From Saccharopolyspora rhizosphaerae (GTDB lineage Bacteria > Actinomycetota > Actinomycetes > Mycobacteriales > Pseudonocardiaceae): a stretch of 64,000 bases of DNA. The translations under genes and the position numbers were made by a program. This document shows, one piece after another, positions 1 through 64,000 of this stretch (its first letter is position 1; each line of letters starts with the position of its first letter). The notes under the pieces are model-generated. The model was not told the DNA's origin. It did not search any database and saw only the letters and a list, made by a program, of their open reading frames with translations. The stretch spans positions 1-64,000 of the forward strand of contig NZ_RSAA01000015.1 of assembly GCF_003931915.1 (NCBI RefSeq). Reading direction: 5' to 3'.

Positions 1-105
1 CCGCGCTACGTGCACGTGGTCGAGGAGTTCCCGATGACGGTCACCGGCAAGGTCCGCAAGGTCGAGATGCGCCAACAAGCCCTCGACCTCCTCCGCCTCC
101 AGTGA
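1..105 (+). CDS. C-terminal end of acyl-CoA synthetase / AMP-dependent ligase (partial)
   Basis: Only the last 34 residues lie in the window. They contain FPMTVTGKVRKVEMR, the C-terminal motif of the AMP-binding acyl-CoA ligase family in which the lysine after TGK is near the adenylation catalytic lysine. The enzyme would activate a carboxylic or fatty acid to its CoA thioester through an acyl-adenylate. The substrate cannot be told from this fragment. A strong hairpin terminator follows about 300 bases downstream. Confidence 0.85.
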   Translation, partial: PRYVHVVEEFPMTVTGKVRKVEMRQQALDLLRLQ

Positions 106-412
106 CCCACGGGGTGGGGGAGTTCCGAGCGGAACTCGTCCTCGCTTCGTCGGAGGAGGAGCGGTTCTCTCTCCCCCCTCCTCGTCGAGGCGGTGGTTGA
201 GCGCTGTGGGCGCGATCCGTGGAAGCCGGGGTGTGGTCGCGAGGGGTGGGTTCACCCGCCTTCCCCCACGGTGGACGTGAGCTAGGGGGTGCGGTTTCGC
301 TGACCTCCGCGCACCTCACGAGGAAGAGAGAGCCTGACCAGGTCCACGACGTCGTCGTCGAGACCCCCGACGAGCGTCCACGAGGGACGAACGGTGGGAG
401 GCTGGCTTCGAC

Positions 413-454
413 AGGCAGGGGCGCGCCCCCGGACGCCGGGGCGCGCCCCTGCCT
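413..454. terminator. Strong rho-independent-type hairpin
   Basis: Perfect 17-bp stem (413-429 with 438-454, arm AGGCAGGGGCGCGCCCC) and an 8-base loop. There is no U tract, as is common in actinobacteria. It probably ends the ligase transcript; being symmetric it could also block antisense reading. Confidence 0.7.
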
Positions 455-644
455 CCGCAACGCCACCACCCGCTCCTCAGCCCCACACGAGGCGCCCGCC
501 GGACGCCAGGGCGAGACCGCGCGGCTCACGACGCAGTCGTGCTCACGACATCCTCGCCGGGAGGGTGACGCCCCTAGCTCCCCACACGTCACGCTCGCCT
601 GCACAGCCGTGCGTGTTCGCGCAGGTCAGGGGTGCTGCGGCAGG

Positions 645-673
645 CTCACGACATTCACGCGAAATGTCGTGAG
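645..673. repeat. 11-bp inverted repeat CTCACGACATT / AATGTCGTGAG
   Basis: Perfect arms at 645-655 and 663-673 around a 7-base spacer. The half-site CTCACGAC also occurs singly near 523 and 540. It lies beyond the 3' end of the R2lox gene, so it may serve as that gene's terminator; an operator role is equally possible. Confidence 0.45.
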
Positions 674-825
674 CGACGGCGTGCCCTCGGGTGGTGCCGT
701 GTCGACCCAGGGGCGGGGGAAGACCTCCGTGGGAGCGTGGTGACGGGGGCCCGCGCAGTCGTCGTGGTTCTCGGCTCTCGCTGCGGATCGGGTGGGGAGT
801 GCCAGCCGGAACTCCCCCACGGCCG

Positions 826-1788
826 TCAGGACCGGAGCTTTGCGAGTTCTGCTGCGTCTTCGGCGCCGAAGCGGTCTTCGAGGGCTTCGGGCTCGGCGTC
901 GACGTCGATCTGGGCGAGCGGCATGCCTCGGGCGCTGGAGATCGCGCCGAGGCGCCGGGTCGCGCGGTCCGAGGCGTAGGCCGTGAGCTCCTCCTTGTCG
1001 AGGGCGAAGGGCAGTTCTTCGGGAGCGTCCTCGGGCGTCCACTGGACCTGCGCGATGGCGTGCGGGAGCAGGCGGGCCATCTGGTCCTCGACCACCGCCC
1101 AGTTGCTCTCGTCGGCGGCCACGTGCCTGCGGCAGGTGAAGGTGCCCCACGCCATGTGGCGGCGCTCGTCGTCGCCGATGCGCTTGATGACCTGCTGCAT
1201 GCCGGGCAGGATGCCGCGGCTGACGCAGATCTTGTGCCAGGCGAAGTAACCGGTGAGCGCGAGGGTCCCTTCCACCACGTGGTTGTAGGTGACCGAGGCG
1301 CGGACCTGGTTCTTCGGGCTCGGGTCGCTGTGCAGCGCCTGCAGGGTCTCGGGCAGCGCCTTGTAGAAGATCTCCCGGTAGCCGGGGTTCTCGGAGACGT
1401 ACTCGTGCAGGTCGTCGGTGAGGCCCACGGCGTCCATCCAGAGCCGGAACACCTGGGTGTGCTTGGCCTCTTCGAAGCAGAACTGGGTCAGGTACATCTC
1501 GTCGCCGAAGCGGCCCTCCGCGGCCATCGCGGCCATGAACGGCTGGAGGTCCTGGGTGACGGCTTCCTCGCCCGCGATGAACTGCGCGCACAACCCGGCC
1601 ACGCTGCGCTGCTCGTCCTCGGTGAGCCGCTGCCAGTCCTCGGCGTCCTGGCTGAAGTCGATGTCGGCGGGGTTCCAGAACTTGGCGTTGCCCTTGCTGA
1701 ACAGCCGCAGCGGTAGCGACTCCCAGTTCAGGCCGTGGGCTCGCAGGGAGTGGAAGCCCTCGCGTGGGGCGGGGTGTGTGCTCGTCAT
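826..1788 (-). CDS. R2-like ligand-binding oxidase (R2lox), ribonucleotide reductase R2 homologue
   Basis: A 320-residue ferritin-fold protein with a dimetal carboxylate site. Ligands visible: E74, E107/H110 (FEEAKH), E173 and E208/H211 (DDERRH). It also has V77 and Y168 at the exact spacing of the valine-tyrosine ether cross-link that defines R2lox proteins such as M. tuberculosis Rv0233 (all positions shifted by 6). This separates it from true class I R2 subunits, which need a radical tyrosine and an R1 partner; no nrdA is nearby. Family members carry an Mn/Fe cofactor and bind a fatty-acid-like ligand; the physiological reaction is unknown. The start chosen is the ATG at 1788 (MTSTHPAP), which gives the family's usual length. 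It is divergent from the HAD gene. Confidence 0.9.
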
Positions 1789-1830
1789 TGAACGACTCCG
1801 GCTCGCCGTGGTGTGAAGTGCGTTACTACC

Positions 1831-1856
1831 GCCAGTTTCGATACGGGCCAGTTTCG
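1831..1856. promoter_or_regulatory. Direct repeat GCCAGTTTCG x2 in divergent R2lox/HAD promoter
   Basis: The decamer GCCAGTTTCG occurs at 1831-1840 and 1847-1856, so the copies start 16 bases apart. On the minus strand a -10-like TAGTAAC follows the repeats toward the R2lox start. The arrangement suggests an operator or activator site in the 106-base divergent intergenic region. No regulator gene is adjacent. Confidence 0.4.
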
Positions 1857-1894
1857 CGTCAAGGTGCGTCGCGCGCATCCGTACTCTGAGGGCG

Positions 1895-2512
1895 ATGGAC
1901 GAGCGCAGCGCACTCACGGTCGGCTTCGACCTGGACATGACCCTCATCGACCCGCGGCCCGGCATGGTCCGTGCCTTCGACGCCCTCAACGAGGAGTTCG
2001 GCACCGAGCTCGACGGGGAGCACTTCGCGGCCAACCTGGGGCCGCCGCTGGAGGACGTGCTGCGCGGGTACGGCTTCGACGAGCCGGTGGTGAAGCAGCT
2101 CGCCGCCCACTTCCGCTCGATCTACCCGACAGTCGTCATCGACGCGACGGTCGCGCTGCCGGGAGCCGCCAACGCCCTCGAGGCCGTGCGCGCCGCCGGT
2201 GGGCGGACGCTGGTGGTCACCGGCAAGTACGAACCCAACGCCGCCCTGCACCTCAAGGCCCTGGGCTGGAACGTCGACCGGCTCGCGGGTGGCGTGTTCG
2301 GCGCGGGCAAGGGCGATGTGCTGCTCGACGAGGGGGCGACGATCTACGTCGGCGACCACTTCGGCGACATCGTCGGTGGTCACACCGCCGGAGCGACCGC
2401 GGTGGGCGTGGCGACGGGACCCTACTCGGCCGCCCAGCTCAGCGAGGCCGGCGCGGACGTCGCGCTGAACGACCTGACCGAGTTCCCTTCCTGGCTGGCC
2501 ACCAGGGTGTGA
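1895..2512 (+). CDS. HAD-superfamily hydrolase, phosphoglycolate-phosphatase-like
   Basis: A 205-residue cytosolic phosphatase. HAD motif I is FDLDMTLID (residues 11-19) with nucleophile D12 and acid/base D14; motif II is VVTGK; motif IV is VGDHFGDI with the Mg-binding aspartates. A helical cap occupies roughly residues 20-90, as in class C1 HAD enzymes. It probably removes phosphate from a small phosphorylated metabolite; the substrate cannot be inferred. The second aspartate is followed by Met where many members have Gly or Thr, which is tolerated. Transcribed away from R2lox; a dispersed repeat copy follows the stop codon. Confidence 0.85.
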
Positions 2513-2560
2513 TGGCTGGACAGGGGCTGCTCAGCGGTCCGGGCGGGATCCCAGCGACCG

Positions 2561-2640
2561 GGCTCCCAGCGACTCCGTGCGCCGCTCCCGGAGTGGTCGA
2601 ACTTCGTCCCGGCGTGCTCGCGCCGACGCCGGTCAGCACC
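2561..2640 (+). repeat. Dispersed post-stop repeat, copy C
   Basis: Diverged copy of a repeat also found at 10803, 41066 and 45052. Shared blocks include CTCCGTGCGCCGCTCC, GGAGT, GTCCCGGCGT and CTCGC, ending in CCGGTCAG. It lies just downstream of the HAD gene in the same orientation. Confidence 0.5.
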
Positions 2641-2698
2641 CGCCGCCGTGCGAGCTGGCACCTGGGCCGCGGTTGCGCCGTGGTCGCGAGGCCCGCTC

Positions 2699-2905
2699 CT
2701 AGCGGCGGCGGGCGTTGAGCACCGTCGCGATCACGCCGAAGATCAGCCCGGCCGGGCACAGCAGCGCGACGACGCTGATCCACGCCGGGAGGTCCTGGTG
2801 GCCGGCGGCGAACAAGCCGAAGATCGCGATGATGGCCAGCAGGCCGACGCCGAACATCACGAGTGCGATCGGAAGTACAGTGGATCTTGGTGAACTGCTC
2901 GCCAT
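2699..2905 (-). CDS. Small two-helix membrane protein
   Basis: A 68-residue protein with two hydrophobic segments (about residues 10-33 and 41-64) separated by a short polar loop (HQDLP), and an Arg-rich C-terminus (NARRR). It is a typical small actinobacterial inner-membrane protein; I do not recognise a named family and assign no function. Start is the ATG at 2905. It is convergent with the HAD gene and divergent from the cold-shock gene. Confidence 0.6.
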   Translation of the reverse strand: MASSSPRSTVLPIALVMFGVGLLAIIAIFGLFAAGHQDLPAWISVVALLCPAGLIFGVIATVLNARRR

Positions 2906-3141
2906 GTGAGCAGCGTATTCACCGCAGCACAGGCCCGTGCAACCGGCCTTGGTCGATAAGGATGGGTGATTTCATCCACCTTCGCGGTACGCTTGGTGGG
3001 ACGCGTCCCGGCGCGCGCACAGGCGTGGCGAACGGGGCGCTTTCGTCGTGACGGGGTGTTTGCCGTGTTGCGGCGGGAAGAACTGGCAGGGAGATGGGCC
3101 CGGCGACGGGTCAGCGCATTCGACAGGGAACGGTGAGGACA

Positions 3142-3537
3142 GTGCCGACCGGCAGGGTCAAGTGGTTCGACTCGGACAAGGGCTTCGGCTTCCTGACCCA
3201 GGATGGCGGGGAGGACGTGTACGTGCGTTCCTCCGCGTTGCCATCTGGTGTGGATGCGCTCAAGACCGGCCAGCGCGTCGACTTCGACATGGCGCAGGGC
3301 CGACGCGGCCCGCAGGCGTTGAAGGTCAAGTTACTGGATCCGCTGCCCTCGGTCACCGAGGCGCGCCGACGTCCCGCCGACGAGCTGCACGGCATGGTCG
3401 AGGACATGATCAAGCTCCTCGAGCTGAAGGTGCAGCCCGAGCTGCAGCGGGGCCGCTACCCCGACCGCAAGACCGCCAAGCGCATCGGTGAGGTCGTCCG
3501 CGCCGTCGCCCGTGAGCTCGACCCGGGCGGGAGCTGA
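3142..3537 (+). CDS. cspB: Cold-shock domain protein, CspB-like with C-terminal extension
   Basis: A 131-residue protein. Residues 3-65 form a cold-shock (OB-fold) domain with RNP1 motif KGFGFLTQ and RNP2-like VYVRSSAL, which bind single-stranded RNA or DNA. A basic, helical extension of about 65 residues follows, as in M. tuberculosis CspB (Rv0871, about 135 residues). The GTG at 3142 is chosen because it gives the conserved N-terminus [10 protein letters not shown] and is preceded by a GAGGAC ribosome site; upstream in-frame starts would add a non-conserved leader. The long 5' leader (about 230 bases) could carry translational control. Probable role: RNA chaperone. Confidence 0.88.
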
Positions 3538-3599
3538 CCTGCGCGGACGCCGCGGCTGACCTGCGCGGCGGTGCAGTGGCGGAACCTGGCACGCCTCCC

Positions 3600-3652
3600 C
3601 GGGCCCGGGCTCGTGCACCTCAGGTGCACGGCGCTCGGACCCGGAACGTGTC
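3600..3652. terminator. Bidirectional hairpin between convergent genes
   Basis: Core palindrome CGTGCACCT-C-AGGTGCACG (3612-3630) flanked by complementary GC-rich arms (CCCGGGC upstream, GCTCGGACCCGG downstream). It lies between the converging cspB and DUF2771 genes. Confidence 0.6.
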
Positions 3653-3661
3653 GGGTCGGAC

Positions 3662-4138
3662 TCACTGCTGGACGTTGAGCACCCAGCTGCCGCCGATCCC
3701 GAAGTCGACGCCTCCGTCGGGGCCCTGGGTGAGGACTGCGGAGAACTGCTGAACCTCCACGTGCTCGATGCGCGCGCCGTCCGGCGGCAGGTGCAGCGTG
3801 TAGGAGTGCCGCTCGTCGGGGGTGAACACCGGGCTGCGGCCGTCCAGCTCCTCGCCGTTGAGACCGCGGTACAGGAACGCCACCTGCCACGGTGCGCTGG
3901 AGATCTCACGGGGCACCGAGATCTGCAGCGGGTCGCGACCGACCATCCGCAGCCGGCCCACCGCCTCCTGGTTCGGGGGCGAGCACTGCTGACCGGTCGG
4001 GTCGCAGAGCTGGGCGGGTTCGACCGCCACGGAGTCCCCGTGCGAGTAGAAGGTGACCTGCGGTTGGCTGGGGGAGGAGCAGCCGGCGGCGAGCGCGACG
4101 GCGGCCACCGCCAGCAGCGGTTTCAGTCCACGATGCAC
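3662..4138 (-). CDS. DUF2771-type lipoprotein
   Basis: A 158-residue protein starting with a signal peptide (MHRGLKPLLAVAAVALAAGC) that ends in a lipobox with Cys20, so it should be exported and lipid-anchored outside the membrane. The mature part is beta-rich with a C(x6)C pair (CDPTGQQC). Size, layout and position next to a cold-shock gene and an MFS gene match the DUF2771 family, equivalent by synteny to M. tuberculosis Rv0875c as I recall it. Molecular function is unknown. The 9-base gap to the upstream MFS gene suggests co-transcription with it. Confidence 0.7.
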   Translation of the reverse strand: MHRGLKPLLAVAAVALAAGCSSPSQPQVTFYSHGDSVAVEPAQLCDPTGQQCSPPNQEAVGRLRMVGRDPLQISVPREISSAPWQVAFLYRGLNGEELDGRSPVFTPDERHSYTLHLPPDGARIEHVEVQQFSAVLTQGPDGGVDFGIGGSWVLNVQQ

Positions 4139-4147
4139 GGTCAGAGC

Positions 4148-5794
4148 CTACGACCCGGCACTCGAACGGGCGGTGGCCGGTTCGCCCGCCGACCGCCTGC
4201 GTGGTCGGAGCGGGAGAGCCGGGACGAGGGTGCCTCCGCGCCCGCGCAGGATGGTCTGCGCGAGCACCAGCGCCAGCAGCGCGGAGACCACCACGAACCC
4301 GAGCCAGTACTCCGGTGGCAGCAGCACGCCCAGCGCGCCGCCGAAGACCCAGCACAGCTGCAGGATCGTTTCGGAGCGGCCGAACGCCGAGGCGCGCGAG
4401 GCCTCGGGCATGTCCCGCTGGACCACCGCGTCCAGGCACACCTTGGCCAGCGCTGAGGCGGTCGCGCCGACCAGTCCGACGACCACCGCGAGCGGCAGCC
4501 CGGCCAGCACGGCGGCGCAGGTCGCCGCCACCAGCGCCGCGCCCAGACAACTGGTGATCAACCGGTCCGGTTTCGCGAAGGTCATCCGCGACCCCAGTCC
4601 GTTGCCGAGGAAGCTGCCCACTCCGGCCGCGCCGCCGACCAGGCCGAGCAGCACCAGCTGCATGGCGGGCTCGTGCTGGGTGTCGTGCTTGATCACGAAC
4701 GCGACGAACAGCGTGAGGAACCCGGTGAGCACCCGGATACCGCCGTTGCCCCACAACGCCACCACGACGTGGTCGCTCAGCGGCACCGTGCGCGCGCGAT
4801 CCCGGGAGCCGATCGAGGTCCGGACCTCGCCCTCGGTGCTCTCCACCCAGCCCGGGATGCGCAAGCACAGCCACACGCCCACGGCGGCCATCGCGGCCAT
4901 GAACCACAGCGCGCCTTCCGAGCCCCACAACCACGCGAACCCGGACGCGACTGCGCCGACGACCCCGCCGGCCGCCAGGCCGAACGCGGTCAACCGCGAG
5001 TTGGCCTTGGTCAGCGTGATCTGGTTCGGCAGCACCCGTGGCGTCATCGCGGCCTTGAGGACGCCGAAGGACTTCGACAGCACCATGCAGCCCAGCGCGG
5101 CCGGGTAGAGCAGCCAGCTGGTGAAGTTCAGCGCCATCACCACCGCCAGAGCTACGCGCACCGCGAAGGACGCGGCCAGCGCCAACCGTCTGCCCTGCTG
5201 CAGCCGGTCCAGGGCAGGACCGATGACGGGGGCGATCACCGCGAAGGGCGCGACCGTGATGAGCAGGTACAGCGCGACCTTGTCCCTGCTCTCGGCGGTG
5301 GCCGCGGAGAAGAACAGCGTGTTGGCCAGCGCGACCGCCATCACCGCGTCGACGGCGTAGTTGCACATCCAGGCGTAGGTGAACTTGGCCAGCCCGGACC
5401 GGTCCGCGCCGTCGGCGTGCGCCAGCGCGAAGAACAGCCGGACCATCCGCTGCGTCAGGTCCCGGCTGCGCCACGCGGCGACCCGGGTGACCGTCAGCTT
5501 CGTCGGCGGTGGCGTTCCGCGCTGCTCCTGCTCGGGTTCGGGCTCCTCAGCGCCGGGGTGGTCCTCGGGCAGCGGCGGCAGCGGGTCCGCCGAGGCGCGC
5601 GAGCGGTCGTAGTCCGGGTCGTCCTGCCAGGGGTAGCGCCGCTGCTCGGCCTCGGGCGGCGGCTCGAACCGCTGCTCGGACCGCTGCTGGTCCGCGTACC
5701 AACCGCGCTTCCCGCGCTGCCCGGCGCCCCAGCCCGGACGGCCGTGCGGCTCGGGCGACTGCTGGTCACGTCCACGCCTCCCCATGACTGACAT
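4148..5794 (-). CDS. MFS-type multispanning membrane protein (Rv0876c-like)
   Basis: A 548-residue protein. Residues 1-120 are hydrophilic, rich in Arg, Gln, Glu and Pro, and probably cytoplasmic. About 12 transmembrane helices of the major facilitator fold follow, then a basic tail. The start at 5794 is preceded by a strong ribosome site (AGGAGG, 9 bases away). The gene is followed closely by the DUF2771 lipoprotein gene in one transcription unit; the pair is conserved in actinobacteria. The substrate is unknown, and I see nothing that would identify it. The long charged N-terminal extension is unusual for MFS carriers but typical of this orthologue group. Confidence 0.82.
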   Translation of the reverse strand: MSVMGRRGRDQQSPEPHGRPGWGAGQRGKRGWYADQQRSEQRFEPPPEAEQRRYPWQDDPDYDRSRASADPLPPLPEDHPGAEEPEPEQEQRGTPPPTKLTVTRVAAWRSRDLTQRMVRLFFALAHADGADRSGLAKFTYAWMCNYAVDAVMAVALANTLFFSAATAESRDKVALYLLITVAPFAVIAPVIGPALDRLQQGRRLALAASFAVRVALAVVMALNFTSWLLYPAALGCMVLSKSFGVLKAAMTPRVLPNQITLTKANSRLTAFGLAAGGVVGAVASGFAWLWGSEGALWFMAAMAAVGVWLCLRIPGWVESTEGEVRTSIGSRDRARTVPLSDHVVVALWGNGGIRVLTGFLTLFVAFVIKHDTQHEPAMQLVLLGLVGGAAGVGSFLGNGLGSRMTFAKPDRLITSCLGAALVAATCAAVLAGLPLAVVVGLVGATASALAKVCLDAVVQRDMPEASRASAFGRSETILQLCWVFGGALGVLLPPEYWLGFVVVSALLALVLAQTILRGRGGTLVPALPLRPRRRSAGEPATARSSAGS

Positions 5795-5964
5795 CCTGCC
5801 CCACCTCCTCTCCTCCCGACCGGTCCACGGCCAGGTCCGCACCGGTGCCGCGTGAGCACCTCTCCACGAACGAAGAGGCGCGAACCCCGCTGAGAAGTGC
5901 AGCGGGACACGATCAGGCGACGGAGGAGGAGCCGAGATCACCCCGCCGAGCGAAGGCCGGAGCG

Positions 5965-6801
5965 TCAGGGCACGAAGCGGACCCGGAACATCGACGGCCA
6001 GTTCTTCCCGGTCAGCAGGAACTCGTCGGTCCCGGGCACGGCCGCGATGCCGTTGAGCACGTCAGCCCCCGCCCGCTGCTCCGGCGGCAGCAGGCCGGCC
6101 GCGTCCACGACAGCGGTGACCCGGCCGCTCGCTGGATCGATCCGCATGATTTCGTCGCTGCCCCACACGTTGGCCCAGACCTGCCCGCCGGCGCACTCCA
6201 GCTCGTTGAGCTCGTCCACCTCAGCACCCCGGCGGGTCACCGAGACCTCGCCGACCGGCGCGAACGTCACCGGGTCGCGGAAGGTCAACCGGTCGCTGCC
6301 GTCGCTCATCACCAGCCGCTGCCCGTCGAAGCACAGGCCCCAGCCCTCGCCGGGGTACTCCACTCGGCGCAACTCCTGCAGGCTCGCCCGATCGCGCTCG
6401 AACGCAACCCCTTCCTGCCAGGTGAGCTGCCAGATACGGTCACCCGTGACGGTGATCCCCTCACCGAAGAACCCGGCCGGCAACCGGACCTCGTGCCGCA
6501 CCGCTCCGCTCAGCGGGTCGGCCGCGCGCACCAGCGAGGAGCCGCGCAGACCGGTGCCTTCGTAGAGGGTGCCGTCGGCGATTTCCAAACCCTGAGTGAA
6601 CGAGGAGCGGTCGTGCGGGAGCACGTTGATCACCTCGACTCGAAGGTGTGGCAGGCTTCCCGCGTGCCCAACGCCCTGATCGGTTTGCTCGCGGTCGTCC
6701 TGGCCGTCGTGCTGCGCTGGTACCTGCGCCGTGCACGCAACGCCGACTCCGACGGTGAGCAGCACCGCGCACACGAGACGTCCAGTCTGAGCAAGTCGCA
6801 C
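5965..6801 (-). CDS. Glutaminyl-peptide cyclotransferase (bacterial five-bladed propeller type)
   Basis: A 278-residue secreted or surface protein. After a hydrophobic N-terminal segment (about residues 8-24, weak lipobox GVAC) comes the family signature FTQGLEIADGTLYEGTGLRG, then repeated beta-propeller blades and a C-terminal TGKNWPSMFRV motif. The family converts N-terminal glutamine of peptides to pyroglutamate, which protects exported proteins. Start is uncertain: the GTG at 6801 is the first that gives a complete signal segment, but its ribosome site is poor. Divergent from the DUF3027 gene with a 120-base shared promoter region. Confidence 0.85.
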   Translation of the reverse strand: MRLAQTGRLVCAVLLTVGVGVACTAQVPAQHDGQDDREQTDQGVGHAGSLPHLRVEVINVLPHDRSSFTQGLEIADGTLYEGTGLRGSSLVRAADPLSGAVRHEVRLPAGFFGEGITVTGDRIWQLTWQEGVAFERDRASLQELRRVEYPGEGWGLCFDGQRLVMSDGSDRLTFRDPVTFAPVGEVSVTRRGAEVDELNELECAGGQVWANVWGSDEIMRIDPASGRVTAVVDAAGLLPPEQRAGADVLNGIAAVPGTDEFLLTGKNWPSMFRVRFVP

Positions 6802-6921
6802 CCTGAAAGCTTGACACGCCCGATCACTCCGAGTGCCACTCCGCTCCGGATCAGCGGTCCGACGGCCTCGGCGGCGACACAGCCGACTGCGTCGCAGAGC
6901 ACGTACGGCACAATCGAGCAT

Positions 6922-7818
6922 GTGACGCCTATGCCTGCTCCGATGACCAGCCCAGGCGCGGATGCCCCGTACGAGGACGCCGGGCAGCCTGCCGCCGAGC
7001 CGTTGAACCCGGAGCTCGCGGCGGCCGAGGACGTCGCCCGAGCTGCGGCGGAGGAAGAGGCCAGGCCGGGTGCCGACCCGATCGGCTCGCCGGTGCTGAC
7101 CCTGGACACCGCCACCACGGGAGACGTGTCCGACTCCTCGACCTCCCCCGTTGGTGCGCACGTGGGCGTCGAACCCGAGGGGTCGCACGCGGTCACGCAC
7201 TACTTCGAGTCGAACTACCCGGGCTACGTCGGCTGGCGCTGGGCCGTCACGGTCGCCAGCGTCGGACCGGGAGAGCCGGTCACGGTCAGCGAGGTCGTGC
7301 TGCTGCCCGGGCCGACTGCCCTGACGGCCCCGGACTGGGTGCCGTGGCGCGACCGCGTCCGGCCCGGTGACCTGGGCGCTGGTGACCTGCTGCCGACCAG
7401 CTCGGACGACCCGCGGCTTGCTCCCGGCCACCTCACCGCTGACGACGAGACGTTCGACGACCTCGCCAAGGACGTGGGGCTCGGCCGCAAGCGGGTGCTC
7501 AGCTTCGAGGGTCGCAGCGAGGCCGCCGAGCGCTGGCACGCCGGCGACTTCGGCCCGGGCTCCGACACCGCGAAGCTCGCCCCGGCGGCCTGCGGCACCT
7601 GCGGTTTCTTCCTGAAGCTGGCCGGGTCGATGGGAGGCGCGTTCGGCGTGTGCGCCAACGAGTACGCCCCGGCCGACGGCCGCGTGGTCAGCGTCGAGTT
7701 CGGTTGCGGCGCCCACTCCGAGGTCGAGGTGGACGTCTCCTCCACGGTCCCGGTCGCCGAGATCGTCTACGACGACGCCACGCTGGAGTACGAGCCCCGC
7801 GGCACGGAGCGCGGGTGA
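6922..7818 (+). CDS. DUF3027 family protein
   Basis: A 298-residue soluble protein. An acidic, Ala/Glu-rich N-terminus (about 75 residues) precedes a conserved core with WRWAVTVAS, a VPWRDRVRPGDL motif and a C-terminal CGTCGFFLKL...GVCAN...FGCGAHSE region whose cysteines and histidine look metal-binding. It matches the actinobacterial DUF3027 family (compare Rv0863); function unknown. The GTG at 6922 has little ribosome site but a -10-like CACAAT just upstream, suggesting leaderless translation; the ATG at 6931 is the alternative. The stop overlaps the next start by 4 bases (GTGA), so the two products are probably made together. Confidence 0.82.
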   Translation: MTPMPAPMTSPGADAPYEDAGQPAAEPLNPELAAAEDVARAAAEEEARPGADPIGSPVLTLDTATTGDVSDSSTSPVGAHVGVEPEGSHAVTHYFESNYPGYVGWRWAVTVASVGPGEPVTVSEVVLLPGPTALTAPDWVPWRDRVRPGDLGAGDLLPTSSDDPRLAPGHLTADDETFDDLAKDVGLGRKRVLSFEGRSEAAERWHAGDFGPGSDTAKLAPAACGTCGFFLKLAGSMGGAFGVCANEYAPADGRVVSVEFGCGAHSEVEVDVSSTVPVAEIVYDDATLEYEPRGTERG

Positions 7819-10793
7819 ACGAGCCGGACCGCTTCGGCGCGGTCGGACTGCGGCGAGCAGTGTTGCAGTCCTGGGAATCCTCGCCGACCCGGTTCCGCGA
7901 GGACGCCAACGCCGAAGAGGACCTGCGCCTGGGCGGCTACCGCGACCGGTTGCTGGTCGAACTCGCGCAGAACGCCGCTGACGCCGCCGGTTCCGACGGC
8001 GTGCTCAGCGTCGAGCTCGTCGGTGACGAGCTGCGGGTGGCCAACACCGGCGCTCCGCTGACCGCCGAGGGCGTGGCTGCGCTGGCCTCGCTGCGCGCGT
8101 CGGCCAAGCGCGAGGGCGCCTCGGTCGGGCGCTTCGGCGTCGGGTTCGCCGCGGTGCTCGCCGTCTCCGACGAGCCGGCGGTGCTGTCCACCTCGGGCGG
8201 CGTCGTCTTCTCCGCCGAGCGCACCCGGCAGGCCGCCGCGGAGCTGCCCGGGCCTGCCGAAGAGCTGTCCCGCCGCGAAGGCGCGGTGCCGGTGCTGCGG
8301 TTGCCGTGGGAGGTCGACGGGTCGCCGCCGGAGGGCTTCACCACCGAGGTCCGGCTGCCGCTGCGTTCCGACGTGGACGCCGCCGCGCTGCTGGACTCCT
8401 GCACCGACCAGGCTCCCGGGCTGCTGCTGGCGCTGCCCGCGCTCAGCGAGATCCGGATCGGCCGCCAGACCTGGCGTCGCGTCGACGAGGACGCCGACCG
8501 CGTCGTGGTGCACGGCCCGGTGCGCAGCGACCGCTGGCTGGTGCACCGCGCTTCGGGCACGTTGAGCCACTCGGTGCTGGCCGGGCTGGGCGCGGAGCGC
8601 CGCTCGGAGGCGCAGTGGCAGGTCACCTGGGCTGTGCCGCTGGACGCCGATGGTGTCCCGATCCCGCTGGCCGAGGACGTCCTGCACACCCCGACGCCCA
8701 CCGAGGAGCGGCTGTCGCTGCCGGCCCGGCTGCTGGCGAGCGTGCCCGTCGAGGCCGATCGGCGTCGTGCCGCGGCGTCGCCCGCGACCCACGAGGTGCT
8801 GACCTTCGCCGCCGAGTGCTACCCGGCGCTGGTCGACAAGGTCCCCGGCGAGCACCGCACCGCGCTGGTGCCGCTGCCCGGGTTCCCGCTGTCCGATGTG
8901 GACGAGAAGCTGCGGCAGGGCGTCAACGACCGGCTGCGGGTCTCGGCGTGGCTGCCCGGTGCGGGTTCGAAACCGGTGGCGCCGCTGGAAGCCCGCGCGC
9001 TGGAGCACGGCACTCCGGAGCTGGTGGAACTGCTGCACGACGTCGTGCCGGGTCTGCTGGCCCCGGATCTCTCCGAGGCCCGGCACCGCCGCGCGCTGCA
9101 CGCCCTCGAAGTCCGCAGGCTCGGGGCCGCCGAGATCGTCGAGGCGGTCAGCGGGCTGAACCGCGAACCGCGCTGGTGGTACCGGCTCTACGACGCTCTG
9201 GCGCCGCTGCACGAAGCCGATCCGCACGCCCGCGAGGACTTCGCCGCGCTGCCGGTCCCGCTGGCCGACGGCCGCACCGTCAGCGGTGTGCGCGACGTGC
9301 TGCTCAGCCGGCCGGACAGCGACCTGGACCCGGCGGCCCTGCTGTCCACGTTGGACATCTCGGGCCTGCGCATCGCCCATCCCGAGGCCACCCACCCGCT
9401 GCTGGAGAAGTTGGGCGCGCACCCGGCCGGACCCGCCGAGCTGCTCGACGCGCCGCCGCTGGCGGACGCCGTGCGCAACAGCGTGTCCGACGCCCTGGCG
9501 GGCGTGGACGTGCGCCCGCTGGCCGAGGCGGTGCTGCGCCTGGTCGAGGAGTCGCACCCGCGCGACTGGCTGCGCGCGCTGGCGCTGCCCGACGACGAAG
9601 GCGACTTCCGCCGTGCCGACGAACTGCTGCTGCCGGAGGCGGCGCTGCTGTCGGTCATCGACACCGAGCACCTCGGCGAGGGAGCACCGCTGTCGGTGCT
9701 CGACCCCGAGATCGCGCGGCGCTGGCCCACCGAGCTGCTGACCTCGATCGGCGTGCTGGACGGCTTCGGCGTGCACGTCGAGGACGACCCGGTGGAGCCG
9801 GACGAGAGGTTCCCGGACTCCCGGCAGTGGTGGGCCGAGCAGGAGGCCGAGCGGCCTGAGGAGTGGCCGCCTGCGAGGTTCATCGGCGTCCGCGACTTGG
9901 ACCTGGTCGCCGACGACGCGTGGCCCGCCGCGATCAGCCTGCTCACCCGGGACCCGCAGACGCTGGAGGCGCTGCGCGAGCCGCACGGCTACTCGGCCTG
10001 GTGGATCGCGCGCTACGCGCTGGTCGAAGGTCACCCGCCGCGGCACTGGCGGCTGCCGGGGGCCGAGGAGCTCGCCGGCGTCTACGACCCGGTGCCCGAC
10101 GTCGTGCTGGACCAGGAGGCCCTGCGGCTGGCGGGCGTCCGCGCGGAACTGCGCGTCGACGACGTCGAGGACGCCGAAGACCTGCTGCAACGCCTCGGCG
10201 ACCCAGACCGCGCGATCCGCGCCGGAACCGCCCTGCGCGCCCACCAGGTGCTGGGCGAGGCCGTTGCCGAGGGCGTGGTCGACCCGGCCGAGATCGATCC
10301 GCCGGAGATGGTGCGCTCGGTCTCGGGCGCGGTGGTGAGCACGGGCCGTGCCGTCGTGCTGGACGAGCCGTGGATGCTCAGCGTCCTGGAGGCCCCGCTG
10401 GTCATCGCCGGCGGCAGCCCCGAGCAGTTCGAGGCCGAAGCGCTGGCCGAACTCCTCGACCTGCCGCTGGCCTCGGAGGAGAACACGCTGCGCGTCAGCG
10501 ACGGAGGGCGCGTCCAGCGCTGGTCCGAGGTCGCGAGAGTCGCCACCAGCTGCGAGCTCCTGGGCGTCGAGGTCCCGCACGGCGAGGTCGCGCTCCACGA
10601 CAAGCTGCGGGTGCAGGCGTCGACGGGCGAGCACCAGGTGCACTGGTGGGTCGAGCCCACGGGCGCGGTGCACGCCGAACGCACCCCGGACGGCCTCGCC
10701 CGAGCGCTGGCCTGGGCCGCGGACGCCTGGCCACAGCGCTTCGCCCTCGCAGCCCTGCTCGCCGACCCGGAGGCCACGACCCTGCTGCGCTAG
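7815..10793 (+). CDS. Large HSP90/sacsin-type ATP-binding protein
   Basis: A 992-residue protein. The N-terminal ~230 residues carry GHKL ATPase features: ELAQNAADAA (N-box, Asn binding Mg-ATP), an ELRVANTG motif (G1 box) and GRFGVGFAA (G2 box). This arrangement is that of the sacsin/HSP90-like N-terminal domain. The remaining ~750 residues are acidic, Leu/Asp/Glu-rich and without a domain I can name. It is translationally coupled to the DUF3027 gene by a GTGA overlap, a pairing I recall from other actinobacteria. Probable role: ATP-dependent chaperone or conformational switch; the client is unknown. Confidence 0.8.
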   Translation: MNEPDRFGAVGLRRAVLQSWESSPTRFREDANAEEDLRLGGYRDRLLVELAQNAADAAGSDGVLSVELVGDELRVANTGAPLTAEGVAALASLRASAKREGASVGRFGVGFAAVLAVSDEPAVLSTSGGVVFSAERTRQAAAELPGPAEELSRREGAVPVLRLPWEVDGSPPEGFTTEVRLPLRSDVDAAALLDSCTDQAPGLLLALPALSEIRIGRQTWRRVDEDADRVVVHGPVRSDRWLVHRASGTLSHSVLAGLGAERRSEAQWQVTWAVPLDADGVPIPLAEDVLHTPTPTEERLSLPARLLASVPVEADRRRAAASPATHEVLTFAAECYPALVDKVPGEHRTALVPLPGFPLSDVDEKLRQGVNDRLRVSAWLPGAGSKPVAPLEARALEHGTPELVELLHDVVPGLLAPDLSEARHRRALHALEVRRLGAAEIVEAVSGLNREPRWWYRLYDALAPLHEADPHAREDFAALPVPLADGRTVSGVRDVLLSRPDSDLDPAALLSTLDISGLRIAHPEATHPLLEKLGAHPAGPAELLDAPPLADAVRNSVSDALAGVDVRPLAEAVLRLVEESHPRDWLRALALPDDEGDFRRADELLLPEAALLSVIDTEHLGEGAPLSVLDPEIARRWPTELLTSIGVLDGFGVHVEDDPVEPDERFPDSRQWWAEQEAERPEEWPPARFIGVRDLDLVADDAWPAAISLLTRDPQTLEALREPHGYSAWWIARYALVEGHPPRHWRLPGAEELAGVYDPVPDVVLDQEALRLAGVRAELRVDDVEDAEDLLQRLGDPDRAIRAGTALRAHQVLGEAVAEGVVDPAEIDPPEMVRSVSGAVVSTGRAVVLDEPWMLSVLEAPLVIAGGSPEQFEAEALAELLDLPLASEENTLRVSDGGRVQRWSEVARVATSCELLGVEVPHGEVALHDKLRVQASTGEHQVHWWVEPTGAVHAERTPDGLARALAWAADAWPQRFALAALLADPEATTLLR

Positions 10794-10802
10794 GGCCGTC
10801 TC

Positions 10803-10887
10803 GTTCAGGGCTTGCTCTGCGTGGCGGTGCGGAACCTGACCGGCTCCGCATCGGCGTCCCGGCGTGGTCGCCACGAAGCCGTTCACC
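10803..10887 (+). repeat. Dispersed post-stop repeat, copy A
   Basis: Starts 9 bases after the stop of the ATPase gene with GTTCAGGGCTTGCTCTGCG and ends with CGCCACGAAGCCGTTCA. It shares long blocks with copy B at 45052 (GCTCTGCGTGGCGGTGC, GGCGTCCCGGCGT, CGCCACGAAGCCG). The inner parts form an imperfect inverted repeat (TGACCGGCT / AGCCGTTCA). The following bases to 11157 hold no supported gene. Confidence 0.6.
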
Positions 10888-11157
10888 ACTGGTGCAGCGG
10901 CTACCGCCGCGTTCCTAGCGCCGCGGCCGGCTGCACCAAGGACCGCGACGGCGGAACCCTCCGCTTCACCACCCAGGAGGGGAACCGCTTCCTCCACTCA
11001 CTGTCCCGGACGCCGACCCGGTCGGCGCTGCGGCGAACTTCGACGCAGTGGCCCTCCTCGCCGCTGTGGCTGGACGTGCGCCGGTCACGGAACCTCGGCT
11101 TCCTCCAACCACTGCCGTCGCGCCCACCAGGACGACCTCAGCGGTGTACGCCGGGGA

Positions 11158-11880
11158 CTACGCCTTCGCCTCCACGCTGATGACGGCGTCGAGGAACGGA
11201 CAGATCTCGTCCGGGTCGTCGAGGAACACTCCGGCACGCCGATGTTCCAGGTGGACGATGGGCGCTGCCGCGCTGCGGGGATCACCTGCACGGTGATGTG
11301 GTCGTGGCAGGCCATCTTCGCGATGTGGCGCAGCTGCGCTCATCAAGGACCGCCCACCGGCCGCGCGAGGATCGACTCGTCCAGGAGTGCGTGCTGCGCA
11401 ACGGGTTTCGGTTTGGTCAACGCGCGTTGCCTGCTCAAGCGCAGGGAAGTCCTGGCTGCCACGATCTCCTCGTCGGCGCATCACGACCCGCGCGTCGTCG
11501 GCGGTCTGCAGCAGTCGCGCAACGAAACCCGGGCGAGACATCGGTGATCTCCGGCTCGGACTCCAGCAGCGACACGAGCTGGGACGGCAGTCCCGGTCGA
11601 CCGGCTTCCCACCAGTGCGTGCGGTGCGCCTCGTGCGCGAGCTCCAGGAGGCGTGCGCGCTCGCGGCCGCGGACCCCCTGGCGCTCCCAGGGCGAGGGGA
11701 TCTCGATGCCGCTCGGGGTCTCCTCGCCCGACTCGGCGCGGCCGAGGGTGGCTCGCGACCAACCGCGCACACCGCCGCCAGCTCCTCCCGGCGCAACCCG
11801 GCGTCCTTGCGGAGTCGGCGAACCTCCCCGTCCCTGTGCGCGAGCCGTTGTCCCACGCGCAATTCGATCTCAGGGCCGGA
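11158..11880 (-). pseudogene. Decayed XRE-family regulator (DUF5753 type), several frameshifts
   Basis: Three reading frames together recreate an XRE regulator of the Scr1/DUF5753 kind. The fragments are VGQRLAHRDGEVRRLRKDAG, then WSRATLGRAESGEE with a run to LVSLLESEPEITDVSP in a second frame, then ARLLQTADDARVVMRRR, then AQLRHIAKMACHDH/ITVQVIP, then VHLEHRRAGVFLDDPDEI in the original frame. At least four frame changes are needed. About 20-25 residues normally between VQVIP and the LEHRRAG block are missing, so this is true decay and not one sequencing slip. Intact relatives are DNA-binding proteins of toxin-antitoxin-like or developmental pairs. The small gene divergently transcribed next to it (11964) is intact. 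Confidence 0.75.
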
Positions 11881-11963
11881 GACGCCACCACTACACGACC
11901 TGATGAACGTGATTGCCCTCTTCTCCGGAGCGACGGTCTCATGTTTCCGATCGAGGAGGAGAA

Positions 11964-12176
11964 TTGACCGAACACCTCACCCACGTCTGGCGCCCGCTGC
12001 CCGGCAGCCGCCACGCCTTCCCCGCCTCAGCGCTCAAGTGCAGCCCCGATGAGCAGGCAGAATCCTACTGCGGCATCCAGGTCGAGGCGGCCCGTCTGCA
12101 CACGGCCACCGAGATCGACTGGATCGTCGAACCGACCTGCTCCGCCTGCTGGGAAATCCTGAAGAACAGATCTTGA
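11964..12176 (+). CDS. Small Cys/His protein, probable zinc-binding
   Basis: A 70-residue protein. The TTG at 11964 is chosen because a GAGGAGGAG ribosome site lies just before it and gives the start MTEHLTHVWRPLPGSRHAFP. Cysteines 26, 36, 59 and 62 (the last two as CSAC) with H6, H17 and H46 suggest a metal-binding fold. In my recollection similar proteins sit beside XRE/DUF5753 regulators in Pseudonocardiaceae, and here one such regulator lies divergent but broken. Function unknown. Confidence 0.7.
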   Translation: MTEHLTHVWRPLPGSRHAFPASALKCSPDEQAESYCGIQVEAARLHTATEIDWIVEPTCSACWEILKNRS

Positions 12177-12318
12177 GACTGCACGCGGGACAATTCTCGT
12201 GAGCGTTCGCTCCACGAACTGGCGCGCACCAGGAGTGGTGCACGAAGCCGCTCGGATTCCCAGTCCGAGGATTTCGCCCCACCCGCGCCGGTCAGCGAAC
12301 AACCCTCGACAGCGGGTC

Positions 12319-12618
12319 TCAGGTGTCGAGACCGGAGAGACCCTGCCAGGAGCCCCGGGAGCCGCGGCGCGCAGCACTGCGCTGCCAGCGGAAGACCCCG
12401 TAACCGATGATGCCGAGCACGGTGCCGGCGAGGCAGCTGAAGAACTGGATGTCGAAGCTGCCGTCGACGAGGTCGCGCCAGCCGAGCAGCACCGCGCCCG
12501 CGAACCACAAGGCCGTGCCGAACAGCACCACCGGCGTCGGGTCCGCCAACCTGCGCGGCAGTGGTGGGACCGGTCGGTGAGCTGCGTCGGAGGGGGCGCG
12601 TTCGCCGTCTTGTGCCAC
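12319..12618 (-). CDS. DUF2530-type small membrane protein
   Basis: A 99-residue protein with an N-terminal Pro-rich stretch (PVPPLPRRLADPTPVV) and two transmembrane helices (about residues 28-45 and 55-73), ending with a basic tail. Layout and position beside a MarR gene match DUF2530, the family of M. tuberculosis Rv0879c. Function unknown. The start GTG at 12618 gives the usual length. It is divergent from the permease gene with only 63 bases between. Confidence 0.72.
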   Translation of the reverse strand: MAQDGERAPSDAAHRPVPPLPRRLADPTPVVLFGTALWFAGAVLLGWRDLVDGSFDIQFFSCLAGTVLGIIGYGVFRWQRSAARRGSRGSWQGLSGLDT

Positions 12619-12681
12619 GTCAGGCAGGCTACTCCCGGTAACAACGGCCCGCGCACAGGCCACCGTGATTGGAAAGTTCGA

Positions 12682-14148
12682 ATGGTGGAGAGAACCGAGA
12701 GCAAGACTTCGCTGCTGGACCGCTACTTCAAGATCAGTGAGCGCGGATCCAGCGTGGGCCGAGAAGTTCGAGGAGGTCTGGTCACCTTCGTGACCGTGGC
12801 CTACATCATCGTGCTGAACCCGCTGATCCTCGGCAGCGCTTCGCCGACCGACGCGGGCGCCAAGCACGACGTGCTGGGCAACATCCTTCCCATCCCGCAG
12901 GTCGCGGCCGCCACGGCGCTGGTCGCGGGTGTCATGACGATCCTGTTCGGACTGATCGCCAACTACCCGTTCGCCATCGCCACCGGCCTGGGCATCAACA
13001 CCCTGCTGGCCGTGACGATCGCGCCGCAGGTGACCTGGCCGGAGGCCATGGGTCTGGTCGTCGTCGACGGCCTCGTGATCCTCGTGCTGGTCGCGACCGG
13101 CTTCCGCACCGCGGTGTTCAACGCCGTGCCCGCGGACCTCAAGGCCGCGATCGCGGTCGGCATCGGCCTGTTCATCACCTTCGTGGGCCTGGTCGACGCC
13201 GGTTTCGTGCGCCGGCTTCCCGACGCGGCCGACACCACCGTCCCGGTCGGACTGGGCATCAACGGCTCGATCGCGTCCTTGCCGACGGCGGTGTTCGTCT
13301 TCGGCCTGGTGCTGACCTCGATCCTGGTCGCGCGCAAGGTCCGCGGCGGCATCCTCATCAGCGTCGTGGTCACCACGCTCCTGTCGATCGTCATCGAGTC
13401 GATCTTCCACGCCGGCTCCTCCAGCGACACCGGTGAGACCGGCTGGAACCTGGGCTACCCGGCGCTGCCGGAGCAGATCGCCGGACTGCCGGACCTCTCG
13501 CTGGTCGGCGACATCTCCTTCGGCGCCTTCACGCGGCTGCCGGCGCTGGCCGCGTCGATGCTGGTGTTCACGCTGGTGCTGGCGAACTTCTTCGACGCCA
13601 TGGGCACGATGACCGGTCTCGGCAAGGAAGGCGGCCTCACCGACAAGGAGGGGAACCTCCCGGGCATCGGCAAGGCGCTGGGCGTCGAGGGCCTCGGCGC
13701 GGTCGCCGGTGGTGTGGGTTCGGCGAGCTCGAACACGGTCTTCGTGGAGTCGGCCTCCGGCATCGCCGAGGGCGCTCGCACCGGTCTGGCCAACGTCGTC
13801 ACCGGGGTGCTGTTCCTCGCGGCGATGTTCCTGACCCCGCTGTACCAGGTCGTGCCCGTGGAGGCCGCCGCTCCGGTGCTGGTCGTGGTGGGCGCGATGA
13901 TGCTGGGACAGATCAGCCAGATCAACCTGTCGGACTTCACCATCGCGCTTCCGGCGTTCCTGACCATCACGGTCATGCCGTTCACGTACTCGATCGCCAA
14001 CGGCATCGGCGCCGGGTTCGTCAGCTACGTGCTGCTGCGCAGCGCCACCGGCAAGGCCCGTGAGGTGCACCCGCTGATGTGGGTCGTGGCAGCCGCCTTC
14101 GTGCTGTACTTCGCCTCCGGCCCGCTCGGAGACCTCCTGGGCATCTGA
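12682..14148 (+). CDS. NCS2-family purine/nucleobase permease (AzgA-like)
   Basis: A 488-residue integral membrane protein with about 12-14 helices. The N-terminal FVTVAYIIVLNP, GLGINTLLA, DLKAAIAVGIGLFITFVG and FANFFDAMGT-like (LANFFDAMGTMTGL) motifs are those of the AzgA subgroup of NCS2 proton symporters, which import adenine, guanine or hypoxanthine. The sequence GGVGSASSNTVFVESASGIAEG matches the signature helix region around the substrate site. A GGAAAG ribosome site precedes the ATG, and a strong hairpin terminator follows the stop. Exact substrate not determinable. Confidence 0.88.
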   Translation: MVERTESKTSLLDRYFKISERGSSVGREVRGGLVTFVTVAYIIVLNPLILGSASPTDAGAKHDVLGNILPIPQVAAATALVAGVMTILFGLIANYPFAIATGLGINTLLAVTIAPQVTWPEAMGLVVVDGLVILVLVATGFRTAVFNAVPADLKAAIAVGIGLFITFVGLVDAGFVRRLPDAADTTVPVGLGINGSIASLPTAVFVFGLVLTSILVARKVRGGILISVVVTTLLSIVIESIFHAGSSSDTGETGWNLGYPALPEQIAGLPDLSLVGDISFGAFTRLPALAASMLVFTLVLANFFDAMGTMTGLGKEGGLTDKEGNLPGIGKALGVEGLGAVAGGVGSASSNTVFVESASGIAEGARTGLANVVTGVLFLAAMFLTPLYQVVPVEAAAPVLVVVGAMMLGQISQINLSDFTIALPAFLTITVMPFTYSIANGIGAGFVSYVLLRSATGKAREVHPLMWVVAAAFVLYFASGPLGDLLGI

Positions 14149-14161
14149 TCGAGCCCGCAGC

Positions 14162-14205
14162 GCAGAGGCGCCCGCGTCCGACACCCCGGACGCGGGCGTC
14201 TCTGC
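14162..14205 (+). terminator. Hairpin terminator after purine permease
   Basis: A 19-bp stem (14162-14180 with 14187-14205, one G-T wobble) and a 6-base loop, 14 bases after the permease stop, followed by TTCGT. Confidence 0.85.
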
Positions 14206-14463
14206 TTCGTCCGCCCACCGCGGCCGCCTGGTCCCACCCCGAGGCCGATGAGCGCCGGAGCGACGCGTCTCCGGCCCGGAGGTGGGACGCGTGGGGAGAT
14301 CACGGCCGGACGGACCGGGGTGGTGGCGCGGCGTGGAGTCGGGAGGTCCTGGAACTGCGCAGTTCGACCGGGAAGTTCGGGGCCAGATCTGCCGAACCAC
14401 TCGCTTCCCTGGTTAGGGTGTGCGTCCATTGGTTGAGAACCACTTTGTCCGATATTCCCGAGA

Positions 14464-14480
14464 TAGTTTGGTAGACTAAC
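14464..14480 (+). promoter_or_regulatory. MarR promoter with overlapping operator-like repeat
   Basis: A -10 element TAGACT (14472-14477) ends 6 bases before the GTG start, so the mRNA is probably leaderless. It overlaps an inverted repeat GTTTG-GTAGA-CTAAC (4 of 5 bases paired) and TAGT-N7-ACTA, consistent with autorepression by the MarR protein. Confidence 0.5.
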
Positions 14481-14483
14481 GAC

Positions 14484-14918
14484 GTGTCCGATATCGCGGA
14501 GCGCGAGCGCACCCTGGCGAGCCGCCTGCGGCTCGCGGTCGTTCGCCTGAACCGTCGGCTGCGCGCGCAGCGGGCCGATTCGGCCCTGACGCTGTCCCAG
14601 CTGTCGGCCCTCTCGTGCCTGCACAAGGCCGGCTCGATGACGCCGGGCGAACTGGCGGCCAAGGAGGGCGTCCAGCCACCATCGATGACCAGGGTCATCG
14701 CGGCGCTGGAGGAGAACGGGCTGGTGGTCCGGCGGGCCCACCCCACTGACGGCCGGCAGGCCATCGTCGAGGTGACCGAGTCTGGCAAGGCCCGCGTGGA
14801 GGAAGAGGTCACCATCCGCGAGCGCTGGCTCGACCAGCACCTCGCGGAGCTGGACGCCGAAGAACTGGCGGTGCTCTCACGCGCCGCCGAGATCATCGAC
14901 CGGTTGGCCAGTCGATGA
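14484..14918 (+). CDS. MarR-family transcriptional regulator
   Basis: A 144-residue winged-helix protein. Residues 35-100 carry the MarR domain: LSQLSALSCLHKAGSMTPGE, recognition helix PPSMTRVIAALEENGLV and wing HPTDGRQAIVEVT. It would act as a dimer, usually as a repressor released by a small phenolic or hydrophobic ligand. The EntS-like MFS exporter gene lies 29 bases downstream in the same direction and is the likely target along with its own promoter. The start at GTG 14484 fits a leaderless transcript. Syntenic with Rv0880. Confidence 0.9.
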   Translation: MSDIAERERTLASRLRLAVVRLNRRLRAQRADSALTLSQLSALSCLHKAGSMTPGELAAKEGVQPPSMTRVIAALEENGLVVRRAHPTDGRQAIVEVTESGKARVEEEVTIRERWLDQHLAELDAEELAVLSRAAEIIDRLASR

Positions 14919-14947
14919 GGGAGCACTGAGAGGCGGTACGCGGAAGC

Positions 14948-16252
14948 GTGGTTGCTCGGAGGTCTGCGGAGGGCGAAGGCGCCGAGGACCGGGGCAACCA
15001 CCCGACGCGCGCAGCGGACCGCGGTGGCATGTTCCGCTCGCTGCGCGAGCGCAACTACCGCCTCTACGCCTCCGGTCAGGTCGTCTCGCTGACCGGCACC
15101 TGGATGCAGCGGGCCGCGCAGGACTGGCTCGTGCTGGAGCTCTCCGGCGGCAGCCCGGCCGCGCTCGGCGTGGCCGTGGCGCTGCAGTTCCTCCCGACCC
15201 TCGCCCTCACGCTGTGGGCCGGTGTGTTCGCCGACCGGTTCGACAAGCGCATGATCCTGATCATCACGCAGAGCGCCCTGGGTCTGTGCGGCTTCGCGCT
15301 GGGGGCGCTCGACGTCACCGGGATCGTCGTCCTGTGGCAGGTCTACGTCCTGTGCTTCGTGCTCGGCTGCTTCTCCGCGGTGGACGCGCCGGTGCGGCAG
15401 TCCTTCGTGGTCGAGATGGTCGGCCCTGCGCAGCTGACCAACGCCGTCGCGTTGAACTCCATGACCTTCAACCTGGCCCGCATCGTCGGGCCCGCCATCG
15501 CCGGGGTGGCCATCACCGCCATCGGCACCGGCTGGGTGTTCCTGTTCAACGGGCTGAGCTCGGTGGCCGTGGTGGCCGGTCTGCTGCTGATGGACACCGC
15601 CCTGCTGCACCGGGCCGACACCGTGGACCGGGAACGCGGGCAGCTGCGGGCCGGCCTCCGCTACGTGCGGAGGCGGCCGGACCTCGTCGTGGTGATGGTG
15701 CTGGTCTTCTCGGTCAGCACCTTCGGGATGAACTTCGAGAGCACTCTCGCGGTGATCGCCCGCAACGTCTTCCAGCGCGACGCCGACGGTTATGGGCTGC
15801 TCATCACGATGCTCGCGGTGGGCACGCTGACCGGCGCGACGCTGGCCGCGCGGCGCAGCGCGAAGCCCGGGTCCCGATTGCGGCTGATGCTGATCGGTGC
15901 GGGCGTGTTCGGCGCCCTGGAGGCGCTGGCCGGGGTGATGCCGCACTACTGGCTGTTCGCGACGGCCCTGGTCCCGGTCGGCATCGCGATGATGACCTTC
16001 ACGACCAGCGCGAACTCGACCGTGCAGCTGGCCGTCGAGCCCACGATGCGGGGGCGCGTCATGGGTCTCTACATGATGCTGTTCCTCGGCGGCAGACCGC
16101 TGGGCGGTCTGACCGCGGGTTGGCTGGCGGAGGTCTTCGGTCCGCGCTGGCCGGTCGTGCTCGGTGGGCTGATCTCGCTCACGGCTGCCGTCGCCGGGGC
16201 CGTGGTGCTGTCGCGGCAGCGCAAGAGGGGGTTGATCCAACCGCTAGGTTAG
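14948..16252 (+). CDS. MFS exporter of the EntS (MFS_3) type
   Basis: A 434-residue carrier with 12 predicted helices. RNYRLYASGQVVSLTGTWMQ at the N-terminus, DRFDKR between helices 2 and 3 (MFS signature loop) and DAPVRQSFVVEMVG are typical of the group related to the enterobactin exporter EntS. Likely role: efflux of a drug or a siderophore-like metabolite; the substrate is unproven. It forms a two-gene unit with the MarR regulator. A near-perfect iron box overlaps its stop codon, but lies after the gene, so it cannot be its own promoter. Confidence 0.85.
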   Translation: MVARRSAEGEGAEDRGNHPTRAADRGGMFRSLRERNYRLYASGQVVSLTGTWMQRAAQDWLVLELSGGSPAALGVAVALQFLPTLALTLWAGVFADRFDKRMILIITQSALGLCGFALGALDVTGIVVLWQVYVLCFVLGCFSAVDAPVRQSFVVEMVGPAQLTNAVALNSMTFNLARIVGPAIAGVAITAIGTGWVFLFNGLSSVAVVAGLLLMDTALLHRADTVDRERGQLRAGLRYVRRRPDLVVVMVLVFSVSTFGMNFESTLAVIARNVFQRDADGYGLLITMLAVGTLTGATLAARRSAKPGSRLRLMLIGAGVFGALEALAGVMPHYWLFATALVPVGIAMMTFTTSANSTVQLAVEPTMRGRVMGLYMMLFLGGRPLGGLTAGWLAEVFGPRWPVVLGGLISLTAAVAGAVVLSRQRKRGLIQPLG

Positions 16253-16262
16253 GCTAACCTAA
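16232..16262 (+). promoter_or_regulatory. Iron box (IdeR/DtxR type) overlapping a consensus promoter
   Basis: CTAGGTTAGGCTAACCTAA (16244-16262) matches the 19-base DtxR/IdeR consensus except for its first base. A promoter reading right overlaps it: -35 TTGATC (16232-16237), 17-base spacer, -10 TAACCT (16255-16260). Binding of an iron-loaded regulator would block it, giving transcription only when iron is scarce. The box lies in the convergent gap after the MFS gene and no coding gene starts downstream on the plus strand. Confidence 0.8.
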
Positions 16263-16266
16263 TACA

Positions 16267-16350
16267 CGTCCGCTTCGTGGTGGGAGCGGTAGTCAGTTCG
16301 GGAACAGATCGAGCCCCGGTCTCCGCGAGGAGGCCGGGGCTCGATCATTT
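16267..16350 (+). ncRNA. Candidate iron-repressed small RNA (about 84 nt)
   Basis: Predicted only from context: a promoter overlapping an iron box, a start expected near 16267, and a 13-bp hairpin terminator ending at 16346. There is no ribosome site or credible short ORF between them. Its 3' end would face the end of the superoxide dismutase gene. Alternatives: the box controls an unrecognised leaderless peptide, or is an evolutionary leftover. Confidence 0.35.
16307..16346. terminator. Bidirectional hairpin between MFS and sodA
   Basis: Perfect 13-bp stem GATCGAGCCCCGG / CCGGGGCTCGATC (16307-16319 with 16334-16346); the loop can form an extra CTCC/GGAG stem. Followed by ATTT on the plus strand. 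Serves the convergent genes on both sides. Confidence 0.85.
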
Positions 16351-16399
16351 CCGGCGGCAAGAACGTGTCGGAGCACCCACCGCCGAGCTCTCCGGAGCG

Positions 16400-17029
16400 T
16401 CAGGCCGTGGGCAGGCGCAGCCCGCTGAGGCCGTTGCGGGCGTCCTCGAAGCGCTTGGCCACCTCGTCCCAGTTGACGACGTTCCACAGCTGCTTGACGT
16501 AGTCGGCCTTCACGTTGCGGTACTGCAGGTAGTACGCGTGCTCCCAGATGTCGAACACCAGCAGGGGAGTGGTGGCGATCGACAGGTTGGAGTGGTGGTC
16601 GCGCAGCTGCTGGGTGATCAGCCGCCTGCCCACCGGGTCCCACGCCAGCACGCCCCAGCCGTTGCCCTGGATCGTGGTGGAGACGGCCTCCATCTGGGCG
16701 CGGAACTTGTCGAAGGAGCCGAAGTCCTGGTCGATGGCCGCGGCCAGCTCACCCGTCGGCTTGTCACCGCCGTCCGGCGACAGGATCTTCCACCACACCA
16801 CGTGCAACGAGTGCCCGGCGAGGTTGAACGCCAGCGTGGTCTCCAGGCCGACGATCGAGGAGAAGTCGCCCTTGTCGCGGGCCTCGGCGATCTTCTCGAC
16901 GGTGTCGTTCGCGCCCTTGACGTAGGTGGCGTGGTGCTTGCTGTGGTGCAGCTCGTTGATCTCCCCCGAGATCGCCGGCTCCAACGCCGCGTAGTCGTAG
17001 TCCAGCTCCGGCAGCACGTACTCGGGCAC
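16400..17029 (-). CDS. sodA: Superoxide dismutase, Fe/Mn family
   Basis: A 209-residue cytosolic enzyme converting superoxide to oxygen and hydrogen peroxide. Metal ligands are visible: His in HHSKHH (N-terminal), His in [10 protein letters not shown], and Asp/His in the signature DIWEHAYY. A His in LRDHHSN stands where the M. tuberculosis iron enzyme has His145, so Fe is the more likely metal. The GTG at 17029 gives the family start [13 protein letters not shown]; the longer ATG form adds an unconserved leader. A GGAGG ribosome site is present. A Nur-box-like sequence lies about 40-50 bases upstream. Confidence 0.92.
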
Positions 17030-17065
17030 CGGGGTCTCCCTCCGCAGTCGGCACCTCATTACTTG

Positions 17066-17082
17066 TTGCCACCCTATTGCAA
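17066..17082 (-). promoter_or_regulatory. Candidate Nur (nickel) box upstream of sodA
   Basis: Read toward the gene: TTGCAA-TAGGG-TGGCAA, two inverted hexamers separated by exactly 5 bases. This resembles the tTGCaa-N5-ttGCAa site bound by the nickel regulator Nur at the Streptomyces iron-SOD promoter, with 11 of 12 positions matching. It is strikingly AT-rich for this genome. Assignment is by motif only. Confidence 0.45.
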
Positions 17083-17119
17083 TTGACCAAGTGTGGCCAC
17101 AGGGGTGCCGTGCGGAGGA

Positions 17120-18616
17120 TCAGCCCGCGGGCCAGGTGTGGACCGGGTCGCCTTCGTCGGCGAGCTCGACGTAGCGGCGCAGCATGTCCGCCAGCGCCGT
17201 GTGCCGGTCGGCGCCGTCGGCCTCCATCCGGGCCACTGCGTCGCGCTGCCAGGTCGCGCCGTTCTGCCTCGCCAGGCAGCGCTGCTCGATGACGCCCAGG
17301 TAGCGGGAACGGGCTTCGTCGGAGACCCCGCACGCCCGCAGCCCCTCGTGGGCCATCGGCAGCAGGCGGCGCAGGACGAGCTCGTCCGGTGCCACCCATC
17401 CGAACGCGGGCCAGTAGAGGTGCGAGTCGAAGCCGTACCGGGCGCCCGAGAAGAAGTTCTCCTCCGCCGCGGCGAACGACATCTGCGTCCAGAGTGGACG
17501 GTCCTGCTCGGTCAGGGCGCGTTGCGCGCCGTAGAAGAACATGGCGTTCGCGACGATGTCGACCACCGAGGGGCCTGCGGGCAGGACGCGGTTCTCGATC
17601 CGCAGGTGCGGGACGCCCTCCACCAGGTCGTAGACGGGACGGTTCCAGCGCCAGATCGTGCCGTTGTGCAGCCGCAACTCGTTGAGCTTGGGCGCACGAC
17701 CGTTGTCCAGCGCGGCCACCGGATCCTCTTCCTCCGGTTCCGGCAGCAGCGCGGGGAAGTAGCGGACGTTCTCCTCGAACAGGTCGAAGATCGAGGTGAT
17801 CCACCGCTCGCCGAACCACACCCTCGGCCGCACGCCCTGGTTGCGCAGCTCCGTCGGGCGGGTGTCGGTGGCCTGCAAGAACAGCGGGATGCGCGTCTCG
17901 TGCCAGAGCGCCTTGCCCAGCAGGAAGGGGGAGTTCGCGCCGATCGCGACCTGCACCCCGGCCAGGACCTGTGCGGCGTTCCAGTGCGCCGCGAAGTCCT
18001 CCGGCGCCACCTGCAGGTGCAGCTGCACCGAGGTGCACGCCGATTCCGGTGCGATCGAGTCCGCGTAGGAGCGCAACCGCTCCGGGCCGCCGTCACCGAG
18101 CGGCACGCCCTCCATGTCCAGCAGCATCTCCTCGCCGCGGGCCATGATGATCTGGTCGTTGAGCACCGCGTAGCGCGGGTTGCTGGTCAGCGTGGACGGA
18201 TCGAAGTGCAGGCTGCGCAACGTGGGCAGCGAACCGATCATCGCGATCTTCGCCCCGGCGTCGTGCGCCCTGGCGTCGGCGCGCTGCAGCGCCGCGCGCA
18301 CTCCTTCCTCCAGGTGCAGCGCGCTGTCGCCGGCGAGCACGCGCGGTTCGACGTTGAGCTCGATGTTCTGCTGCCCGAGTTCGGTGGTGAACACCGCTTC
18401 GCTGATTTTCTCCAGCACCACGGTGTTGTTCATCGACGGATTCATGTGCTCGTCCACCAAGCACAATTCCATCTCCAGCCCCATCTGTTGGTGCGGGAAG
18501 GAGAATTCGCCATCGGCGAGCATCCGCGCCAGCGCGTCGAGGCCGCGTTGCATCTTGTTCCGATAGCGTTGCCGATCAATCGCCTTGAAGGATCGATCGT
18601 CCACGTGCCGTCCCAT
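17120..18616 (-). CDS. Glutamate-cysteine ligase family (GCS2) protein
   Basis: A 498-residue ATP-dependent carboxylate-amine ligase. GLEMELCLVDEHMNPS near residue 45 is the metal/ATP-binding start of the GCS2 fold. TSVQLHLQV, GANSPFLLG and a WRWNRPVYD / LRIENRVLPAGPS region complete the active-site cleft. Family members join glutamate to cysteine or a related amine. In actinobacteria they feed gamma-glutamylcysteine to ergothioneine or other thiol pathways, but no egtBCDE genes are nearby, so the product is not settled. Start at ATG 18616; the gene is divergent from the repeat-rich region to its right. Confidence 0.8.
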   Translation of the reverse strand: MGRHVDDRSFKAIDRQRYRNKMQRGLDALARMLADGEFSFPHQQMGLEMELCLVDEHMNPSMNNTVVLEKISEAVFTTELGQQNIELNVEPRVLAGDSALHLEEGVRAALQRADARAHDAGAKIAMIGSLPTLRSLHFDPSTLTSNPRYAVLNDQIIMARGEEMLLDMEGVPLGDGGPERLRSYADSIAPESACTSVQLHLQVAPEDFAAHWNAAQVLAGVQVAIGANSPFLLGKALWHETRIPLFLQATDTRPTELRNQGVRPRVWFGERWITSIFDLFEENVRYFPALLPEPEEEDPVAALDNGRAPKLNELRLHNGTIWRWNRPVYDLVEGVPHLRIENRVLPAGPSVVDIVANAMFFYGAQRALTEQDRPLWTQMSFAAAEENFFSGARYGFDSHLYWPAFGWVAPDELVLRRLLPMAHEGLRACGVSDEARSRYLGVIEQRCLARQNGATWQRDAVARMEADGADRHTALADMLRRYVELADEGDPVHTWPAG

Positions 18617-19254
18617 GCCGTCTCCCCTTCATCGGCAGCACGTCAGCGCCCCCCGCTGGGGCAACTACCGTGACACATCCCCACCTGGTGGGCCAGCGGC
18701 CAATTCGGTGTCAGCCAGGGTCCTCGCGCGTGCCCGCGAGCCGGTGTGCCGTTCGGCCTTTCTGGCTCGGCTGGAACGCGCGGAAATCGGCCGCTGGGAG
18801 CACACCCGCTCGCCGATCGGTGTTGTTCTTGCGAGCAATCGGGCCAGCGCCGGTGCGAACCGGACGACGACCAGTCCAACGCGGTCGCAGAACTCCGGCA
18901 TCACGCAGCGTCGTCCTCTCGTCTGTTGGGCTGAGAACTTTCCCACCACATTTCTCGGCTGCCACTCGCCAACACCACCGTTCGCCGCCCGGCGCGGTGT
19001 CGCCGGGACTTCGACCGAATCCGGAAACGGTCCACAACGCTTCCGACTTTCCCGCCACCCACCGGTTCGAAACGGACAGAGGAAGGGAACCTCCCTGTCA
19101 CGCCCGCCGGGGCGGGTGGCGAGCACGGGAACCTTCCTGTCACCACCGGTGGACCGGGGCAGGGATGGAGTCCTCCTCTCACGCTCGGTGGGCCGGCGCG
19201 AGCATGGGAACCTTCCGGTCATCGGTGGCCCGGGGCGGATGGGAGAATGCCGGC
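18617..19254. other. 640-base region without a supported gene, repeat-bearing
   Basis: Open frames on both strands are arginine/proline-rich, overlap each other and have no ribosome sites or domains. The base composition is lower in GC around 18880-19060. The right half carries degenerate repeats described separately. Confidence 0.55.
19085..19227 (+). repeat. Degenerate tandem repeat, unit about 41 bases
   Basis: Four units begin near 19085, 19127, 19165 and 19206 with GGGAACCTCCCTGTCAC, GGGAACCTTCCTGTCAC, a diverged third and GGGAACCTTCCGGTCAT, each followed by a GGTGG/GGGGC-rich spacer. The last unit ends next to the ribosome site of the TrmH gene. A related sequence in reverse orientation lies at about 30849-30874 after ureD. 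Confidence 0.6.
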
Positions 19255-20061
19255 GTGGCGCAGATGGTCGAGATCAGCGACGTCGTCGACCCGCGGGTCG
19301 ACGACTTCCGCGATCTGTCCCGCGCGGACCGCCGGCCGGACCGGCCGGGCGGGCGCGGGCTGGTGATCGCCGAGGGCGTGGTCGTGGTCGAGCGGTTGCT
19401 CGCCTCGCCGTACCCGGTGCGGGCGTTGTTCGGCGTTCGCCGCCGGGTCGAGGAGCTGGCCGAGGCCACCGCCGGGCTGGACGTGCCCGCCTACGTCGCC
19501 GACGCCGACGTGATGGCGCGGGTCGTGGGCTTCCACCTCAACCGCGGGGTGCTGGCCGTCGCCGACCGGACGTCGGTGATCGACCCGGTCGAGCTCATCG
19601 GGCGCTCGCGGCGGCTGGCGGTGCTGGAGGGCATCGGCGACCACGAGAACCTCGGGGCGCTCTTCCGCAACGCCGCCGCGCTCGGCGTGGACGGCGTGCT
19701 GCTGGGGGCGGGGTGCTCGGACCCGCTCTACCGGCGCAGCGTGCGGGTGTCCATGGGACACGTGCTGCGGGTTCCCTTCGCGCACCTCGACTCGTGGCCG
19801 GCGGACCTGAAGCTGCTGCGCGACGAGGGGTTCCGCGTCGCGGCGCTCACTCCGCGCGGGGACTCCAAGCGGCTCCGCGAGGCCGAGCTGGACGAGGGCA
19901 AGGTCGCCGTGCTGCTGGGCTCGGAAGGGCCCGGGCTGACCGATGAGGCGATCGAGGCCGCCGACGTCGCGGTGCGGATCCCGATGGCAGAAGGGGTTGA
20001 TTCGCTCAACGTCGCCACGGCGGGGGCCATCACCTTCCACGCGCTGAGCGGGACCTGGTGA
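19255..20061 (+). CDS. TrmH/SpoU-type RNA 2'-O-methyltransferase
   Basis: A 268-residue protein. An N-terminal substrate-binding domain (VIAEGVVVVERLL, residues about 38-50) precedes a SPOUT catalytic domain with its three motifs: IGDHENLGALFRNAAALG, LLGSEGPGLTDEAI and VDSLNVATAGAI, which make the trefoil-knot SAM site. It would methylate a ribose in rRNA or tRNA; which one is unknown. The GTG at 19255 has a GGGAGA ribosome site; ATG 19264 is the alternative. Syntenic with Rv0881. Confidence 0.9.
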   Translation: MAQMVEISDVVDPRVDDFRDLSRADRRPDRPGGRGLVIAEGVVVVERLLASPYPVRALFGVRRRVEELAEATAGLDVPAYVADADVMARVVGFHLNRGVLAVADRTSVIDPVELIGRSRRLAVLEGIGDHENLGALFRNAAALGVDGVLLGAGCSDPLYRRSVRVSMGHVLRVPFAHLDSWPADLKLLRDEGFRVAALTPRGDSKRLREAELDEGKVAVLLGSEGPGLTDEAIEAADVAVRIPMAEGVDSLNVATAGAITFHALSGTW

Positions 20062-20119
20062 CGGCACCTCTGCGGTCGGGCAGCCCTGGTCCCGGTGCGA
20101 CGGCCGTCGTCCGGCGGCG

Positions 20120-20515
20120 CTACTGCGCCTCGACGTACTGCCGCACCGCCTCCTCGCTGACCGCACCGACCGACGCGGCGAAGTACGACGACGACCACAA
20201 CGTCGGCAGCCGCGACCGCAGCTGCGGGAACTCCTCGCGCAGCACCCGGGAGGTGAACCCCTTGAACTGGTTCGCCACGTGCGAGGCCGAGGACTTCGGG
20301 TCGTGCTTGACGAGCACCTGCACCTGGTCCGGCTCCACCTCGAGGGAGGCGATCTCCCACCCGCGTTCGGCCGCCTTCTGCCGGATCAACTCCTCCAGGC
20401 GCTCCGCGACCGCACCGACCAGCACCTCGCGGCGGTACTTCGGGCACCACACCAGGTGCAGTCCCAAGTCGCACACGCCGCCGGAGAACCGACGAACTGT
20501 CCTGGTCACGGCCAC
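20120..20515 (-). CDS. IS200/IS605-type TnpA (Y1 transposase-like) with altered HUH motif
   Basis: A 131-residue protein with the full TnpA layout: LGLHLVWCPKYRREVL, LEVEPDQVQVLVK, VANQFKGFTSRVLREEFP, LWSSSYFAASVG and the C-terminal RQYVEAQ with the catalytic-type tyrosine. Where active enzymes have HUH (PDHVH) to hold the metal, this one reads PDQVQ: both histidines are glutamine (CAG). Full length is kept, so it may be inactive, a single-strand-binding relative, or domesticated. No tnpB is adjacent. The GTG at 20515 lies 6 bases after TATAGT, indicating a leaderless mRNA. I could not define element ends. Confidence 0.85.
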   Translation of the reverse strand: MAVTRTVRRFSGGVCDLGLHLVWCPKYRREVLVGAVAERLEELIRQKAAERGWEIASLEVEPDQVQVLVKHDPKSSASHVANQFKGFTSRVLREEFPQLRSRLPTLWSSSYFAASVGAVSEEAVRQYVEAQ

Positions 20516-20633
20516 GAGCTGACTATACACATCGCGCAGATATAATCGTGAGAGGAGGAAGGCGAGGGAGCCGGCGCTGGAACGCTGCGCCGCCGCACCC
20601 CTCCGCAGCCAGAGCAGCGGGCCTCGCCGAAGG

Positions 20634-21233
20634 ATGATGGACACCGGTTGGGAGTTGCACGCGCGGTCCGGCCGGGCGGTGCTGGTGCGCGGTGGCCGCA
20701 CCGAGTGCGACCCGGCTCGGCTGGGGCTGCCCGAGTCGCTGGTCACGGCGCTGCACGAGTGGGCCGGTGTTGCCGAGCTCGCGCAGACCGGTGACGCCGA
20801 GCAGACCGGCGAGATCGTCTCCCGCCGCGGACGCCAGCTGGCGACGCGCCTGGCCGCCGAGACCGGCGGCCGCATCGGCTACGTCGATCCGTTCAGCGGT
20901 GAGGTCGCCCAGATCGGCCGGCCGCGTTCGGCGCGCGCGGTGCGCCGCGGCGAACGCCCGCTCGCTCCCGAGTCGCCGACGCCCTGGGGTCCTGGGCTGG
21001 TGATCAGCGCGGTCGTGGGCGCGATCGTGGCGGTGACCCTCACCGTCGTCTCCCAGGGGCTGGCCGACGTCAGTGGTGTCCTCGCGGTCTTCGTCAACAT
21101 CGCCACCGCCGCCGGGTTCGCGCCCTCGATCTGGCTCGGGCGCACGGTGCCGGTCTGGCGCTGGGTCGCCTTCGGCACGGCGGCAGGTCTGGTCGCCTCC
21201 TGGATCGCCGGACTGCTCAGCCTGCTCGGCTGA
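20634..21233 (+). CDS. DUF2537 family membrane protein
   Basis: A 199-residue protein. The N-terminal half (to about residue 120) is soluble and acidic, with DPARLGLPESLV and RRGRQLATRLA. The C-terminal part has three transmembrane helices (about 122-145, 150-166, 172-197). Matches DUF2537, found in actinobacteria between TrmH and SepH genes (compare Rv0882). Function unknown. Two adjacent ATG codons make the exact start uncertain. A plus-strand TATAAT at about 20540 may be its -10 element. Ends at a bidirectional terminator facing sepH. Confidence 0.72.
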   Translation: MMDTGWELHARSGRAVLVRGGRTECDPARLGLPESLVTALHEWAGVAELAQTGDAEQTGEIVSRRGRQLATRLAAETGGRIGYVDPFSGEVAQIGRPRSARAVRRGERPLAPESPTPWGPGLVISAVVGAIVAVTLTVVSQGLADVSGVLAVFVNIATAAGFAPSIWLGRTVPVWRWVAFGTAAGLVASWIAGLLSLLG

Positions 21234-21235
21234 CG

Positions 21236-21273
21236 CGAGAACGGCCAGGCTGCCGAGGGCCTGGCCGTTCTCG
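21236..21273. terminator. Bidirectional hairpin between DUF2537 gene and sepH
   Basis: Perfect 15-bp stem (21236-21250 with 21259-21273; arm CGAGAACGGCCAGGC) and 8-base loop, 3 bases after one stop codon and 10 before the other. Confidence 0.9.
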
Positions 21274-21282
21274 GTGACGCGG

Positions 21283-22227
21283 TCAGCGGTGCGAGCGCAC
21301 GCCCAGCAGGACGTCTTCCCACGAAGGCACGATGGGGTGGCTCTTGCGGGCGGTGCGCTTGGGCCCGTCCCGCGGCTCCTCGGCGGACTCGGTTTCGGCC
21401 CGGGCCGGTTCCTCGGTGGGCTCCGGGGTCTCCAGGTCCAGCGTCGGTTCGGCCGGTTCCACCGGCTCGACGGGTTCTGGTTCGACCGGCTCGACGCGCT
21501 GCAGCGTCGGCTCGGCGCGGGCAGCCGGAGGTTCGGCCAGCACCGGCTCCGGTTCGGGCTCGGCCTGCTCGGGGACCGGCTGCTGGTCCAGCTGCAGCGC
21601 TTCGCGGGCCAGCTCGGTGACCGGGCGGACCGTGCGCAGCGGCCGGTTCGGCGACGGGTCGAGCAGGTCGACGGCGTGCTCGTCGAGCGAGGCGACGGTG
21701 CCGCCGTGCGCGCCGGGGTGGAACACCCAGTGCGCGGCGTTCTCGGAGCGGCCGGCCTGCCAGGCCAGTTGCACGACCCACTTGTTGTCGTCACCGCGCC
21801 AGGCGTCCCAGTTGGCCTCGGCGTAGTCGTGACCGCGCATCCCGAAGGTGTGCGCGACGACCTCGCCGAGCGTCTGCACGTCCGGGCCGTCCTCGCGGAC
21901 CGGGTGCGCTCGCTGCGCCATCTCGGCGATCTGGGCGCGTTCGAGCAGCACCGGGTACGCGTAGCGCTCGATGCGGTGCTCGGGCAGGCCCGAGGTGGCC
22001 GCTATCTGCGCCACGGACGCGCCGGAGCGGATGCGGGCCTGGATCTCGCGCGGCCGCATCTGCTGTTCCATCTCGATCTGCACCTGGCCCAGCCGGGTGA
22101 GATCACCGCGTGCCGCCGCGCGCAACCGTTCGTCAGCGGGCACGGTGAAACGCTCACCGTTCTCCGGGTCCTCGCAGATGACGGATTCACCGTCCTCGTC
22201 GAGCCCGACCACTCGCAGCGCTCGCAT
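21283..22227 (-). CDS. sepH: Septation protein SepH (DUF3071)
   Basis: A 314-residue cell-division regulator. The conserved N-terminal domain (about residues 1-165) includes MRALRVVGLDEDGESVICED, a helix-turn-helix-like stretch ASVAQIAATSGLPEHRIERY and KWVVQLAWQAGRSENAAHWVF. A long acidic Pro/Glu/Val-rich linker with degenerate EPVEP repeats follows, then a short conserved C-terminus PIVPSWEDVLLGVRSHR. In Streptomyces and mycobacteria SepH binds FtsZ and stimulates its assembly and GTPase. GGGAGG ribosome site 8 bases before the ATG. An inverted repeat lies in the promoter region. Confidence 0.92.
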   Translation of the reverse strand: MRALRVVGLDEDGESVICEDPENGERFTVPADERLRAAARGDLTRLGQVQIEMEQQMRPREIQARIRSGASVAQIAATSGLPEHRIERYAYPVLLERAQIAEMAQRAHPVREDGPDVQTLGEVVAHTFGMRGHDYAEANWDAWRGDDNKWVVQLAWQAGRSENAAHWVFHPGAHGGTVASLDEHAVDLLDPSPNRPLRTVRPVTELAREALQLDQQPVPEQAEPEPEPVLAEPPAARAEPTLQRVEPVEPEPVEPVEPAEPTLDLETPEPTEEPARAETESAEEPRDGPKRTARKSHPIVPSWEDVLLGVRSHR

Positions 22228-22252
22228 AACGCCAGCCTCCCGCCGACCTACA

Positions 22253-22270
22253 TGTCACCAAGCTGTGACA
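22253..22270. promoter_or_regulatory. Inverted repeat TGTCAC-N6-GTGACA upstream of sepH
   Basis: Perfect 6-base arms around CAAGCT, 26 bases before the sepH start. A dimeric regulator site is plausible; I cannot name the protein. Confidence 0.45.
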
Positions 22271-22274
22271 GTAA

Positions 22275-22310
22275 CCCGGCGCGCCGCCTTGACGGGGGAG
22301 GCGCGCCGGG
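22275..22310. other. Hairpin in sepH leader/promoter region
   Basis: Perfect 11-bp stem CCCGGCGCGCC / GGCGCGCCGGG with a 14-base loop, between the serC terminator and the sepH operator-like repeat. May be a second terminator protecting sepH from serC readthrough. Confidence 0.5.
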
Positions 22311-22455
22311 TCCTCGTGTCGTTCGTTGGTCGCCCTGTCGGGTTCGATCTTGCCCTACGCGGACGGGTCTCGCGAACGAGTTGCACCGCTCGACTCCTGC
22401 GGGCATCACTCGACGTGATCAACTCGGTCGCCGAACGCGACCGCGAAAAGGACGC

Positions 22456-22498
22456 GGCCGCCGAGGAAAACCGCAGGTCGCGGCGTTCCTCGGCGGCC
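22456..22498 (-). terminator. Terminator after serC
   Basis: Perfect 13-bp stem GGCCGCCGAGGAA / TTCCTCGGCGGCC, 12 bases after the serC stop codon. Confidence 0.85.
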
Positions 22499-22509
22499 GT
22501 ATAGCGTGA

Positions 22510-23877
<1,368 letters not shown>

Positions 23878-24837
23878 TCAGGCGAACCCGGGCGCTCCGC
23901 AGCACTTCTTGTACTTGCGCCCCGACCCGCACCAGCACGCCTCGTTGCGGCCGGGTGGCCAGGGCAGGAACCGGCCGGCGTGGGCCTCCTCGAAGGCGTA
24001 GTCGTCCGGGGTCTCCGGGTCGGCGGCCCGGTGCCCGGCCGCCGCGGCGAACTCCTCCACGGCGGCCACCGTGGTCGGGACCAGGCAGGCGCCGACCGGG
24101 ACCTCGCCCAGCTCGCGCTGGACCGCGCGGCGGTAGTCGTCGTAGGTGGTGTCCTCCTCCCACCACTCGGGGTGCTCGCGCTTCGAGCGGGCGAACTCCT
24201 CGGCTGTCCACAGCGGCAGGGCGTAGCGGTCGAGCGCGAGGTTCCCCTGCGCGTCGACCAGGTCGGAGAGGTGGTCGTCCTCCGCACCGTGCTGCGCCTG
24301 GATCGCGGAGAGGACGTCCCCGCCGTGCGCCGCGCACCGGTCGAAGAACTCGTCCATCGCGTCGGGGGGCAGGCCCGCTTCGGAGCGCGCGTGCCGCCGC
24401 TCCAGCAGCAGGTCGTAACCCGGGTCGGCCGGGCTGAGCAGCTCGTCGAGGGAGTCGATGAGGTGGCTCGCGCCGACGTTCAGCCAGCGCAGCCCTTTGG
24501 GCACGTTCCCGCTGGTGGCGAAGCCGTAGTGGACGTCCAGGTAGGTCATCGCGACCGCGCTGGGCTTCCGTCGCAGCTCGTCGAGCAGTGGCGCGGCCTC
24601 GTCGGCGCGGTCGTGGGTGAGCAGGTGAGCGATGTAGGCGCCGCGGCCGCTCAGCGGTCCGCGGTCGTCGTCGAGTTCGCTGGCCCGGGACACCGCCGCG
24701 AGCTCGCGCTCGTGCTCGTCGGCCTTGTGCCAGTGCTCGGCGGCCTCGACGAACTCGGAGCACGGGCTCTCGCTGTCCGGGGCGTCCTCCTCCAAGGCCT
24801 CGGCGTACTGGACGTGCACGTTCGCCGGATAGGTCAC
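23878..24837 (-). CDS. SEC-C zinc-motif protein
   Basis: A 319-residue soluble, acidic protein. Residues about 10-170 look helical and TPR-like (ERELAAVSRASELDDD, DEAAPLLDELRRKPSA). The C-terminus ends in a classic SEC-C motif, PGRNEACWCGSGRKYKKCCG, the zinc-binding module also found at the end of SecA. The family is widespread and uncharacterised; a protein- or nucleic-acid-binding role is likely. It lies 53 bases upstream of nothing in common strand except serC downstream, with no overlap, so operon membership is uncertain. Confidence 0.8.
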   Translation of the reverse strand: MTYPANVHVQYAEALEEDAPDSESPCSEFVEAAEHWHKADEHERELAAVSRASELDDDRGPLSGRGAYIAHLLTHDRADEAAPLLDELRRKPSAVAMTYLDVHYGFATSGNVPKGLRWLNVGASHLIDSLDELLSPADPGYDLLLERRHARSEAGLPPDAMDEFFDRCAAHGGDVLSAIQAQHGAEDDHLSDLVDAQGNLALDRYALPLWTAEEFARSKREHPEWWEEDTTYDDYRRAVQRELGEVPVGACLVPTTVAAVEEFAAAAGHRAADPETPDDYAFEEAHAGRFLPWPPGRNEACWCGSGRKYKKCCGAPGFA

Positions 24838-24890
24838 ATGCCCAAGCTAGCCCCTGGTGGGCCGGCCTCGCGGCCGGCCCACCCGCGGGC

Positions 24891-26003
24891 TCACACAGGG
24901 GCGACGATCTGGGTGACCGTGTCCCACCCGGCGACGTCCTGCGGCGAACGCGGCGCCGGGCCGACGTACTGGGCGGAGGGCCGCACCAGGCGACCGGTCT
25001 GCTTCTGCTCGAGGATGTGCGCCGACCAACCGGCCAGGCGGGCGGCGGTGAACATCGACGGCATCATCGCCGGCGGTACCGCGGCGAAGTCCAGGACCAC
25101 GGCGGCCCAGAACTCCACGTTGGTCTCGATCGGGCGGTCCGGTCGCCGCTCGCGCAGCTCGGCCAGCGCCGCCCGCTCCAGCTCGCGCGCCACCTCGAAG
25201 CGCGGCGCCTTGAGCTGGTCGCAGGTGTTGCGCAGGACGCGGGCGCGCGGGTCCTCGGCGCGGTAGACGCGGTGGCCGAAGCCCATCAGCCGGTCGCCGC
25301 GCTGCAGGATGTCGGCCACCACGCGACGAGCGTCGCCGGTGCGTTCGACCTCCTCGATCATCGGCAGCACCCGGGCCGGGGCACCGCCGTGCAGCGGGCC
25401 GGACATCGCACCGACCGCCCCGGACAGGCAGGCGCCCACGTCGGCGCCGGTGGAGGCGATGACCCGGGCGGTGAAGGTGGAGGCGTTGAGCCCGTGCTCG
25501 GCGGCGGACGTCCAGTAGGCGTCCAGGGCCTGCACGTGGGCGGGGTCGGGCTCGCCGCGCCACCGGGTGAGGAACTGCTCGGTGGTCGTCGTGGCCTCGG
25601 CGATGCGCGCGTGCGGGACCGGTGCCTGGTCGCCGCGGGCGGACTGGGCGATGTAGGACAGGCCGAGCGAGCAGGCGCGGGCGAGCTGCTCGCGCACCTC
25701 CTCGGCGTCGATGTCCAGCACCGGCTGGAAGCCGAAGGTCGGCGCGGTCATGGCCAGCGCCGCCTGCGCGTCCGCCCGCACGTCACCGGTGCGCACGGGC
25801 AGCGGGAGGTCCTCGGCGAGCGGCAGGCCACCGCCGAACTTCCCGTCCACCAGCAGCGTCCAGACGTCGCCGAAGGAGACCGTGCCCACGAGGTCCTCGA
25901 TGTCCACGCCCCGGTAGCGCAGCGCGCCACCGTCGCGGTCGGGCTCGGCGATTTCGGTCTGGAAGGCGACGACGCCTTCCAATCCGGGACGGAATTCGCT
26001 CAT
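24891..26003 (-). CDS. citA: Citrate synthase 2 (CitA type)
   Basis: A 370-residue enzyme condensing acetyl-CoA or a related acyl-CoA with oxaloacetate. Active-site regions: ASTGADVGACLSGAVGAMSG, GPLHGGAPARVL (catalytic His), MGFGHRVYRAEDPRA (His and Arg for oxaloacetate) and NVEFWAAVVLDFAAVP. It is shorter and diverged from the main enzyme at 39030, matching the actinobacterial CitA group (Rv0889c); some relatives prefer propionyl-CoA (methylcitrate), so specificity is open. GGAG ribosome site; divergent from the urease operon. Confidence 0.9.
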   Translation of the reverse strand: MSEFRPGLEGVVAFQTEIAEPDRDGGALRYRGVDIEDLVGTVSFGDVWTLLVDGKFGGGLPLAEDLPLPVRTGDVRADAQAALAMTAPTFGFQPVLDIDAEEVREQLARACSLGLSYIAQSARGDQAPVPHARIAEATTTTEQFLTRWRGEPDPAHVQALDAYWTSAAEHGLNASTFTARVIASTGADVGACLSGAVGAMSGPLHGGAPARVLPMIEEVERTGDARRVVADILQRGDRLMGFGHRVYRAEDPRARVLRNTCDQLKAPRFEVARELERAALAELRERRPDRPIETNVEFWAAVVLDFAAVPPAMMPSMFTAARLAGWSAHILEQKQTGRLVRPSAQYVGPAPRSPQDVAGWDTVTQIVAPV

Positions 26004-26264
26004 AGCTGCCTCGTCTCCTGGTCGTAGGGGGGTGCGCGGTGCGCATGGCATGGGCGACGTGGCGGGGGTTGGACCCACAGTGCACCGGGGAGCGAAGAAG
26101 GGGCAATGGCGGCGGGACCGGAAATAATTCCAGGATGAGTTGACCAGTGGTGAATGGAAGGTTTTGCCGCCGGGTGAAAAATCCAGGAAAACTTGCTGTT
26201 GCGCAGCGTGTCCAACCGGACAAATCGGTCACTCGACCGGGGTGCCGCGTGTTAGAGGTCGACC
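26004..26264. promoter_or_regulatory. Divergent citA / urease promoter region
   Basis: A 261-base gap, unusually AT-rich for the genome between 26120 and 26200. It contains the inverted repeat TGTCC-AACC-GGACA (26209-26222), 43 bases before ureA, and related pieces ATTCCAGGA and ATCCAGGAA. These could be binding sites for nitrogen or carbon control, but no known consensus fits well. Confidence 0.4.
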
Positions 26265-26567
<303 letters not shown>

Positions 26568-26580
26568 GCAGGAGCTGCGC

Positions 26581-26942
26581 ATGCGTCCCGGCGAGGTCCT
26601 CACCTCCGACGAACCGATCCCGCTCAACCCCGGCAGGCCGCGCGTGCGGCTCACCGTCGTCAACACCGCCGACCGGGCCGTGCAGGTCGGGTCCCACCAC
26701 CACTTCGCCGCGGTCAACCCCGGCCTGCGGTTCGACCGGGCCGCTGCCTGGGCCCGCCGGCTCGACGTGCCCTCGGGGACCGCGGTGCGCTTCGAACCCG
26801 GCGTCGAGCGCGAGGTCGACCTGGTTCCCCTCGGCGGCGCGAGGCGGGTGCCCGGGCTGCGCCCCGAGCTCGCCGGTGAGCTCGACCAGCGCGACCACGA
26901 GGCGGGCGGGCCCGCTTACGGGGAGAAGGGCGAGGGGATCCG

Positions 26943-26946
<4 letters not shown>
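26581..26946 (+). CDS. ureB: Urease beta subunit
   Basis: A 121-residue subunit. [39 protein letters not shown] and [20 protein letters not shown] are the conserved beta-strand core that packs on UreC. Thirteen bases follow ureA with an AGGAG ribosome site; the stop overlaps the ureC start by 4 bases, coupling translation. The C-terminus is slightly extended ([16 protein letters not shown]). Confidence 0.97.
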
Positions 26947-28669
<1,723 letters not shown>

Positions 28670-28670
<1 letters not shown>

Positions 28671-29356
28671 TGGGGCTCGCGGCACTGGCCCTGGCCGACT
28701 CCCGGTTCCCCGGGGGCGGCCACGTGCACTCGGGCGGCGTGGAAGAAGCGTCCTCGCGCGGACTCCTCCGCAGCACCGCCGACCTGCGGGAGTTCCTGCG
28801 CGGCAGGCTCTTCGCCGCGGGTTCGCTGCAGGCGGTCTTCGCCGCCGCAGCGGCCCACGCCGCGCAGCGCGGAGTCCACAGCGGACACTGGGCCGACCTG
28901 GACGCCGAACTCGACGCCCGCACCCCCTCCCCGGCGCAGCGGGAGGCGTCGCGCGCGCAGGGCAGGGGGATGCTTCGCGCCGGCCGCGCCGCGTGGCCCT
29001 CGCCGGTGCTGGACCGGGTGGTGGCGGAGACGCCGCGACCGCACCAGCCGGTCGTGCTGGGCGTGCTGGCCGCGAGCGCCGGTTCGCCGCCCCGGGAGGC
29101 GGCGCTGATCGCCGGGTACCTGGCGATCAGCGGTCCGGCCTCCGCCGGGGTCCGCCTGCTCGGGCTGGACCCGTTCGAGGCCAACGCGGCCCTGGTCGCG
29201 CTGTCCGCGGAGCTCGACCAGATCGCCGACGAAGCCGCCCGGGTCGCCGGTCTCACCTCCGCGGAGCTGCCCGCGCCGGGCGCCCCGGCCCTGGACCTGC
29301 TCGCAGAAGCCCACGACCGCCACCACCGGGAAGAGGTGCGTCTCTTTGCCTCCTGA
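28670..29356 (+). CDS. ureF: Urease accessory protein UreF
   Basis: A 228-residue all-helical accessory protein. [20 protein letters not shown] at the N-terminus, [10 protein letters not shown], and [13 protein letters not shown] near the C-terminus fit UreF. It links UreD-bound apo-urease to UreG and gates GTP hydrolysis. The ATG shares its first base with the ureC stop codon. UreE is absent from the operon, as usual in actinobacteria. Confidence 0.92.
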
Positions 29357-30050
29357 ACACGGCCACGGCCACGCACATCCTGTCGGCTTCGACCCGACCG
29401 CCACCGGACCCGACCCGCACTCGGCGGCACCGCAGCCGGGACGACCGTTCCGACTGGGCATCGGCGGGCCGGTCGGCAGCGGCAAGACCGCCCTGACCGC
29501 CGCGCTGTGCCGGGCGCTGGGCCAGGAGATCGACCTGGCGGTGGTCACCAACGACATCTACACCACCGAGGACGCCGACTTCCTGCGCCAGGCGGGCGTT
29601 CTCGACGCCAACCGGATCGAAGCGGTGCAGACCGGCGCGTGCCCGCACACCGCGATCCGGGACGACATCACCGCGAACCTGGACGCCGTGGACCGGCTCA
29701 CCGAGCGGCACCCGGGATTGGAGCTGGTCATCGTCGAGAGCGGCGGCGACAACCTCACCGCGGTGTTCAGCCGGGGCTTGGCGGACCGGCAGGTCTTCGT
29801 CGTCGATGTCGCCGGTGGCGACAAGGTCCCCCGCAAGGGCGGGCCCGGGGTCACCACGGCCGACCTGCTGGTCATCAACAAGGTCGACCTGGCCGAGCTC
29901 GTCGGCGCGGACATGGAGGTGATGACCTCCGACGCCCACCGCATGCGCGCGGGCGCCCCCGTCGTCACCCAGTCCTTGACCCTCACCCCGAACGCTCCCG
30001 ACGTCGCCGCGTGGGTGCGCCGGCACGTGGAGGTCGGCGTCGGTGCGTGA
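29346..30050 (+). CDS. ureG: Urease accessory GTPase UreG
   Basis: A 234-residue SIMIBI GTPase delivering nickel. P-loop [13 protein letters not shown] (about residues 41-53), [15 protein letters not shown], the metal-binding ACPH (C-P-H) and INKVDLAEL (G4 NKxD) are intact. The N-terminal [13 protein letters not shown] is His-rich and could store or bind nickel, partly replacing the missing UreE. Start is TTG 29346 inside the ureF end (11-base overlap), chosen because it retains this stretch and has a GAGGTG ribosome site. Confidence 0.95.
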
Positions 30051-30089
30051 GGGCAGGGCCGACGCGCTCCGACACCGGGGCGGGGTCGC

Positions 30090-30845
30090 GTGAAGGCCAC
30101 CGCCCTGCTGGCCGTCGAGGTCTCCGGTGGGCGCAGCGTCGTCCGGGACCTGCGCTCGCAGGCTCCCCTGACGCTGGTGCCGCGCCGGACCGCGACGGCT
30201 TCCGGAGGGGCCGCTGTCGTGCACCTGGTGAGCTCGGCCGCGAGCCCGGTCGGCGGTGACCGCGTCGACCTGCGGGTCCGCGTCGGTCCCGGGGCTCGGC
30301 TTCGGCTCGTCGGGACGGCGGCGACCGTCGCCCTGCCCGGCCGGGGGAGCAGCCGTTCCACCGTCCACATCGAGGTCGACGAGGGCGGCACGGTCCAGTA
30401 CCTGCCGGAGACCACCGTGATCAGCTCCCGCGCCGACCACGCCGCGGAGCTGACCGTCGAGCTCGCGGCCGGGGCGCGGGCGCGGTGCAGGGAGTCCCTG
30501 GTGCGCGGGCGGTGCGGGGAACCTTCCGGTCACCTGGTGGCGACGACGCAGGTCACGCGCTCGGGCAAGCCGCTGCTGCGGCAGCGGATCGACCTCGGCG
30601 ACGCCCGGACGGCGGCCAGCCCCGGCTACCTCGCCGGCGCGCGGGTGCTGGCGTCGGAGGTCGTCGCGTGGGACCGGGACCCGCCCGGCCCCCTCAGCGG
30701 CCAGTGGTGGTCGCTGGCACCGCTGGCGGCCGGGGGAGCGCTGGCCACCGCACTGGCCGACGACGCGGTGACGGCGGGACACCGGCTCGCGGAAGCCCTC
30801 TCCCACCATCCGGACGTCGAGGACCTCCTCGTTCCGACGTGGTGA
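30090..30845 (+). CDS. ureD: Urease accessory protein UreD
   Basis: A 251-residue beta-rich scaffold that binds apo-UreABC and passes nickel from UreFG. Characteristic pieces are HLVSSAASPVGGDRVDLRV, LRLVGTAATVALPGR, VQYLPETTVI and VRGRCGEPSGHLV. It is last in the operon, 39 bases after ureG, with GTG 30090 as start. It is slightly short for the family but has no missing block. The following 270 bases lead to pdxH. Confidence 0.9.
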   Translation: MKATALLAVEVSGGRSVVRDLRSQAPLTLVPRRTATASGGAAVVHLVSSAASPVGGDRVDLRVRVGPGARLRLVGTAATVALPGRGSSRSTVHIEVDEGGTVQYLPETTVISSRADHAAELTVELAAGARARCRESLVRGRCGEPSGHLVATTQVTRSGKPLLRQRIDLGDARTAASPGYLAGARVLASEVVAWDRDPPGPLSGQWWSLAPLAAGGALATALADDAVTAGHRLAEALSHHPDVEDLLVPTW

Positions 30846-30848
30846 GGT

Positions 30849-30874
30849 GGGTGGCAGGGAGGTTCCCCTGCTCT
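30849..30874 (-). repeat. Single copy of the GGGAACCTCCCTG repeat
   Basis: Just after the ureD stop, the minus strand reads GGGGAACCTCCCTGCCACCC, closely matching the first unit of the tandem repeat at 19085. Confidence 0.4.
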
Positions 30875-31116
30875 TCTCGCAGCGCAACGGCTGATCGGGT
30901 GATGAGGAGGAGGTGTGGGAACGATCACTGCATCGGTTGCGGAATCGATCGTGAACTCCCGCCGATTCGGCTCGCGTTCGGATCCCGTTTACCGTCGTGA
31001 GGAATGGCCGAGGCGCCTCGCGCGCGTCGGCATCGTCCAACCCGTACCGTCCGGCGCCGAGCCGGGATGTCGAGTTCGAGTCGTGCCGTTCGCCGCGCGA
31101 GTCAGGGAGGAAGCTG

Positions 31117-31770
31117 ATGTCGGAGGCCAAGGTCGCGTTGCCGTCCATGCGTGTTTCCTACGAAGCCGGGGCGTTGCACGAGGACTCGCTCGCCGACACC
31201 TGGCACGAGCAGCTGCAGCGGTGGTTCGACGACGCCATCGCGGCCGAGCTGGTCGAGCCCAACGCGATGGTGCTGGCCACCGCCGACCCCGAAGGCTTCC
31301 CGTCCTCGCGAACCGTGCTGTGCAAGGGCTTCGACGAGCGCGGCGTCGTGTTCTTCACGAACTACACCTCCAACAAGAGCCACGACCTGAAGGCGACTCG
31401 CGTTGCGGCGGCGACGTTCCCGTGGCTCGGCCTGCAGCGCCAGGTCAACGTGCGCGGCGAGGTGGAGAAGGTCAGCTCCGCCGAGACGGCCGAGTACTGG
31501 GCCGAGCGCCCGCGCGGCTCGCAGCTGGGCGCTTGGGCCTCGCCGCAGTCGCGGGTGGTGAACGGCCGTGAGGCGCTGGAGAACTCGCTCAACGGCATCG
31601 AACGCCGCTTCGGCGACGCCGAGAAGGTGCCGGTCCCGCCGCACTGGGGCGGGTGGCGGATCCGCCCGGACTACGTCGAGTTCTGGCAGGGCCGTCCCGA
31701 CCGGCTGCACGACCGGCTCCGCTTCCGCCGCGACGACGACCACTGGGCGGTCGAGCGCCTGGCTCCGTGA
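31117..31770 (+). CDS. pdxH: Pyridoxamine/pyridoxine 5'-phosphate oxidase
   Basis: A 217-residue FMN enzyme oxidising pyridoxine or pyridoxamine phosphate to pyridoxal phosphate. N-terminal MRVSYEAGALHEDSLADTWH, FMN-binding SSRTVLCKGFDERGVVFFTN and SNKSHDL, RQVNVRGEVEKV, and the signature EFWQGRPDRLHDRLRF near the C-terminus with closing VERLAP are all present. Strong GGGAGGAAG ribosome site fixes the ATG at 31117. No operon partner. Confidence 0.95.
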   Translation: MSEAKVALPSMRVSYEAGALHEDSLADTWHEQLQRWFDDAIAAELVEPNAMVLATADPEGFPSSRTVLCKGFDERGVVFFTNYTSNKSHDLKATRVAAATFPWLGLQRQVNVRGEVEKVSSAETAEYWAERPRGSQLGAWASPQSRVVNGREALENSLNGIERRFGDAEKVPVPPHWGGWRIRPDYVEFWQGRPDRLHDRLRFRRDDDHWAVERLAP

Positions 31771-31855
31771 TCGGCTACGCGGGCGTAGACCTCCGTCACA
31801 CGGGCGGGAAACCCGGTGGTCCCTTAGCCTCGCGAAGGACTAAGGTGCTGCTCTC

Positions 31856-33148
31856 GTGCAGCAGAGCAGCGGAACCATCCCCCGACGGGGCCTGAGGGCC
31901 AAGCTCGGGAAGGTCTTCATCGACACCCGCCCGCTGCAGTACCCCGCGTACCGCCGGCTGTGGCTGTCCAACATCGTCACCGCGGTCGGCGCGCAGTTCT
32001 CGGCCGTCGCCGTGCCCAAGCAGATCTACGACATCACCGGCTCGTCGTTCCACGTCGGGCTCGCGGGCCTCTTCGGCCTGGTCCCGCTGCTGGTGTTCGG
32101 CCTGTGGGGTGGCGCGATCGCCGACACCGTCGACCGGCGCAAGCTGCTGCTGATCACCAACGGCGGGCTCGCGGTGACCTCGGTGCTGCTGTGGCTGGTC
32201 GCGTTCGCCGGCATCCCGTCGGTGTGGCTGGTGCTGGTGCTGTTCGCGCTCCAGCAGACGTTCTTCGCGGTCAACTCGCCGACGCGCGGAGCCGCCGTCG
32301 CCCGGCTCATCCCCACGCACCTGCTGCCCTCGGCGCAGGCCCTGGGCTCCACCGTCTTCCAGCTCGGCTCGATCGTCGGGCCGCTGCTGGCGGGAGTCCT
32401 GCTGCCGGTGCTGGGCCTGTCCGTGCTGTACCTCGTGGACGCGATCGCGCTGTGCCTGGCGCTGGGGGCCGTGTTCCGGCTGCCCCCGCTGCCGCCGCAG
32501 GACGGCGCGCCGAAGAAGGCCGGTCTCCGCTCGGTGCTCGACGGCTTCCGCTACCTCGGCCTGCACGCGGTGCTGCTGGCCTCGTTCCTGCTCGACATCA
32601 TCGCCATGGTCTTCGGCATGCCGCGCGCGCTGTTCCCGGAGATGGCCGAGCGCACCTTCGGCGACCCGCCCGGTGGCGGTGCCGCGCTCGGCTGGCTCTA
32701 CGCGGCGATCCCGCTCGGGGCGTTCTGCTTCGGGCTGTTCTCCGGCTGGCTGCACCGCATCGCCCGGCACGGCGTCGGCGTGACGCTGGCCGTGATCGCC
32801 TGGGGCGTGGCGATCATCGGGTTCGGCTTCGCCGACTCGCTGTGGCTCGCGGTGCTCTTCCTGGCGCTCGGCGGCGGCGCGGACCTGGTGAGCATGGTCT
32901 ACCGGAGTTCGATCCTGCAGGCGGCGGCCACCGACGAGATGCGCGGCCGGATCCAGGGCGTGTTCACCGTCGTCGTGGCGGGCGGGCCGAGGTTGGCCGA
33001 CACCCTGCACGGCTTGGCCGGTGCCGCGCTGGGCACCGGGACGGCCGTGGTGATCGGGGGCGTGCTCGTCGTGCTCGCCGCCGCGCTGTCGGCCGCGTTC
33101 CTGCCGGCGTTCTGGCAGTACCGGGCGCCCACTGGTGACGGCACGTGA
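31856..33148 (+). CDS. MFS exporter, EntS-like
   Basis: A 430-residue, 12-helix carrier. PAYRRLWLSNIVTAVGAQFS at helix 1, DTVDRRKLL in the helix 2-3 loop and NSPTRGAAVARLIPTHLLPS follow the MFS_3/EntS pattern, as does the other exporter at 14948, although the two are clearly distinct sequences. Likely efflux function; substrate unknown. The GTG at 31856 is the only good in-frame start; the ribosome site is weak. It stands alone between pdxH and the APC gene. Confidence 0.82.
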   Translation: MQQSSGTIPRRGLRAKLGKVFIDTRPLQYPAYRRLWLSNIVTAVGAQFSAVAVPKQIYDITGSSFHVGLAGLFGLVPLLVFGLWGGAIADTVDRRKLLLITNGGLAVTSVLLWLVAFAGIPSVWLVLVLFALQQTFFAVNSPTRGAAVARLIPTHLLPSAQALGSTVFQLGSIVGPLLAGVLLPVLGLSVLYLVDAIALCLALGAVFRLPPLPPQDGAPKKAGLRSVLDGFRYLGLHAVLLASFLLDIIAMVFGMPRALFPEMAERTFGDPPGGGAALGWLYAAIPLGAFCFGLFSGWLHRIARHGVGVTLAVIAWGVAIIGFGFADSLWLAVLFLALGGGADLVSMVYRSSILQAAATDEMRGRIQGVFTVVVAGGPRLADTLHGLAGAALGTGTAVVIGGVLVVLAAALSAAFLPAFWQYRAPTGDGT

Positions 33149-33267
33149 CGTGATCGAGCCGGAGCGTGCCGGTTGGGCACTCCGCCACGCGTGCGCCGAG
33201 AAGTGGAGGGCGTTTCGACCAGGGGTGGGCAGACAAGCTCCGAAGCCAACCTGCACACTTCTCCACT

Positions 33268-34662
33268 ATGGCCAACGAAACGACCGTGAACGCGCCCGGC
33301 GGTGCGCAGGAGCCTGGCCTCAAGAAGGTGATGGGCCCGAAACTGCTGCTCTTCTTCGTGGTGGGAGACATCCTCGGGACCACGATCTACTCGTTGACCG
33401 GGAAGGTCGCCGGCAAAGTCGGGGGAGCGCTCTGGGTTCCGTTCCTGGTCGCGTTCGTGGTCGCTTTCCTGACCGCGTTCAGCTACCTCGAGCTGGTCGG
33501 CAAGTACCCCAAGGCCGGCGGGGCCCCGCTGTACGTGCACAAGGCGTTCGGCGTCCACTTCCTGACCTTCTTGATCGCCTTCGCGGTGATGTGCTCCGGC
33601 ATCACCTCGGCCTCCTCGGCCGCGCAGGCGTTCAGCGGTGACTACCTCACGGGCATCTTCGGCGACGGCATCGAGCCCTACTCGTGGATGGTCGCGCTCG
33701 GCTTCCTGCTGCTGCTCGCGGCGATCAACTTCCGCGGCGTCGGCGAGTCGGTCAAGATGAACGTCGTCCTGACCTGCGTGGAGCTGTCCGGCCTGGCGAT
33801 CGTGATCGTGTTCGGCCTGATCGCGATCTTCGGTGGCAGCCACAGCCCCGACATCGCGCCCGACCCGAGCCGGCTGACGCAGTTCGACACCGACACCTCG
33901 CCGCTGCTGGCGATCACCTCGGCCACCGCGCTCGCGTTCTTCGCCATGGTCGGCTTCGAGGACTCGGTCAACATGGCCGAGGAGACCAAGAACCCCGCGA
34001 AGAACTTCCCGCGCGCCCTGCTCGTGGGCATGATCATCACCGCGGTCATCTACCTGGTCATCGCGCTGATCACCTCGACGTTGGTGCCCACCGACGAGCT
34101 GGCGGAGTCCGACGGCCCGCTGCTGCTGGTGGTCAAGGCCGCCGCCCCGTGGTTCCCGCCGCTGCTGTTCTCGATGATCGCCCTGTTCGCGGTCACCAAC
34201 ACGGCGCTGATCAACATGCTGATGGCCAGCCGACTGGTCTACGGCATGGCCAACGAGGGTGTCGTGCCCCGCGCCTTCGGCAAGGTCCACCGGGGCCGCC
34301 GCACGCCGTGGGTGTCGATCCTGTTCACCAGCATCATCGCGATCATCCTGGTGAGCTCGCTGGAGATCTCCGACCTGGGCAGCACCACCTCGCTGCTGCT
34401 GCTCCTGGTGTTCGCGGTGGTCAACGTCGCGGTGCTGGTGCTGCGCAAGGACGAGGTCGAGCACGACCACTTCCGGGCGCCCACCTGGGTCCCCGTGCTC
34501 GGCGCGCTGACCTGCGCGTTCTTCGCCAGCCCGCTGTCCGGCCGGCCTGCGACGGAGTACATCATCGCCGGGATCCTGCTCGGCATCGGCGTGATCTTCT
34601 GGGTGATCAACTACTTCGTCAAGGGCAAGACGGACTTCGAAGCCGAGGCCCTGACCAAGTAG
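33268..34662 (+). CDS. APC-superfamily amino acid permease
   Basis: A 464-residue membrane protein with 12 helices. The helix-1 region GPKLLLFFVVGDILGTTIYS carries the unwound-helix motif of APC carriers, and FAMVGFEDSVNMAEETKNP on helix 6-7 is the family signature. It should import or exchange an amino acid or polyamine; specificity is not visible. The ATG at 33268 gives a short cytoplasmic N-terminus. A long hairpin terminator follows. Confidence 0.87.
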   Translation: MANETTVNAPGGAQEPGLKKVMGPKLLLFFVVGDILGTTIYSLTGKVAGKVGGALWVPFLVAFVVAFLTAFSYLELVGKYPKAGGAPLYVHKAFGVHFLTFLIAFAVMCSGITSASSAAQAFSGDYLTGIFGDGIEPYSWMVALGFLLLLAAINFRGVGESVKMNVVLTCVELSGLAIVIVFGLIAIFGGSHSPDIAPDPSRLTQFDTDTSPLLAITSATALAFFAMVGFEDSVNMAEETKNPAKNFPRALLVGMIITAVIYLVIALITSTLVPTDELAESDGPLLLVVKAAAPWFPPLLFSMIALFAVTNTALINMLMASRLVYGMANEGVVPRAFGKVHRGRRTPWVSILFTSIIAIILVSSLEISDLGSTTSLLLLLVFAVVNVAVLVLRKDEVEHDHFRAPTWVPVLGALTCAFFASPLSGRPATEYIIAGILLGIGVIFWVINYFVKGKTDFEAEALTK

Positions 34663-34675
34663 GTCGTCGCTCGCT

Positions 34676-34721
34676 GGGAGGCGGTTCGGGACACCCTTCG
34701 CGGTGCCCCGGGCCGCCTCCC
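34676..34721 (+). terminator. Terminator after APC permease
   Basis: Long interrupted stem: GGGAGGCGG, CGGG and CACC pair with GGTG, CCCG and CCGCCTCCC around a CTTCGC loop. It starts 13 bases after the stop. Confidence 0.85.
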
Positions 34722-34739
34722 GGTCGTAGAGTTGGCGGC

Positions 34740-35666
34740 GTGCATGATCCTCTTCCCGCCACCGGACGGCAGTTCGAGATCACCTCGGGGGCCGCGAGTG
34801 CGGTCATCACCGAGTTCGGTGCCGCGCTGCGCGCCTTCTCCGTCGACGGAGTGCCCCTCACCGAGACCTTCGACGCGGACCGCCTCCCGCCGTCCGCCTC
34901 GGGATCGGTGCTGGTGCCGTGGCCGAACCGGGTCGCCGACGGGCGCTGGGCGCTCGACGGGGAACCGCAGCAGCTCGCGCTGACCGAGCCCGACCGGCAC
35001 AACGCCATCCACGGCCTGCTGCGGCACGAGCCGTGGTCGATCGTCGAGCACACGAACTCCGCCGTCGTGCTGCAGGCCACCGTCTCGCCGCGGCCCGGCT
35101 GGCCGGTGCCGCTGCTGACCTCGATCGGCTACGCGCTCGACGACGACGGCCTGACCGTGACCCACACCGTGGAGAACCTGGGTGGGCGCGCGGTCCCCTT
35201 CGGCGTCGGGGTGCACCCCTACCCGCGCGCGGGTGACGTCGAGACCGACGAGTGCACGCTGCGCCTGGCCGCCGCCACGGTCCTGCCGGTGGACGCCGAC
35301 CGGCTGCTGCCGGTCCGACCGCCGCGCGCGCTGCAGGGCGACGAGGTCGACTTCCGCACCGGTCGCCGCCTCGCCGGCGTCCTGCTCGACACCGCCTTCG
35401 GCGGTGCGGCCCCGGCCCCCGACGACCCGGAGGGCCTCGTCCGGCACTCGCTCACCGGCCCCGACGGCCACGGCGTGCAGCTCTGGGCGGACCCGGTGTT
35501 CAAGTGGGTGCAGGTCTACACCGCCGACGACTACCCCGACCGCGGTCGGGCCGTTGCCATCGAACCGATGACCTGCCCGCCGAACGCCCTGAACTCCGGC
35601 ACCGACCTCATCACCCTCCGCCCGGGCGAGGCCTGGACGGCGCACTGGGGCCTCAAGGCCATCTGA
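34740..35666 (+). CDS. Aldose 1-epimerase family protein
   Basis: A 308-residue beta-sandwich enzyme of the galactose-mutarotase superfamily, interconverting alpha and beta anomers of a sugar. Catalytic residues are visible: His in HNAIHGLLRHEPW, His in GVGVHPYPRAG and the general base Glu in AIEPMTCPPNALN. VPWPNRVADGRW is another family motif. The GTG at 34740 gives the expected short N-terminus. It is a single gene ending at a strong bidirectional terminator. Which sugar is unknown. Confidence 0.9.
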   Translation: MHDPLPATGRQFEITSGAASAVITEFGAALRAFSVDGVPLTETFDADRLPPSASGSVLVPWPNRVADGRWALDGEPQQLALTEPDRHNAIHGLLRHEPWSIVEHTNSAVVLQATVSPRPGWPVPLLTSIGYALDDDGLTVTHTVENLGGRAVPFGVGVHPYPRAGDVETDECTLRLAAATVLPVDADRLLPVRPPRALQGDEVDFRTGRRLAGVLLDTAFGGAAPAPDDPEGLVRHSLTGPDGHGVQLWADPVFKWVQVYTADDYPDRGRAVAIEPMTCPPNALNSGTDLITLRPGEAWTAHWGLKAI

Positions 35667-35775
35667 GCCCCGTCGACGAGCGAGCCAGGAGAGTAGTCCC
35701 GGGGGCTGCGACTGGAACTCCTCCCTCCACGCCGAACGGTCCGGTTCCAGTGCTGGTGACCGAGGTGGGGCCGTG

Positions 35776-35818
35776 ACGGGGAACCGCCCCTCGCTCGCGG
35801 CGAGAGGCGGTTCCCCGT
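35776..35818. terminator. Bidirectional terminator between epimerase and acyl-CoA dehydrogenase
   Basis: 19-bp stem with one mismatch (35776-35794 with 35800-35818, arm begins ACGGGGAACCGCC) and a 5-base loop between convergent genes. Confidence 0.9.
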
Positions 35819-35834
35819 GGGGCTGCTGACTCCG

Positions 35835-36977
35835 TCAGCGCTGGGTGAGGTGGCGGGCGATGACCACGCGCTGGATCTGGTTGGTGCCCTCGAAGATCTG
35901 CAGGACCTTGGCCTCGCGCATGTAGCGCTCGGCGGGGAAGTCCCGGGTGTAGCCGGCGCCGCCGAGGACCTGGACCGCGTCGGTGGTCACCTTCATCGCC
36001 GCGTCGGTGGCCACCAGCTTCGCGACCGACGCCTGCTCGCCGAAGGGTAGACCGGCGTCGCGGCGACGGGCCCCGTCGAGGTACGTCGCGCGGGCCGACT
36101 GCACAGCCGCGGCCATGTCGGCCAGCATGAACTCGACACCCTGGAACTCGATGATCGGCTGCCCGAACTGCTGGCGCTGCTGGGCGTAGTCGACCGCGAG
36201 GTCCAGCGCCGCCTGGGCGAGTCCCACCGCGCAGGCGGCGATGCCGAGGCGGCCGGAGTCCAGCGCGCACAGCGCGATCTTGAGCCCGTCACCCTCCTCG
36301 CCGATCAGCCGCTCGGCCGGGACGCGGGCGTCCTCGAAGTACAGCGGGGTCGTGGGTGAACCGGTGAGTCCCATCTTGTGCTCGGGCGGTCCGGCCGTCA
36401 GGCCTGAGGTCGTCGAGTCGACGAGCAGGCAGCTGATGCCGCGCGGGCCGTCGCCGGTGCGGGCCATCAGGGTGTAGAAGTCCGCTTCGCTGCCGTGGGT
36501 GGTCCACGCCTTCTGGCCGTTGACCACGTACTCCTCGCCGCTGCGCTCCGCGCGGGTGCTCAGCGCGGCCGCGTCGGACCCCGCGTGCGGCTCCGACAGC
36601 GCGTACGCACCCAGCAGCGAGCCGCCGATCATCTCCGGGAGCCACTGTTCGCGCTGGTCCTCGGTGCCGAAGTGGGCGAGCGGGAAGCAGCTCATGGTGT
36701 GCACCGACAGGCTCACGCCGACGGTCATCCAGGCGCGGCTGATCTCCTCCAGCACCTGCAGGTACACCTCGTAGGGCTGCGCGCCGCCGCCGTGCTGCTC
36801 GGGGTAGGGCAGGCCGAGCAACCCGGCCTCGCCGAGCAGGCGGAACGCGTCGCGCGGGAACTTCGCGGCGGCCTCGTCCTCGGCGGCACGGCCGGCGAGT
36901 TCGTCGCGGGCGATCTCGCGGGTCAACGCGAGCAGATCAGTCGCTTCCTCGGTCGGAAGCAGGCGGTGAACGGTCAT
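35835..36977 (-). CDS. Acyl-CoA dehydrogenase
   Basis: A 380-residue FAD enzyme of beta-oxidation-type alpha,beta-dehydrogenation. AYALSEPHAGSDAA and GQKAWTTHGSEAD bind FAD and substrate; RQQFGQPIIEFQGVEFMLADM is the helical domain signature. The C-terminal VLQIFEGTNQIQRVVIARHL contains the catalytic base Glu of the short/medium-chain type. The ATG at 36977 has a GGGAG ribosome site; the longer reading adds an unlikely leader across the operator. Divergent from a TetR gene and probably repressed by it. Confidence 0.92.
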   Translation of the reverse strand: MTVHRLLPTEEATDLLALTREIARDELAGRAAEDEAAAKFPRDAFRLLGEAGLLGLPYPEQHGGGAQPYEVYLQVLEEISRAWMTVGVSLSVHTMSCFPLAHFGTEDQREQWLPEMIGGSLLGAYALSEPHAGSDAAALSTRAERSGEEYVVNGQKAWTTHGSEADFYTLMARTGDGPRGISCLLVDSTTSGLTAGPPEHKMGLTGSPTTPLYFEDARVPAERLIGEEGDGLKIALCALDSGRLGIAACAVGLAQAALDLAVDYAQQRQQFGQPIIEFQGVEFMLADMAAAVQSARATYLDGARRRDAGLPFGEQASVAKLVATDAAMKVTTDAVQVLGGAGYTRDFPAERYMREAKVLQIFEGTNQIQRVVIARHLTQR

Positions 36978-37015
36978 GGCGCGCTCCCACGGTCCAGTGT
37001 GCGTAGCCGGTCGGC

Positions 37016-37053
37016 GTACTGCAATCAGTACTGTATGACGTACTCCAGTACTG
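37016..37053. promoter_or_regulatory. Operator cluster in divergent acyl-CoA dehydrogenase / TetR promoter
   Basis: GTACTGCAATCAGTAC (37016-37031, 6-base arms) is followed by GTACT-CC-AGTAC and CAGTACTG. Repeated AGTAC half-sites on both strands suggest binding of two TetR dimers covering both promoters. Confidence 0.6.
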
Positions 37054-37102
37054 TGGACAGGTCTGCTCGGAGGATTCAACGTCCTGTGGCAGGCTTCTCC
37101 CG

Positions 37103-37723
37103 ATGAGCACCTCCCGAGCCGAGCGGACGCTGAACCCGAGGCGAGCCGAACTCCTGGACCGGCTGCGCGACCTGTTCCTGGCCGAGGGGTTCGCCCACTT
37201 CACCCTCGACGACCTGGCGGCCAGGCTGCACTGCTCGAAGTCGACGCTGTACACGCTCGCCGGGAGCAAGGAGCAGCTCGCGGTCCGCGTCGTCGCGCAC
37301 TACTTCAAGAACGCCACCGAGGACATCGAGCGCCGCACCGAGGCCGCCGCGGACGCGCGGGAGAAGGTGCGCGCCTACCTCGACGCCGCCGCTGAGGCGC
37401 TGGAGCCGGCGTCGCGGGAGTTCATCAACGACATGGGCGCCAACCTCGCGACCCGCGCCACCTACGAGGCCAACGCCCGCGCCGCCGCCGACCGGCTGCG
37501 CGGGTTCATCGCCGAGGGCGTGCAGCAGGGCGTGTTCCGCGAGGTCCACGCCGGGTTCGTCGGCGAGATGGTCGGCCGCACCATCGCCGGGATCCAGCGC
37601 GGCGAGATCGGCGAGCGCACCGGGTTGTCCGACGCCGCCGCGTTCGCGGCGCTGTCGCAGTTCCTGCTGGGCGGACTGGCCCAGGACGAGAAGTCCGATT
37701 CGGACGCAGTGGAGGAGAAGTGA
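37103..37723 (+). CDS. TetR-family regulator
   Basis: A 206-residue regulator. HTH at about residues 28-50 (FTLDDLAARLHCSKSTLYTL), then an all-helical ligand domain with a conserved EALEPASREFINDMG region. It lies divergent from the acyl-CoA dehydrogenase and overlaps the next gene by 4 bases, with an operator cluster in between. A fatty acyl-CoA or related ligand is likely by context only. Confidence 0.9.
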   Translation: MSTSRAERTLNPRRAELLDRLRDLFLAEGFAHFTLDDLAARLHCSKSTLYTLAGSKEQLAVRVVAHYFKNATEDIERRTEAAADAREKVRAYLDAAAEALEPASREFINDMGANLATRATYEANARAAADRLRGFIAEGVQQGVFREVHAGFVGEMVGRTIAGIQRGEIGERTGLSDAAAFAALSQFLLGGLAQDEKSDSDAVEEK

Positions 37724-38649
37724 TCGTCATCGGCGGTGAGGCCCTCGTCGACCTCGTGCCGGATCCGTCCACCCCGGACGGTGATCTAGGACCGCTGCAC
37801 CCGCTGCTGGGTGGCGGCCCCTACAACGTGGCCATCGCGCTGGGCCGGCTCGGCGCGCCCGCGGCGTTCTACGCGAAGCTGTCCACCGACCAGTTCGGCG
37901 ACCGCGTGCTGCAGCGGCTCGTGGAGTCCGAAGTGGACACCTCGCTGGTGCAGCGCGGCCCGGAGCCGACGACGCTGGCCGTCGTCGGGCTGGAGGCCGG
38001 CGGCTCGGCCCGCTACAGCTTCCACACCGAAGGCACGGCCGCGCGCTTCGTCACCGACCAGCCGCTGCCGGCGAACACGACCGCGCTGTGCCTGGGCACG
38101 CTGGGCATGGTGCTCGAACCCGGTGCCACCACCTACGAGAAGGTGCTCTTCCGCGAGGCCGAGCGGGGCGTGTTCGTCGCGCTGGACCCCAACATCAGGT
38201 CCGCGCTCATCGCCGACGCGGACGCTTACCGGGCGCGGTTCGAGTCCTGGCTGCCCTCGGTCGGGCTGCTCAAGGTCTCCGACGACGACGCCGGGTGGCT
38301 CGCACCGGGCCGCGACGTCCTCGACGCCGCCCGCGAGTGGCGGTCCCGCGGCCCGGCCGCAGTGGTCCTGACCAGGGGCGCCGACGGTCTCACCGCCGTC
38401 ACCGCCGACGGCGAGGTCACCGTGCCCGGTCGTGGGGTCGAGGTCGCCGACACCATCGGCGCCGGTGACACCGTGCAGGCGGCGCTGCTGGCGTGGTTGC
38501 ACCGCCACGACGCCCTGTCGGCGGAGGCGGTCCAGGCCCTCGACGCCGAGCAGTGGGAGCGCGCGCTGACCTTCGCCGCGTCCGCCGCGGCGGTCACCGT
38601 CTCGCGCCCCGGGGCCGATCCACCGTGGTCCGCGGAGCTCGACGGGTGA
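37720..38649 (+). CDS. PfkB-family sugar kinase (fructokinase-like)
   Basis: A 309-residue ribokinase-fold enzyme. N-terminal VIGGEALVDLVP and GGGPYNVAIALGRLG (PfkB signature 1) and C-terminal VADTIGAGDTVQAALLAWL (signature 2, with catalytic Asp in GAGD) are intact. It phosphorylates a sugar, fructose or a related ketose being the common substrate of this subgroup. Start GTG overlaps the TetR stop (GTGA), so the regulator and kinase are co-expressed, an odd pair beside an acyl-CoA dehydrogenase. Confidence 0.88.
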   Translation: MIVIGGEALVDLVPDPSTPDGDLGPLHPLLGGGPYNVAIALGRLGAPAAFYAKLSTDQFGDRVLQRLVESEVDTSLVQRGPEPTTLAVVGLEAGGSARYSFHTEGTAARFVTDQPLPANTTALCLGTLGMVLEPGATTYEKVLFREAERGVFVALDPNIRSALIADADAYRARFESWLPSVGLLKVSDDDAGWLAPGRDVLDAAREWRSRGPAAVVLTRGADGLTAVTADGEVTVPGRGVEVADTIGAGDTVQAALLAWLHRHDALSAEAVQALDAEQWERALTFAASAAAVTVSRPGADPPWSAELDG

Positions 38650-38672
38650 ACCGAATCCATCCGGGGGTGGTC

Positions 38673-38720
38673 GAACACGCCCCGTGAGCGCAGGCCCTTA
38701 CCTGCGGAAGGGGGCGTTCG
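38673..38720 (+). terminator. Terminator after PfkB kinase
   Basis: Nested stems: CGCCCC (38678-38683) with GGGGCG (38711-38716), and CGCAGG (38689-38694) with CCTGCG (38701-38706). A flanking CGAA/TTCG extends the stem. The next 310 bases to gltA hold no gene; a -10-like TAGCGT at 38881 and an A-tract at 38836 mark its promoter region. Confidence 0.6.
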
Positions 38721-39029
38721 AATTAGACCGATCGGATTTCACACGTGGTCACGAAGGTGGTGCCGGAGGGTGGCTGAGCGTCCACATCCGCGCGCCGGGT
38801 ACCCGCGGGTGTGATGTGATCGTGGTCCCACCTGCAAAAAAGACGAAACGCGATTGCTGCGCGGGGACCCTCTTGCGGTCTAGCGTGACTACTGACAGGA
38901 CCCCAACGGGGTGGTGCTGCGACGGTTCGGACACCCCGACCGGAGCGCGGGCGACACGGAGCCCTGCCGCTTGGCTGGGCAATCGCGGTCGTCACCACGC
39001 ACCCCTTGACGAGCGCGAGAGGTTCCCGA

Positions 39030-40334
<1,305 letters not shown>

Positions 40335-40388
40335 GCTGAATCGTTACCTGAATCCAGTCTGAGGCCACGGGCCCCAGACCCTCGCAAC

Positions 40389-40428
40389 GGCCCCGGAGAG
40401 CCCGGCCACCAGGCCGGCCCCCGGGGCC
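40389..40428 (+). terminator. Terminator after gltA
   Basis: GGCCCCGG pairs with CCGGGGCC, and inner CCCGGCC with GGCCGG around ACCA; followed by TTCTT. Confidence 0.85.
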
Positions 40429-40429
40429 T

Positions 40430-41172
40430 TCTTGCGCTCCGGCCCAGTCGGGACCACGCGCTCACACCTGCAGCCCCGGTTCGCGACCTACCTGACGAAG
40501 GCCGCGGCGACCACCCGAACCACCCCGGGAAACGGCATGCGCATCACCGCAACGAACCAGGCCACGTATTACCTGGATTTCCTGGTCTTGAGCTGGATCA
40601 CCGCGCCAAGCGGCGCACGGATCACCGGGGTTTCGGATTGCGCGGGCTGTCGTCGTGGTTGGCTCCGAACTGCCCCGTGAACGGTGCACGGATCACCGGG
40701 GTTCTCAGCGTCGTCGCGAAAGCTGTCACCGCGATTGGTGGTCGGATTGCCGCGCTACCGGTTCCACGGATTGTCGGGTCCTCGGTTCCGCACACGCTGT
40801 CAGGGGTGGATTCTCCACAGGACAACCCGCACCCGACGCGACACCACAGACGATCCGCACGACCCACCACCACTCCTCACCCACAACAGGAGTGGCAACC
40901 CCCTAACCCAAGAGGCGCGACATCGCGGAAATCGATGGCGGGTAGCCGGGTGTCGTTCGGTTCCCTGATCACCGCGGTGGTCGGGATCAGGTTTCTCCGC
41001 CCTTCTCCGCCGTGATGGCTGTTGCCTAGAGGGGGCTCACAAGGACGATCGGGCCACGGATCAGGGGGTGATCCGGGTTGCGTGCACCGCGAGGCCGCGC
41101 GGAGCCCGGGAGGACGCTCAGGTCCCGCTCCCCGCACCGCCACGCGGAGCGCACACGGGACAGCCCCAGAAC
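40430..41172. other. 740-base region without a supported gene
   Basis: Lower in GC than its surroundings. It contains the direct repeat GCACGGATCACCGGGGTT at 40615-40632 and 40686-40703 (71 bases apart), further GGATCACCG pieces near 40595 and 40968, and an inverted repeat GTGGA-TTC-TCCAC near 40806. Open frames across it have no ribosome sites or recognisable domains. A dispersed repeat copy occupies the right end. Confidence 0.55.
41066..41160 (-). repeat. Dispersed post-stop repeat, copy D
   Basis: On the minus strand, starting 13 bases after the glpD stop: GCTCCGCGTGGCGGTGC, then GACCTGAGCG and GGGCTCCGCGCGG. These blocks match copy B at 45052 (GCTCTGCGTGGCGGTGC, GAACCTGAGCGG, GGCTCCGTGCGC). 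Same orientation as the gene it follows. Confidence 0.5.
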
Positions 41173-42744
41173 TCAGGTTTCGATCCCTGCCAAGGCTCTG
41201 TCGACGAGGCTCTCGACCTCGGGGCGGGCGGCCTCGCGGTCGCCGGGGTTGAGACCGACGCGGGTCCGGCGGTCGAGGACGTCGTCGGCGTCGAGGGCGC
41301 CTTCGTGGCGCACCGCCCAGAGGACTTCGGCGGCGCTGAGGTGGAGGCCTTCGGCAACGGGTTCGGCCAGGTCCGGGTCGAGTTCGGTCAGCGCCGTGAC
41401 ACGAGCGGCCTCGGTGCCGTACTTGGCGACGAGGGGCGCGGGTGCCTCGATGTCGGTGAGGTGACGTCGCGGGGCCGCTCCGACCAGCGCGATCTCCGTC
41501 GTGCGCGACGGTCCCGCTGACAGACCGCGGCCGCGTACGGCGGCGTCCACGGCGTCGGCGGCCATCCTGCGGTAGGTCGTGAGCTTCCCCCCGACAACCG
41601 TGATGACGCCGTCGGAGGAGGTGAGCACCGCGTGGTGGCGGGAGAGGTCGGCCGAGCGCTTGCCGTCCTGCTGCAGCAGCGGCCGGAGGCCCGCGAACGA
41701 GCCGAGCACGTGCTCGCGGGTCAGCGGGACGCCCAGCACTTCGCGGATGCCGGCGAGCAGGAAGTCCACGTCGGACTCCGGCACCTCCGGCACCTGCGGG
41801 ATGGGTCCCGGTGTCGGCTCGTCGGTGAGCCCGAGGATCGCGCGGCCGTCGGGCAACGGGATGAGCAGGAGGAAGCGCCCCTGCTCGCCGGACATCGGCG
41901 CGACGACGGCGGTTCCCGCCACCCCGGCCGCGTCGGCGTCGACCACCAGGTGCGATCCGCGCGACGGGCTCAGCCGGACCTCCGGAACCAGCTCCCCGGC
42001 CCACACACCGGCGGCGTTGACCACCGACCGCGCGCGGATCCGCAGCGACTCACCGCTGCGCGCGTCCACCACGTCGGCGCCGCCGCCGTCGAGGGACCGG
42101 ACCGCGCAGCGGGTCAGCACGCGCGCGCCGAACCCGGCCGCGGTGCGGGCCAGCGCCACCACGAGCCGGGCGTCGTCGACCAGCTGCCCGTCGAAGCTGA
42201 GCAGGCCGCCGCGCAGGCCCGCCGGGCGCAGGCCGGGCACCAGGGCGAGTGCTTCGGCCGACGGGATCCGCTTCGGCGGTGGCAGGACGTCGGAGGGGGT
42301 CCTCGCCGCGCGCCGGAGCGCGTCACCGGCCCGCAGTCCTGCGTGCAGGACGAGTTCCTGCCGCCGGGACGTGCTCTCGTGCAGCGGGATGATCTGCGGC
42401 AGCGGGCGCACCAGGTGCGGGGCGGTGCGGGTCATGAGCACGTTGCGCTCGACGGCGCTCTCCCGCGCCAGGGCGACGTCGCCGTGCGCGAGGTAGCGCA
42501 GACCTCCGTGCACGAGCTTGCTGGACCAGCGGGACGTCCCCCACGCGAGGTCCTCGGCCTCGACGAGCGCGACCGACAGGCCCCGCGCGGCCGCGTCGAG
42601 GGCGACCCCGGTGCCGGTGACGCCACCGCCGACGACGAGGAGGTCGACTTCCTGCTCGGCGGCCGCGTGCAGGTCGGTCCGCAACCGGGCGGAGTTCAGC
42701 GAGGTGGCGCGCAGCGAACCGGCGGGAAGCGGTGTGGTGATCAT
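41173..42744 (-). CDS. glpD: Aerobic glycerol-3-phosphate dehydrogenase
   Basis: A 523-residue FAD enzyme oxidising glycerol 3-phosphate to dihydroxyacetone phosphate at the membrane. FAD-binding VVGGGVTGTGVALDAAARGL at about residues 37-56, then SSKLVHGGLRYL, PLPQIIPLH and GGKLTTYRRMAADAVD are GlpD signatures. The C-terminal helical domain carries the EVLWAVRHEGALDADDVLDR motif. The start overlaps the upstream TetR stop (ATGA). The pair and the divergent flavoprotein mirror Rv2249c-Rv2251 as I recall it. Confidence 0.94.
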   Translation of the reverse strand: MITTPLPAGSLRATSLNSARLRTDLHAAAEQEVDLLVVGGGVTGTGVALDAAARGLSVALVEAEDLAWGTSRWSSKLVHGGLRYLAHGDVALARESAVERNVLMTRTAPHLVRPLPQIIPLHESTSRRQELVLHAGLRAGDALRRAARTPSDVLPPPKRIPSAEALALVPGLRPAGLRGGLLSFDGQLVDDARLVVALARTAAGFGARVLTRCAVRSLDGGGADVVDARSGESLRIRARSVVNAAGVWAGELVPEVRLSPSRGSHLVVDADAAGVAGTAVVAPMSGEQGRFLLLIPLPDGRAILGLTDEPTPGPIPQVPEVPESDVDFLLAGIREVLGVPLTREHVLGSFAGLRPLLQQDGKRSADLSRHHAVLTSSDGVITVVGGKLTTYRRMAADAVDAAVRGRGLSAGPSRTTEIALVGAAPRRHLTDIEAPAPLVAKYGTEAARVTALTELDPDLAEPVAEGLHLSAAEVLWAVRHEGALDADDVLDRRTRVGLNPGDREAARPEVESLVDRALAGIET

Positions 42745-43391
42745 GAAGGGCTCCTTGGCTGGAGAGCGCCGTCGAGGAGGAGGGTCAGTTCGTCCGTCAG
42801 TGCGTCGAGGTCGAGGTCCTTCGCCGCCGGGACCGCCGAGATCACGAACGACTGGGTCAGCAGCAGCAACGAGCGGGCCTGCACCGCCACGTCGCCGGGA
42901 CGGATCGACCCGTCGGCGTGCCCGGCGGCCAGGTGCTCGCGGAGGAACCCGTCGGCCGCCACCTGGGTGCTGCCGAGCCGTTCCACCAGGTAGGGGAGCA
43001 GCAGTTCGGCGTCGGTCTCGAGGACTCGTTGCAGCAGGGGAGCCTCGTGCAGGAGCCGGATGCCGCGCACCATCCCGCTGACCAGCCGCTGCCGCGCGTC
43101 GCCGGTTCCCTCGGCTCGGCGCGCCTGCTGCAGGACTTCACCGAACTCGGCCGTGACGAGGGTGGTCACCATGCTGCCGACGTCGGGGAAGCGCCGGTAG
43201 AGCGTCATGCGGCTGACCCCGGCGGTGCGGGCGACCTCGGTGAGCGTGGTGCGTCGGACGCCGTTGACCAGCACGCACTCGCGTGCCGCGCGCAGCAGGT
43301 CGGCCTCGTCGACCCGGTTGGCCGCCTGGCGCCTCCCGGGGCTCGCGGGTCGAGCGGGTACCCGCTCGATGCTGTGACAATCCGACTCCAT
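42741..43391 (-). CDS. TetR-family regulator of the glpD / flavoprotein module
   Basis: A 216-residue protein with HTH RTTLTEVARTAGVSRMTLYR at about residues 47-66 and a helical ligand-binding domain. It is co-transcribed with glpD (4-base overlap) and divergent from the alkyl-DHAP-synthase-like gene. The ATG lies within an inverted repeat covering both start regions, so the mRNA is probably leaderless and the gene autoregulated. A lipid or glycerol-phosphate ligand is a guess. Confidence 0.9.
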   Translation of the reverse strand: MESDCHSIERVPARPASPGRRQAANRVDEADLLRAARECVLVNGVRRTTLTEVARTAGVSRMTLYRRFPDVGSMVTTLVTAEFGEVLQQARRAEGTGDARQRLVSGMVRGIRLLHEAPLLQRVLETDAELLLPYLVERLGSTQVAADGFLREHLAAGHADGSIRPGDVAVQARSLLLLTQSFVISAVPAAKDLDLDALTDELTLLLDGALQPRSPS

Positions 43392-43399
43392 GTGTCACA
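43373..43399. promoter_or_regulatory. Operator TGTGACA-N13-TGTCACA over divergent starts
   Basis: Perfect 7-base arms at 43373-43379 and 43393-43399. The site includes the TetR start codon and ends 8 bases before the flavoprotein GTG, so one bound dimer pair could shut both genes. Confidence 0.6.
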
Positions 43400-43407
43400 C
43401 TCTAGCC

Positions 43408-45045
43408 GTGACCGGCCAGATCGAACACACCCTCCGCGGAAGCTGGACCTCTTCGGGTGCCGCTGCCGCGCCCCTGTCCCCAGCCGCGCTGCGCTGGCTG
43501 CGGCACCGCATCGGGCTCGCCGAGACCACCACGCCGGCGGTGCCGTCGTCCCTGCTCGAAGTGCCCGAGAGCGCCCTCGGTGAAACCCCGCGCACCGAGC
43601 TGGAGGCCCTGCTGGGTGAGCGGCACGTGCTCGTCGACGCCGCCGCACGCCTGGGCCGCGCGGGCGGCATGTCCTACAGCGACCTGATGCGACGCCGCGA
43701 GGGCGCCGACCTCGCCGTGCCCGACGCCGTGCTGCTGCCCTCGGAGCCGGAGCTGGTGCAGGGCGTGCTGGAGATCTGCGCCCGGCACGACATCGCGGTC
43801 GTCCCGTTCGGCGGGGGGACCTCGGTGGTGGGCGGGGTGGACGCGCTGCGCGGCGGCAAGCGCGCGGTGGTCGCCCTCGACCTGGTGCGCCTCGACCGGC
43901 TGGTCTCGCTCGACCCCGACTCGCGGATCGCCGTGCTGCAGGCCGGGATGCGCGCCACCGAAGCCGAATCACTGCTGGCCGCGCACGGGTTCACCCTCGG
44001 GCACTTCCCGCAGTCCTTCGAGCGGGCCACCATCGGCGGCTTCGCCGCGACCCGCTCAGCGGGCCAGTCCTCCTCCGGCTACGGGCGCTTCGAGGACATG
44101 GTCGAAGGCGTCCGGCTTGCGACACCGGCCGGTGAGTGGAAGCTCGGCGTCGCACCGGCCTCGGCGGCCGGCCCCGACCTGCGGCAGCTGGCGATCGGCA
44201 GCGAAGGGGCCCTCGGTGTCATCACCGAGGTCGCCGTGCGGGTCCGGTCCGTGCCTCGGCGCACCCGCTACGAGGCGCTGGTCGTCGACGGGTGGCAGGC
44301 CGGTAGCGACGCGGTGCGCGCGCTCGCGCAGGACCGGGTGCTCGCCGACGTGACCCGGTTGTCCGACCCGGACGAGACCGAGGTCCAGTTCGCGCTTTCC
44401 GGCCAGCTCAAGGCTCGCGCGCTCGGGAACTTCCTGCGCGCCAAGGGCGTTCGCAACCCGTGCCTGCTGGTGCTCGGCTGGGACGCGAGCACCCGCACCG
44501 AGCTGAAGCAGCGGCGCGCGGCGGCCCTGCACGCGCTGCGCGACGTGCGGACCGTGCGGCTGGGCCGAGCCGTCGGGGAGTCCTGGCGGGCGCACCGCTT
44601 CTCCGGACCCCGCCAGCGCGACGCCCTGCTCGACCGGGGCGTCTGCGTGGAAACCCTGGAGACCGCGACGAGCTGGAGCTCCCTCAGCGAGCTGCGTTCA
44701 GCCGTGCGCACGGCGCTGGTGCGCAACCTGCAGGCGGGCAGCCGGCCGCCGATCGTGATGTGCCACATCTCGCACGCCTACGAGACCGGAGCTTCGCTGT
44801 ACTTCACCGTGCTGGCGCCGCGGAACTCCGAGCAGCCCTTCGCCCAGTGGCAGCGGGCGAAGGAAGCGGCGTGCGACGCGATCGCCGGTCGCGGCACCAT
44901 CAGCCACCACCACGCGGTCGGCGTCGACCACCGCCCGTGGCTGAGCGCGGAGATCGGCGAGATCGGCACGTCGGTCCTGGCGGCCGCGAAGAGGGCGGTG
45001 GATCCCACAGGGATCCTCAACCCAGGCAAGCTCGTCCGCTTGTGA
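43408..45045 (+). CDS. FAD-linked oxidase, alkyldihydroxyacetonephosphate-synthase-like
   Basis: A 545-residue VAO/PCMH flavoprotein. FAD-binding VVPFGGGTSVVGGVDALRGG (about residues 129-148), HFPQSFERATIGGFAATRSA and LAIGSEGALGVITEV are typical. The C-terminal ISHHHAVGVDHRPWL includes the HHH motif of alkyl-DHAP synthase, which exchanges an acyl for an alkyl chain to form ether lipids. Whether bacterial homologues do this is not established. Divergent TetR-glpD supplies or consumes dihydroxyacetone phosphate, which supports a linked role. The GTG at 43408 is preferred to an upstream ATG inside the operator. Confidence 0.85.
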   Translation: MTGQIEHTLRGSWTSSGAAAAPLSPAALRWLRHRIGLAETTTPAVPSSLLEVPESALGETPRTELEALLGERHVLVDAAARLGRAGGMSYSDLMRRREGADLAVPDAVLLPSEPELVQGVLEICARHDIAVVPFGGGTSVVGGVDALRGGKRAVVALDLVRLDRLVSLDPDSRIAVLQAGMRATEAESLLAAHGFTLGHFPQSFERATIGGFAATRSAGQSSSGYGRFEDMVEGVRLATPAGEWKLGVAPASAAGPDLRQLAIGSEGALGVITEVAVRVRSVPRRTRYEALVVDGWQAGSDAVRALAQDRVLADVTRLSDPDETEVQFALSGQLKARALGNFLRAKGVRNPCLLVLGWDASTRTELKQRRAAALHALRDVRTVRLGRAVGESWRAHRFSGPRQRDALLDRGVCVETLETATSWSSLSELRSAVRTALVRNLQAGSRPPIVMCHISHAYETGASLYFTVLAPRNSEQPFAQWQRAKEAACDAIAGRGTISHHHAVGVDHRPWLSAEIGEIGTSVLAAAKRAVDPTGILNPGKLVRL

Positions 45046-45051
45046 TCGGTT

Positions 45052-45173
45052 GTTCAGTCCTCGCTCTGCGTGGCGGTGCCGGTAGCAGAACCTGAGCGGC
45101 TCCGTGGCTCCGTGCGCCGCTCCTGGAGTTCGTCTACGCGGCGTCCCGGCGTACTCGCCACGAAGCCGCTCAG
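45052..45173 (+). repeat. Dispersed post-stop repeat, copy B (most complete)
   Basis: Begins 7 bases after the flavoprotein stop. Terminal inner arms CTGAGCGGCT (45092-45101) and AGCCGCTCAG (45164-45173) are perfect inverted repeats; an inner GAGCGGC/GCCGCTC stem also forms. Shared blocks with copies A, C and D are listed there. Confidence 0.65.
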
Positions 45174-45176
45174 AAC

Positions 45177-45415
45177 CTGCGGCGGTGGCGGTGGTGTTCC
45201 GGACTTGACGAAGCGGCTGCCGTCGCGGCTGTCTCGGGCCCTCGGCGGTGGTGGTCCGGGCGTGAAGACGGCGGTGGTCTGCACACCTGCGGCGGTGGCA
45301 TGTGTTCCGGACTTGACGAAGTGGGTTCGTCGGGGGTCGCGTCGGGCCTGTGGTGGTAGCGGTGAGTTCCGCGCCTGAAGGCGCGGCTCTCGCCGTTCAC
45401 GTCGCTCTTGAACAG
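45177..45415 (+). repeat. Four degenerate tandem units, about 45-63 bases each
   Basis: Units start near 45178, 45241, 45286 and 45349. Two are nearly identical in part (CCTGCGGCGGTGGC followed by TGTTCCGGACTTGACGAAG); the others keep GGTGG...GTCCGGGCGTGAAG and GGTGGTAGCGG...GTTCCGCGCCTGAAG. No gene is supported in 45046-45432. Confidence 0.6.
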
Positions 45416-45432
45416 GGGCTCTCGTGGCGTTT

Positions 45433-46170
45433 TCAGCAGCGGCTGGCTGAGATCGTTGTGTAGCGGTAACCGAGGTGGTGGTACATGCGCAGCGCTGGTT
45501 CGTTGTCGGCGTCCGCGATGAGGGCGACGTCGTCGAGTGCGGCGAGTTCCGCGGTCAGGAACGTGCAGACGCGTGTGGACAGGCCTCGGCCGCGGTGGTC
45601 GGGGTGGGTGGCGACGCCAGAGATGTAGCGCAGGCCTGGCGCGGGCCAGGAGTCCCCGGCCACCGACACCGGTGCCCCCGACTCGTCGCGGATCCCCGCC
45701 CACCGCACGGCTCCCGGGTCGTCCGGGAACAGGTAGGAGCCGGGATTGGCCTCGCGCAGCAGCGCGTCGATCACCGGGCGGTCGGCGTCGGTCAGCCACT
45801 CGACCCCGGAGTCGGGCTGCTGCGGCGGTTCCGCGTCGAGGTGCAGCCAGCCGAAGGTGGCCAGCACCTCGTGGCCCAACCGCTCGGCGACCCGCGCGGC
45901 CAGCGGAGCGCGAGTGAGCAACCGGACCTTCTGCCCGGGCACCAACGGGACGACCTCCGTCAGCAGCGCGACGACGTCGTCCTCCTCGCCGGTGTGGACG
46001 AGCCGGTCGGCGCGGTTGAGCCGAGGGGCGAACACCGCCACCGCGCTGCGGCGCCGCCACGCGCTCCCGCGCTCGTGCGGGGAGCCCGGCTCCCACGCCT
46101 GCGCAGCCCACCGCACCATCAGATCCCTCGACGCAGCGGCCACCTCCGCCGCGGACCTCAGCTCCTCCAC
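45433..46170 (-). CDS. GNAT-family N-acetyltransferase
   Basis: A 245-residue protein. The C-terminal GNAT domain (about residues 110-245) contains the acetyl-CoA motif A LRYISGVATHPDHRGRGLST and motif B ADADNEPALRMYHHLGYRY. The N-terminal half (VEELRSAAEVAAASRDLMV) is an unrecognised GNAT-like or lid region. It should acetylate an amine of a small molecule or protein. Start GTG 46170 is uncertain (no clear ribosome site). It is the last gene of the operon containing the FtsK-like ATPase, 29 bases after its neighbour. Confidence 0.8.
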   Translation of the reverse strand: MEELRSAAEVAAASRDLMVRWAAQAWEPGSPHERGSAWRRRSAVAVFAPRLNRADRLVHTGEEDDVVALLTEVVPLVPGQKVRLLTRAPLAARVAERLGHEVLATFGWLHLDAEPPQQPDSGVEWLTDADRPVIDALLREANPGSYLFPDDPGAVRWAGIRDESGAPVSVAGDSWPAPGLRYISGVATHPDHRGRGLSTRVCTFLTAELAALDDVALIADADNEPALRMYHHLGYRYTTISASRC

Positions 46171-46199
46171 GGGGGCAGCGTCATCACGCCGCCGGTCGG

Positions 46200-46580
46200 C
46201 TACTTGCGGCGCCGGGGGAGGAAGTCCGTGGGCAAGCGCGGCTTGGTGACGGCGTCGCGGAGGGCCTCGAAGGCTTCGTGGACGGCCACGCGCGACTCCG
46301 ACGGCGTGGCGTCGGGCGCGCTGCGGTCGGGAGCGGGGACCCCGGAGGAGCGCAGCCAGCGCTCGTCCCACACGACCTGCATCGCCGCGGTCCAGCGTTG
46401 CTTGACCTCGGCGACCAGCTCGTCGCGGACCTGCGCGGACTCCTCCTTGCGCTGCTCACCGGCCGCGACCTGCTCGCCGAGCCGCTCGGCGGTCTCCCGC
46501 TCGTGCTTGCGCACCTGCTTGCCCGCCGCTGTGGCCAGCGCCGTCAGCTCGCGGTAGCGCTCCGCCGCGGTCTCAGTCAC
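46200..46580 (-). CDS. Coiled-coil protein of the FtsK-like operon
   Basis: A 126-residue, highly charged, helical protein. Residues 1-60 read as coiled coil (RKHERETAERLGEQVAAGEQ, RKEESAQVRDELVAEVKQ), followed by WDERWLRSSGVPAPD and a helical C-terminus ending DFLPRRRK. No homologue recognised. The GTG start overlaps the end of the ATPase gene by 8 bases, so the two are translationally coupled and probably interact. Confidence 0.75.
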   Translation of the reverse strand: MTETAAERYRELTALATAAGKQVRKHERETAERLGEQVAAGEQRKEESAQVRDELVAEVKQRWTAAMQVVWDERWLRSSGVPAPDRSAPDATPSESRVAVHEAFEALRDAVTKPRLPTDFLPRRRK

Positions 46581-49380
46581 CGGCTTCCTCCCAGAGCTCG
46601 GCTGCCAGTTCCGTCGTGCGCTGCGCGGGGACCGGCGGTGCTCCGCCGAGGTCGAACGGCAGGACCACCTCCGGACGCGAGTGCACCGAGCGGTCGAAGA
46701 ACAGTCCGCGACGCGACCGCGGCGACCAGTTCACCGGCTGGCCGGCGGCGAAGGTGCTGAGCTCCTGGCCGTGCACGTCGAAGGCCACCCACGCGCCGAT
46801 GTCGTCCACCGGCCCCATGCCGAGGGTGTTCTTCACCCGCTGGACGCTCCGCCACCACCCGATCACGTGCACCCGCGACTCGGGCCCCTGCTTGAGGATC
46901 GTGCGCAACGAGTCCAGCGCGCACGCACGGGTCACCGGGTCCTTGCGCTCCAACGTCGTCTGGGCCGCGTCGACCGCGTAGAGCACCACGCAGTGCCGGA
47001 CCTCGGCCGCGCCCGCGGCGATGCCGGCGGCGATGCCGTCGAGCGTCGCGGAGACCTCGTCCAGCCCCACCACGTCGACCTCGTGACCACGTCCGCGCAG
47101 ATCCTCGGCCACGGCTCGCGCCTCGGCGTCGACGTCGTCGAGCAGCGCGCCGATGGTGAACCGGATCTTCCCCGGTTCGTGCTGGCGGGACAGCGACAGC
47201 GCCGCCGCGCCCAGCGCGCTGGTGGTGTCCTCGCGAACCGACCCGATCACCGCGATGTTGCGACCGGGCGACCGCGACAACCGCACCGCCGCCGCCGTGC
47301 CCTCGACGTCGATGACCTGCCCGAGCAGCGCTCGCGGGGTGCCCGCCGACGTGGTCAGCGTCCGGTAGTCGGCCATCGACGAGAGCTTCGGCAGGTTGGA
47401 CCCGTCGAACAACCGCGGTGGCTGCGATCCGGCCGCGCGGCGTTCCCAGAGCTGGTGCTGGAGCTGGTGGAACGTGTCGCGGGCGGTGGCGTCCGGGATG
47501 CGGGCGATCTCGTTGCCGTGCTTGACGCCGGACTCGTGGTTGACCACCGCGTGCCACCGCGGCAGCTCCATCGCGGCGTGGTTGTGCTCGGTGAGCACCC
47601 GCCGCGCCTTCGGCAGCGCGATCCGCAGGATGAACTGCTCGAAGATCGCCGGCTTGCCCCAGAACGCCTCGATCCCGGAGACGTCCTGGCTGGCCAGCAC
47701 CAGGTGGATGCCTTGCGACCGCCCGCGACGGGCGACGTCCTCGAGCAGCTTGGTGGCCTGCGCGGTCACCGGGTCGCGGTCGGCGAACAGGTACTGGAAC
47801 TCGTCGATGACCGCGACGATCCGCGGCCACCGGCCCTCGGGGTCCTCGGCCCGCAGCTCTTCGAGCTTGGTGACCTCGTACTCCTTGGCCTTGTCGGCGC
47901 GGCGCCGCATCTCGTCGGCCAGGAACCGCAGCAGCGCGAGCCCGAACTCGCGGTCGGTGTTGACGTTGACGCCCACCAGCTTCGCGTGCGGCAGCCAGCT
48001 CGGATCGCGCCTGCCCGGCGTGAACTGGGCGAAGGACACGCCTTCCTTGAAGTCCAGCAGGTACAGCTCCAGCTCGTCCGGCGAGTACCGGGCTGCCATC
48101 GCGCCGAGCATGCCGTAGAGGAAGTTGGTCTTGCCCGAGCCGCTGGGACCGCCGATCAGCGTGTGCGGGCTGGCGTCACCGAGCCGCACCCACACCTCTT
48201 CGCCTTCGTCGAACCCGACGGGCGCCTGCAGCTCCGAGCGCGAATGGCACTGCCACAGCTCGTCGGGCAGCAGGTCGTCGAAGGTGCGCACCCGCGCGCG
48301 GCGTGACTCGAACTCCGCTGCGATCTTCGAGCAGGTCTTCGCCGCTTCGCCGCGCGAGGGCGGATCGTCCAGCGCCACAACGGCTTCCGGACCGGTCATG
48401 CTGGTGCGGGCGCGGTTCTCGCCGATCAGCGTGATCGACTCGAAGGTGCTGTTGACGGTCATCGGGAGGTCGACGGTGATCAGCTGGATGCCGCAGGCCA
48501 GGCCGTTGCGAGCGATCCGCTGCAGCTGTTGCTGCTGCTCCTCGCGCAAGGGCTGCCCGTTGCCGAACAGCACCGCGATCCGCCACGGCTCGCTCCGCTT
48601 TCCCTGGGCGGCGGCCAGCTCGCGCACGGTGGTGTGCTCGCCGAGCAGCGCGTGGCGGTGGATGCGCTTGACGTGGTCGGAGAGCACGTCGAGCATCTCG
48701 CCCAGCTGGGTCGGGTCGTGGGCGGTGAGCAGGTCGGCGCTGGTCAGCGGGTGCAGGTCGGGCAGCGTTCCGGTCAGCCGGGCGACGTCCCAGCTGTGGA
48801 TGCGCACCTGGCCGGGCGGGAAGTGGCTGAGGAGGCGCAGCAGCAGGTTCTGCACCAGCGGTTCGGCGGTGTCGGGCACCTCGTCGGTGGTGATGCGCAG
48901 GTGCGCGAAGTCCAACGCCGGGACCACGGCCGGGAAAGCGGAGGACCGCGGGGCGTCGGGGACGGTCGCGGTGCCGATCCGCCACAGCTCGGGCGGGTGC
49001 GCGGTGTCCCCGTCACCGATCGTCCCGAGCCAGTCCCCGAACTCGCCCGAGGCGCTGCCGGGCGAGCTGCCGAGGACGAGCTCCTGCAGCGCGGGCGGGC
49101 CCTGCTCGGTCCACTCGCGGAAGGTCTCGTCGCGTTCGGCGAGCGCTCGACGCAGCGCGACCTGGAAGTGCCGGTCGGCAGGGTCGTCCGTGACCTGCTC
49201 CGGTTCGCGTTCGGCCCTCGCCGTGCCGAACTGGGCGATGCGCAGCGCGTGCTCTTGCTCGGCGCAGGTGTCGAGCACCCGCTGGTGCGCGTTCTCGGCG
49301 GCCCCGAGTGCGGCGGAGATGCTGCTGCGCAGGTGCTCGAAGGCCGATTCGATGCGACGACGACGGTCACTGCGTTTCAC
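46573..49380 (-). CDS. FtsK/SpoIIIE (EccC-like) ATPase without membrane domain
   Basis: A 935-residue protein. Residues 1-90 are coiled-coil-like. Residues ~140-340 form a degenerate ATPase-like unit. Residues ~395-650 are an intact FtsK/SpoIIIE domain: Walker A GGPSGSGKTN (410-419, K417), Walker B IVAVIDEF (521-528), and LVLASQDVSGIEAFWGKPA. Residues ~680-900 repeat the fold with a broken P-loop (GSVREDTTSAL). This three-module chain resembles EccC of type VII secretion, but there are no transmembrane helices and no eccB, eccD, eccE or WXG genes nearby. It is co-directional with two small helical proteins upstream and a coiled-coil protein downstream. A DNA or protein translocation role is inferred; the cargo is unknown. 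Confidence 0.85.
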   Translation of the reverse strand: MKRSDRRRRIESAFEHLRSSISAALGAAENAHQRVLDTCAEQEHALRIAQFGTARAEREPEQVTDDPADRHFQVALRRALAERDETFREWTEQGPPALQELVLGSSPGSASGEFGDWLGTIGDGDTAHPPELWRIGTATVPDAPRSSAFPAVVPALDFAHLRITTDEVPDTAEPLVQNLLLRLLSHFPPGQVRIHSWDVARLTGTLPDLHPLTSADLLTAHDPTQLGEMLDVLSDHVKRIHRHALLGEHTTVRELAAAQGKRSEPWRIAVLFGNGQPLREEQQQQLQRIARNGLACGIQLITVDLPMTVNSTFESITLIGENRARTSMTGPEAVVALDDPPSRGEAAKTCSKIAAEFESRRARVRTFDDLLPDELWQCHSRSELQAPVGFDEGEEVWVRLGDASPHTLIGGPSGSGKTNFLYGMLGAMAARYSPDELELYLLDFKEGVSFAQFTPGRRDPSWLPHAKLVGVNVNTDREFGLALLRFLADEMRRRADKAKEYEVTKLEELRAEDPEGRWPRIVAVIDEFQYLFADRDPVTAQATKLLEDVARRGRSQGIHLVLASQDVSGIEAFWGKPAIFEQFILRIALPKARRVLTEHNHAAMELPRWHAVVNHESGVKHGNEIARIPDATARDTFHQLQHQLWERRAAGSQPPRLFDGSNLPKLSSMADYRTLTTSAGTPRALLGQVIDVEGTAAAVRLSRSPGRNIAVIGSVREDTTSALGAAALSLSRQHEPGKIRFTIGALLDDVDAEARAVAEDLRGRGHEVDVVGLDEVSATLDGIAAGIAAGAAEVRHCVVLYAVDAAQTTLERKDPVTRACALDSLRTILKQGPESRVHVIGWWRSVQRVKNTLGMGPVDDIGAWVAFDVHGQELSTFAAGQPVNWSPRSRRGLFFDRSVHSRPEVVLPFDLGGAPPVPAQRTTELAAELWEEAGD

Positions 49381-49550
49381 AACACGCCACCTGGGAGACC
49401 GAGTTACGGAACGTGATCAAGGTACCACCTCGAAGTAAGCCCCGCCTAAGAAGTGTGCGTGGTCCCTCCTCGGCGGTCCGCCGCGCCAGTGCAGGACCGC
49501 ACCCGTGCGCCTGGGCGAACTCCGCGCAGCCGGGCGGTGTTCGCGTCGCG

Positions 49551-49802
49551 CTACAGGCGGGTGCCGAAGTCGCGGAGCGTGCTCCGCACCAGGTCGACCA
49601 GGCGTTGTGCGCGCTCCACCTGGTCGTGCGTCCGGGGCAGTCCCGGCGGGAGGACGGTCTCCGGGTGTTCCGGGTCGAGCCGGACGAGCGCCTGCCGCGC
49701 TTCGTCGAGCTTGCCCTGGCAGGTCCCCAGGTGCGCTCCGGCCTCTTCGAGTCGGCTCTCGATGCCCTGCAGGGCCTGGAAGAGCTCGTCGAGCGAGGAC
49801 AC
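49551..49802 (-). CDS. Small helical protein 2 of the FtsK-like operon
   Basis: An 83-residue acidic helical protein, two helices split by a Pro-rich loop (DPEHPETVLPPGLP): helix 1 LDELFQALQGIESRLEEAG, helix 2 DQVERAQRLVDLVRSTLRD. This helix-loop-helix size is like ESX substrates, but there is no WXG motif. Start GTG 49802 lies 3 bases after the preceding gene. No known family recognised. A 170-base gap separates it from the ATPase gene. Confidence 0.7.
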   Translation of the reverse strand: MSSLDELFQALQGIESRLEEAGAHLGTCQGKLDEARQALVRLDPEHPETVLPPGLPRTHDQVERAQRLVDLVRSTLRDFGTRL

Positions 49803-49805
49803 GAC

Positions 49806-50066
49806 CTACAGCCGTCCGGCGTAGCTCTCGGTGGACGAGATCGTCGCCGACAGCGTGCCCTGCGCGCCGGTCAACGTCTGCAGGACCTCGGCGAGCATGC
49901 CGTAGGCGTGCTGCACGTCGTCCTGCGCGGTGCCTTCGATGGCGCCCGACAGCGCCGATTGCGCTTCCTCGAGGACCAGGGCCGTTTGCTGGAGGGCGGC
50001 GACGCCTTCCTGCATCTTCTGGTTGGCCATCGAAATGCCTGCGCGAACCTCTTCGACGCCTGCCAT
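49806..50066 (-). CDS. Small helical protein 1 of the FtsK-like operon
   Basis: An 86-residue, Gln/Ala-rich helical protein (VRAGISMANQKMQEGVAAL, LVLEEAQSALSGAIEG, LQTLTGAQGTLSATISS). It lacks cysteine, signal peptide and WXG motif. The pattern recalls small DUF6244-like proteins found in other actinomycetes, but I am not sure of the assignment. Start ATG 50066 is preferred; an upstream TTG at 50090 is possible. First gene of the probable operon. Confidence 0.7.
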   Translation of the reverse strand: MAGVEEVRAGISMANQKMQEGVAALQQTALVLEEAQSALSGAIEGTAQDDVQHAYGMLAEVLQTLTGAQGTLSATISSTESYAGRL

Positions 50067-50226
50067 CCGGGTGTGGTCCTCTCCGAGCAAGGGCGGTGCA
50101 CGAACGACTACCTGTCACGGTTCACAAGGTGTGACGGTGCACAACGTAGTGCCCCGGCGAGATCCGCGCGCGGGCACCCCACCCTTGTTGATCACTGTTC
50201 GGTCTTAGCTGCCAACCCTGTTGGAC

Positions 50227-50646
50227 TTAGTCGTCTACTGTGGATTCTTGGTGGAGTGGCGCGCGTTCGGCCTCCTCCGACCAGGCCTCGACGAGGAGCC
50301 GTTCTCCCGCCGGCACGAGCTCACCGATGAGCTCGGGGTCGTCCACCACCGCCCACGCCGTCGGCGGTGCGCAAGCGACGCGGTAGCGGGCGTGCCCCGG
50401 CCCCAGCTCGCGCAGGAAGTTCCGCACTACTCGGGAGAGGGAGGCCACGTGCCAGCCGCTCTCGCCGGTGCCGCGGCTCATCGTCAGCGACCAGCAACCC
50501 GGCTCCTCGTCGGAGCAGTCGGCGACGGAGACGACCTCGCCGCCGACGCGTCTGAGCAGGTCAGCGCATGCCGCGCGGGTGGAGGCCTCGTCCTGGGCGC
50601 CGACAACGACCGTGATGAGCAGTTCGAGCTCGCTGTGTCCGTCCAT
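50227..50646 (-). CDS. Hypothetical protein, 139 residues
   Basis: Start ATG 50646 gives MDGHSELELLITVVVGAQDE. Alternating hydrophobic strands and helices (AACADLLRRVGGEVVSV, WHVASLSRVVRNFLRELG) suggest a small ferredoxin-like alpha/beta fold. No family recognised. It precedes the FtsK-like operon on the same strand with a 160-base gap, so it may belong to it functionally. The longer reading frame upstream is GC-rich and not credible. The 400 bases to its right hold no supported gene. Confidence 0.55.
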   Translation of the reverse strand: MDGHSELELLITVVVGAQDEASTRAACADLLRRVGGEVVSVADCSDEEPGCWSLTMSRGTGESGWHVASLSRVVRNFLRELGPGHARYRVACAPPTAWAVVDDPELIGELVPAGERLLVEAWSEEAERAPLHQESTVDD

Positions 50647-51051
50647 CGCGCGAGATTCTTCCGCATGCCCGCAGGACTTCGAACGCCTGATCGCGGGACG
50701 CCGGGAACGCCGTGGTGATCCACGGCTCGCAGCAGTCGCAGGACCGGGTGAACGCTGCTGGTGTGATCGCGGTGCGGGTGCGCCGGTGAGTCCGCCTGCC
50801 GCTGCGGGCATTCCGCGGTCGGGCGCTCGGACCCACCGCGCGGTGGGAGTGGGCTGGCCCGTGCTGCGCCTCGGGTCACCGCCGAACCGAGGGGCGAGCG
50901 GTGCTGAGGCCCCTGCGCAGGCTGACGGCACGCCCGATCGCGGAACGCGAGAGCCGCCGAGCGAACTCGTCGACGGCGGGCAGGCGAACGGTCCGAGGCG
51001 TTACCGCAGCACGGCCGAACCGCCGTGGAGCACGCTGCTGCGAGGCGGTTT

Positions 51052-51390
51052 TCAGGCGTTGAGGTCGCTCTCGTCGGGGTCGACGAGCCCGTAGTAGGCG
51101 TAGAGGTCGCGCCCCTCGGCGTCGGTGAGGCGGCCGCCTTCGGCTTCCACGCGCGGGGCGTTGCGGACCTGGTCGCGCGACACCGGGAGCTCCAGCCGGT
51201 TCTCCGCCGTGGTCGCGCCGTCGAGCGGGACGAAGGTCTCCCGCCACCCCAGCAGCCCGATGCGGACCGTGACCCACTCCGGTTGGTCGGTGTGGTCGTC
51301 GACGTAGACGTTGCCGACCCGGCCCACGCGGTTGCCCGAGCTGTCGTACACCGGTGTTCCGATCAAGTCTTGCGCTCGCGCGACGTTCAT
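51052..51390 (-). CDS. PRC-barrel domain protein
   Basis: A 112-residue protein. DLIGTPVYDSSGNRVGRVGN at the N-terminus and VRIGLLGWRETFVPLDGA are the PRC-barrel fold known from RNA-processing and photosynthetic reaction-centre proteins; DQVRNAPRVEAEGGRLTDAE is the usual linker in actinobacterial stress-linked forms, ending with the tail DLYAYYGL. Function not established; often osmotic or stress related. Monocistronic. Confidence 0.85.
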   Translation of the reverse strand: MNVARAQDLIGTPVYDSSGNRVGRVGNVYVDDHTDQPEWVTVRIGLLGWRETFVPLDGATTAENRLELPVSRDQVRNAPRVEAEGGRLTDAEGRDLYAYYGLVDPDESDLNA

Positions 51391-51490
51391 GGCAGCCCCC
51401 CGCTCTCAGGGCTTCAAGCTGCCCGCGAGAGCCCAGGGGTGCAACCGCGCAAGCGACACGCCTCACTCTATTGAGTAATGATCGTCAGTA

Positions 51491-52306
51491 TTAGTTACGC
51501 TTCTCAGTTCTCAGCACTCGTTCGACGAAGCTGCGCACGTCCGTCATGACCTCGGTCTTGTTGGTCTCGTTGAACAACTCGTGCCGGGCGCAGGGGTAGA
51601 TGTGCTCGTGGAAGTCCTGCCCGCGGATGCGGTCGATGCCGGTGCGCGTGTCGGCCTCGGGCACCAGCTCGTCGTCCTCACCGTGGACCCACAGGGTCGG
51701 GATCTCCAGCGTCGGCCCTTCGTTGATCGCCAGCAGGCAGTCGTCGATCGCGCGCAGCGTGGCGCGCTTGAAGGGGCCGTGCCAGACCAGGTCGTCGGCC
51801 AGGTACGCCGCACCGACCTCGGGGTCGCGGGACAGCGTCGCCGGGTCGATCGGGGTGTCCGGGATCTCGTCGTGCTCCAGCAGGTCCAGCGCGTGCCAGG
51901 TGCCCAGCACCGGACCGGACAGCACCAGGGCGGCCAGGTGCTCCTGGTGGAGCTGCGCGTAGCGGGCGGCGAGCATCCCGCCCATCGAGTGCCCGATCAG
52001 CACCACCGGCAGGTCCGGGTGCTGCGCGGTGACCTCGGTGCGCAGCGCTTCGAGGTCGGAGACCAGGACCTCGGCGTCGTCGTAGTAGACGCGGTCGCCC
52101 GGCGAGCGACCGTGACCGATGTGGTCCGGCGCCCAGACCAGCGCGCCGGTGTCCACCAGCTGCTCCGCGACCCACTGGTAGCGCCCGGAGTGCTCGCCGT
52201 ACCCGTGCGCGATCAGCGCGATCCACGCCGGGTCGTCGGCCGACCACTCGCGCACGACGAGGGTCCCCAGCCTCCCGGCGACCTCGCGGTCCGTTGGCTC
52301 GATCAT
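51491..52306 (-). CDS. Alpha/beta hydrolase, monoacylglycerol-lipase-like
   Basis: A 271-residue serine hydrolase of the hydrolase_4 (MGLL) group. Oxyanion-hole HGYGEHSGRYQWVAEQL, nucleophile elbow GHSMGG, acid Asp in WVHGEDDELVPEAD and His in YPCARHELFNE form the triad. It likely splits monoacylglycerols or lysophospholipids in the cytosol or at the membrane face. Start ATG 52306. No operon partner. Confidence 0.88.
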   Translation of the reverse strand: MIEPTDREVAGRLGTLVVREWSADDPAWIALIAHGYGEHSGRYQWVAEQLVDTGALVWAPDHIGHGRSPGDRVYYDDAEVLVSDLEALRTEVTAQHPDLPVVLIGHSMGGMLAARYAQLHQEHLAALVLSGPVLGTWHALDLLEHDEIPDTPIDPATLSRDPEVGAAYLADDLVWHGPFKRATLRAIDDCLLAINEGPTLEIPTLWVHGEDDELVPEADTRTGIDRIRGQDFHEHIYPCARHELFNETNKTEVMTDVRSFVERVLRTEKRN

Positions 52307-52507
52307 GTCGCCACCCCAGCACACCCGTGCTCTTCCGGCCACCACCTACGGTGTGATCGAGGTTGCGTTCGGCAAGGCTCCGCACCGCTCAGGCGCCGCG
52401 AAGCGCTCGGACCTCGGGCGCGACCGCTGAGATGTGGTCGATCGCACATCGACCGGGCGCCTCGTTCGGAGGCGGCGGACGACCTGGACCGCGTCATGAC
52501 ACCGTGC

Positions 52508-53044
52508 TCATCCCTGGTGGTAGGCGGTTCCGTCGAGGGACCCCTCGCCGCAGACGGTGTCGCCGGTCCACTCGACGGGCAGCGGCTCGGTCTCGTCCGG
52601 GGGGATGACCCGCAGGCCCGCGGCGACCGGCTGGCAGGGGTCGCCTTCGTCCCCGTGCGGGACGGTGCTCCAGTGCAGCGTCGCGGCGGCCGACTCGCCC
52701 GGGTCGAGGTCGAGCAGCGTCGGACCCGGATCGGGGGCCCGGGTGACGGTGGTCGGCAGCGGGTTTCCGGCGGCGTCCACCAGCTCCATCCCGCCGTAGC
52801 CCTGGAGCGTGCAGCGCGCGTCGCCGGAGTTCGTCAGCGTCAGGTCCGCGTAGCGCTGGCCCGCGCCCGCCTGGACCGGCGACATGCTGCCGGTGAGCTG
52901 CGCGGACTGGCAGCGCGGATAACGCGGCTCCGGTGCGTCCTGCCCCTGGGCGGGCAGGGCCGAGCCCGCCAGCGCTCCAGCGGCCAGCAAGCCTGCGGAC
53001 GTCTGCACGATCCGTGCTCCGATGCGCCGGTACACGGCCACCAC
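52508..53044 (-). CDS. Secreted DUF4232-type protein
   Basis: A 178-residue protein with a signal peptide (hydrophobic TSAGLLAAGALAGSALP, cleavage after AQG) and a beta-sandwich with paired cysteines: CQSAQLTGSMSPVQAGAGQR, LTNSGDARCTLQGYGG, DPCQPVAAGLRVIPPDET and DTVCG. The C-x-L-x-G start and TNSG...C pattern are those of DUF4232, a common actinobacterial exported domain of unknown function. Start is GTG 53044 or the next codon. Confidence 0.8.
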   Translation of the reverse strand: MVAVYRRIGARIVQTSAGLLAAGALAGSALPAQGQDAPEPRYPRCQSAQLTGSMSPVQAGAGQRYADLTLTNSGDARCTLQGYGGMELVDAAGNPLPTTVTRAPDPGPTLLDLDPGESAAATLHWSTVPHGDEGDPCQPVAAGLRVIPPDETEPLPVEWTGDTVCGEGSLDGTAYHQG

Positions 53045-53361
53045 CCCCGTTCCCGCCGCTCCAGCGGGTTGGTCCGGTCATTGCTCTGCTCTGGGGAAGA
53101 CACCCGCGGACAGGGTTGCCGCGTTCGGAGGAACGGTCCCTCCGCGGGGGAGCACCCACTCTGCATCGCGTGAAGAAAACTCGCGACTGGGATCACGGGC
53201 TCGCCGGAACAGGTGACGGGAAAGGCCTGCCCATCGCGTTGCGTGGGGCTTTCACCCGGAGCTGCTGAGGCCGTGATCTTAACCCGATCGGCGGAGCTGT
53301 CGATTTCTCCGACTTCGATACTTTGTGCAGCAGCAGAGGCCAGAAGCTCAGGGGGTAGATC

Positions 53362-54153
53362 ATGGCCGAACGCATTCCCGGCATCGACGTCGCGCGGTAC
53401 CAAGGGGAGCCGGACTGGGGAGCGGTCCGCGGCGCCGGGTACGCCTTCACCTACGTCAAAGCGACCGAGGGCATCGGCTACGTGAGTCCCACCCTCGACG
53501 CCCAGCTCAACGGGGCGCGCGGGGCCGGCATGGTCACTGGGCTCTACCACTTCGCCCGGCCGGACACCAACGCTCCGCAGCAGGACGCCGCCGACTTCGC
53601 CGCGCAACTGGCGCGGACGGGCTCCGCAGGTCCGGGCAACCTGCCGCCGTGCCTGGACATCGAAACCGACGCGCCGAACCTGGGTGCCTGGGTGAAGGGC
53701 TTCATCGACGCCATCCGCGGCCACACCGGCCGCCACGAGGTCGTCGTCTACGCCTCGAGCTCCTGGTTCCAGGACAAGCTCGCCACGGACACCTGGGTGG
53801 ACCCGGGCGTGTCCCTGTGGGTCGCGCACTACGGGCGCAACCCCGGTGAGCCGGGGTACATGACCGATCGCGTCGTCCTCCACCAGCACGCCTCGGACGG
53901 GCAGGTCCCCGGCATCGCCGGGAACACCGACCTCAACGTCTCCCTGGTGCCGCTGGAGGTGCTCACCGGGGCGGGTGCGCCGCCCCCGCCGCCTCCGGCG
54001 CCGCCGCAGGAGACCTACGTGGTGCAGCCGGGAGACACGCTGTCGGAAATCGGCGCGAGGCTCGGTGTCGACTGGCGGGAGATCGCGCGGGTCAACGGAA
54101 TCGCGGATCCCGACCTGATCTACGTCGGACAGGTCCTCACGATTCCCCGCTGA
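53362..54153 (+). CDS. GH25 lysozyme with LysM domain, no signal peptide
   Basis: A 263-residue peptidoglycan hydrolase. GH25 domain (residues 1-200): GIDVARYQGEPDWGAVRGAG with the catalytic Asp in DVARYQG, CLDIETDAPN with the second acid, and YHFARPD. A Pro-rich linker (GAPPPPPPAPPQ) leads to one LysM repeat (TYVVQPGDTLSEIGARLGVD to VLTIPR), which binds cell wall. The start MAERIPGIDV immediately begins the catalytic fold, so no N-terminal export signal exists; this is the layout of a phage endolysin or a protein released by other routes. No phage genes are near. Confidence 0.9.
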   Translation: MAERIPGIDVARYQGEPDWGAVRGAGYAFTYVKATEGIGYVSPTLDAQLNGARGAGMVTGLYHFARPDTNAPQQDAADFAAQLARTGSAGPGNLPPCLDIETDAPNLGAWVKGFIDAIRGHTGRHEVVVYASSSWFQDKLATDTWVDPGVSLWVAHYGRNPGEPGYMTDRVVLHQHASDGQVPGIAGNTDLNVSLVPLEVLTGAGAPPPPPPAPPQETYVVQPGDTLSEIGARLGVDWREIARVNGIADPDLIYVGQVLTIPR

Positions 54154-54333
54154 GATCCTTCTCAGGAATCGGTCCGGCGCCGAGTTGTGAAAACCGGTGC
54201 CGGACCTCGGTTCTTCCCGAGATCCCATCTCCTTTCGGAAAAGGTTTGCGACCGATTTCCGGTTGTCGGTCCTCCCGCGATCAACACGCGTTACGGTTTT
54301 TCGCGGACATCATCCGATGTGGAGGTGAACGCG

Positions 54334-55458
54334 ATGGCGGACGTCGCTGCGCTGGTCCGGGCGCACTGGACCCGCGGTGAGCCCGGCCGGGACGCGCCAG
54401 CGGAACTCGTCGTGGCCCTGTACCGCTGGTGGGTCGTCGCGATGGTGCTCAAGATCCTCGGCGCCACGTGGGACATCTGCTGGCACTTCCGCTGGTTGCG
54501 GGACGACTTGGCGCCGCCCCACCTGCTGAACTCCGTCGGCACGGTGATGGTGATCGGACTGGTGGTCTTCCACACCTACACCGGCATCGGCGCCGACAAG
54601 ACCACGTTGCGCTGGATGCAGTGGGGGCTCGGCATCTTCCTGATCGCCGCGCCGCTCGACGTGATCAACCACCGGGTCAACGGCCTGGACATCACCGCGT
54701 GGAGCCCGTCGCACGCGCTGCTGTACCTGGGCACCGGGATGATGAGCGTCGGGCTGCTGCTGGGCTGGAACCGCCAGGGGCGCGGCGACCGGTACTTCTA
54801 CCCCGTCGTGTGCTTCCTGTGGTTCACCGTGCTGGACAACTTCCTGTTCCTCAACCAGCACCAGGAGTACGGCGTGCTCGGGCTGGCGGCCTGGGAGCGC
54901 GGGGAGCCCTACGCCGATGACGAACTGCTGCAGTTCGCCGCCGACCAGCTCCAGCGGCCGCTGGACCACATCGCGGTGGAGAACTTCACGCTGCCGACGC
55001 CGGAGTGGCTGTACCCGACCTGGGCGGTGCTGACCGGGCTGGGCACGCTGCTGCTCGCGCGGATCCTGGTCGGGCGTCGCTGGACGGCCACCAGCATCGC
55101 CGCCGGGTACCTGGCCTTCCGCTGCGCGGTGTGGGCCCTGCTGGCTGCTGCCGGCTTCCCGATCTCCGCGGTGCCGTTCTTCCTGCTGGCCGGCGCGCTG
55201 GCCATCGACCTGTCCTGCCAGCTGGTCACGCGGCTGCGGCCGCTGGTGGGCGCGGTGGCGGTGACCGCCGCCGCCTACGCGGCGCTGTGGATGCAGGACG
55301 TCCACATCGCCGCGCCGCCCTCGGACTACGTCTCCGCGCTCTTCGTGGTGGTGCTGCTCGCCGGCGCGTGGTGGCTGTTCGACCACCTCCGCACCGGCGG
55401 GGTGCACCGCATCGAGCAGCACCTCGCGGGCGTCCGCGAGTGGCGCGTGCGGGGCTGA
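54334..55458 (+). CDS. Polytopic membrane protein of unknown function
   Basis: A 374-residue protein with about nine hydrophobic helices. A strong GGAGGTGA ribosome site fixes ATG 54334. Histidines occur at membrane borders (DICWHFRWLRDDLAPPHLL, VFHTYTG, INHRV, SPSHALLYLGTGMM, NQHQEYG), a hint of metal or haem handling. It is convergent with a CopD-family gene, separated by 1 base. I recognise no family and give no function. Confidence 0.75.
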   Translation: MADVAALVRAHWTRGEPGRDAPAELVVALYRWWVVAMVLKILGATWDICWHFRWLRDDLAPPHLLNSVGTVMVIGLVVFHTYTGIGADKTTLRWMQWGLGIFLIAAPLDVINHRVNGLDITAWSPSHALLYLGTGMMSVGLLLGWNRQGRGDRYFYPVVCFLWFTVLDNFLFLNQHQEYGVLGLAAWERGEPYADDELLQFAADQLQRPLDHIAVENFTLPTPEWLYPTWAVLTGLGTLLLARILVGRRWTATSIAAGYLAFRCAVWALLAAAGFPISAVPFFLLAGALAIDLSCQLVTRLRPLVGAVAVTAAAYAALWMQDVHIAAPPSDYVSALFVVVLLAGAWWLFDHLRTGGVHRIEQHLAGVREWRVRG

Positions 55459-55459
55459 G

Positions 55460-56521
55460 TCAGACGATGACGGGAGCGCGGGAGAGGACGACGCCGAGGC
55501 CGTAGGCGACGCCCATCACCGCGATCTCGAGAGCCACCCAGCTCAGCAGTGCGGTCCGCTCCTGCCGCGCGATGCGCGGTAGGAGCCGGAACCGCATCTG
55601 AGCCCCGATCACCCCGAGCAGCGCCAGGCACGTGGACTTGCCGAGGATGATCTGGCCGTACTGGGTGGTCACCAGGCCGATCAGGCCCACGTTCGGCGTG
55701 AGGACCAGCTCCATCAGGCCGTTGAACAGCCCCGAGACGCCGACGATGAGCAGGGCGAGCCCGGCGAGCTTGGAGAAGCGCGGCATGGTCTCGGCGAGCA
55801 GGCCGCGTCGCGGTGCCACGAACAGCGCGACCGCGGCCAGGCCGCCTGCCCACATGCCTGCCCCGACCACGTGCAGCTCCATCGAGATCATGCTGAAGTC
55901 GTGGTACTGCCAGTCGGTGGCGTGCCCGGTCAGCGGCATCGGCAGCAGACCGAGCAGCGCGACGATGGTGCGCAGCTCGGTGGGCACGGACTCGCCGAAG
56001 CGCACCGCCAGCAGCCCGATCACCGCGCAGAGCAGACCGGCGCCCGCGCTGGCCAGCAGGCCGGGGCCGGCGGGCACGTTGTTGACGTAGTCGACCAGCA
56101 GGCCGGTGGTCGCGGCCACCCCCGGGCTGGTCTCCATGGCCTGCAGGACCAGCGACAGCAGCGCGCTGAGCATCCACACCAGCGCGGTGGCCACGGTGAC
56201 CATGCGGGCCTTGGCCAGCAGCGGCTCGGTGCGCGTGGGCTGGTCGAAACCGACCAGCTTGGGCAGCATCGACAGCCCCACGGTGGCCAGCGCGGCCAGG
56301 TCGAGCAGCGCTCGGGCGACCGGGGTGCCGAAGCGCACCAGCGGGGGCAGCTCGGGCAGGCCCGGGATGGTGCCGACGTCGGTGTAGGCCGTGGCGGCGA
56401 GCGCGGTCAGCAGCGCGGCTCCCAGCGGGGCCACGACGACCAGCGCCTTCGCGGTGCGCGGGCGGTTCTGCCCGGTCTCTTCGTTCCCTGGAAGCGCTTC
56501 GTGAACAGCCACGTTCCGCAT
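55460..56521 (-). CDS. CopD-family copper resistance/uptake membrane protein
   Basis: A 353-residue protein with about nine helices. The motif SMISMELHVVGAGMWAGGLA carries the conserved His and WxGG of CopD. The rest fits the CopD fold (PF05425), which moves or binds copper at the inner membrane; no CopC domain is fused. Its 3' end almost abuts the convergent membrane protein gene, so the two may interfere transcriptionally. The 720 bases upstream contain mostly non-coding, AT-richer DNA. Confidence 0.82.
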   Translation of the reverse strand: MRNVAVHEALPGNEETGQNRPRTAKALVVVAPLGAALLTALAATAYTDVGTIPGLPELPPLVRFGTPVARALLDLAALATVGLSMLPKLVGFDQPTRTEPLLAKARMVTVATALVWMLSALLSLVLQAMETSPGVAATTGLLVDYVNNVPAGPGLLASAGAGLLCAVIGLLAVRFGESVPTELRTIVALLGLLPMPLTGHATDWQYHDFSMISMELHVVGAGMWAGGLAAVALFVAPRRGLLAETMPRFSKLAGLALLIVGVSGLFNGLMELVLTPNVGLIGLVTTQYGQIILGKSTCLALLGVIGAQMRFRLLPRIARQERTALLSWVALEIAVMGVAYGLGVVLSRAPVIV

Positions 56522-56820
56522 GATCTCACTCGAACGTGTTCGTCACGCAGGAGCCGCACCAACTCACGTCCTGTGATGCGGAAGTTCTCGAGGGCGGAGG
56601 GCGAGCTCGGGGTGATGTTCTCCCCATGTCGTTCAGATCACGCTTTCCGCCGCCAGAATGTTGATCTTCATTCTCGATGATTCCCCTGCTCGAAAGCCCT
56701 TTCGGGTGCGCCGATTCCGATACGCGGCAATTGGCGCTCGCGCGGCGGTGGTGTCGCGGGCCCGGTTGTGGGATGTGTTGCTGACAATGTCCTCAGCCGT
56801 GTTGTTCTAGAGTCGGCGGC

Positions 56821-57237
56821 GTGATTCCGGCGGAGGAAGCTCGTGCGCGCGCGAACTGCGGTGCGCATGTGCTCGATTCGCTCCGGCGTCGCGGACTGTT
56901 CACCGGATCGGTTCCCGCGAATTTCGTGAGAAGTTGGGCTCGCGGTGAACAATTCGTGCTTTGCTGTGACACCCGGTCGCCGGGTCTGCGGGATCACCCG
57001 GGGTTCACCCGGATCAACCCGGGGAACCCCCTGGTTGCCGCTGGGGGCGGTCTTCGCAGCCAGGCGCCCGGCACGCGGCACGACCGCGAGTCGCTGCCGG
57101 TGGTGGTCGCTGAGGTGCGAGGCCGAACCGCCTCAGGGAAATTGGGGGTCCGGCCCCGGATGTGTGCCGGGCTCGCGAGACGCGAGATTGAGCGGTGTGG
57201 ACGGACAGAGAGTCATGCAACGCGCGCTAGGGCGTGA
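56821..57237 (+). CDS. Possible small leaderless gene, low confidence
   Basis: A GTG at 56821 follows a -10-like TAGAGT by 7 bases, the layout of a leaderless actinobacterial promoter. The 138-residue product is Arg/Gly-rich, with no recognised domain and irregular codon third positions. It ends 6 bases before the next gene. It could be a real small protein or only the leader of the 57244 operon. The segment 56522-56820 shows no gene. Confidence 0.25.
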   Translation: MIPAEEARARANCGAHVLDSLRRRGLFTGSVPANFVRSWARGEQFVLCCDTRSPGLRDHPGFTRINPGNPLVAAGGGLRSQAPGTRHDRESLPVVVAEVRGRTASGKLGVRPRMCAGLARREIERCGRTESHATRARA

Positions 57238-57243
57238 TGCGCG

Positions 57244-58221
57244 ATGATCCCACTTGCGGTCGTGCTGGCGGCGCTGGGCGCCTGCGGCTACGCCTTCGGG
57301 GCTCGTCTGCAGCACGCTGCCGTGCGCGCCACGATGGACGGTGGCGGGCTGGGCCTGCGCAACCAGGCCCAGTTGGTGCGCAGCCCCCGCTGGCTGGCCG
57401 GGCTCGCCGCACTCGGCGCCGGAGCGGTGCTGCACGTGTGCGCGCTGGGCCTGGCCCCGCTGAGCGTCGTGCAGCCGGTCGGTGTGCTCGCCCTGCCCAT
57501 CACCGTGCTGCTGAACCTGCGCGAACAGGGCTACACCCGCCGCGACGTCAAGCCCAGCATGGTGCTGGCGGTGCTGGCGGCCACCGGTGGTCTGGCGGTG
57601 TTCGTGCTGCTGGCAGCCGGCAGTGCCACACCCACGCCGGTCGGCGACGACGACCAGTTCACGGCCTCCCAGATCGTGGCGCTGGCCGTGGTGGTGCTCG
57701 GCGTCGTGGCCGCCGCGACCCGCTCGAAGGTGCGCTGCGTGCTCTTCGCCGCCGGGTGCGCCGTGGCCTACGGGTACGTCTCGTTGATGGCTCGCGCCGT
57801 CGCACAGCAGGTCGGCACGTGGGACCTGCTCTCGATCAACCTCCTGTCCGTCCTGGGCATCGCCGTGGCGATGGTCGTGGGTGGCTGGTTGCTCCAGCAC
57901 GGGTACGCCAGCGGCCCGCCCGACCTGGTCATGGCCTGCCTGACCGTGATCGACCCGCTGGTCGCCGTCGGCCTGGGCGTCGGCCTGCTCGGCGAGGCCG
58001 ACCACGTCAGCGGGTGGGTCGCCACGGCCGAGGTGCTGTGCGCGCTCGTGGCCTGCGCCGGGGTGTTCGCCTTGGCACGCCACCACCCGGACACGACCGA
58101 ACGCCGCACGTCGGAGACGCTGGAGGAGGCCCTGCCTGGGCCCGACACGCCCACGACCGAAGTTCCCGCCGGTACTGCCGGACACCGCACGTCCCCTCGT
58201 CCTCACGGGAGTTCCTCTTGA
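57244..58221 (+). CDS. DMT-type membrane protein of a glycoconjugate operon
   Basis: A 325-residue protein with 9-10 helices of the drug/metabolite transporter (EamA/NIPA-like) fold: LAALGACGYAFGARLQHAA, LAPLSVVQPVGVLALPITVL and LTVIDPLVAVGLGVGLLGE, with a soluble C-terminal tail of about 45 residues. It is the first gene of a four-gene unit with two glycosyltransferases and a hydrolase; stop and next start overlap. Flipping or exporting a lipid-linked or nucleotide-sugar substrate is suggested by context only. Confidence 0.75.
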   Translation: MIPLAVVLAALGACGYAFGARLQHAAVRATMDGGGLGLRNQAQLVRSPRWLAGLAALGAGAVLHVCALGLAPLSVVQPVGVLALPITVLLNLREQGYTRRDVKPSMVLAVLAATGGLAVFVLLAAGSATPTPVGDDDQFTASQIVALAVVVLGVVAAATRSKVRCVLFAAGCAVAYGYVSLMARAVAQQVGTWDLLSINLLSVLGIAVAMVVGGWLLQHGYASGPPDLVMACLTVIDPLVAVGLGVGLLGEADHVSGWVATAEVLCALVACAGVFALARHHPDTTERRTSETLEEALPGPDTPTTEVPAGTAGHRTSPRPHGSSS

Positions 58222-59450
58222 CTTCGCAACCGTCGCGCAGACGTCCGCTGCGGATCGTGGTCGGCGCGACCACCTACCCGCCGCACGTCAACGGGGCCGC
58301 CAACTTCGGGCACCGGCTGGCCACGGGCTTGTCCGCACGCGGGCACGAGGTGCACGTGGTGTGCCACTCCGACACCCGCGAACCGCGCACCGAGGTCGAG
58401 GACGGCGTGCTGGTGCACCGCGTCGGGTCCCTCGGGTCGCCGTTCCACCCGTCGATCCGCGGCCTGATGCCGTGGGAGGCGCGGCAGGCGGACGCGATCG
58501 TGGAGGAGATCCAGCCCGACATCGTGCACGTGCAGTCGCACTTCTTCATCTGCCGCGGCCTGCTCGACTCCGCCCGCAAGCGGGGCATCGGGCTGGTGGC
58601 CACCAACCACTTCATGCCGGAGAACATCTTCGGCTACTTCAAGGTCCCCCCGTTCCTGCAGGACGCCGCCGGGCGCCTGCTGTGGCACAACCTGGTCAAG
58701 CACTACCGCAAGGCGCAGATGGTCACCGCGCCCACGCCGCGCGCCGTGCAGCTGCTGCAGGACAACGGCTTCGACCGCACCGCGCTGCCGGTGTCCTGCG
58801 GCATCGACGTCGACCGCTACCGGCGCCCCGCTGAGCGCTACCGCGAGCAGGACCCGGCCCCGGAGACCAGGACCGTGCTGTTCGTCGGCAGGCTCGACGA
58901 GGAGAAGCACATCGACGACCTGCTGCGGGCCATGTCGCTGCTGCGCACCCAGGCTCCGACCCGCCTGGAGATCGTCGGCAACGGTGCCCGCCGCGAGGCG
59001 TTCGAGCAGCTCGCCGCCGACCTCGGCATCGCTGACCGGGTGCACTTCCACGGCTTCCTCAGCGACGACGAGCTGCTCGAGGCCTACGCCCGCGCCGACC
59101 TGTTCTGCATGCCCAGCATCGCCGAGCTGCAGAGCCTGGCCACCATGGAGGCCATGTCGGCGAGCACGCCGGTCGTGCTGGCCAACGCGATGGCCCTGCC
59201 GCACCTGTGTCGTCCGGGCGAGAACGGCTGGTTGTACCCGCCGCGCGACGTGCACGCCCTCGCGGCCGCGATGGACGACGTGCTCGACGACCGCGCCACC
59301 ATCGACCGGATGGGCCAGGCCAGCCAGCGACTGGTCTCCCAGCACGACATCGCCGAGGTGCTGGGACGGTTCGAGTCGCTGTACCACCACGTGATCGACC
59401 CGGACAGCGCCGTGGAGCTCGACGAGATCAGCACCGAACTGGCGAGCTGA
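58218..59450 (+). CDS. GT4-family glycosyltransferase
   Basis: A 410-residue GT-B enzyme. N-terminal TYPPHVNGAANFGHRLATGL is the donor-side GT4 start; FVGRLDEEKHIDDLLRAM and SIAELQSLATMEAMSASTP (EX7E motif, Glu-x7-Glu) bind the nucleotide sugar. Acceptor is likely a lipid (compare mycobacterial PimB/PimC-type mannosyltransferases). The TTG at 58218 overlaps the previous stop and has a GGGAG ribosome site. Confidence 0.88.
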   Translation: MTSQPSRRRPLRIVVGATTYPPHVNGAANFGHRLATGLSARGHEVHVVCHSDTREPRTEVEDGVLVHRVGSLGSPFHPSIRGLMPWEARQADAIVEEIQPDIVHVQSHFFICRGLLDSARKRGIGLVATNHFMPENIFGYFKVPPFLQDAAGRLLWHNLVKHYRKAQMVTAPTPRAVQLLQDNGFDRTALPVSCGIDVDRYRRPAERYREQDPAPETRTVLFVGRLDEEKHIDDLLRAMSLLRTQAPTRLEIVGNGARREAFEQLAADLGIADRVHFHGFLSDDELLEAYARADLFCMPSIAELQSLATMEAMSASTPVVLANAMALPHLCRPGENGWLYPPRDVHALAAAMDDVLDDRATIDRMGQASQRLVSQHDIAEVLGRFESLYHHVIDPDSAVELDEISTELAS

Positions 59451-59451
59451 C

Positions 59452-60348
59452 ATGAGAGCACCTGATCTGCACCCAACGGAGCGTGTAGCTCGGATCAACG
59501 GCTCGGACCTGCACTACTGGGTCTACCGCGAGGAACTCACCTCCTCCGAGCCCGTGCTGGTCGTACACGGGTTGCGCGGCACGCACCACGGCCTGGAACT
59601 GATCGCGGCCGGCCTGGACGGCCGGCGCGTCGTCATACCGGACCTGCCCGGCTTCGGGGACTCCGGGCCGATGACGGTCACCCACGACGTCGTCGGCTAC
59701 GCCCGGGCGATGCGCGAGCTGATCGACGTGCTCGGTGGCGCCGAGCAGCCGATCGTGCTGATCGGGCACTCCTTCGGTTCGATCGTGGCCTCCTGCGTGG
59801 CGGCGACGTGCCCGTCGCTGGTCCGCCGGTTGGTGCTGATCAACCCGATCGCCCAGTCCGCGATGCGCGGCCCGCACGCCGCCTTGGCGGGGTTGACCGC
59901 CGCCTACTACTCGCTGGGAGAGCGGTTGCCCTCCCGCGCGGGTCGTTCCCTGCTAACCAACAAGTGGGTGGTGCTGGCGGCCAGCCGTGCGATGACCCGG
60001 ACCCGGGACAAACAGCTGCGCGGGTTCATCGACGACAACCACCTGCAGCACTTCAGCCGGTTCCACTCGCCCGCGGTGGTCAACCAGTCGTTCCAGGCGT
60101 CGGTGACCCACACCGTGACCGACTACGCCGACCAGCTGCGGATGCCGGTGCTGCTGGTGGCCGGGCAGCAGGACGAGATCGCCCCGCTGCCGGGGCAGCG
60201 CGAGCTCGCCGCGCGGTTGCCCGACGCCGAACTCGTGGTGATCCCCGACGTCGGCCACCTGGTGCACTACGAAACACCCGACGCCGCCGCGGCCGAGATC
60301 ACGCGGTTCCTGGGCCGCGAGCGAGGCACCTTGCCGGAGCAGCGATGA
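59452..60348 (+). CDS. Alpha/beta hydrolase of the glycoconjugate operon
   Basis: A 298-residue hydrolase. LVVHGLRGTHHGLEL holds the oxyanion hole, LIGHSFGSIVAS the nucleophile Ser, GQQDEIAPLPG the acid and PDVGHLVHYETPDAA the His. Between two glycosyltransferases it may deacylate or acylate a glycolipid intermediate. One base separates it from the upstream gene; its stop overlaps the next start (ATGA). Confidence 0.85.
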   Translation: MRAPDLHPTERVARINGSDLHYWVYREELTSSEPVLVVHGLRGTHHGLELIAAGLDGRRVVIPDLPGFGDSGPMTVTHDVVGYARAMRELIDVLGGAEQPIVLIGHSFGSIVASCVAATCPSLVRRLVLINPIAQSAMRGPHAALAGLTAAYYSLGERLPSRAGRSLLTNKWVVLAASRAMTRTRDKQLRGFIDDNHLQHFSRFHSPAVVNQSFQASVTHTVTDYADQLRMPVLLVAGQQDEIAPLPGQRELAARLPDAELVVIPDVGHLVHYETPDAAAAEITRFLGRERGTLPEQR

Positions 60349-61418
60349 AGCTCGTGGTCGACGCCCGCTGGACGCGCACCGACCAGCACGACGGCATCAG
60401 CCGCTACGGGGCGAGCCTCGTCGAAGCGCTGCACCACCTCCACCCGGTGACGATGTTGATCCACGACGAGCGGCAGCTGGACCTGCTGCCGGACGGGGTC
60501 CCGCACGTGCTGATCAACAGCCCGTTCTCGGTGCGCGAGCTGTGGGTGTCGCGCACCCTGAACCGGCTCGGCGCCGACGTGGTGTTCAGCCCGCTGCAAA
60601 TCATCGGCGGGTTCCGGCGCCGGTACCGGCTGGTGCTCACGCTGCACGACCTCATCTACTACCGGCACCCGGAGCCGCCCGGGTTCCTGCCGCTCCCGGT
60701 GAAGATCGCCTGGCGGCTCTACCACAAGGCCTTCTGGCCGCAACGCGTCATGCTCAACCGGGCAGATGCCGTGGTGACCGTCAGCGACACCACCCGGAGG
60801 CTGATCGAGCAGCACCGGCTGACCCGCAGGCCGGTCGCGGTCGTGCACAACGCACCTCAACCGCAGGCCGTCCGCACTCCGCCGGAATCCCCGGCGGGCG
60901 GCCCGCGCGAGTTGGTGTACATGGGCTCGTTCATGCCGTACAAGGACGTCGAAACGCTGCTGGCGGGCATGGCTCACCTCCCTGGTTACCGACTGCACCT
61001 GGTCAGCCGGATCGCACCGCAGCGCGAGGCCGAGCTGGTCCGTCAGGTGCCGCCGGGTGCGGACGTGGTGTTCTGGCGGGGGATCGGGGAAGAGGACTAC
61101 CAGCGGCTGCTGGATCGGGCGAGTGCTCTGGTCACGGCGTCGCGGGATGAGGGTTTCGGGTTGCCGGTCATCGAGGCGATGAACGCGGGGACGCCGGTGG
61201 TCTGCAGTGATCTCGAGATCTTCCACGAGGTCACCGGCGGGCACGCGAAGTTCTTCGAGTCGGGGAGCGCGAAGGGCTTCGCCGACGCCGTGCGAGCGTG
61301 GGAGGACGACGCGGTCCGCGCAGACCTGGTCGCGGCGGCCCGGAACCAGGCGGCGAAGTTCACCTGGCAGAACTCCGCAGAACGGCTCCTGGACCTGGTG
61401 CGCAGAATGGCTCAGTGA
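60345..61418 (+). CDS. GT4-family glycosyltransferase
   Basis: A 357-residue GT-B enzyme. Start KLVVDARWTRTDQHDGISRY is typical of mannosyltransferase-B-like GT4 proteins; MGSFMPYKDVETLLAGMAHL and DEGFGLPVIEAMNAGTPV (EX7E) bind the donor. Last gene of the four-gene unit. Probably adds a second sugar to the product of the upstream enzyme; product unknown. Confidence 0.88.
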   Translation: MKLVVDARWTRTDQHDGISRYGASLVEALHHLHPVTMLIHDERQLDLLPDGVPHVLINSPFSVRELWVSRTLNRLGADVVFSPLQIIGGFRRRYRLVLTLHDLIYYRHPEPPGFLPLPVKIAWRLYHKAFWPQRVMLNRADAVVTVSDTTRRLIEQHRLTRRPVAVVHNAPQPQAVRTPPESPAGGPRELVYMGSFMPYKDVETLLAGMAHLPGYRLHLVSRIAPQREAELVRQVPPGADVVFWRGIGEEDYQRLLDRASALVTASRDEGFGLPVIEAMNAGTPVVCSDLEIFHEVTGGHAKFFESGSAKGFADAVRAWEDDAVRADLVAAARNQAAKFTWQNSAERLLDLVRRMAQ

Positions 61419-61828
61419 GACCAGACCTTGATGGCTCGCGCGACGTAGCCTGCCTGCGGGGTCTGCGAACCTGTTGGGTGCGTGGCGAATTCGGCCTGCT
61501 CATCGCACTGCGGGTCCTGGTAGACCGTCACCGGGCGACCCGTGCTGTTCGCGAAGGACTTGACCTCCCCACCGGTTTCGAGGGTGACGCAGTTCTCGAT
61601 GCCGGTGGTGCGCAGCGCCAGCTCGCGTGGCTGCCCACCGAAACCGGCCTCCGGCCAGACGCAGAACATGCCTTCAGGGCAACGGTTTTCGGGTGCGTCG
61701 GCGTCCGCGGGAGGGCCGACGAGGAGGGCGGTCAGCGCTAGCGCCGCCGAGAGCACCAGACCGAGCGCGAGCGGCCGGCGGGTGGGGGAGTGGCCGTGCG
61801 GTGTCCGGATCAGGGCGTGGCTGGACAT
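61412..61828 (-). CDS. Secreted peptidase-inhibitor (family I36)-like protein
   Basis: A 138-residue protein with a signal peptide (ALGLVLSAALALTALLVG, cleavage after ADA). The mature domain has CPEGMFCVWPEAGFGGQ and CVTLETGGEVKSFANST plus VYQDPQCDEQ, the I36/beta-gamma-crystallin-like pattern of extracellular Streptomyces metalloprotease inhibitors. Convergent with the glycosyltransferase (7-base overlap at the ends). Inhibitory function is by family only. Confidence 0.82.
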   Translation of the reverse strand: MSSHALIRTPHGHSPTRRPLALGLVLSAALALTALLVGPPADADAPENRCPEGMFCVWPEAGFGGQPRELALRTTGIENCVTLETGGEVKSFANSTGRPVTVYQDPQCDEQAEFATHPTGSQTPQAGYVARAIKVWSH

Positions 61829-62073
61829 GGCGGAAGTCCTTTCGCGGGAGGGGAATTCGGTGCGGTGCGGCGTCATCCGCCGCGCTGCAGCAAGAGTGGC
61901 GGCACGGTGCACCCGATTCCAGCGGAATGATCAGATACACCACCTATGGGTGGTTTTCCAGGCGTGGGAACCCATTCCGGGCCCACATCAGATCGACTCG
62001 CCGACCCTGCCGGATGCACCACGATTGAGGTATAAAGTCCACCACTACCCGTCGGTAATAGCGGAGGTCGGCG

Positions 62074-63726
62074 ATGGCGCTGGACGCTGATGTGATCGTG
62101 GTGGGAGCGGGCCTGGCAGGCCTGGTCGCCACCGCGGAACTGGCCGATGCCGGCCGTCGGGTGGTACTGCTCGACCAGGAGCCCGAAACCTCGCTGGGTG
62201 GTCAGGCGCACTGGTCGTTCGGCGGGTTGTTCCTGGTCGACTCCCCGGAGCAGCGCAGGCTCGGCGTGCGCGACTCGCACGAGCTCGCCCTCCAGGACTG
62301 GATGGGCACCGCCGCCTTCGACCGCGAGGAGGACCACTGGCCGCGCCGGTGGGCCGAGGCCTACGTCGACTTCGCCGCCGGCGAGAAGCGCGCCTGGCTG
62401 ACCGCGCAGGGCGTGAAGTTCTTCCCGCTCGTGCAGTGGGCCGAACGCGGTGGCCACCTCGCCCGCGGCCACGGCAACTCCGTGCCGCGCTTCCACATCA
62501 CCTGGGGCACCGGGCCCGGGGTGCTTGAGCCGTTCCTCCGGCGGGTGCGCGCGGCCGAGGCCAAGGGCCTCGTCGAGCTGCGGTTCCGGCACCGCGTCAC
62601 CGAACTCGTGACCACCGGAGGCGCGGTCACCGGCGTGCGCGGCAAGGTGCTCGTCCCCAGCGACGCCGAACGCGGCCAGCCCACACCGCGCAAGTCCAAG
62701 GGGAACTTCGAGCTCAGCTCGCAGGCGGTCGTCGTCACCTCCGGCGGCATCGGCGGGAACCTGCCGATGGTGCGCAAGAACTGGCCGAAACGCTTGGGCA
62801 AACCGCCGAAGAACATGATCGCCGGCGTGCCCGACCACGTCGACGGGCGGATGCTCGAGGTGGTGGCCAAGACCGGTGGCCGGATCATCAACCCGGACCG
62901 GATGTGGCACTACACCGAGGGAATCCGCAACTACGCGCCGGTGTGGACCAAGCACGGCATCCGCATATTGCCGGGTCCGAGCTCGCTGTGGCTGGACGCG
63001 AAGGGCAACCGGCTGCCGGCACCGCTGTTCCCGGGCTTCGACACCCTGGGAACGCTGGAGCACATCACGAGCACCGGCCACGACCACACGTGGTTCGTGC
63101 TCAACCGGAAGATCATCAGCCGCGAGTTCGCGCTGTCGGGTTCCGAGCAGAACCCCGACCTGACCGGCCGCAGCATCCGCCAGCTGCTGCAACGAGGCGG
63201 CGGAGCCACCCCCGGCCCGGTCATGGAGTTCGTGCGGCGTGGTGAGGACTTCGTCGTCCGCAACGACGTCGCCGCCCTGGCCGCGGGGATGAACGAGCTG
63301 GGCGACGGCCACATCGACGCCGCTCAGCTGGAGCGCACCATCGTCGAGCGGGACCGCCAGGTGGCCTCCGGACTCGGCAAGGACCTGCAGGTCAACGCGA
63401 TCCGGGCGGCACGCCGCTACGTGGTCGACCGGCTGATCCGGGTGGCCGAGCCGCACCGGCTGCTCGACCCGGCGGCCGGGCCGCTCGTCGCGGTGAAGCT
63501 CAACCTGTTGACCCGCAAGACCCTCGGCGGCCTGGAGACCGACCTGGACGGACGGGTGCTCAAGGACGGTGTCGAGCCGCTGGACGGGCTGTACGCGGCC
63601 GGAGAGGTCGCCGGCTTCGGCGGCGGCGGCGTGCACGGGTACCGCGCCCTCGAAGGCACCTTCCTGGGTGGCTGCCTGTTCTCCGGACGGCAGGCCGGAA
63701 GGGCCGCAGCAGCGGCGGTGGGCTGA
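62074..63726 (+). CDS. FAD-binding dehydrogenase (Rv0785-like)
   Basis: A 550-residue flavoprotein of the fumarate reductase/ketosteroid dehydrogenase fold. Rossmann start VIVVGAGLAGLVATAELADA (residues 7-26) with DQEPETSLGGQAHWSFGG, a capping domain (about 130-330) and the C-terminal FAD motif GLYAAGEVAGFGGGGVHGYR...GTFLGGCLFSGRQAG. Length and layout match the actinobacterial family including Rv0785. It probably dehydrogenates a steroid- or acid-like substrate; none is identified. A -10-like TATAAA occurs near 62031. Confidence 0.88.
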   Translation: MALDADVIVVGAGLAGLVATAELADAGRRVVLLDQEPETSLGGQAHWSFGGLFLVDSPEQRRLGVRDSHELALQDWMGTAAFDREEDHWPRRWAEAYVDFAAGEKRAWLTAQGVKFFPLVQWAERGGHLARGHGNSVPRFHITWGTGPGVLEPFLRRVRAAEAKGLVELRFRHRVTELVTTGGAVTGVRGKVLVPSDAERGQPTPRKSKGNFELSSQAVVVTSGGIGGNLPMVRKNWPKRLGKPPKNMIAGVPDHVDGRMLEVVAKTGGRIINPDRMWHYTEGIRNYAPVWTKHGIRILPGPSSLWLDAKGNRLPAPLFPGFDTLGTLEHITSTGHDHTWFVLNRKIISREFALSGSEQNPDLTGRSIRQLLQRGGGATPGPVMEFVRRGEDFVVRNDVAALAAGMNELGDGHIDAAQLERTIVERDRQVASGLGKDLQVNAIRAARRYVVDRLIRVAEPHRLLDPAAGPLVAVKLNLLTRKTLGGLETDLDGRVLKDGVEPLDGLYAAGEVAGFGGGGVHGYRALEGTFLGGCLFSGRQAGRAAAAAVG

Positions 63727-63739
63727 GAACGAACGGGAA

Positions 63740-64000
63740 CTAGATGAAGCAGCCGCTCACGAAACCGCTCACGCGGCTGCGCTCATCGGTGATGTCGACC
63801 CATTGCGAAGATGTTCGACCGTCACCGCAGTCGATGCTTTCCCCTTCGACCCGGCGGTGGATCGTCGCTCTGTCGCCGGGATTTCCGATACCGCGCACCG
63901 ACGAGCTGGTGCGGGGTTCGGTGCGGATCCGGGTACCGAAGGCGAGGAAGTCGCCGGTGTCCTGCTCAGGGGCCGCGTGAGCGGCCTGGACCAGCGCGTT
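63740..64000 (-). CDS. C-terminal part of secreted SH3-like protein (5' end outside window)
   Basis: The last 86 residues of a minus-strand gene, running to the window edge in frame. Sequence includes GTRIRTEPRTSSSVRGIGNP, DRATIHRRVEGESIDC and WVDITDERSRVSGFVSGCFI, the repeats of a bacterial SH3-like domain with two cysteines. Such proteins are usually exported; the start is not in the window. Convergent with the FAD dehydrogenase, 13 bases apart. Confidence 0.7.
   Translation of the reverse strand, partial: NALVQAAHAAPEQDTGDFLAFGTRIRTEPRTSSSVRGIGNPGDRATIHRRVEGESIDCGDGRTSSQWVDITDERSRVSGFVSGCFI

Follow-up and report, generated by a model that had tools for sequence, protein, structure and literature searches.

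Iron sparing in Corynebacterium is controlled by DtxR through RipA, which is a protein regulator, whereas the system considered here would act as an RNA. The RNA systems of other phyla, RyhB, PrrF, FsrA and IsrR, are repressed by iron and pair with the leaders of iron-enzyme mRNAs including that of aconitase, which is a common target of iron-sparing sRNAs, MrsI included, according to sections of a review (PMC9410917). Among actinobacteria, MrsI (ncRv11846) is the one iron-sparing sRNA described in the review excerpts returned by our literature searches, which showed no other; in these excerpts it has an IdeR-type promoter box, a length of about 100 nt, a hairpin and a terminator, and an iron-sparing role, as the RNA predicted below would have. 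As for the regulator, the portions seen of a study in S. erythraea report that IdeR binds 19-bp boxes of such a type in EMSA, and that only sites at most 500 bp from a start codon were retained (PMC8464063).

Our analysis concerns a window, namely the whole stretch of 64,000 nucleotides from Saccharopolyspora rhizosphaerae, whose coordinates are used throughout. It indicates with good probability that the gap between an MFS transporter gene and sodA encodes an IdeR-repressed, trans-acting, base-pairing and iron-sparing sRNA of Pseudonocardiaceae, and the best reading of the sequence evidence is an RNA that resembles RyhB and MrsI in function.

The locus and its iron box

A gap of 147 bp separates the MFS stop (16252) from that of sodA (16400), and the features in and around it are as follows.

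14948 to 16252, + strand: MFS transporter gene, with its stop codon (16250-16252) inside the iron box
16232 to 16260, + strand: promoter by direct reading, with -35 TTGATC (16232-16237), a 17-nt spacer and -10 TAACCT (16255-16260)
16244 to 16262, + strand: DtxR/IdeR iron box CTAGGTTAGGCTAACCTAA, overlapping the -10 and agreeing at 18 of 19 positions with TTAGGTTAGGCTAACCTAA
16268 to 16346, + strand: putative sRNA gene with a predicted start and a length of about 79 nt as far as the hairpin foot, from family-wide conservation and models
16270 to 16289, + strand: SL1, a 7-pair hairpin with loop GUGGUG, nearly invariant over 76 loci
16290 to 16306, + strand: linker with the proposed seed AGUUCGGGAAC at 16295-16305, from its conservation and its complement in aconitase leaders
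16307 to 16346, + strand: terminator hairpin of 18 pairs with no U run, from folding and covariation
16353 to 16399, - strand: sodA 3'UTR with an s-SodF-like anti-sodN stretch (16367-16380), from a match to the sodN leader
16400 to 17026, - strand: sodA, a convergent Fe/Mn superoxide dismutase gene, from Pfam Sod_Fe_N and Sod_Fe_C

For comparison, 80 named loci were retrieved via their MFS protein, and 75 of them, from genera that include Saccharopolyspora, Actinopolyspora, Saccharothrix, Lentzea, Kutzneria and Amycolatopsis, contain the sRNA element. The distance between the element and the MFS gene varies among these loci, and in Lentzea the element lies on the opposite strand relative to that gene.

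The first-pass annotation had proposed an iron box matching at 18 of 19 positions and overlapping a rightward promoter, and this proposal was borne out. In a scan of the 5.82-Mb genome the box at 16244-16262 is the best, being the sole site with fewer than three mismatches to the searched pattern; five other sites have exactly three, and the reversed pattern, used as a control, gave none. Boxes with at most three mismatches were counted directly in 75 of 76 loci (the 75 named loci and the window), and the pairwise identity of the box over these loci, 0.56, is depressed by a 1-nt shift between genera. The promoter itself reads as claimed, TTGATC and TAACCT with 17 nt between them, and a TAACCT-type -10 is located 5-7 nt 5' of the conserved RNA start in all 76 loci, while a -35 TTG at 17- or 18-nt spacing occurs in 42 of the 76. 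However, a strict consensus scan of 14000-18500 returned no sigma-70 promoter and no terminator with a T tail; the promoter hexamers are poor matches to the consensus, and ATTTCC instead of a U run follows the hairpin. The promoter and the terminator therefore rest on conservation and not on consensus.

Distribution and structure of the RNA

With 16180-16420 as the query, blastn gave matches with E values of at most 4e-20 in 24 of 25 genomes from the same family, and in more distant genomes of the family the match begins within the iron box. A model of the sRNA (R1), built from 41 sequences, matched 81 of 397 genomes over the order, namely 78 of the 79 in Pseudonocardiaceae (best E 7.7e-10 or lower) and 3 of the 318 outside it (E 2e-4 to 8e-4); the latter three, together with three weak extra matches inside the family, have neither the box nor the SL1 core and were rejected as true copies. 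In a second set 30 of 32 family genomes matched (one genome being repeated), and combined, 108 of 110 distinct Pseudonocardiaceae genomes match R1, the two with no R1 match being G287 and G421. In two of the 108 (G023 and G436) the form is diverged, with a box-like site and the SL1 loop kept and the linker changed. The rejected weak R1 matches are those in G274, G088, G362, G107 (twice) and G051, and weak second matches also occur in G423 and G416. Extra copies of the sRNA, two in G020 and three each in G212 and G267, each follow a box-like site. A plasmid search gave no copy of the sRNA, and viral contigs gave no match to one exact 25-mer of it.

Conservation is concentrated in the RNA core. 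Mean ungapped pairwise identity over the 76 loci is 0.997 in SL1 and 0.93 in the linker, with 0.38 upstream and 0.30 far downstream, so that the flanks seem unrelated, and all 99 elements (75 distinct ones) contain the 15-mer GCTTCGTGGTGGGAG without a change. Judging from the sequence, 16268 is the most likely start of the RNA, and its length to the hairpin foot is 73-92 nt across the 99 elements.

The stretch 16265-16358 folds at -61.4 kcal/mol versus -37.5 kcal/mol in shuffles (z -7.1, with 0 of 200 shuffles as good), and the perfect 13-bp hairpin noticed earlier is present with all 13 pairs and can be extended to the 18-pair stem at 16307-16346. In the predicted fold in the window, nt 23-33 of the sRNA are unpaired, while nt 34-37, which are part of the seed, are paired with the tail. 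Over the whole structure 94.2% of the alignment cells are paired, and 86 cells are doubly changed in a compensatory manner versus 26.4 in shuffles (0 of 500). The terminator stem varies in sequence with its pairing kept, and SL1 barely varies, having two variable pairs, one of which shows a double change from C-G to U-A. As to the terminator claimed by the first-pass annotation, its hairpin is thus conserved and covaries, but the scan for a T-tailed terminator was negative and no U run follows; the hairpin probably serves both strands.

Regarding coding potential, no conserved ORF was found between the promoter and the terminator, and some relatives have core indels that would break a reading frame, which count against a conserved one. 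The earlier statement that no gene starts in between holds to this extent, but a GTG ORF (16277-17086), antisense to sodA, overlaps the sRNA. Altogether, the comparison of this gap in relatives revealed that box, core and hairpin are conserved together and that the terminator stem has compensatory changes, and this joint conservation and covariation argue that the gap encodes an iron-repressed sRNA and not a protein, with iron control and expression predicted from the sequence.

Complementarity to aconitase leaders

The strongest signal for a target comes from aconitase. We compared the aconitase (acn) leaders from 60 Pseudonocardiaceae genomes with the linker, using start codons set by script, one of which (in G247) has no start codon at the position used; in the home genome the AcnA identity was confirmed by NCBIfam. 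On average, the longest uninterrupted complement to the linker measures 8.5 nt, versus 5.3 nt in dinucleotide shuffles. Complements of at least 8 nt occur in 34 of the 60 leaders versus 1.8 expected, and 25 of the 60 have complements of 10 nt or more versus 0.2 expected. When the linker was permuted in 200 trials, complements of at least 8 nt were found in 0.94 leaders on average with a maximum of 24, versus 34 for the real linker, and when similar leaders were collapsed to 35, at least 8 nt remained in 18 and at least 10 nt in 12. Of the 34 sites, 30 begin 23-52 nt upstream of the start codon, and the registers of the matches slide along one 18-nt complement, which fits base pairing and not a fixed protein site.

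Control leaders behave differently, with complements of at least 8 nt in 3 of 76 for MarR, 0 of 67 for MFS (where a start at 15028 is assumed), 0 of 28 for GCS2 and 2 of 54 for SodA, and none of these has a complement of at least 10 nt. Among all 1,672 called leaders of the home genome, at least 8 nt is reached in 30 and at least 10 nt in 4. The 11-mer GTTCCCGAACT, which is the complement of sRNA nt 28-38, has eight occurrences in the home genome, namely one in the sRNA itself, one 38 nt before the aconitase start, one before a molybdenum hydroxylase subunit, one before a presumably FKBP-like gene, and four elsewhere.

Not all genomes follow this pattern. The complement is shorter than 8 nt in 26 of the 60 acn leaders and shorter than 7 nt in 15, G287 being among the 15, and in G023 and G436, which have the altered linker, the acn leader never matches its own linker by more than 6 nt. 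The SL1 loop as a second seed gave no clear signal in acn leaders, with a mean longest match of 5.6 nt. We also observed in G287, where the model detected no sRNA, the sequence GCTCCCACCACG in the acn leader, a 12-nt complement of the SL1 loop.

Complementarity of the linker to iron-enzyme leaders is found in the compared sequences for aconitase and, in two genera, for QcrC. The QcrC leaders of G247 and G426 have a 12-nt complement each; the identity of QcrC is given by NF050122 well above cut-off, and in G426 an in-frame ATG is located 30 nt after the start of the site. We regard this pair as suggestive of a further target.

The sodA neighbour and its s-SodF-like element

The first-pass annotation had taken the neighbour as an iron-type superoxide dismutase and had suggested it as a target of the sRNA. 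The Pfam domains Sod_Fe_N and Sod_Fe_C agree with the family, but all NCBIfam [Mn] and [Fe] models score below cut-off, hence the metal of SodA is not settled. As a direct target sodA was rejected, since its leader match counts (at least 8 nt in 2 of 54) equal background and the duplex predictions have no consistent site.

Another signal is found in the sodA 3'UTR. The + strand at 16367-16380 is GTCGGAGCACCCAC, identical at 13 of 14 nt to the home-genome sodN leader (L199, near 1436), which means that the sodA transcript would be complementary to the sodN leader. The sequence GTCGGAGCACTCA precedes sodN in 17 of 17 same-genus loci and in 0 of 7 others, and in 40 of the 75 named loci the 7-mer GTCGGAG is present no more than about 125 nt beyond the terminator. 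According to the parts consulted of the report on s-SodF in Streptomyces coelicolor, this processed and stable sRNA, which destabilises sodN mRNA, likewise has an anti-sodN stretch and a hairpin (PMC3919588). The present element is predicted only and would be a separate RNA, the opposite-strand neighbour of the sRNA, and in many genomes both converge on one hairpin. An s-SodF-like element outside Streptomyces is thereby predicted.

Comparison with MrsI and other iron-sparing RNAs

In Mycobacterium-like genomes, recognised by PE proteins, 8 of 14 loci beside BlaI hold an RNA that has an IdeR-like box and contains GTCCTGAGGGCTGCAG, and these eight fit the place and layout of MrsI as given in excerpts of reviews. 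A model built from them (R2) recovers three held-out loci (E 1e-15 to 8e-15) and finds 0 of 120 Pseudonocardiaceae genomes at E 0.01, in a search with stricter filters and no positive genome. A strong R2 match (E 5e-15) was also seen at L174 2804-2900 in G045, of family f8 and genus g46 and not of the Mycobacterium-like g11.

The sRNA and MrsI have no sequence core in common. MrsI differs in sequence and locus, as blaI was not found beside the sRNA, whose neighbours are MFS/sodA and others, the home BlaI-like genes being on other contigs, and R1 has no convincing copy outside Pseudonocardiaceae in the order sample. The two RNAs thus seem similar in layout and not homologous by any test run. 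With regard to RyhB, PrrF, FsrA and IsrR, their repressor is Fur, whereas here a DtxR/IdeR box is found and Rfam gave no match above gathering, its sole output being two microRNA matches below threshold, both to the hairpin; moreover, the conserved segments are G-rich in this sRNA and C-rich in those four. The sRNA shows no sequence relationship to MrsI, and it seems to have arrived at aconitase by convergence, as did RyhB, FsrA and IsrR.

Proposed mechanism and alternative explanations

In the mechanism we favour, Fe-IdeR would occupy the box over the -10 and block transcription when iron is plentiful. When iron is scarce, an RNA of about 79 nt ending at the hairpin would be made, as its anatomy and conservation suggest, and its single-stranded linker AGUCAGUUCGGGAAC would pair with the acnA mRNA leader, mostly 23-52 nt before the start codon, and presumably lower translation or stability. 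The mRNAs of qcrC (cytochrome bc1) and of other iron, haem or Fe-S proteins are weaker candidate targets, while the invariant SL1 loop may be a second seed, or an element for stability or protein binding. A more elaborate scheme, which we put forward tentatively and hold to be doubtful, is that the MFS-sodA gap forms a two-metal RNA switch of two convergent sRNAs with one two-way terminator, where one strand would give the iron-sparing RNA under IdeR control and the opposite strand a processed s-SodF. On iron starvation the former would be switched on and act against acn, qcrC and further iron enzymes, and convergent transcription would also damp Fe-SOD and s-SodF and release Ni-SOD. If this were true, the adjacency in about half of the loci would be selected and not incidental.

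Several other explanations were weighed against a trans-acting sRNA. It is improbable that the RNA or its read-through acts only in cis, as antisense to or by transcriptional interference on the convergent sodA/s-SodF; sodA does directly adjoin in about 38 of the 75 named loci and the hairpin seems shared, but elsewhere sodA is 0.4-2.4 kb off or absent from the flank with the core equally invariant, and the conserved complementarity is to aconitase, an unlinked gene. We consider it quite improbable that the acn leader match is a protein binding site common to both sequences, as the near-palindromic GTTCCCGAAC and the GTTC-NN-GAAC symmetry at the home-genome site might suggest, since other genomes match asymmetric windows of the same 18-nt complement (GAACTGACTG, CCGAACTGACT) and what is matched is the complement of the RNA strand.

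The RNA might derive from the 3' end of the MFS mRNA, serve as the mRNA of a small peptide or reflect a decayed promoter, in favour of which are the MFS stop codon inside the box and the overlapping ORF; these readings are nevertheless very unlikely, because the element has its own boxed promoter, persists hundreds of bases from the MFS gene or on the other strand, is nearly invariant, and has core indels that break frames. Least credible of all is homology with MrsI, which the regulator type, the length and the layout would support as far as the review excerpts describe them, and against which stand the R2 search of the family (0 of 120), the lack of a common sequence core and the different neighbours.

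A trans-acting iron-sparing sRNA that is nearly universal in Pseudonocardiaceae, a family making many antibiotics, would account for the way in which aconitase and respiration track iron in Saccharopolyspora and Amycolatopsis; its proposed seed is short, and its proposed target lends itself to testing. Pseudonocardiaceae are not known to have Hfq, and if it is absent, the sRNA would also suit the study of pairing without that chaperone. Our literature searches found no published description of this sRNA. The parts seen of an RNA-seq report on S. erythraea give 190 putative ncRNAs (PMC3610266, GEO GSE39722), among which the interval may be listed without a function.

Other candidate targets

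When about 2.06 Mb of the home genome was scanned without bias, 9 of 1,672 leaders had linker matches of at least 9 nt. The home-genome leader matches other than acn look like the tail of chance, and most single-genome target matches mean little. Accordingly, citrate synthase and two genes that we take to be IlvD-like and FKBP-like were set aside as target evidence, their matches being at the level of this tail. In citrate synthase (window 39030, + strand), GTTCCCGAA, a 9-nt linker complement at chance level, lies across the start codon. A cruder scan for complements of the core, covering leaders in part of the home genome, had first pointed to acn and to the large subunit of a molybdenum hydroxylase (below the NCBIfam cut-off).

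A 12-mer scan of the 60 genomes gave 129 matches versus 6 for the reversed control, which overstates the enrichment, as many of the matches are the sRNA itself or coding Pro-Glu-Leu-Thr. We read 55 non-self sites and left out 12 others, and three more are aconitase sites already known. The sites include the acn leader in G243, the QcrC leaders of G247 and G426 described above, a hemerythrin leader in G437, a SufS-type desulfurase leader in G420 (a fragment below cut-off), the start of a [2Fe-2S] subunit in G212, where the site encodes Pro-Glu-Leu-Thr, and weakly a molybdenum hydroxylase-like gene in G000; apart from acn and QcrC these are single cases, and the remaining sites are mostly intragenic or unclear. 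In two Saccharopolyspora genomes (L470, L473), a 12-nt linker complement is located right after the EgtD start codon, where it encodes Pro-Glu-Leu-Thr and may be a coding coincidence.
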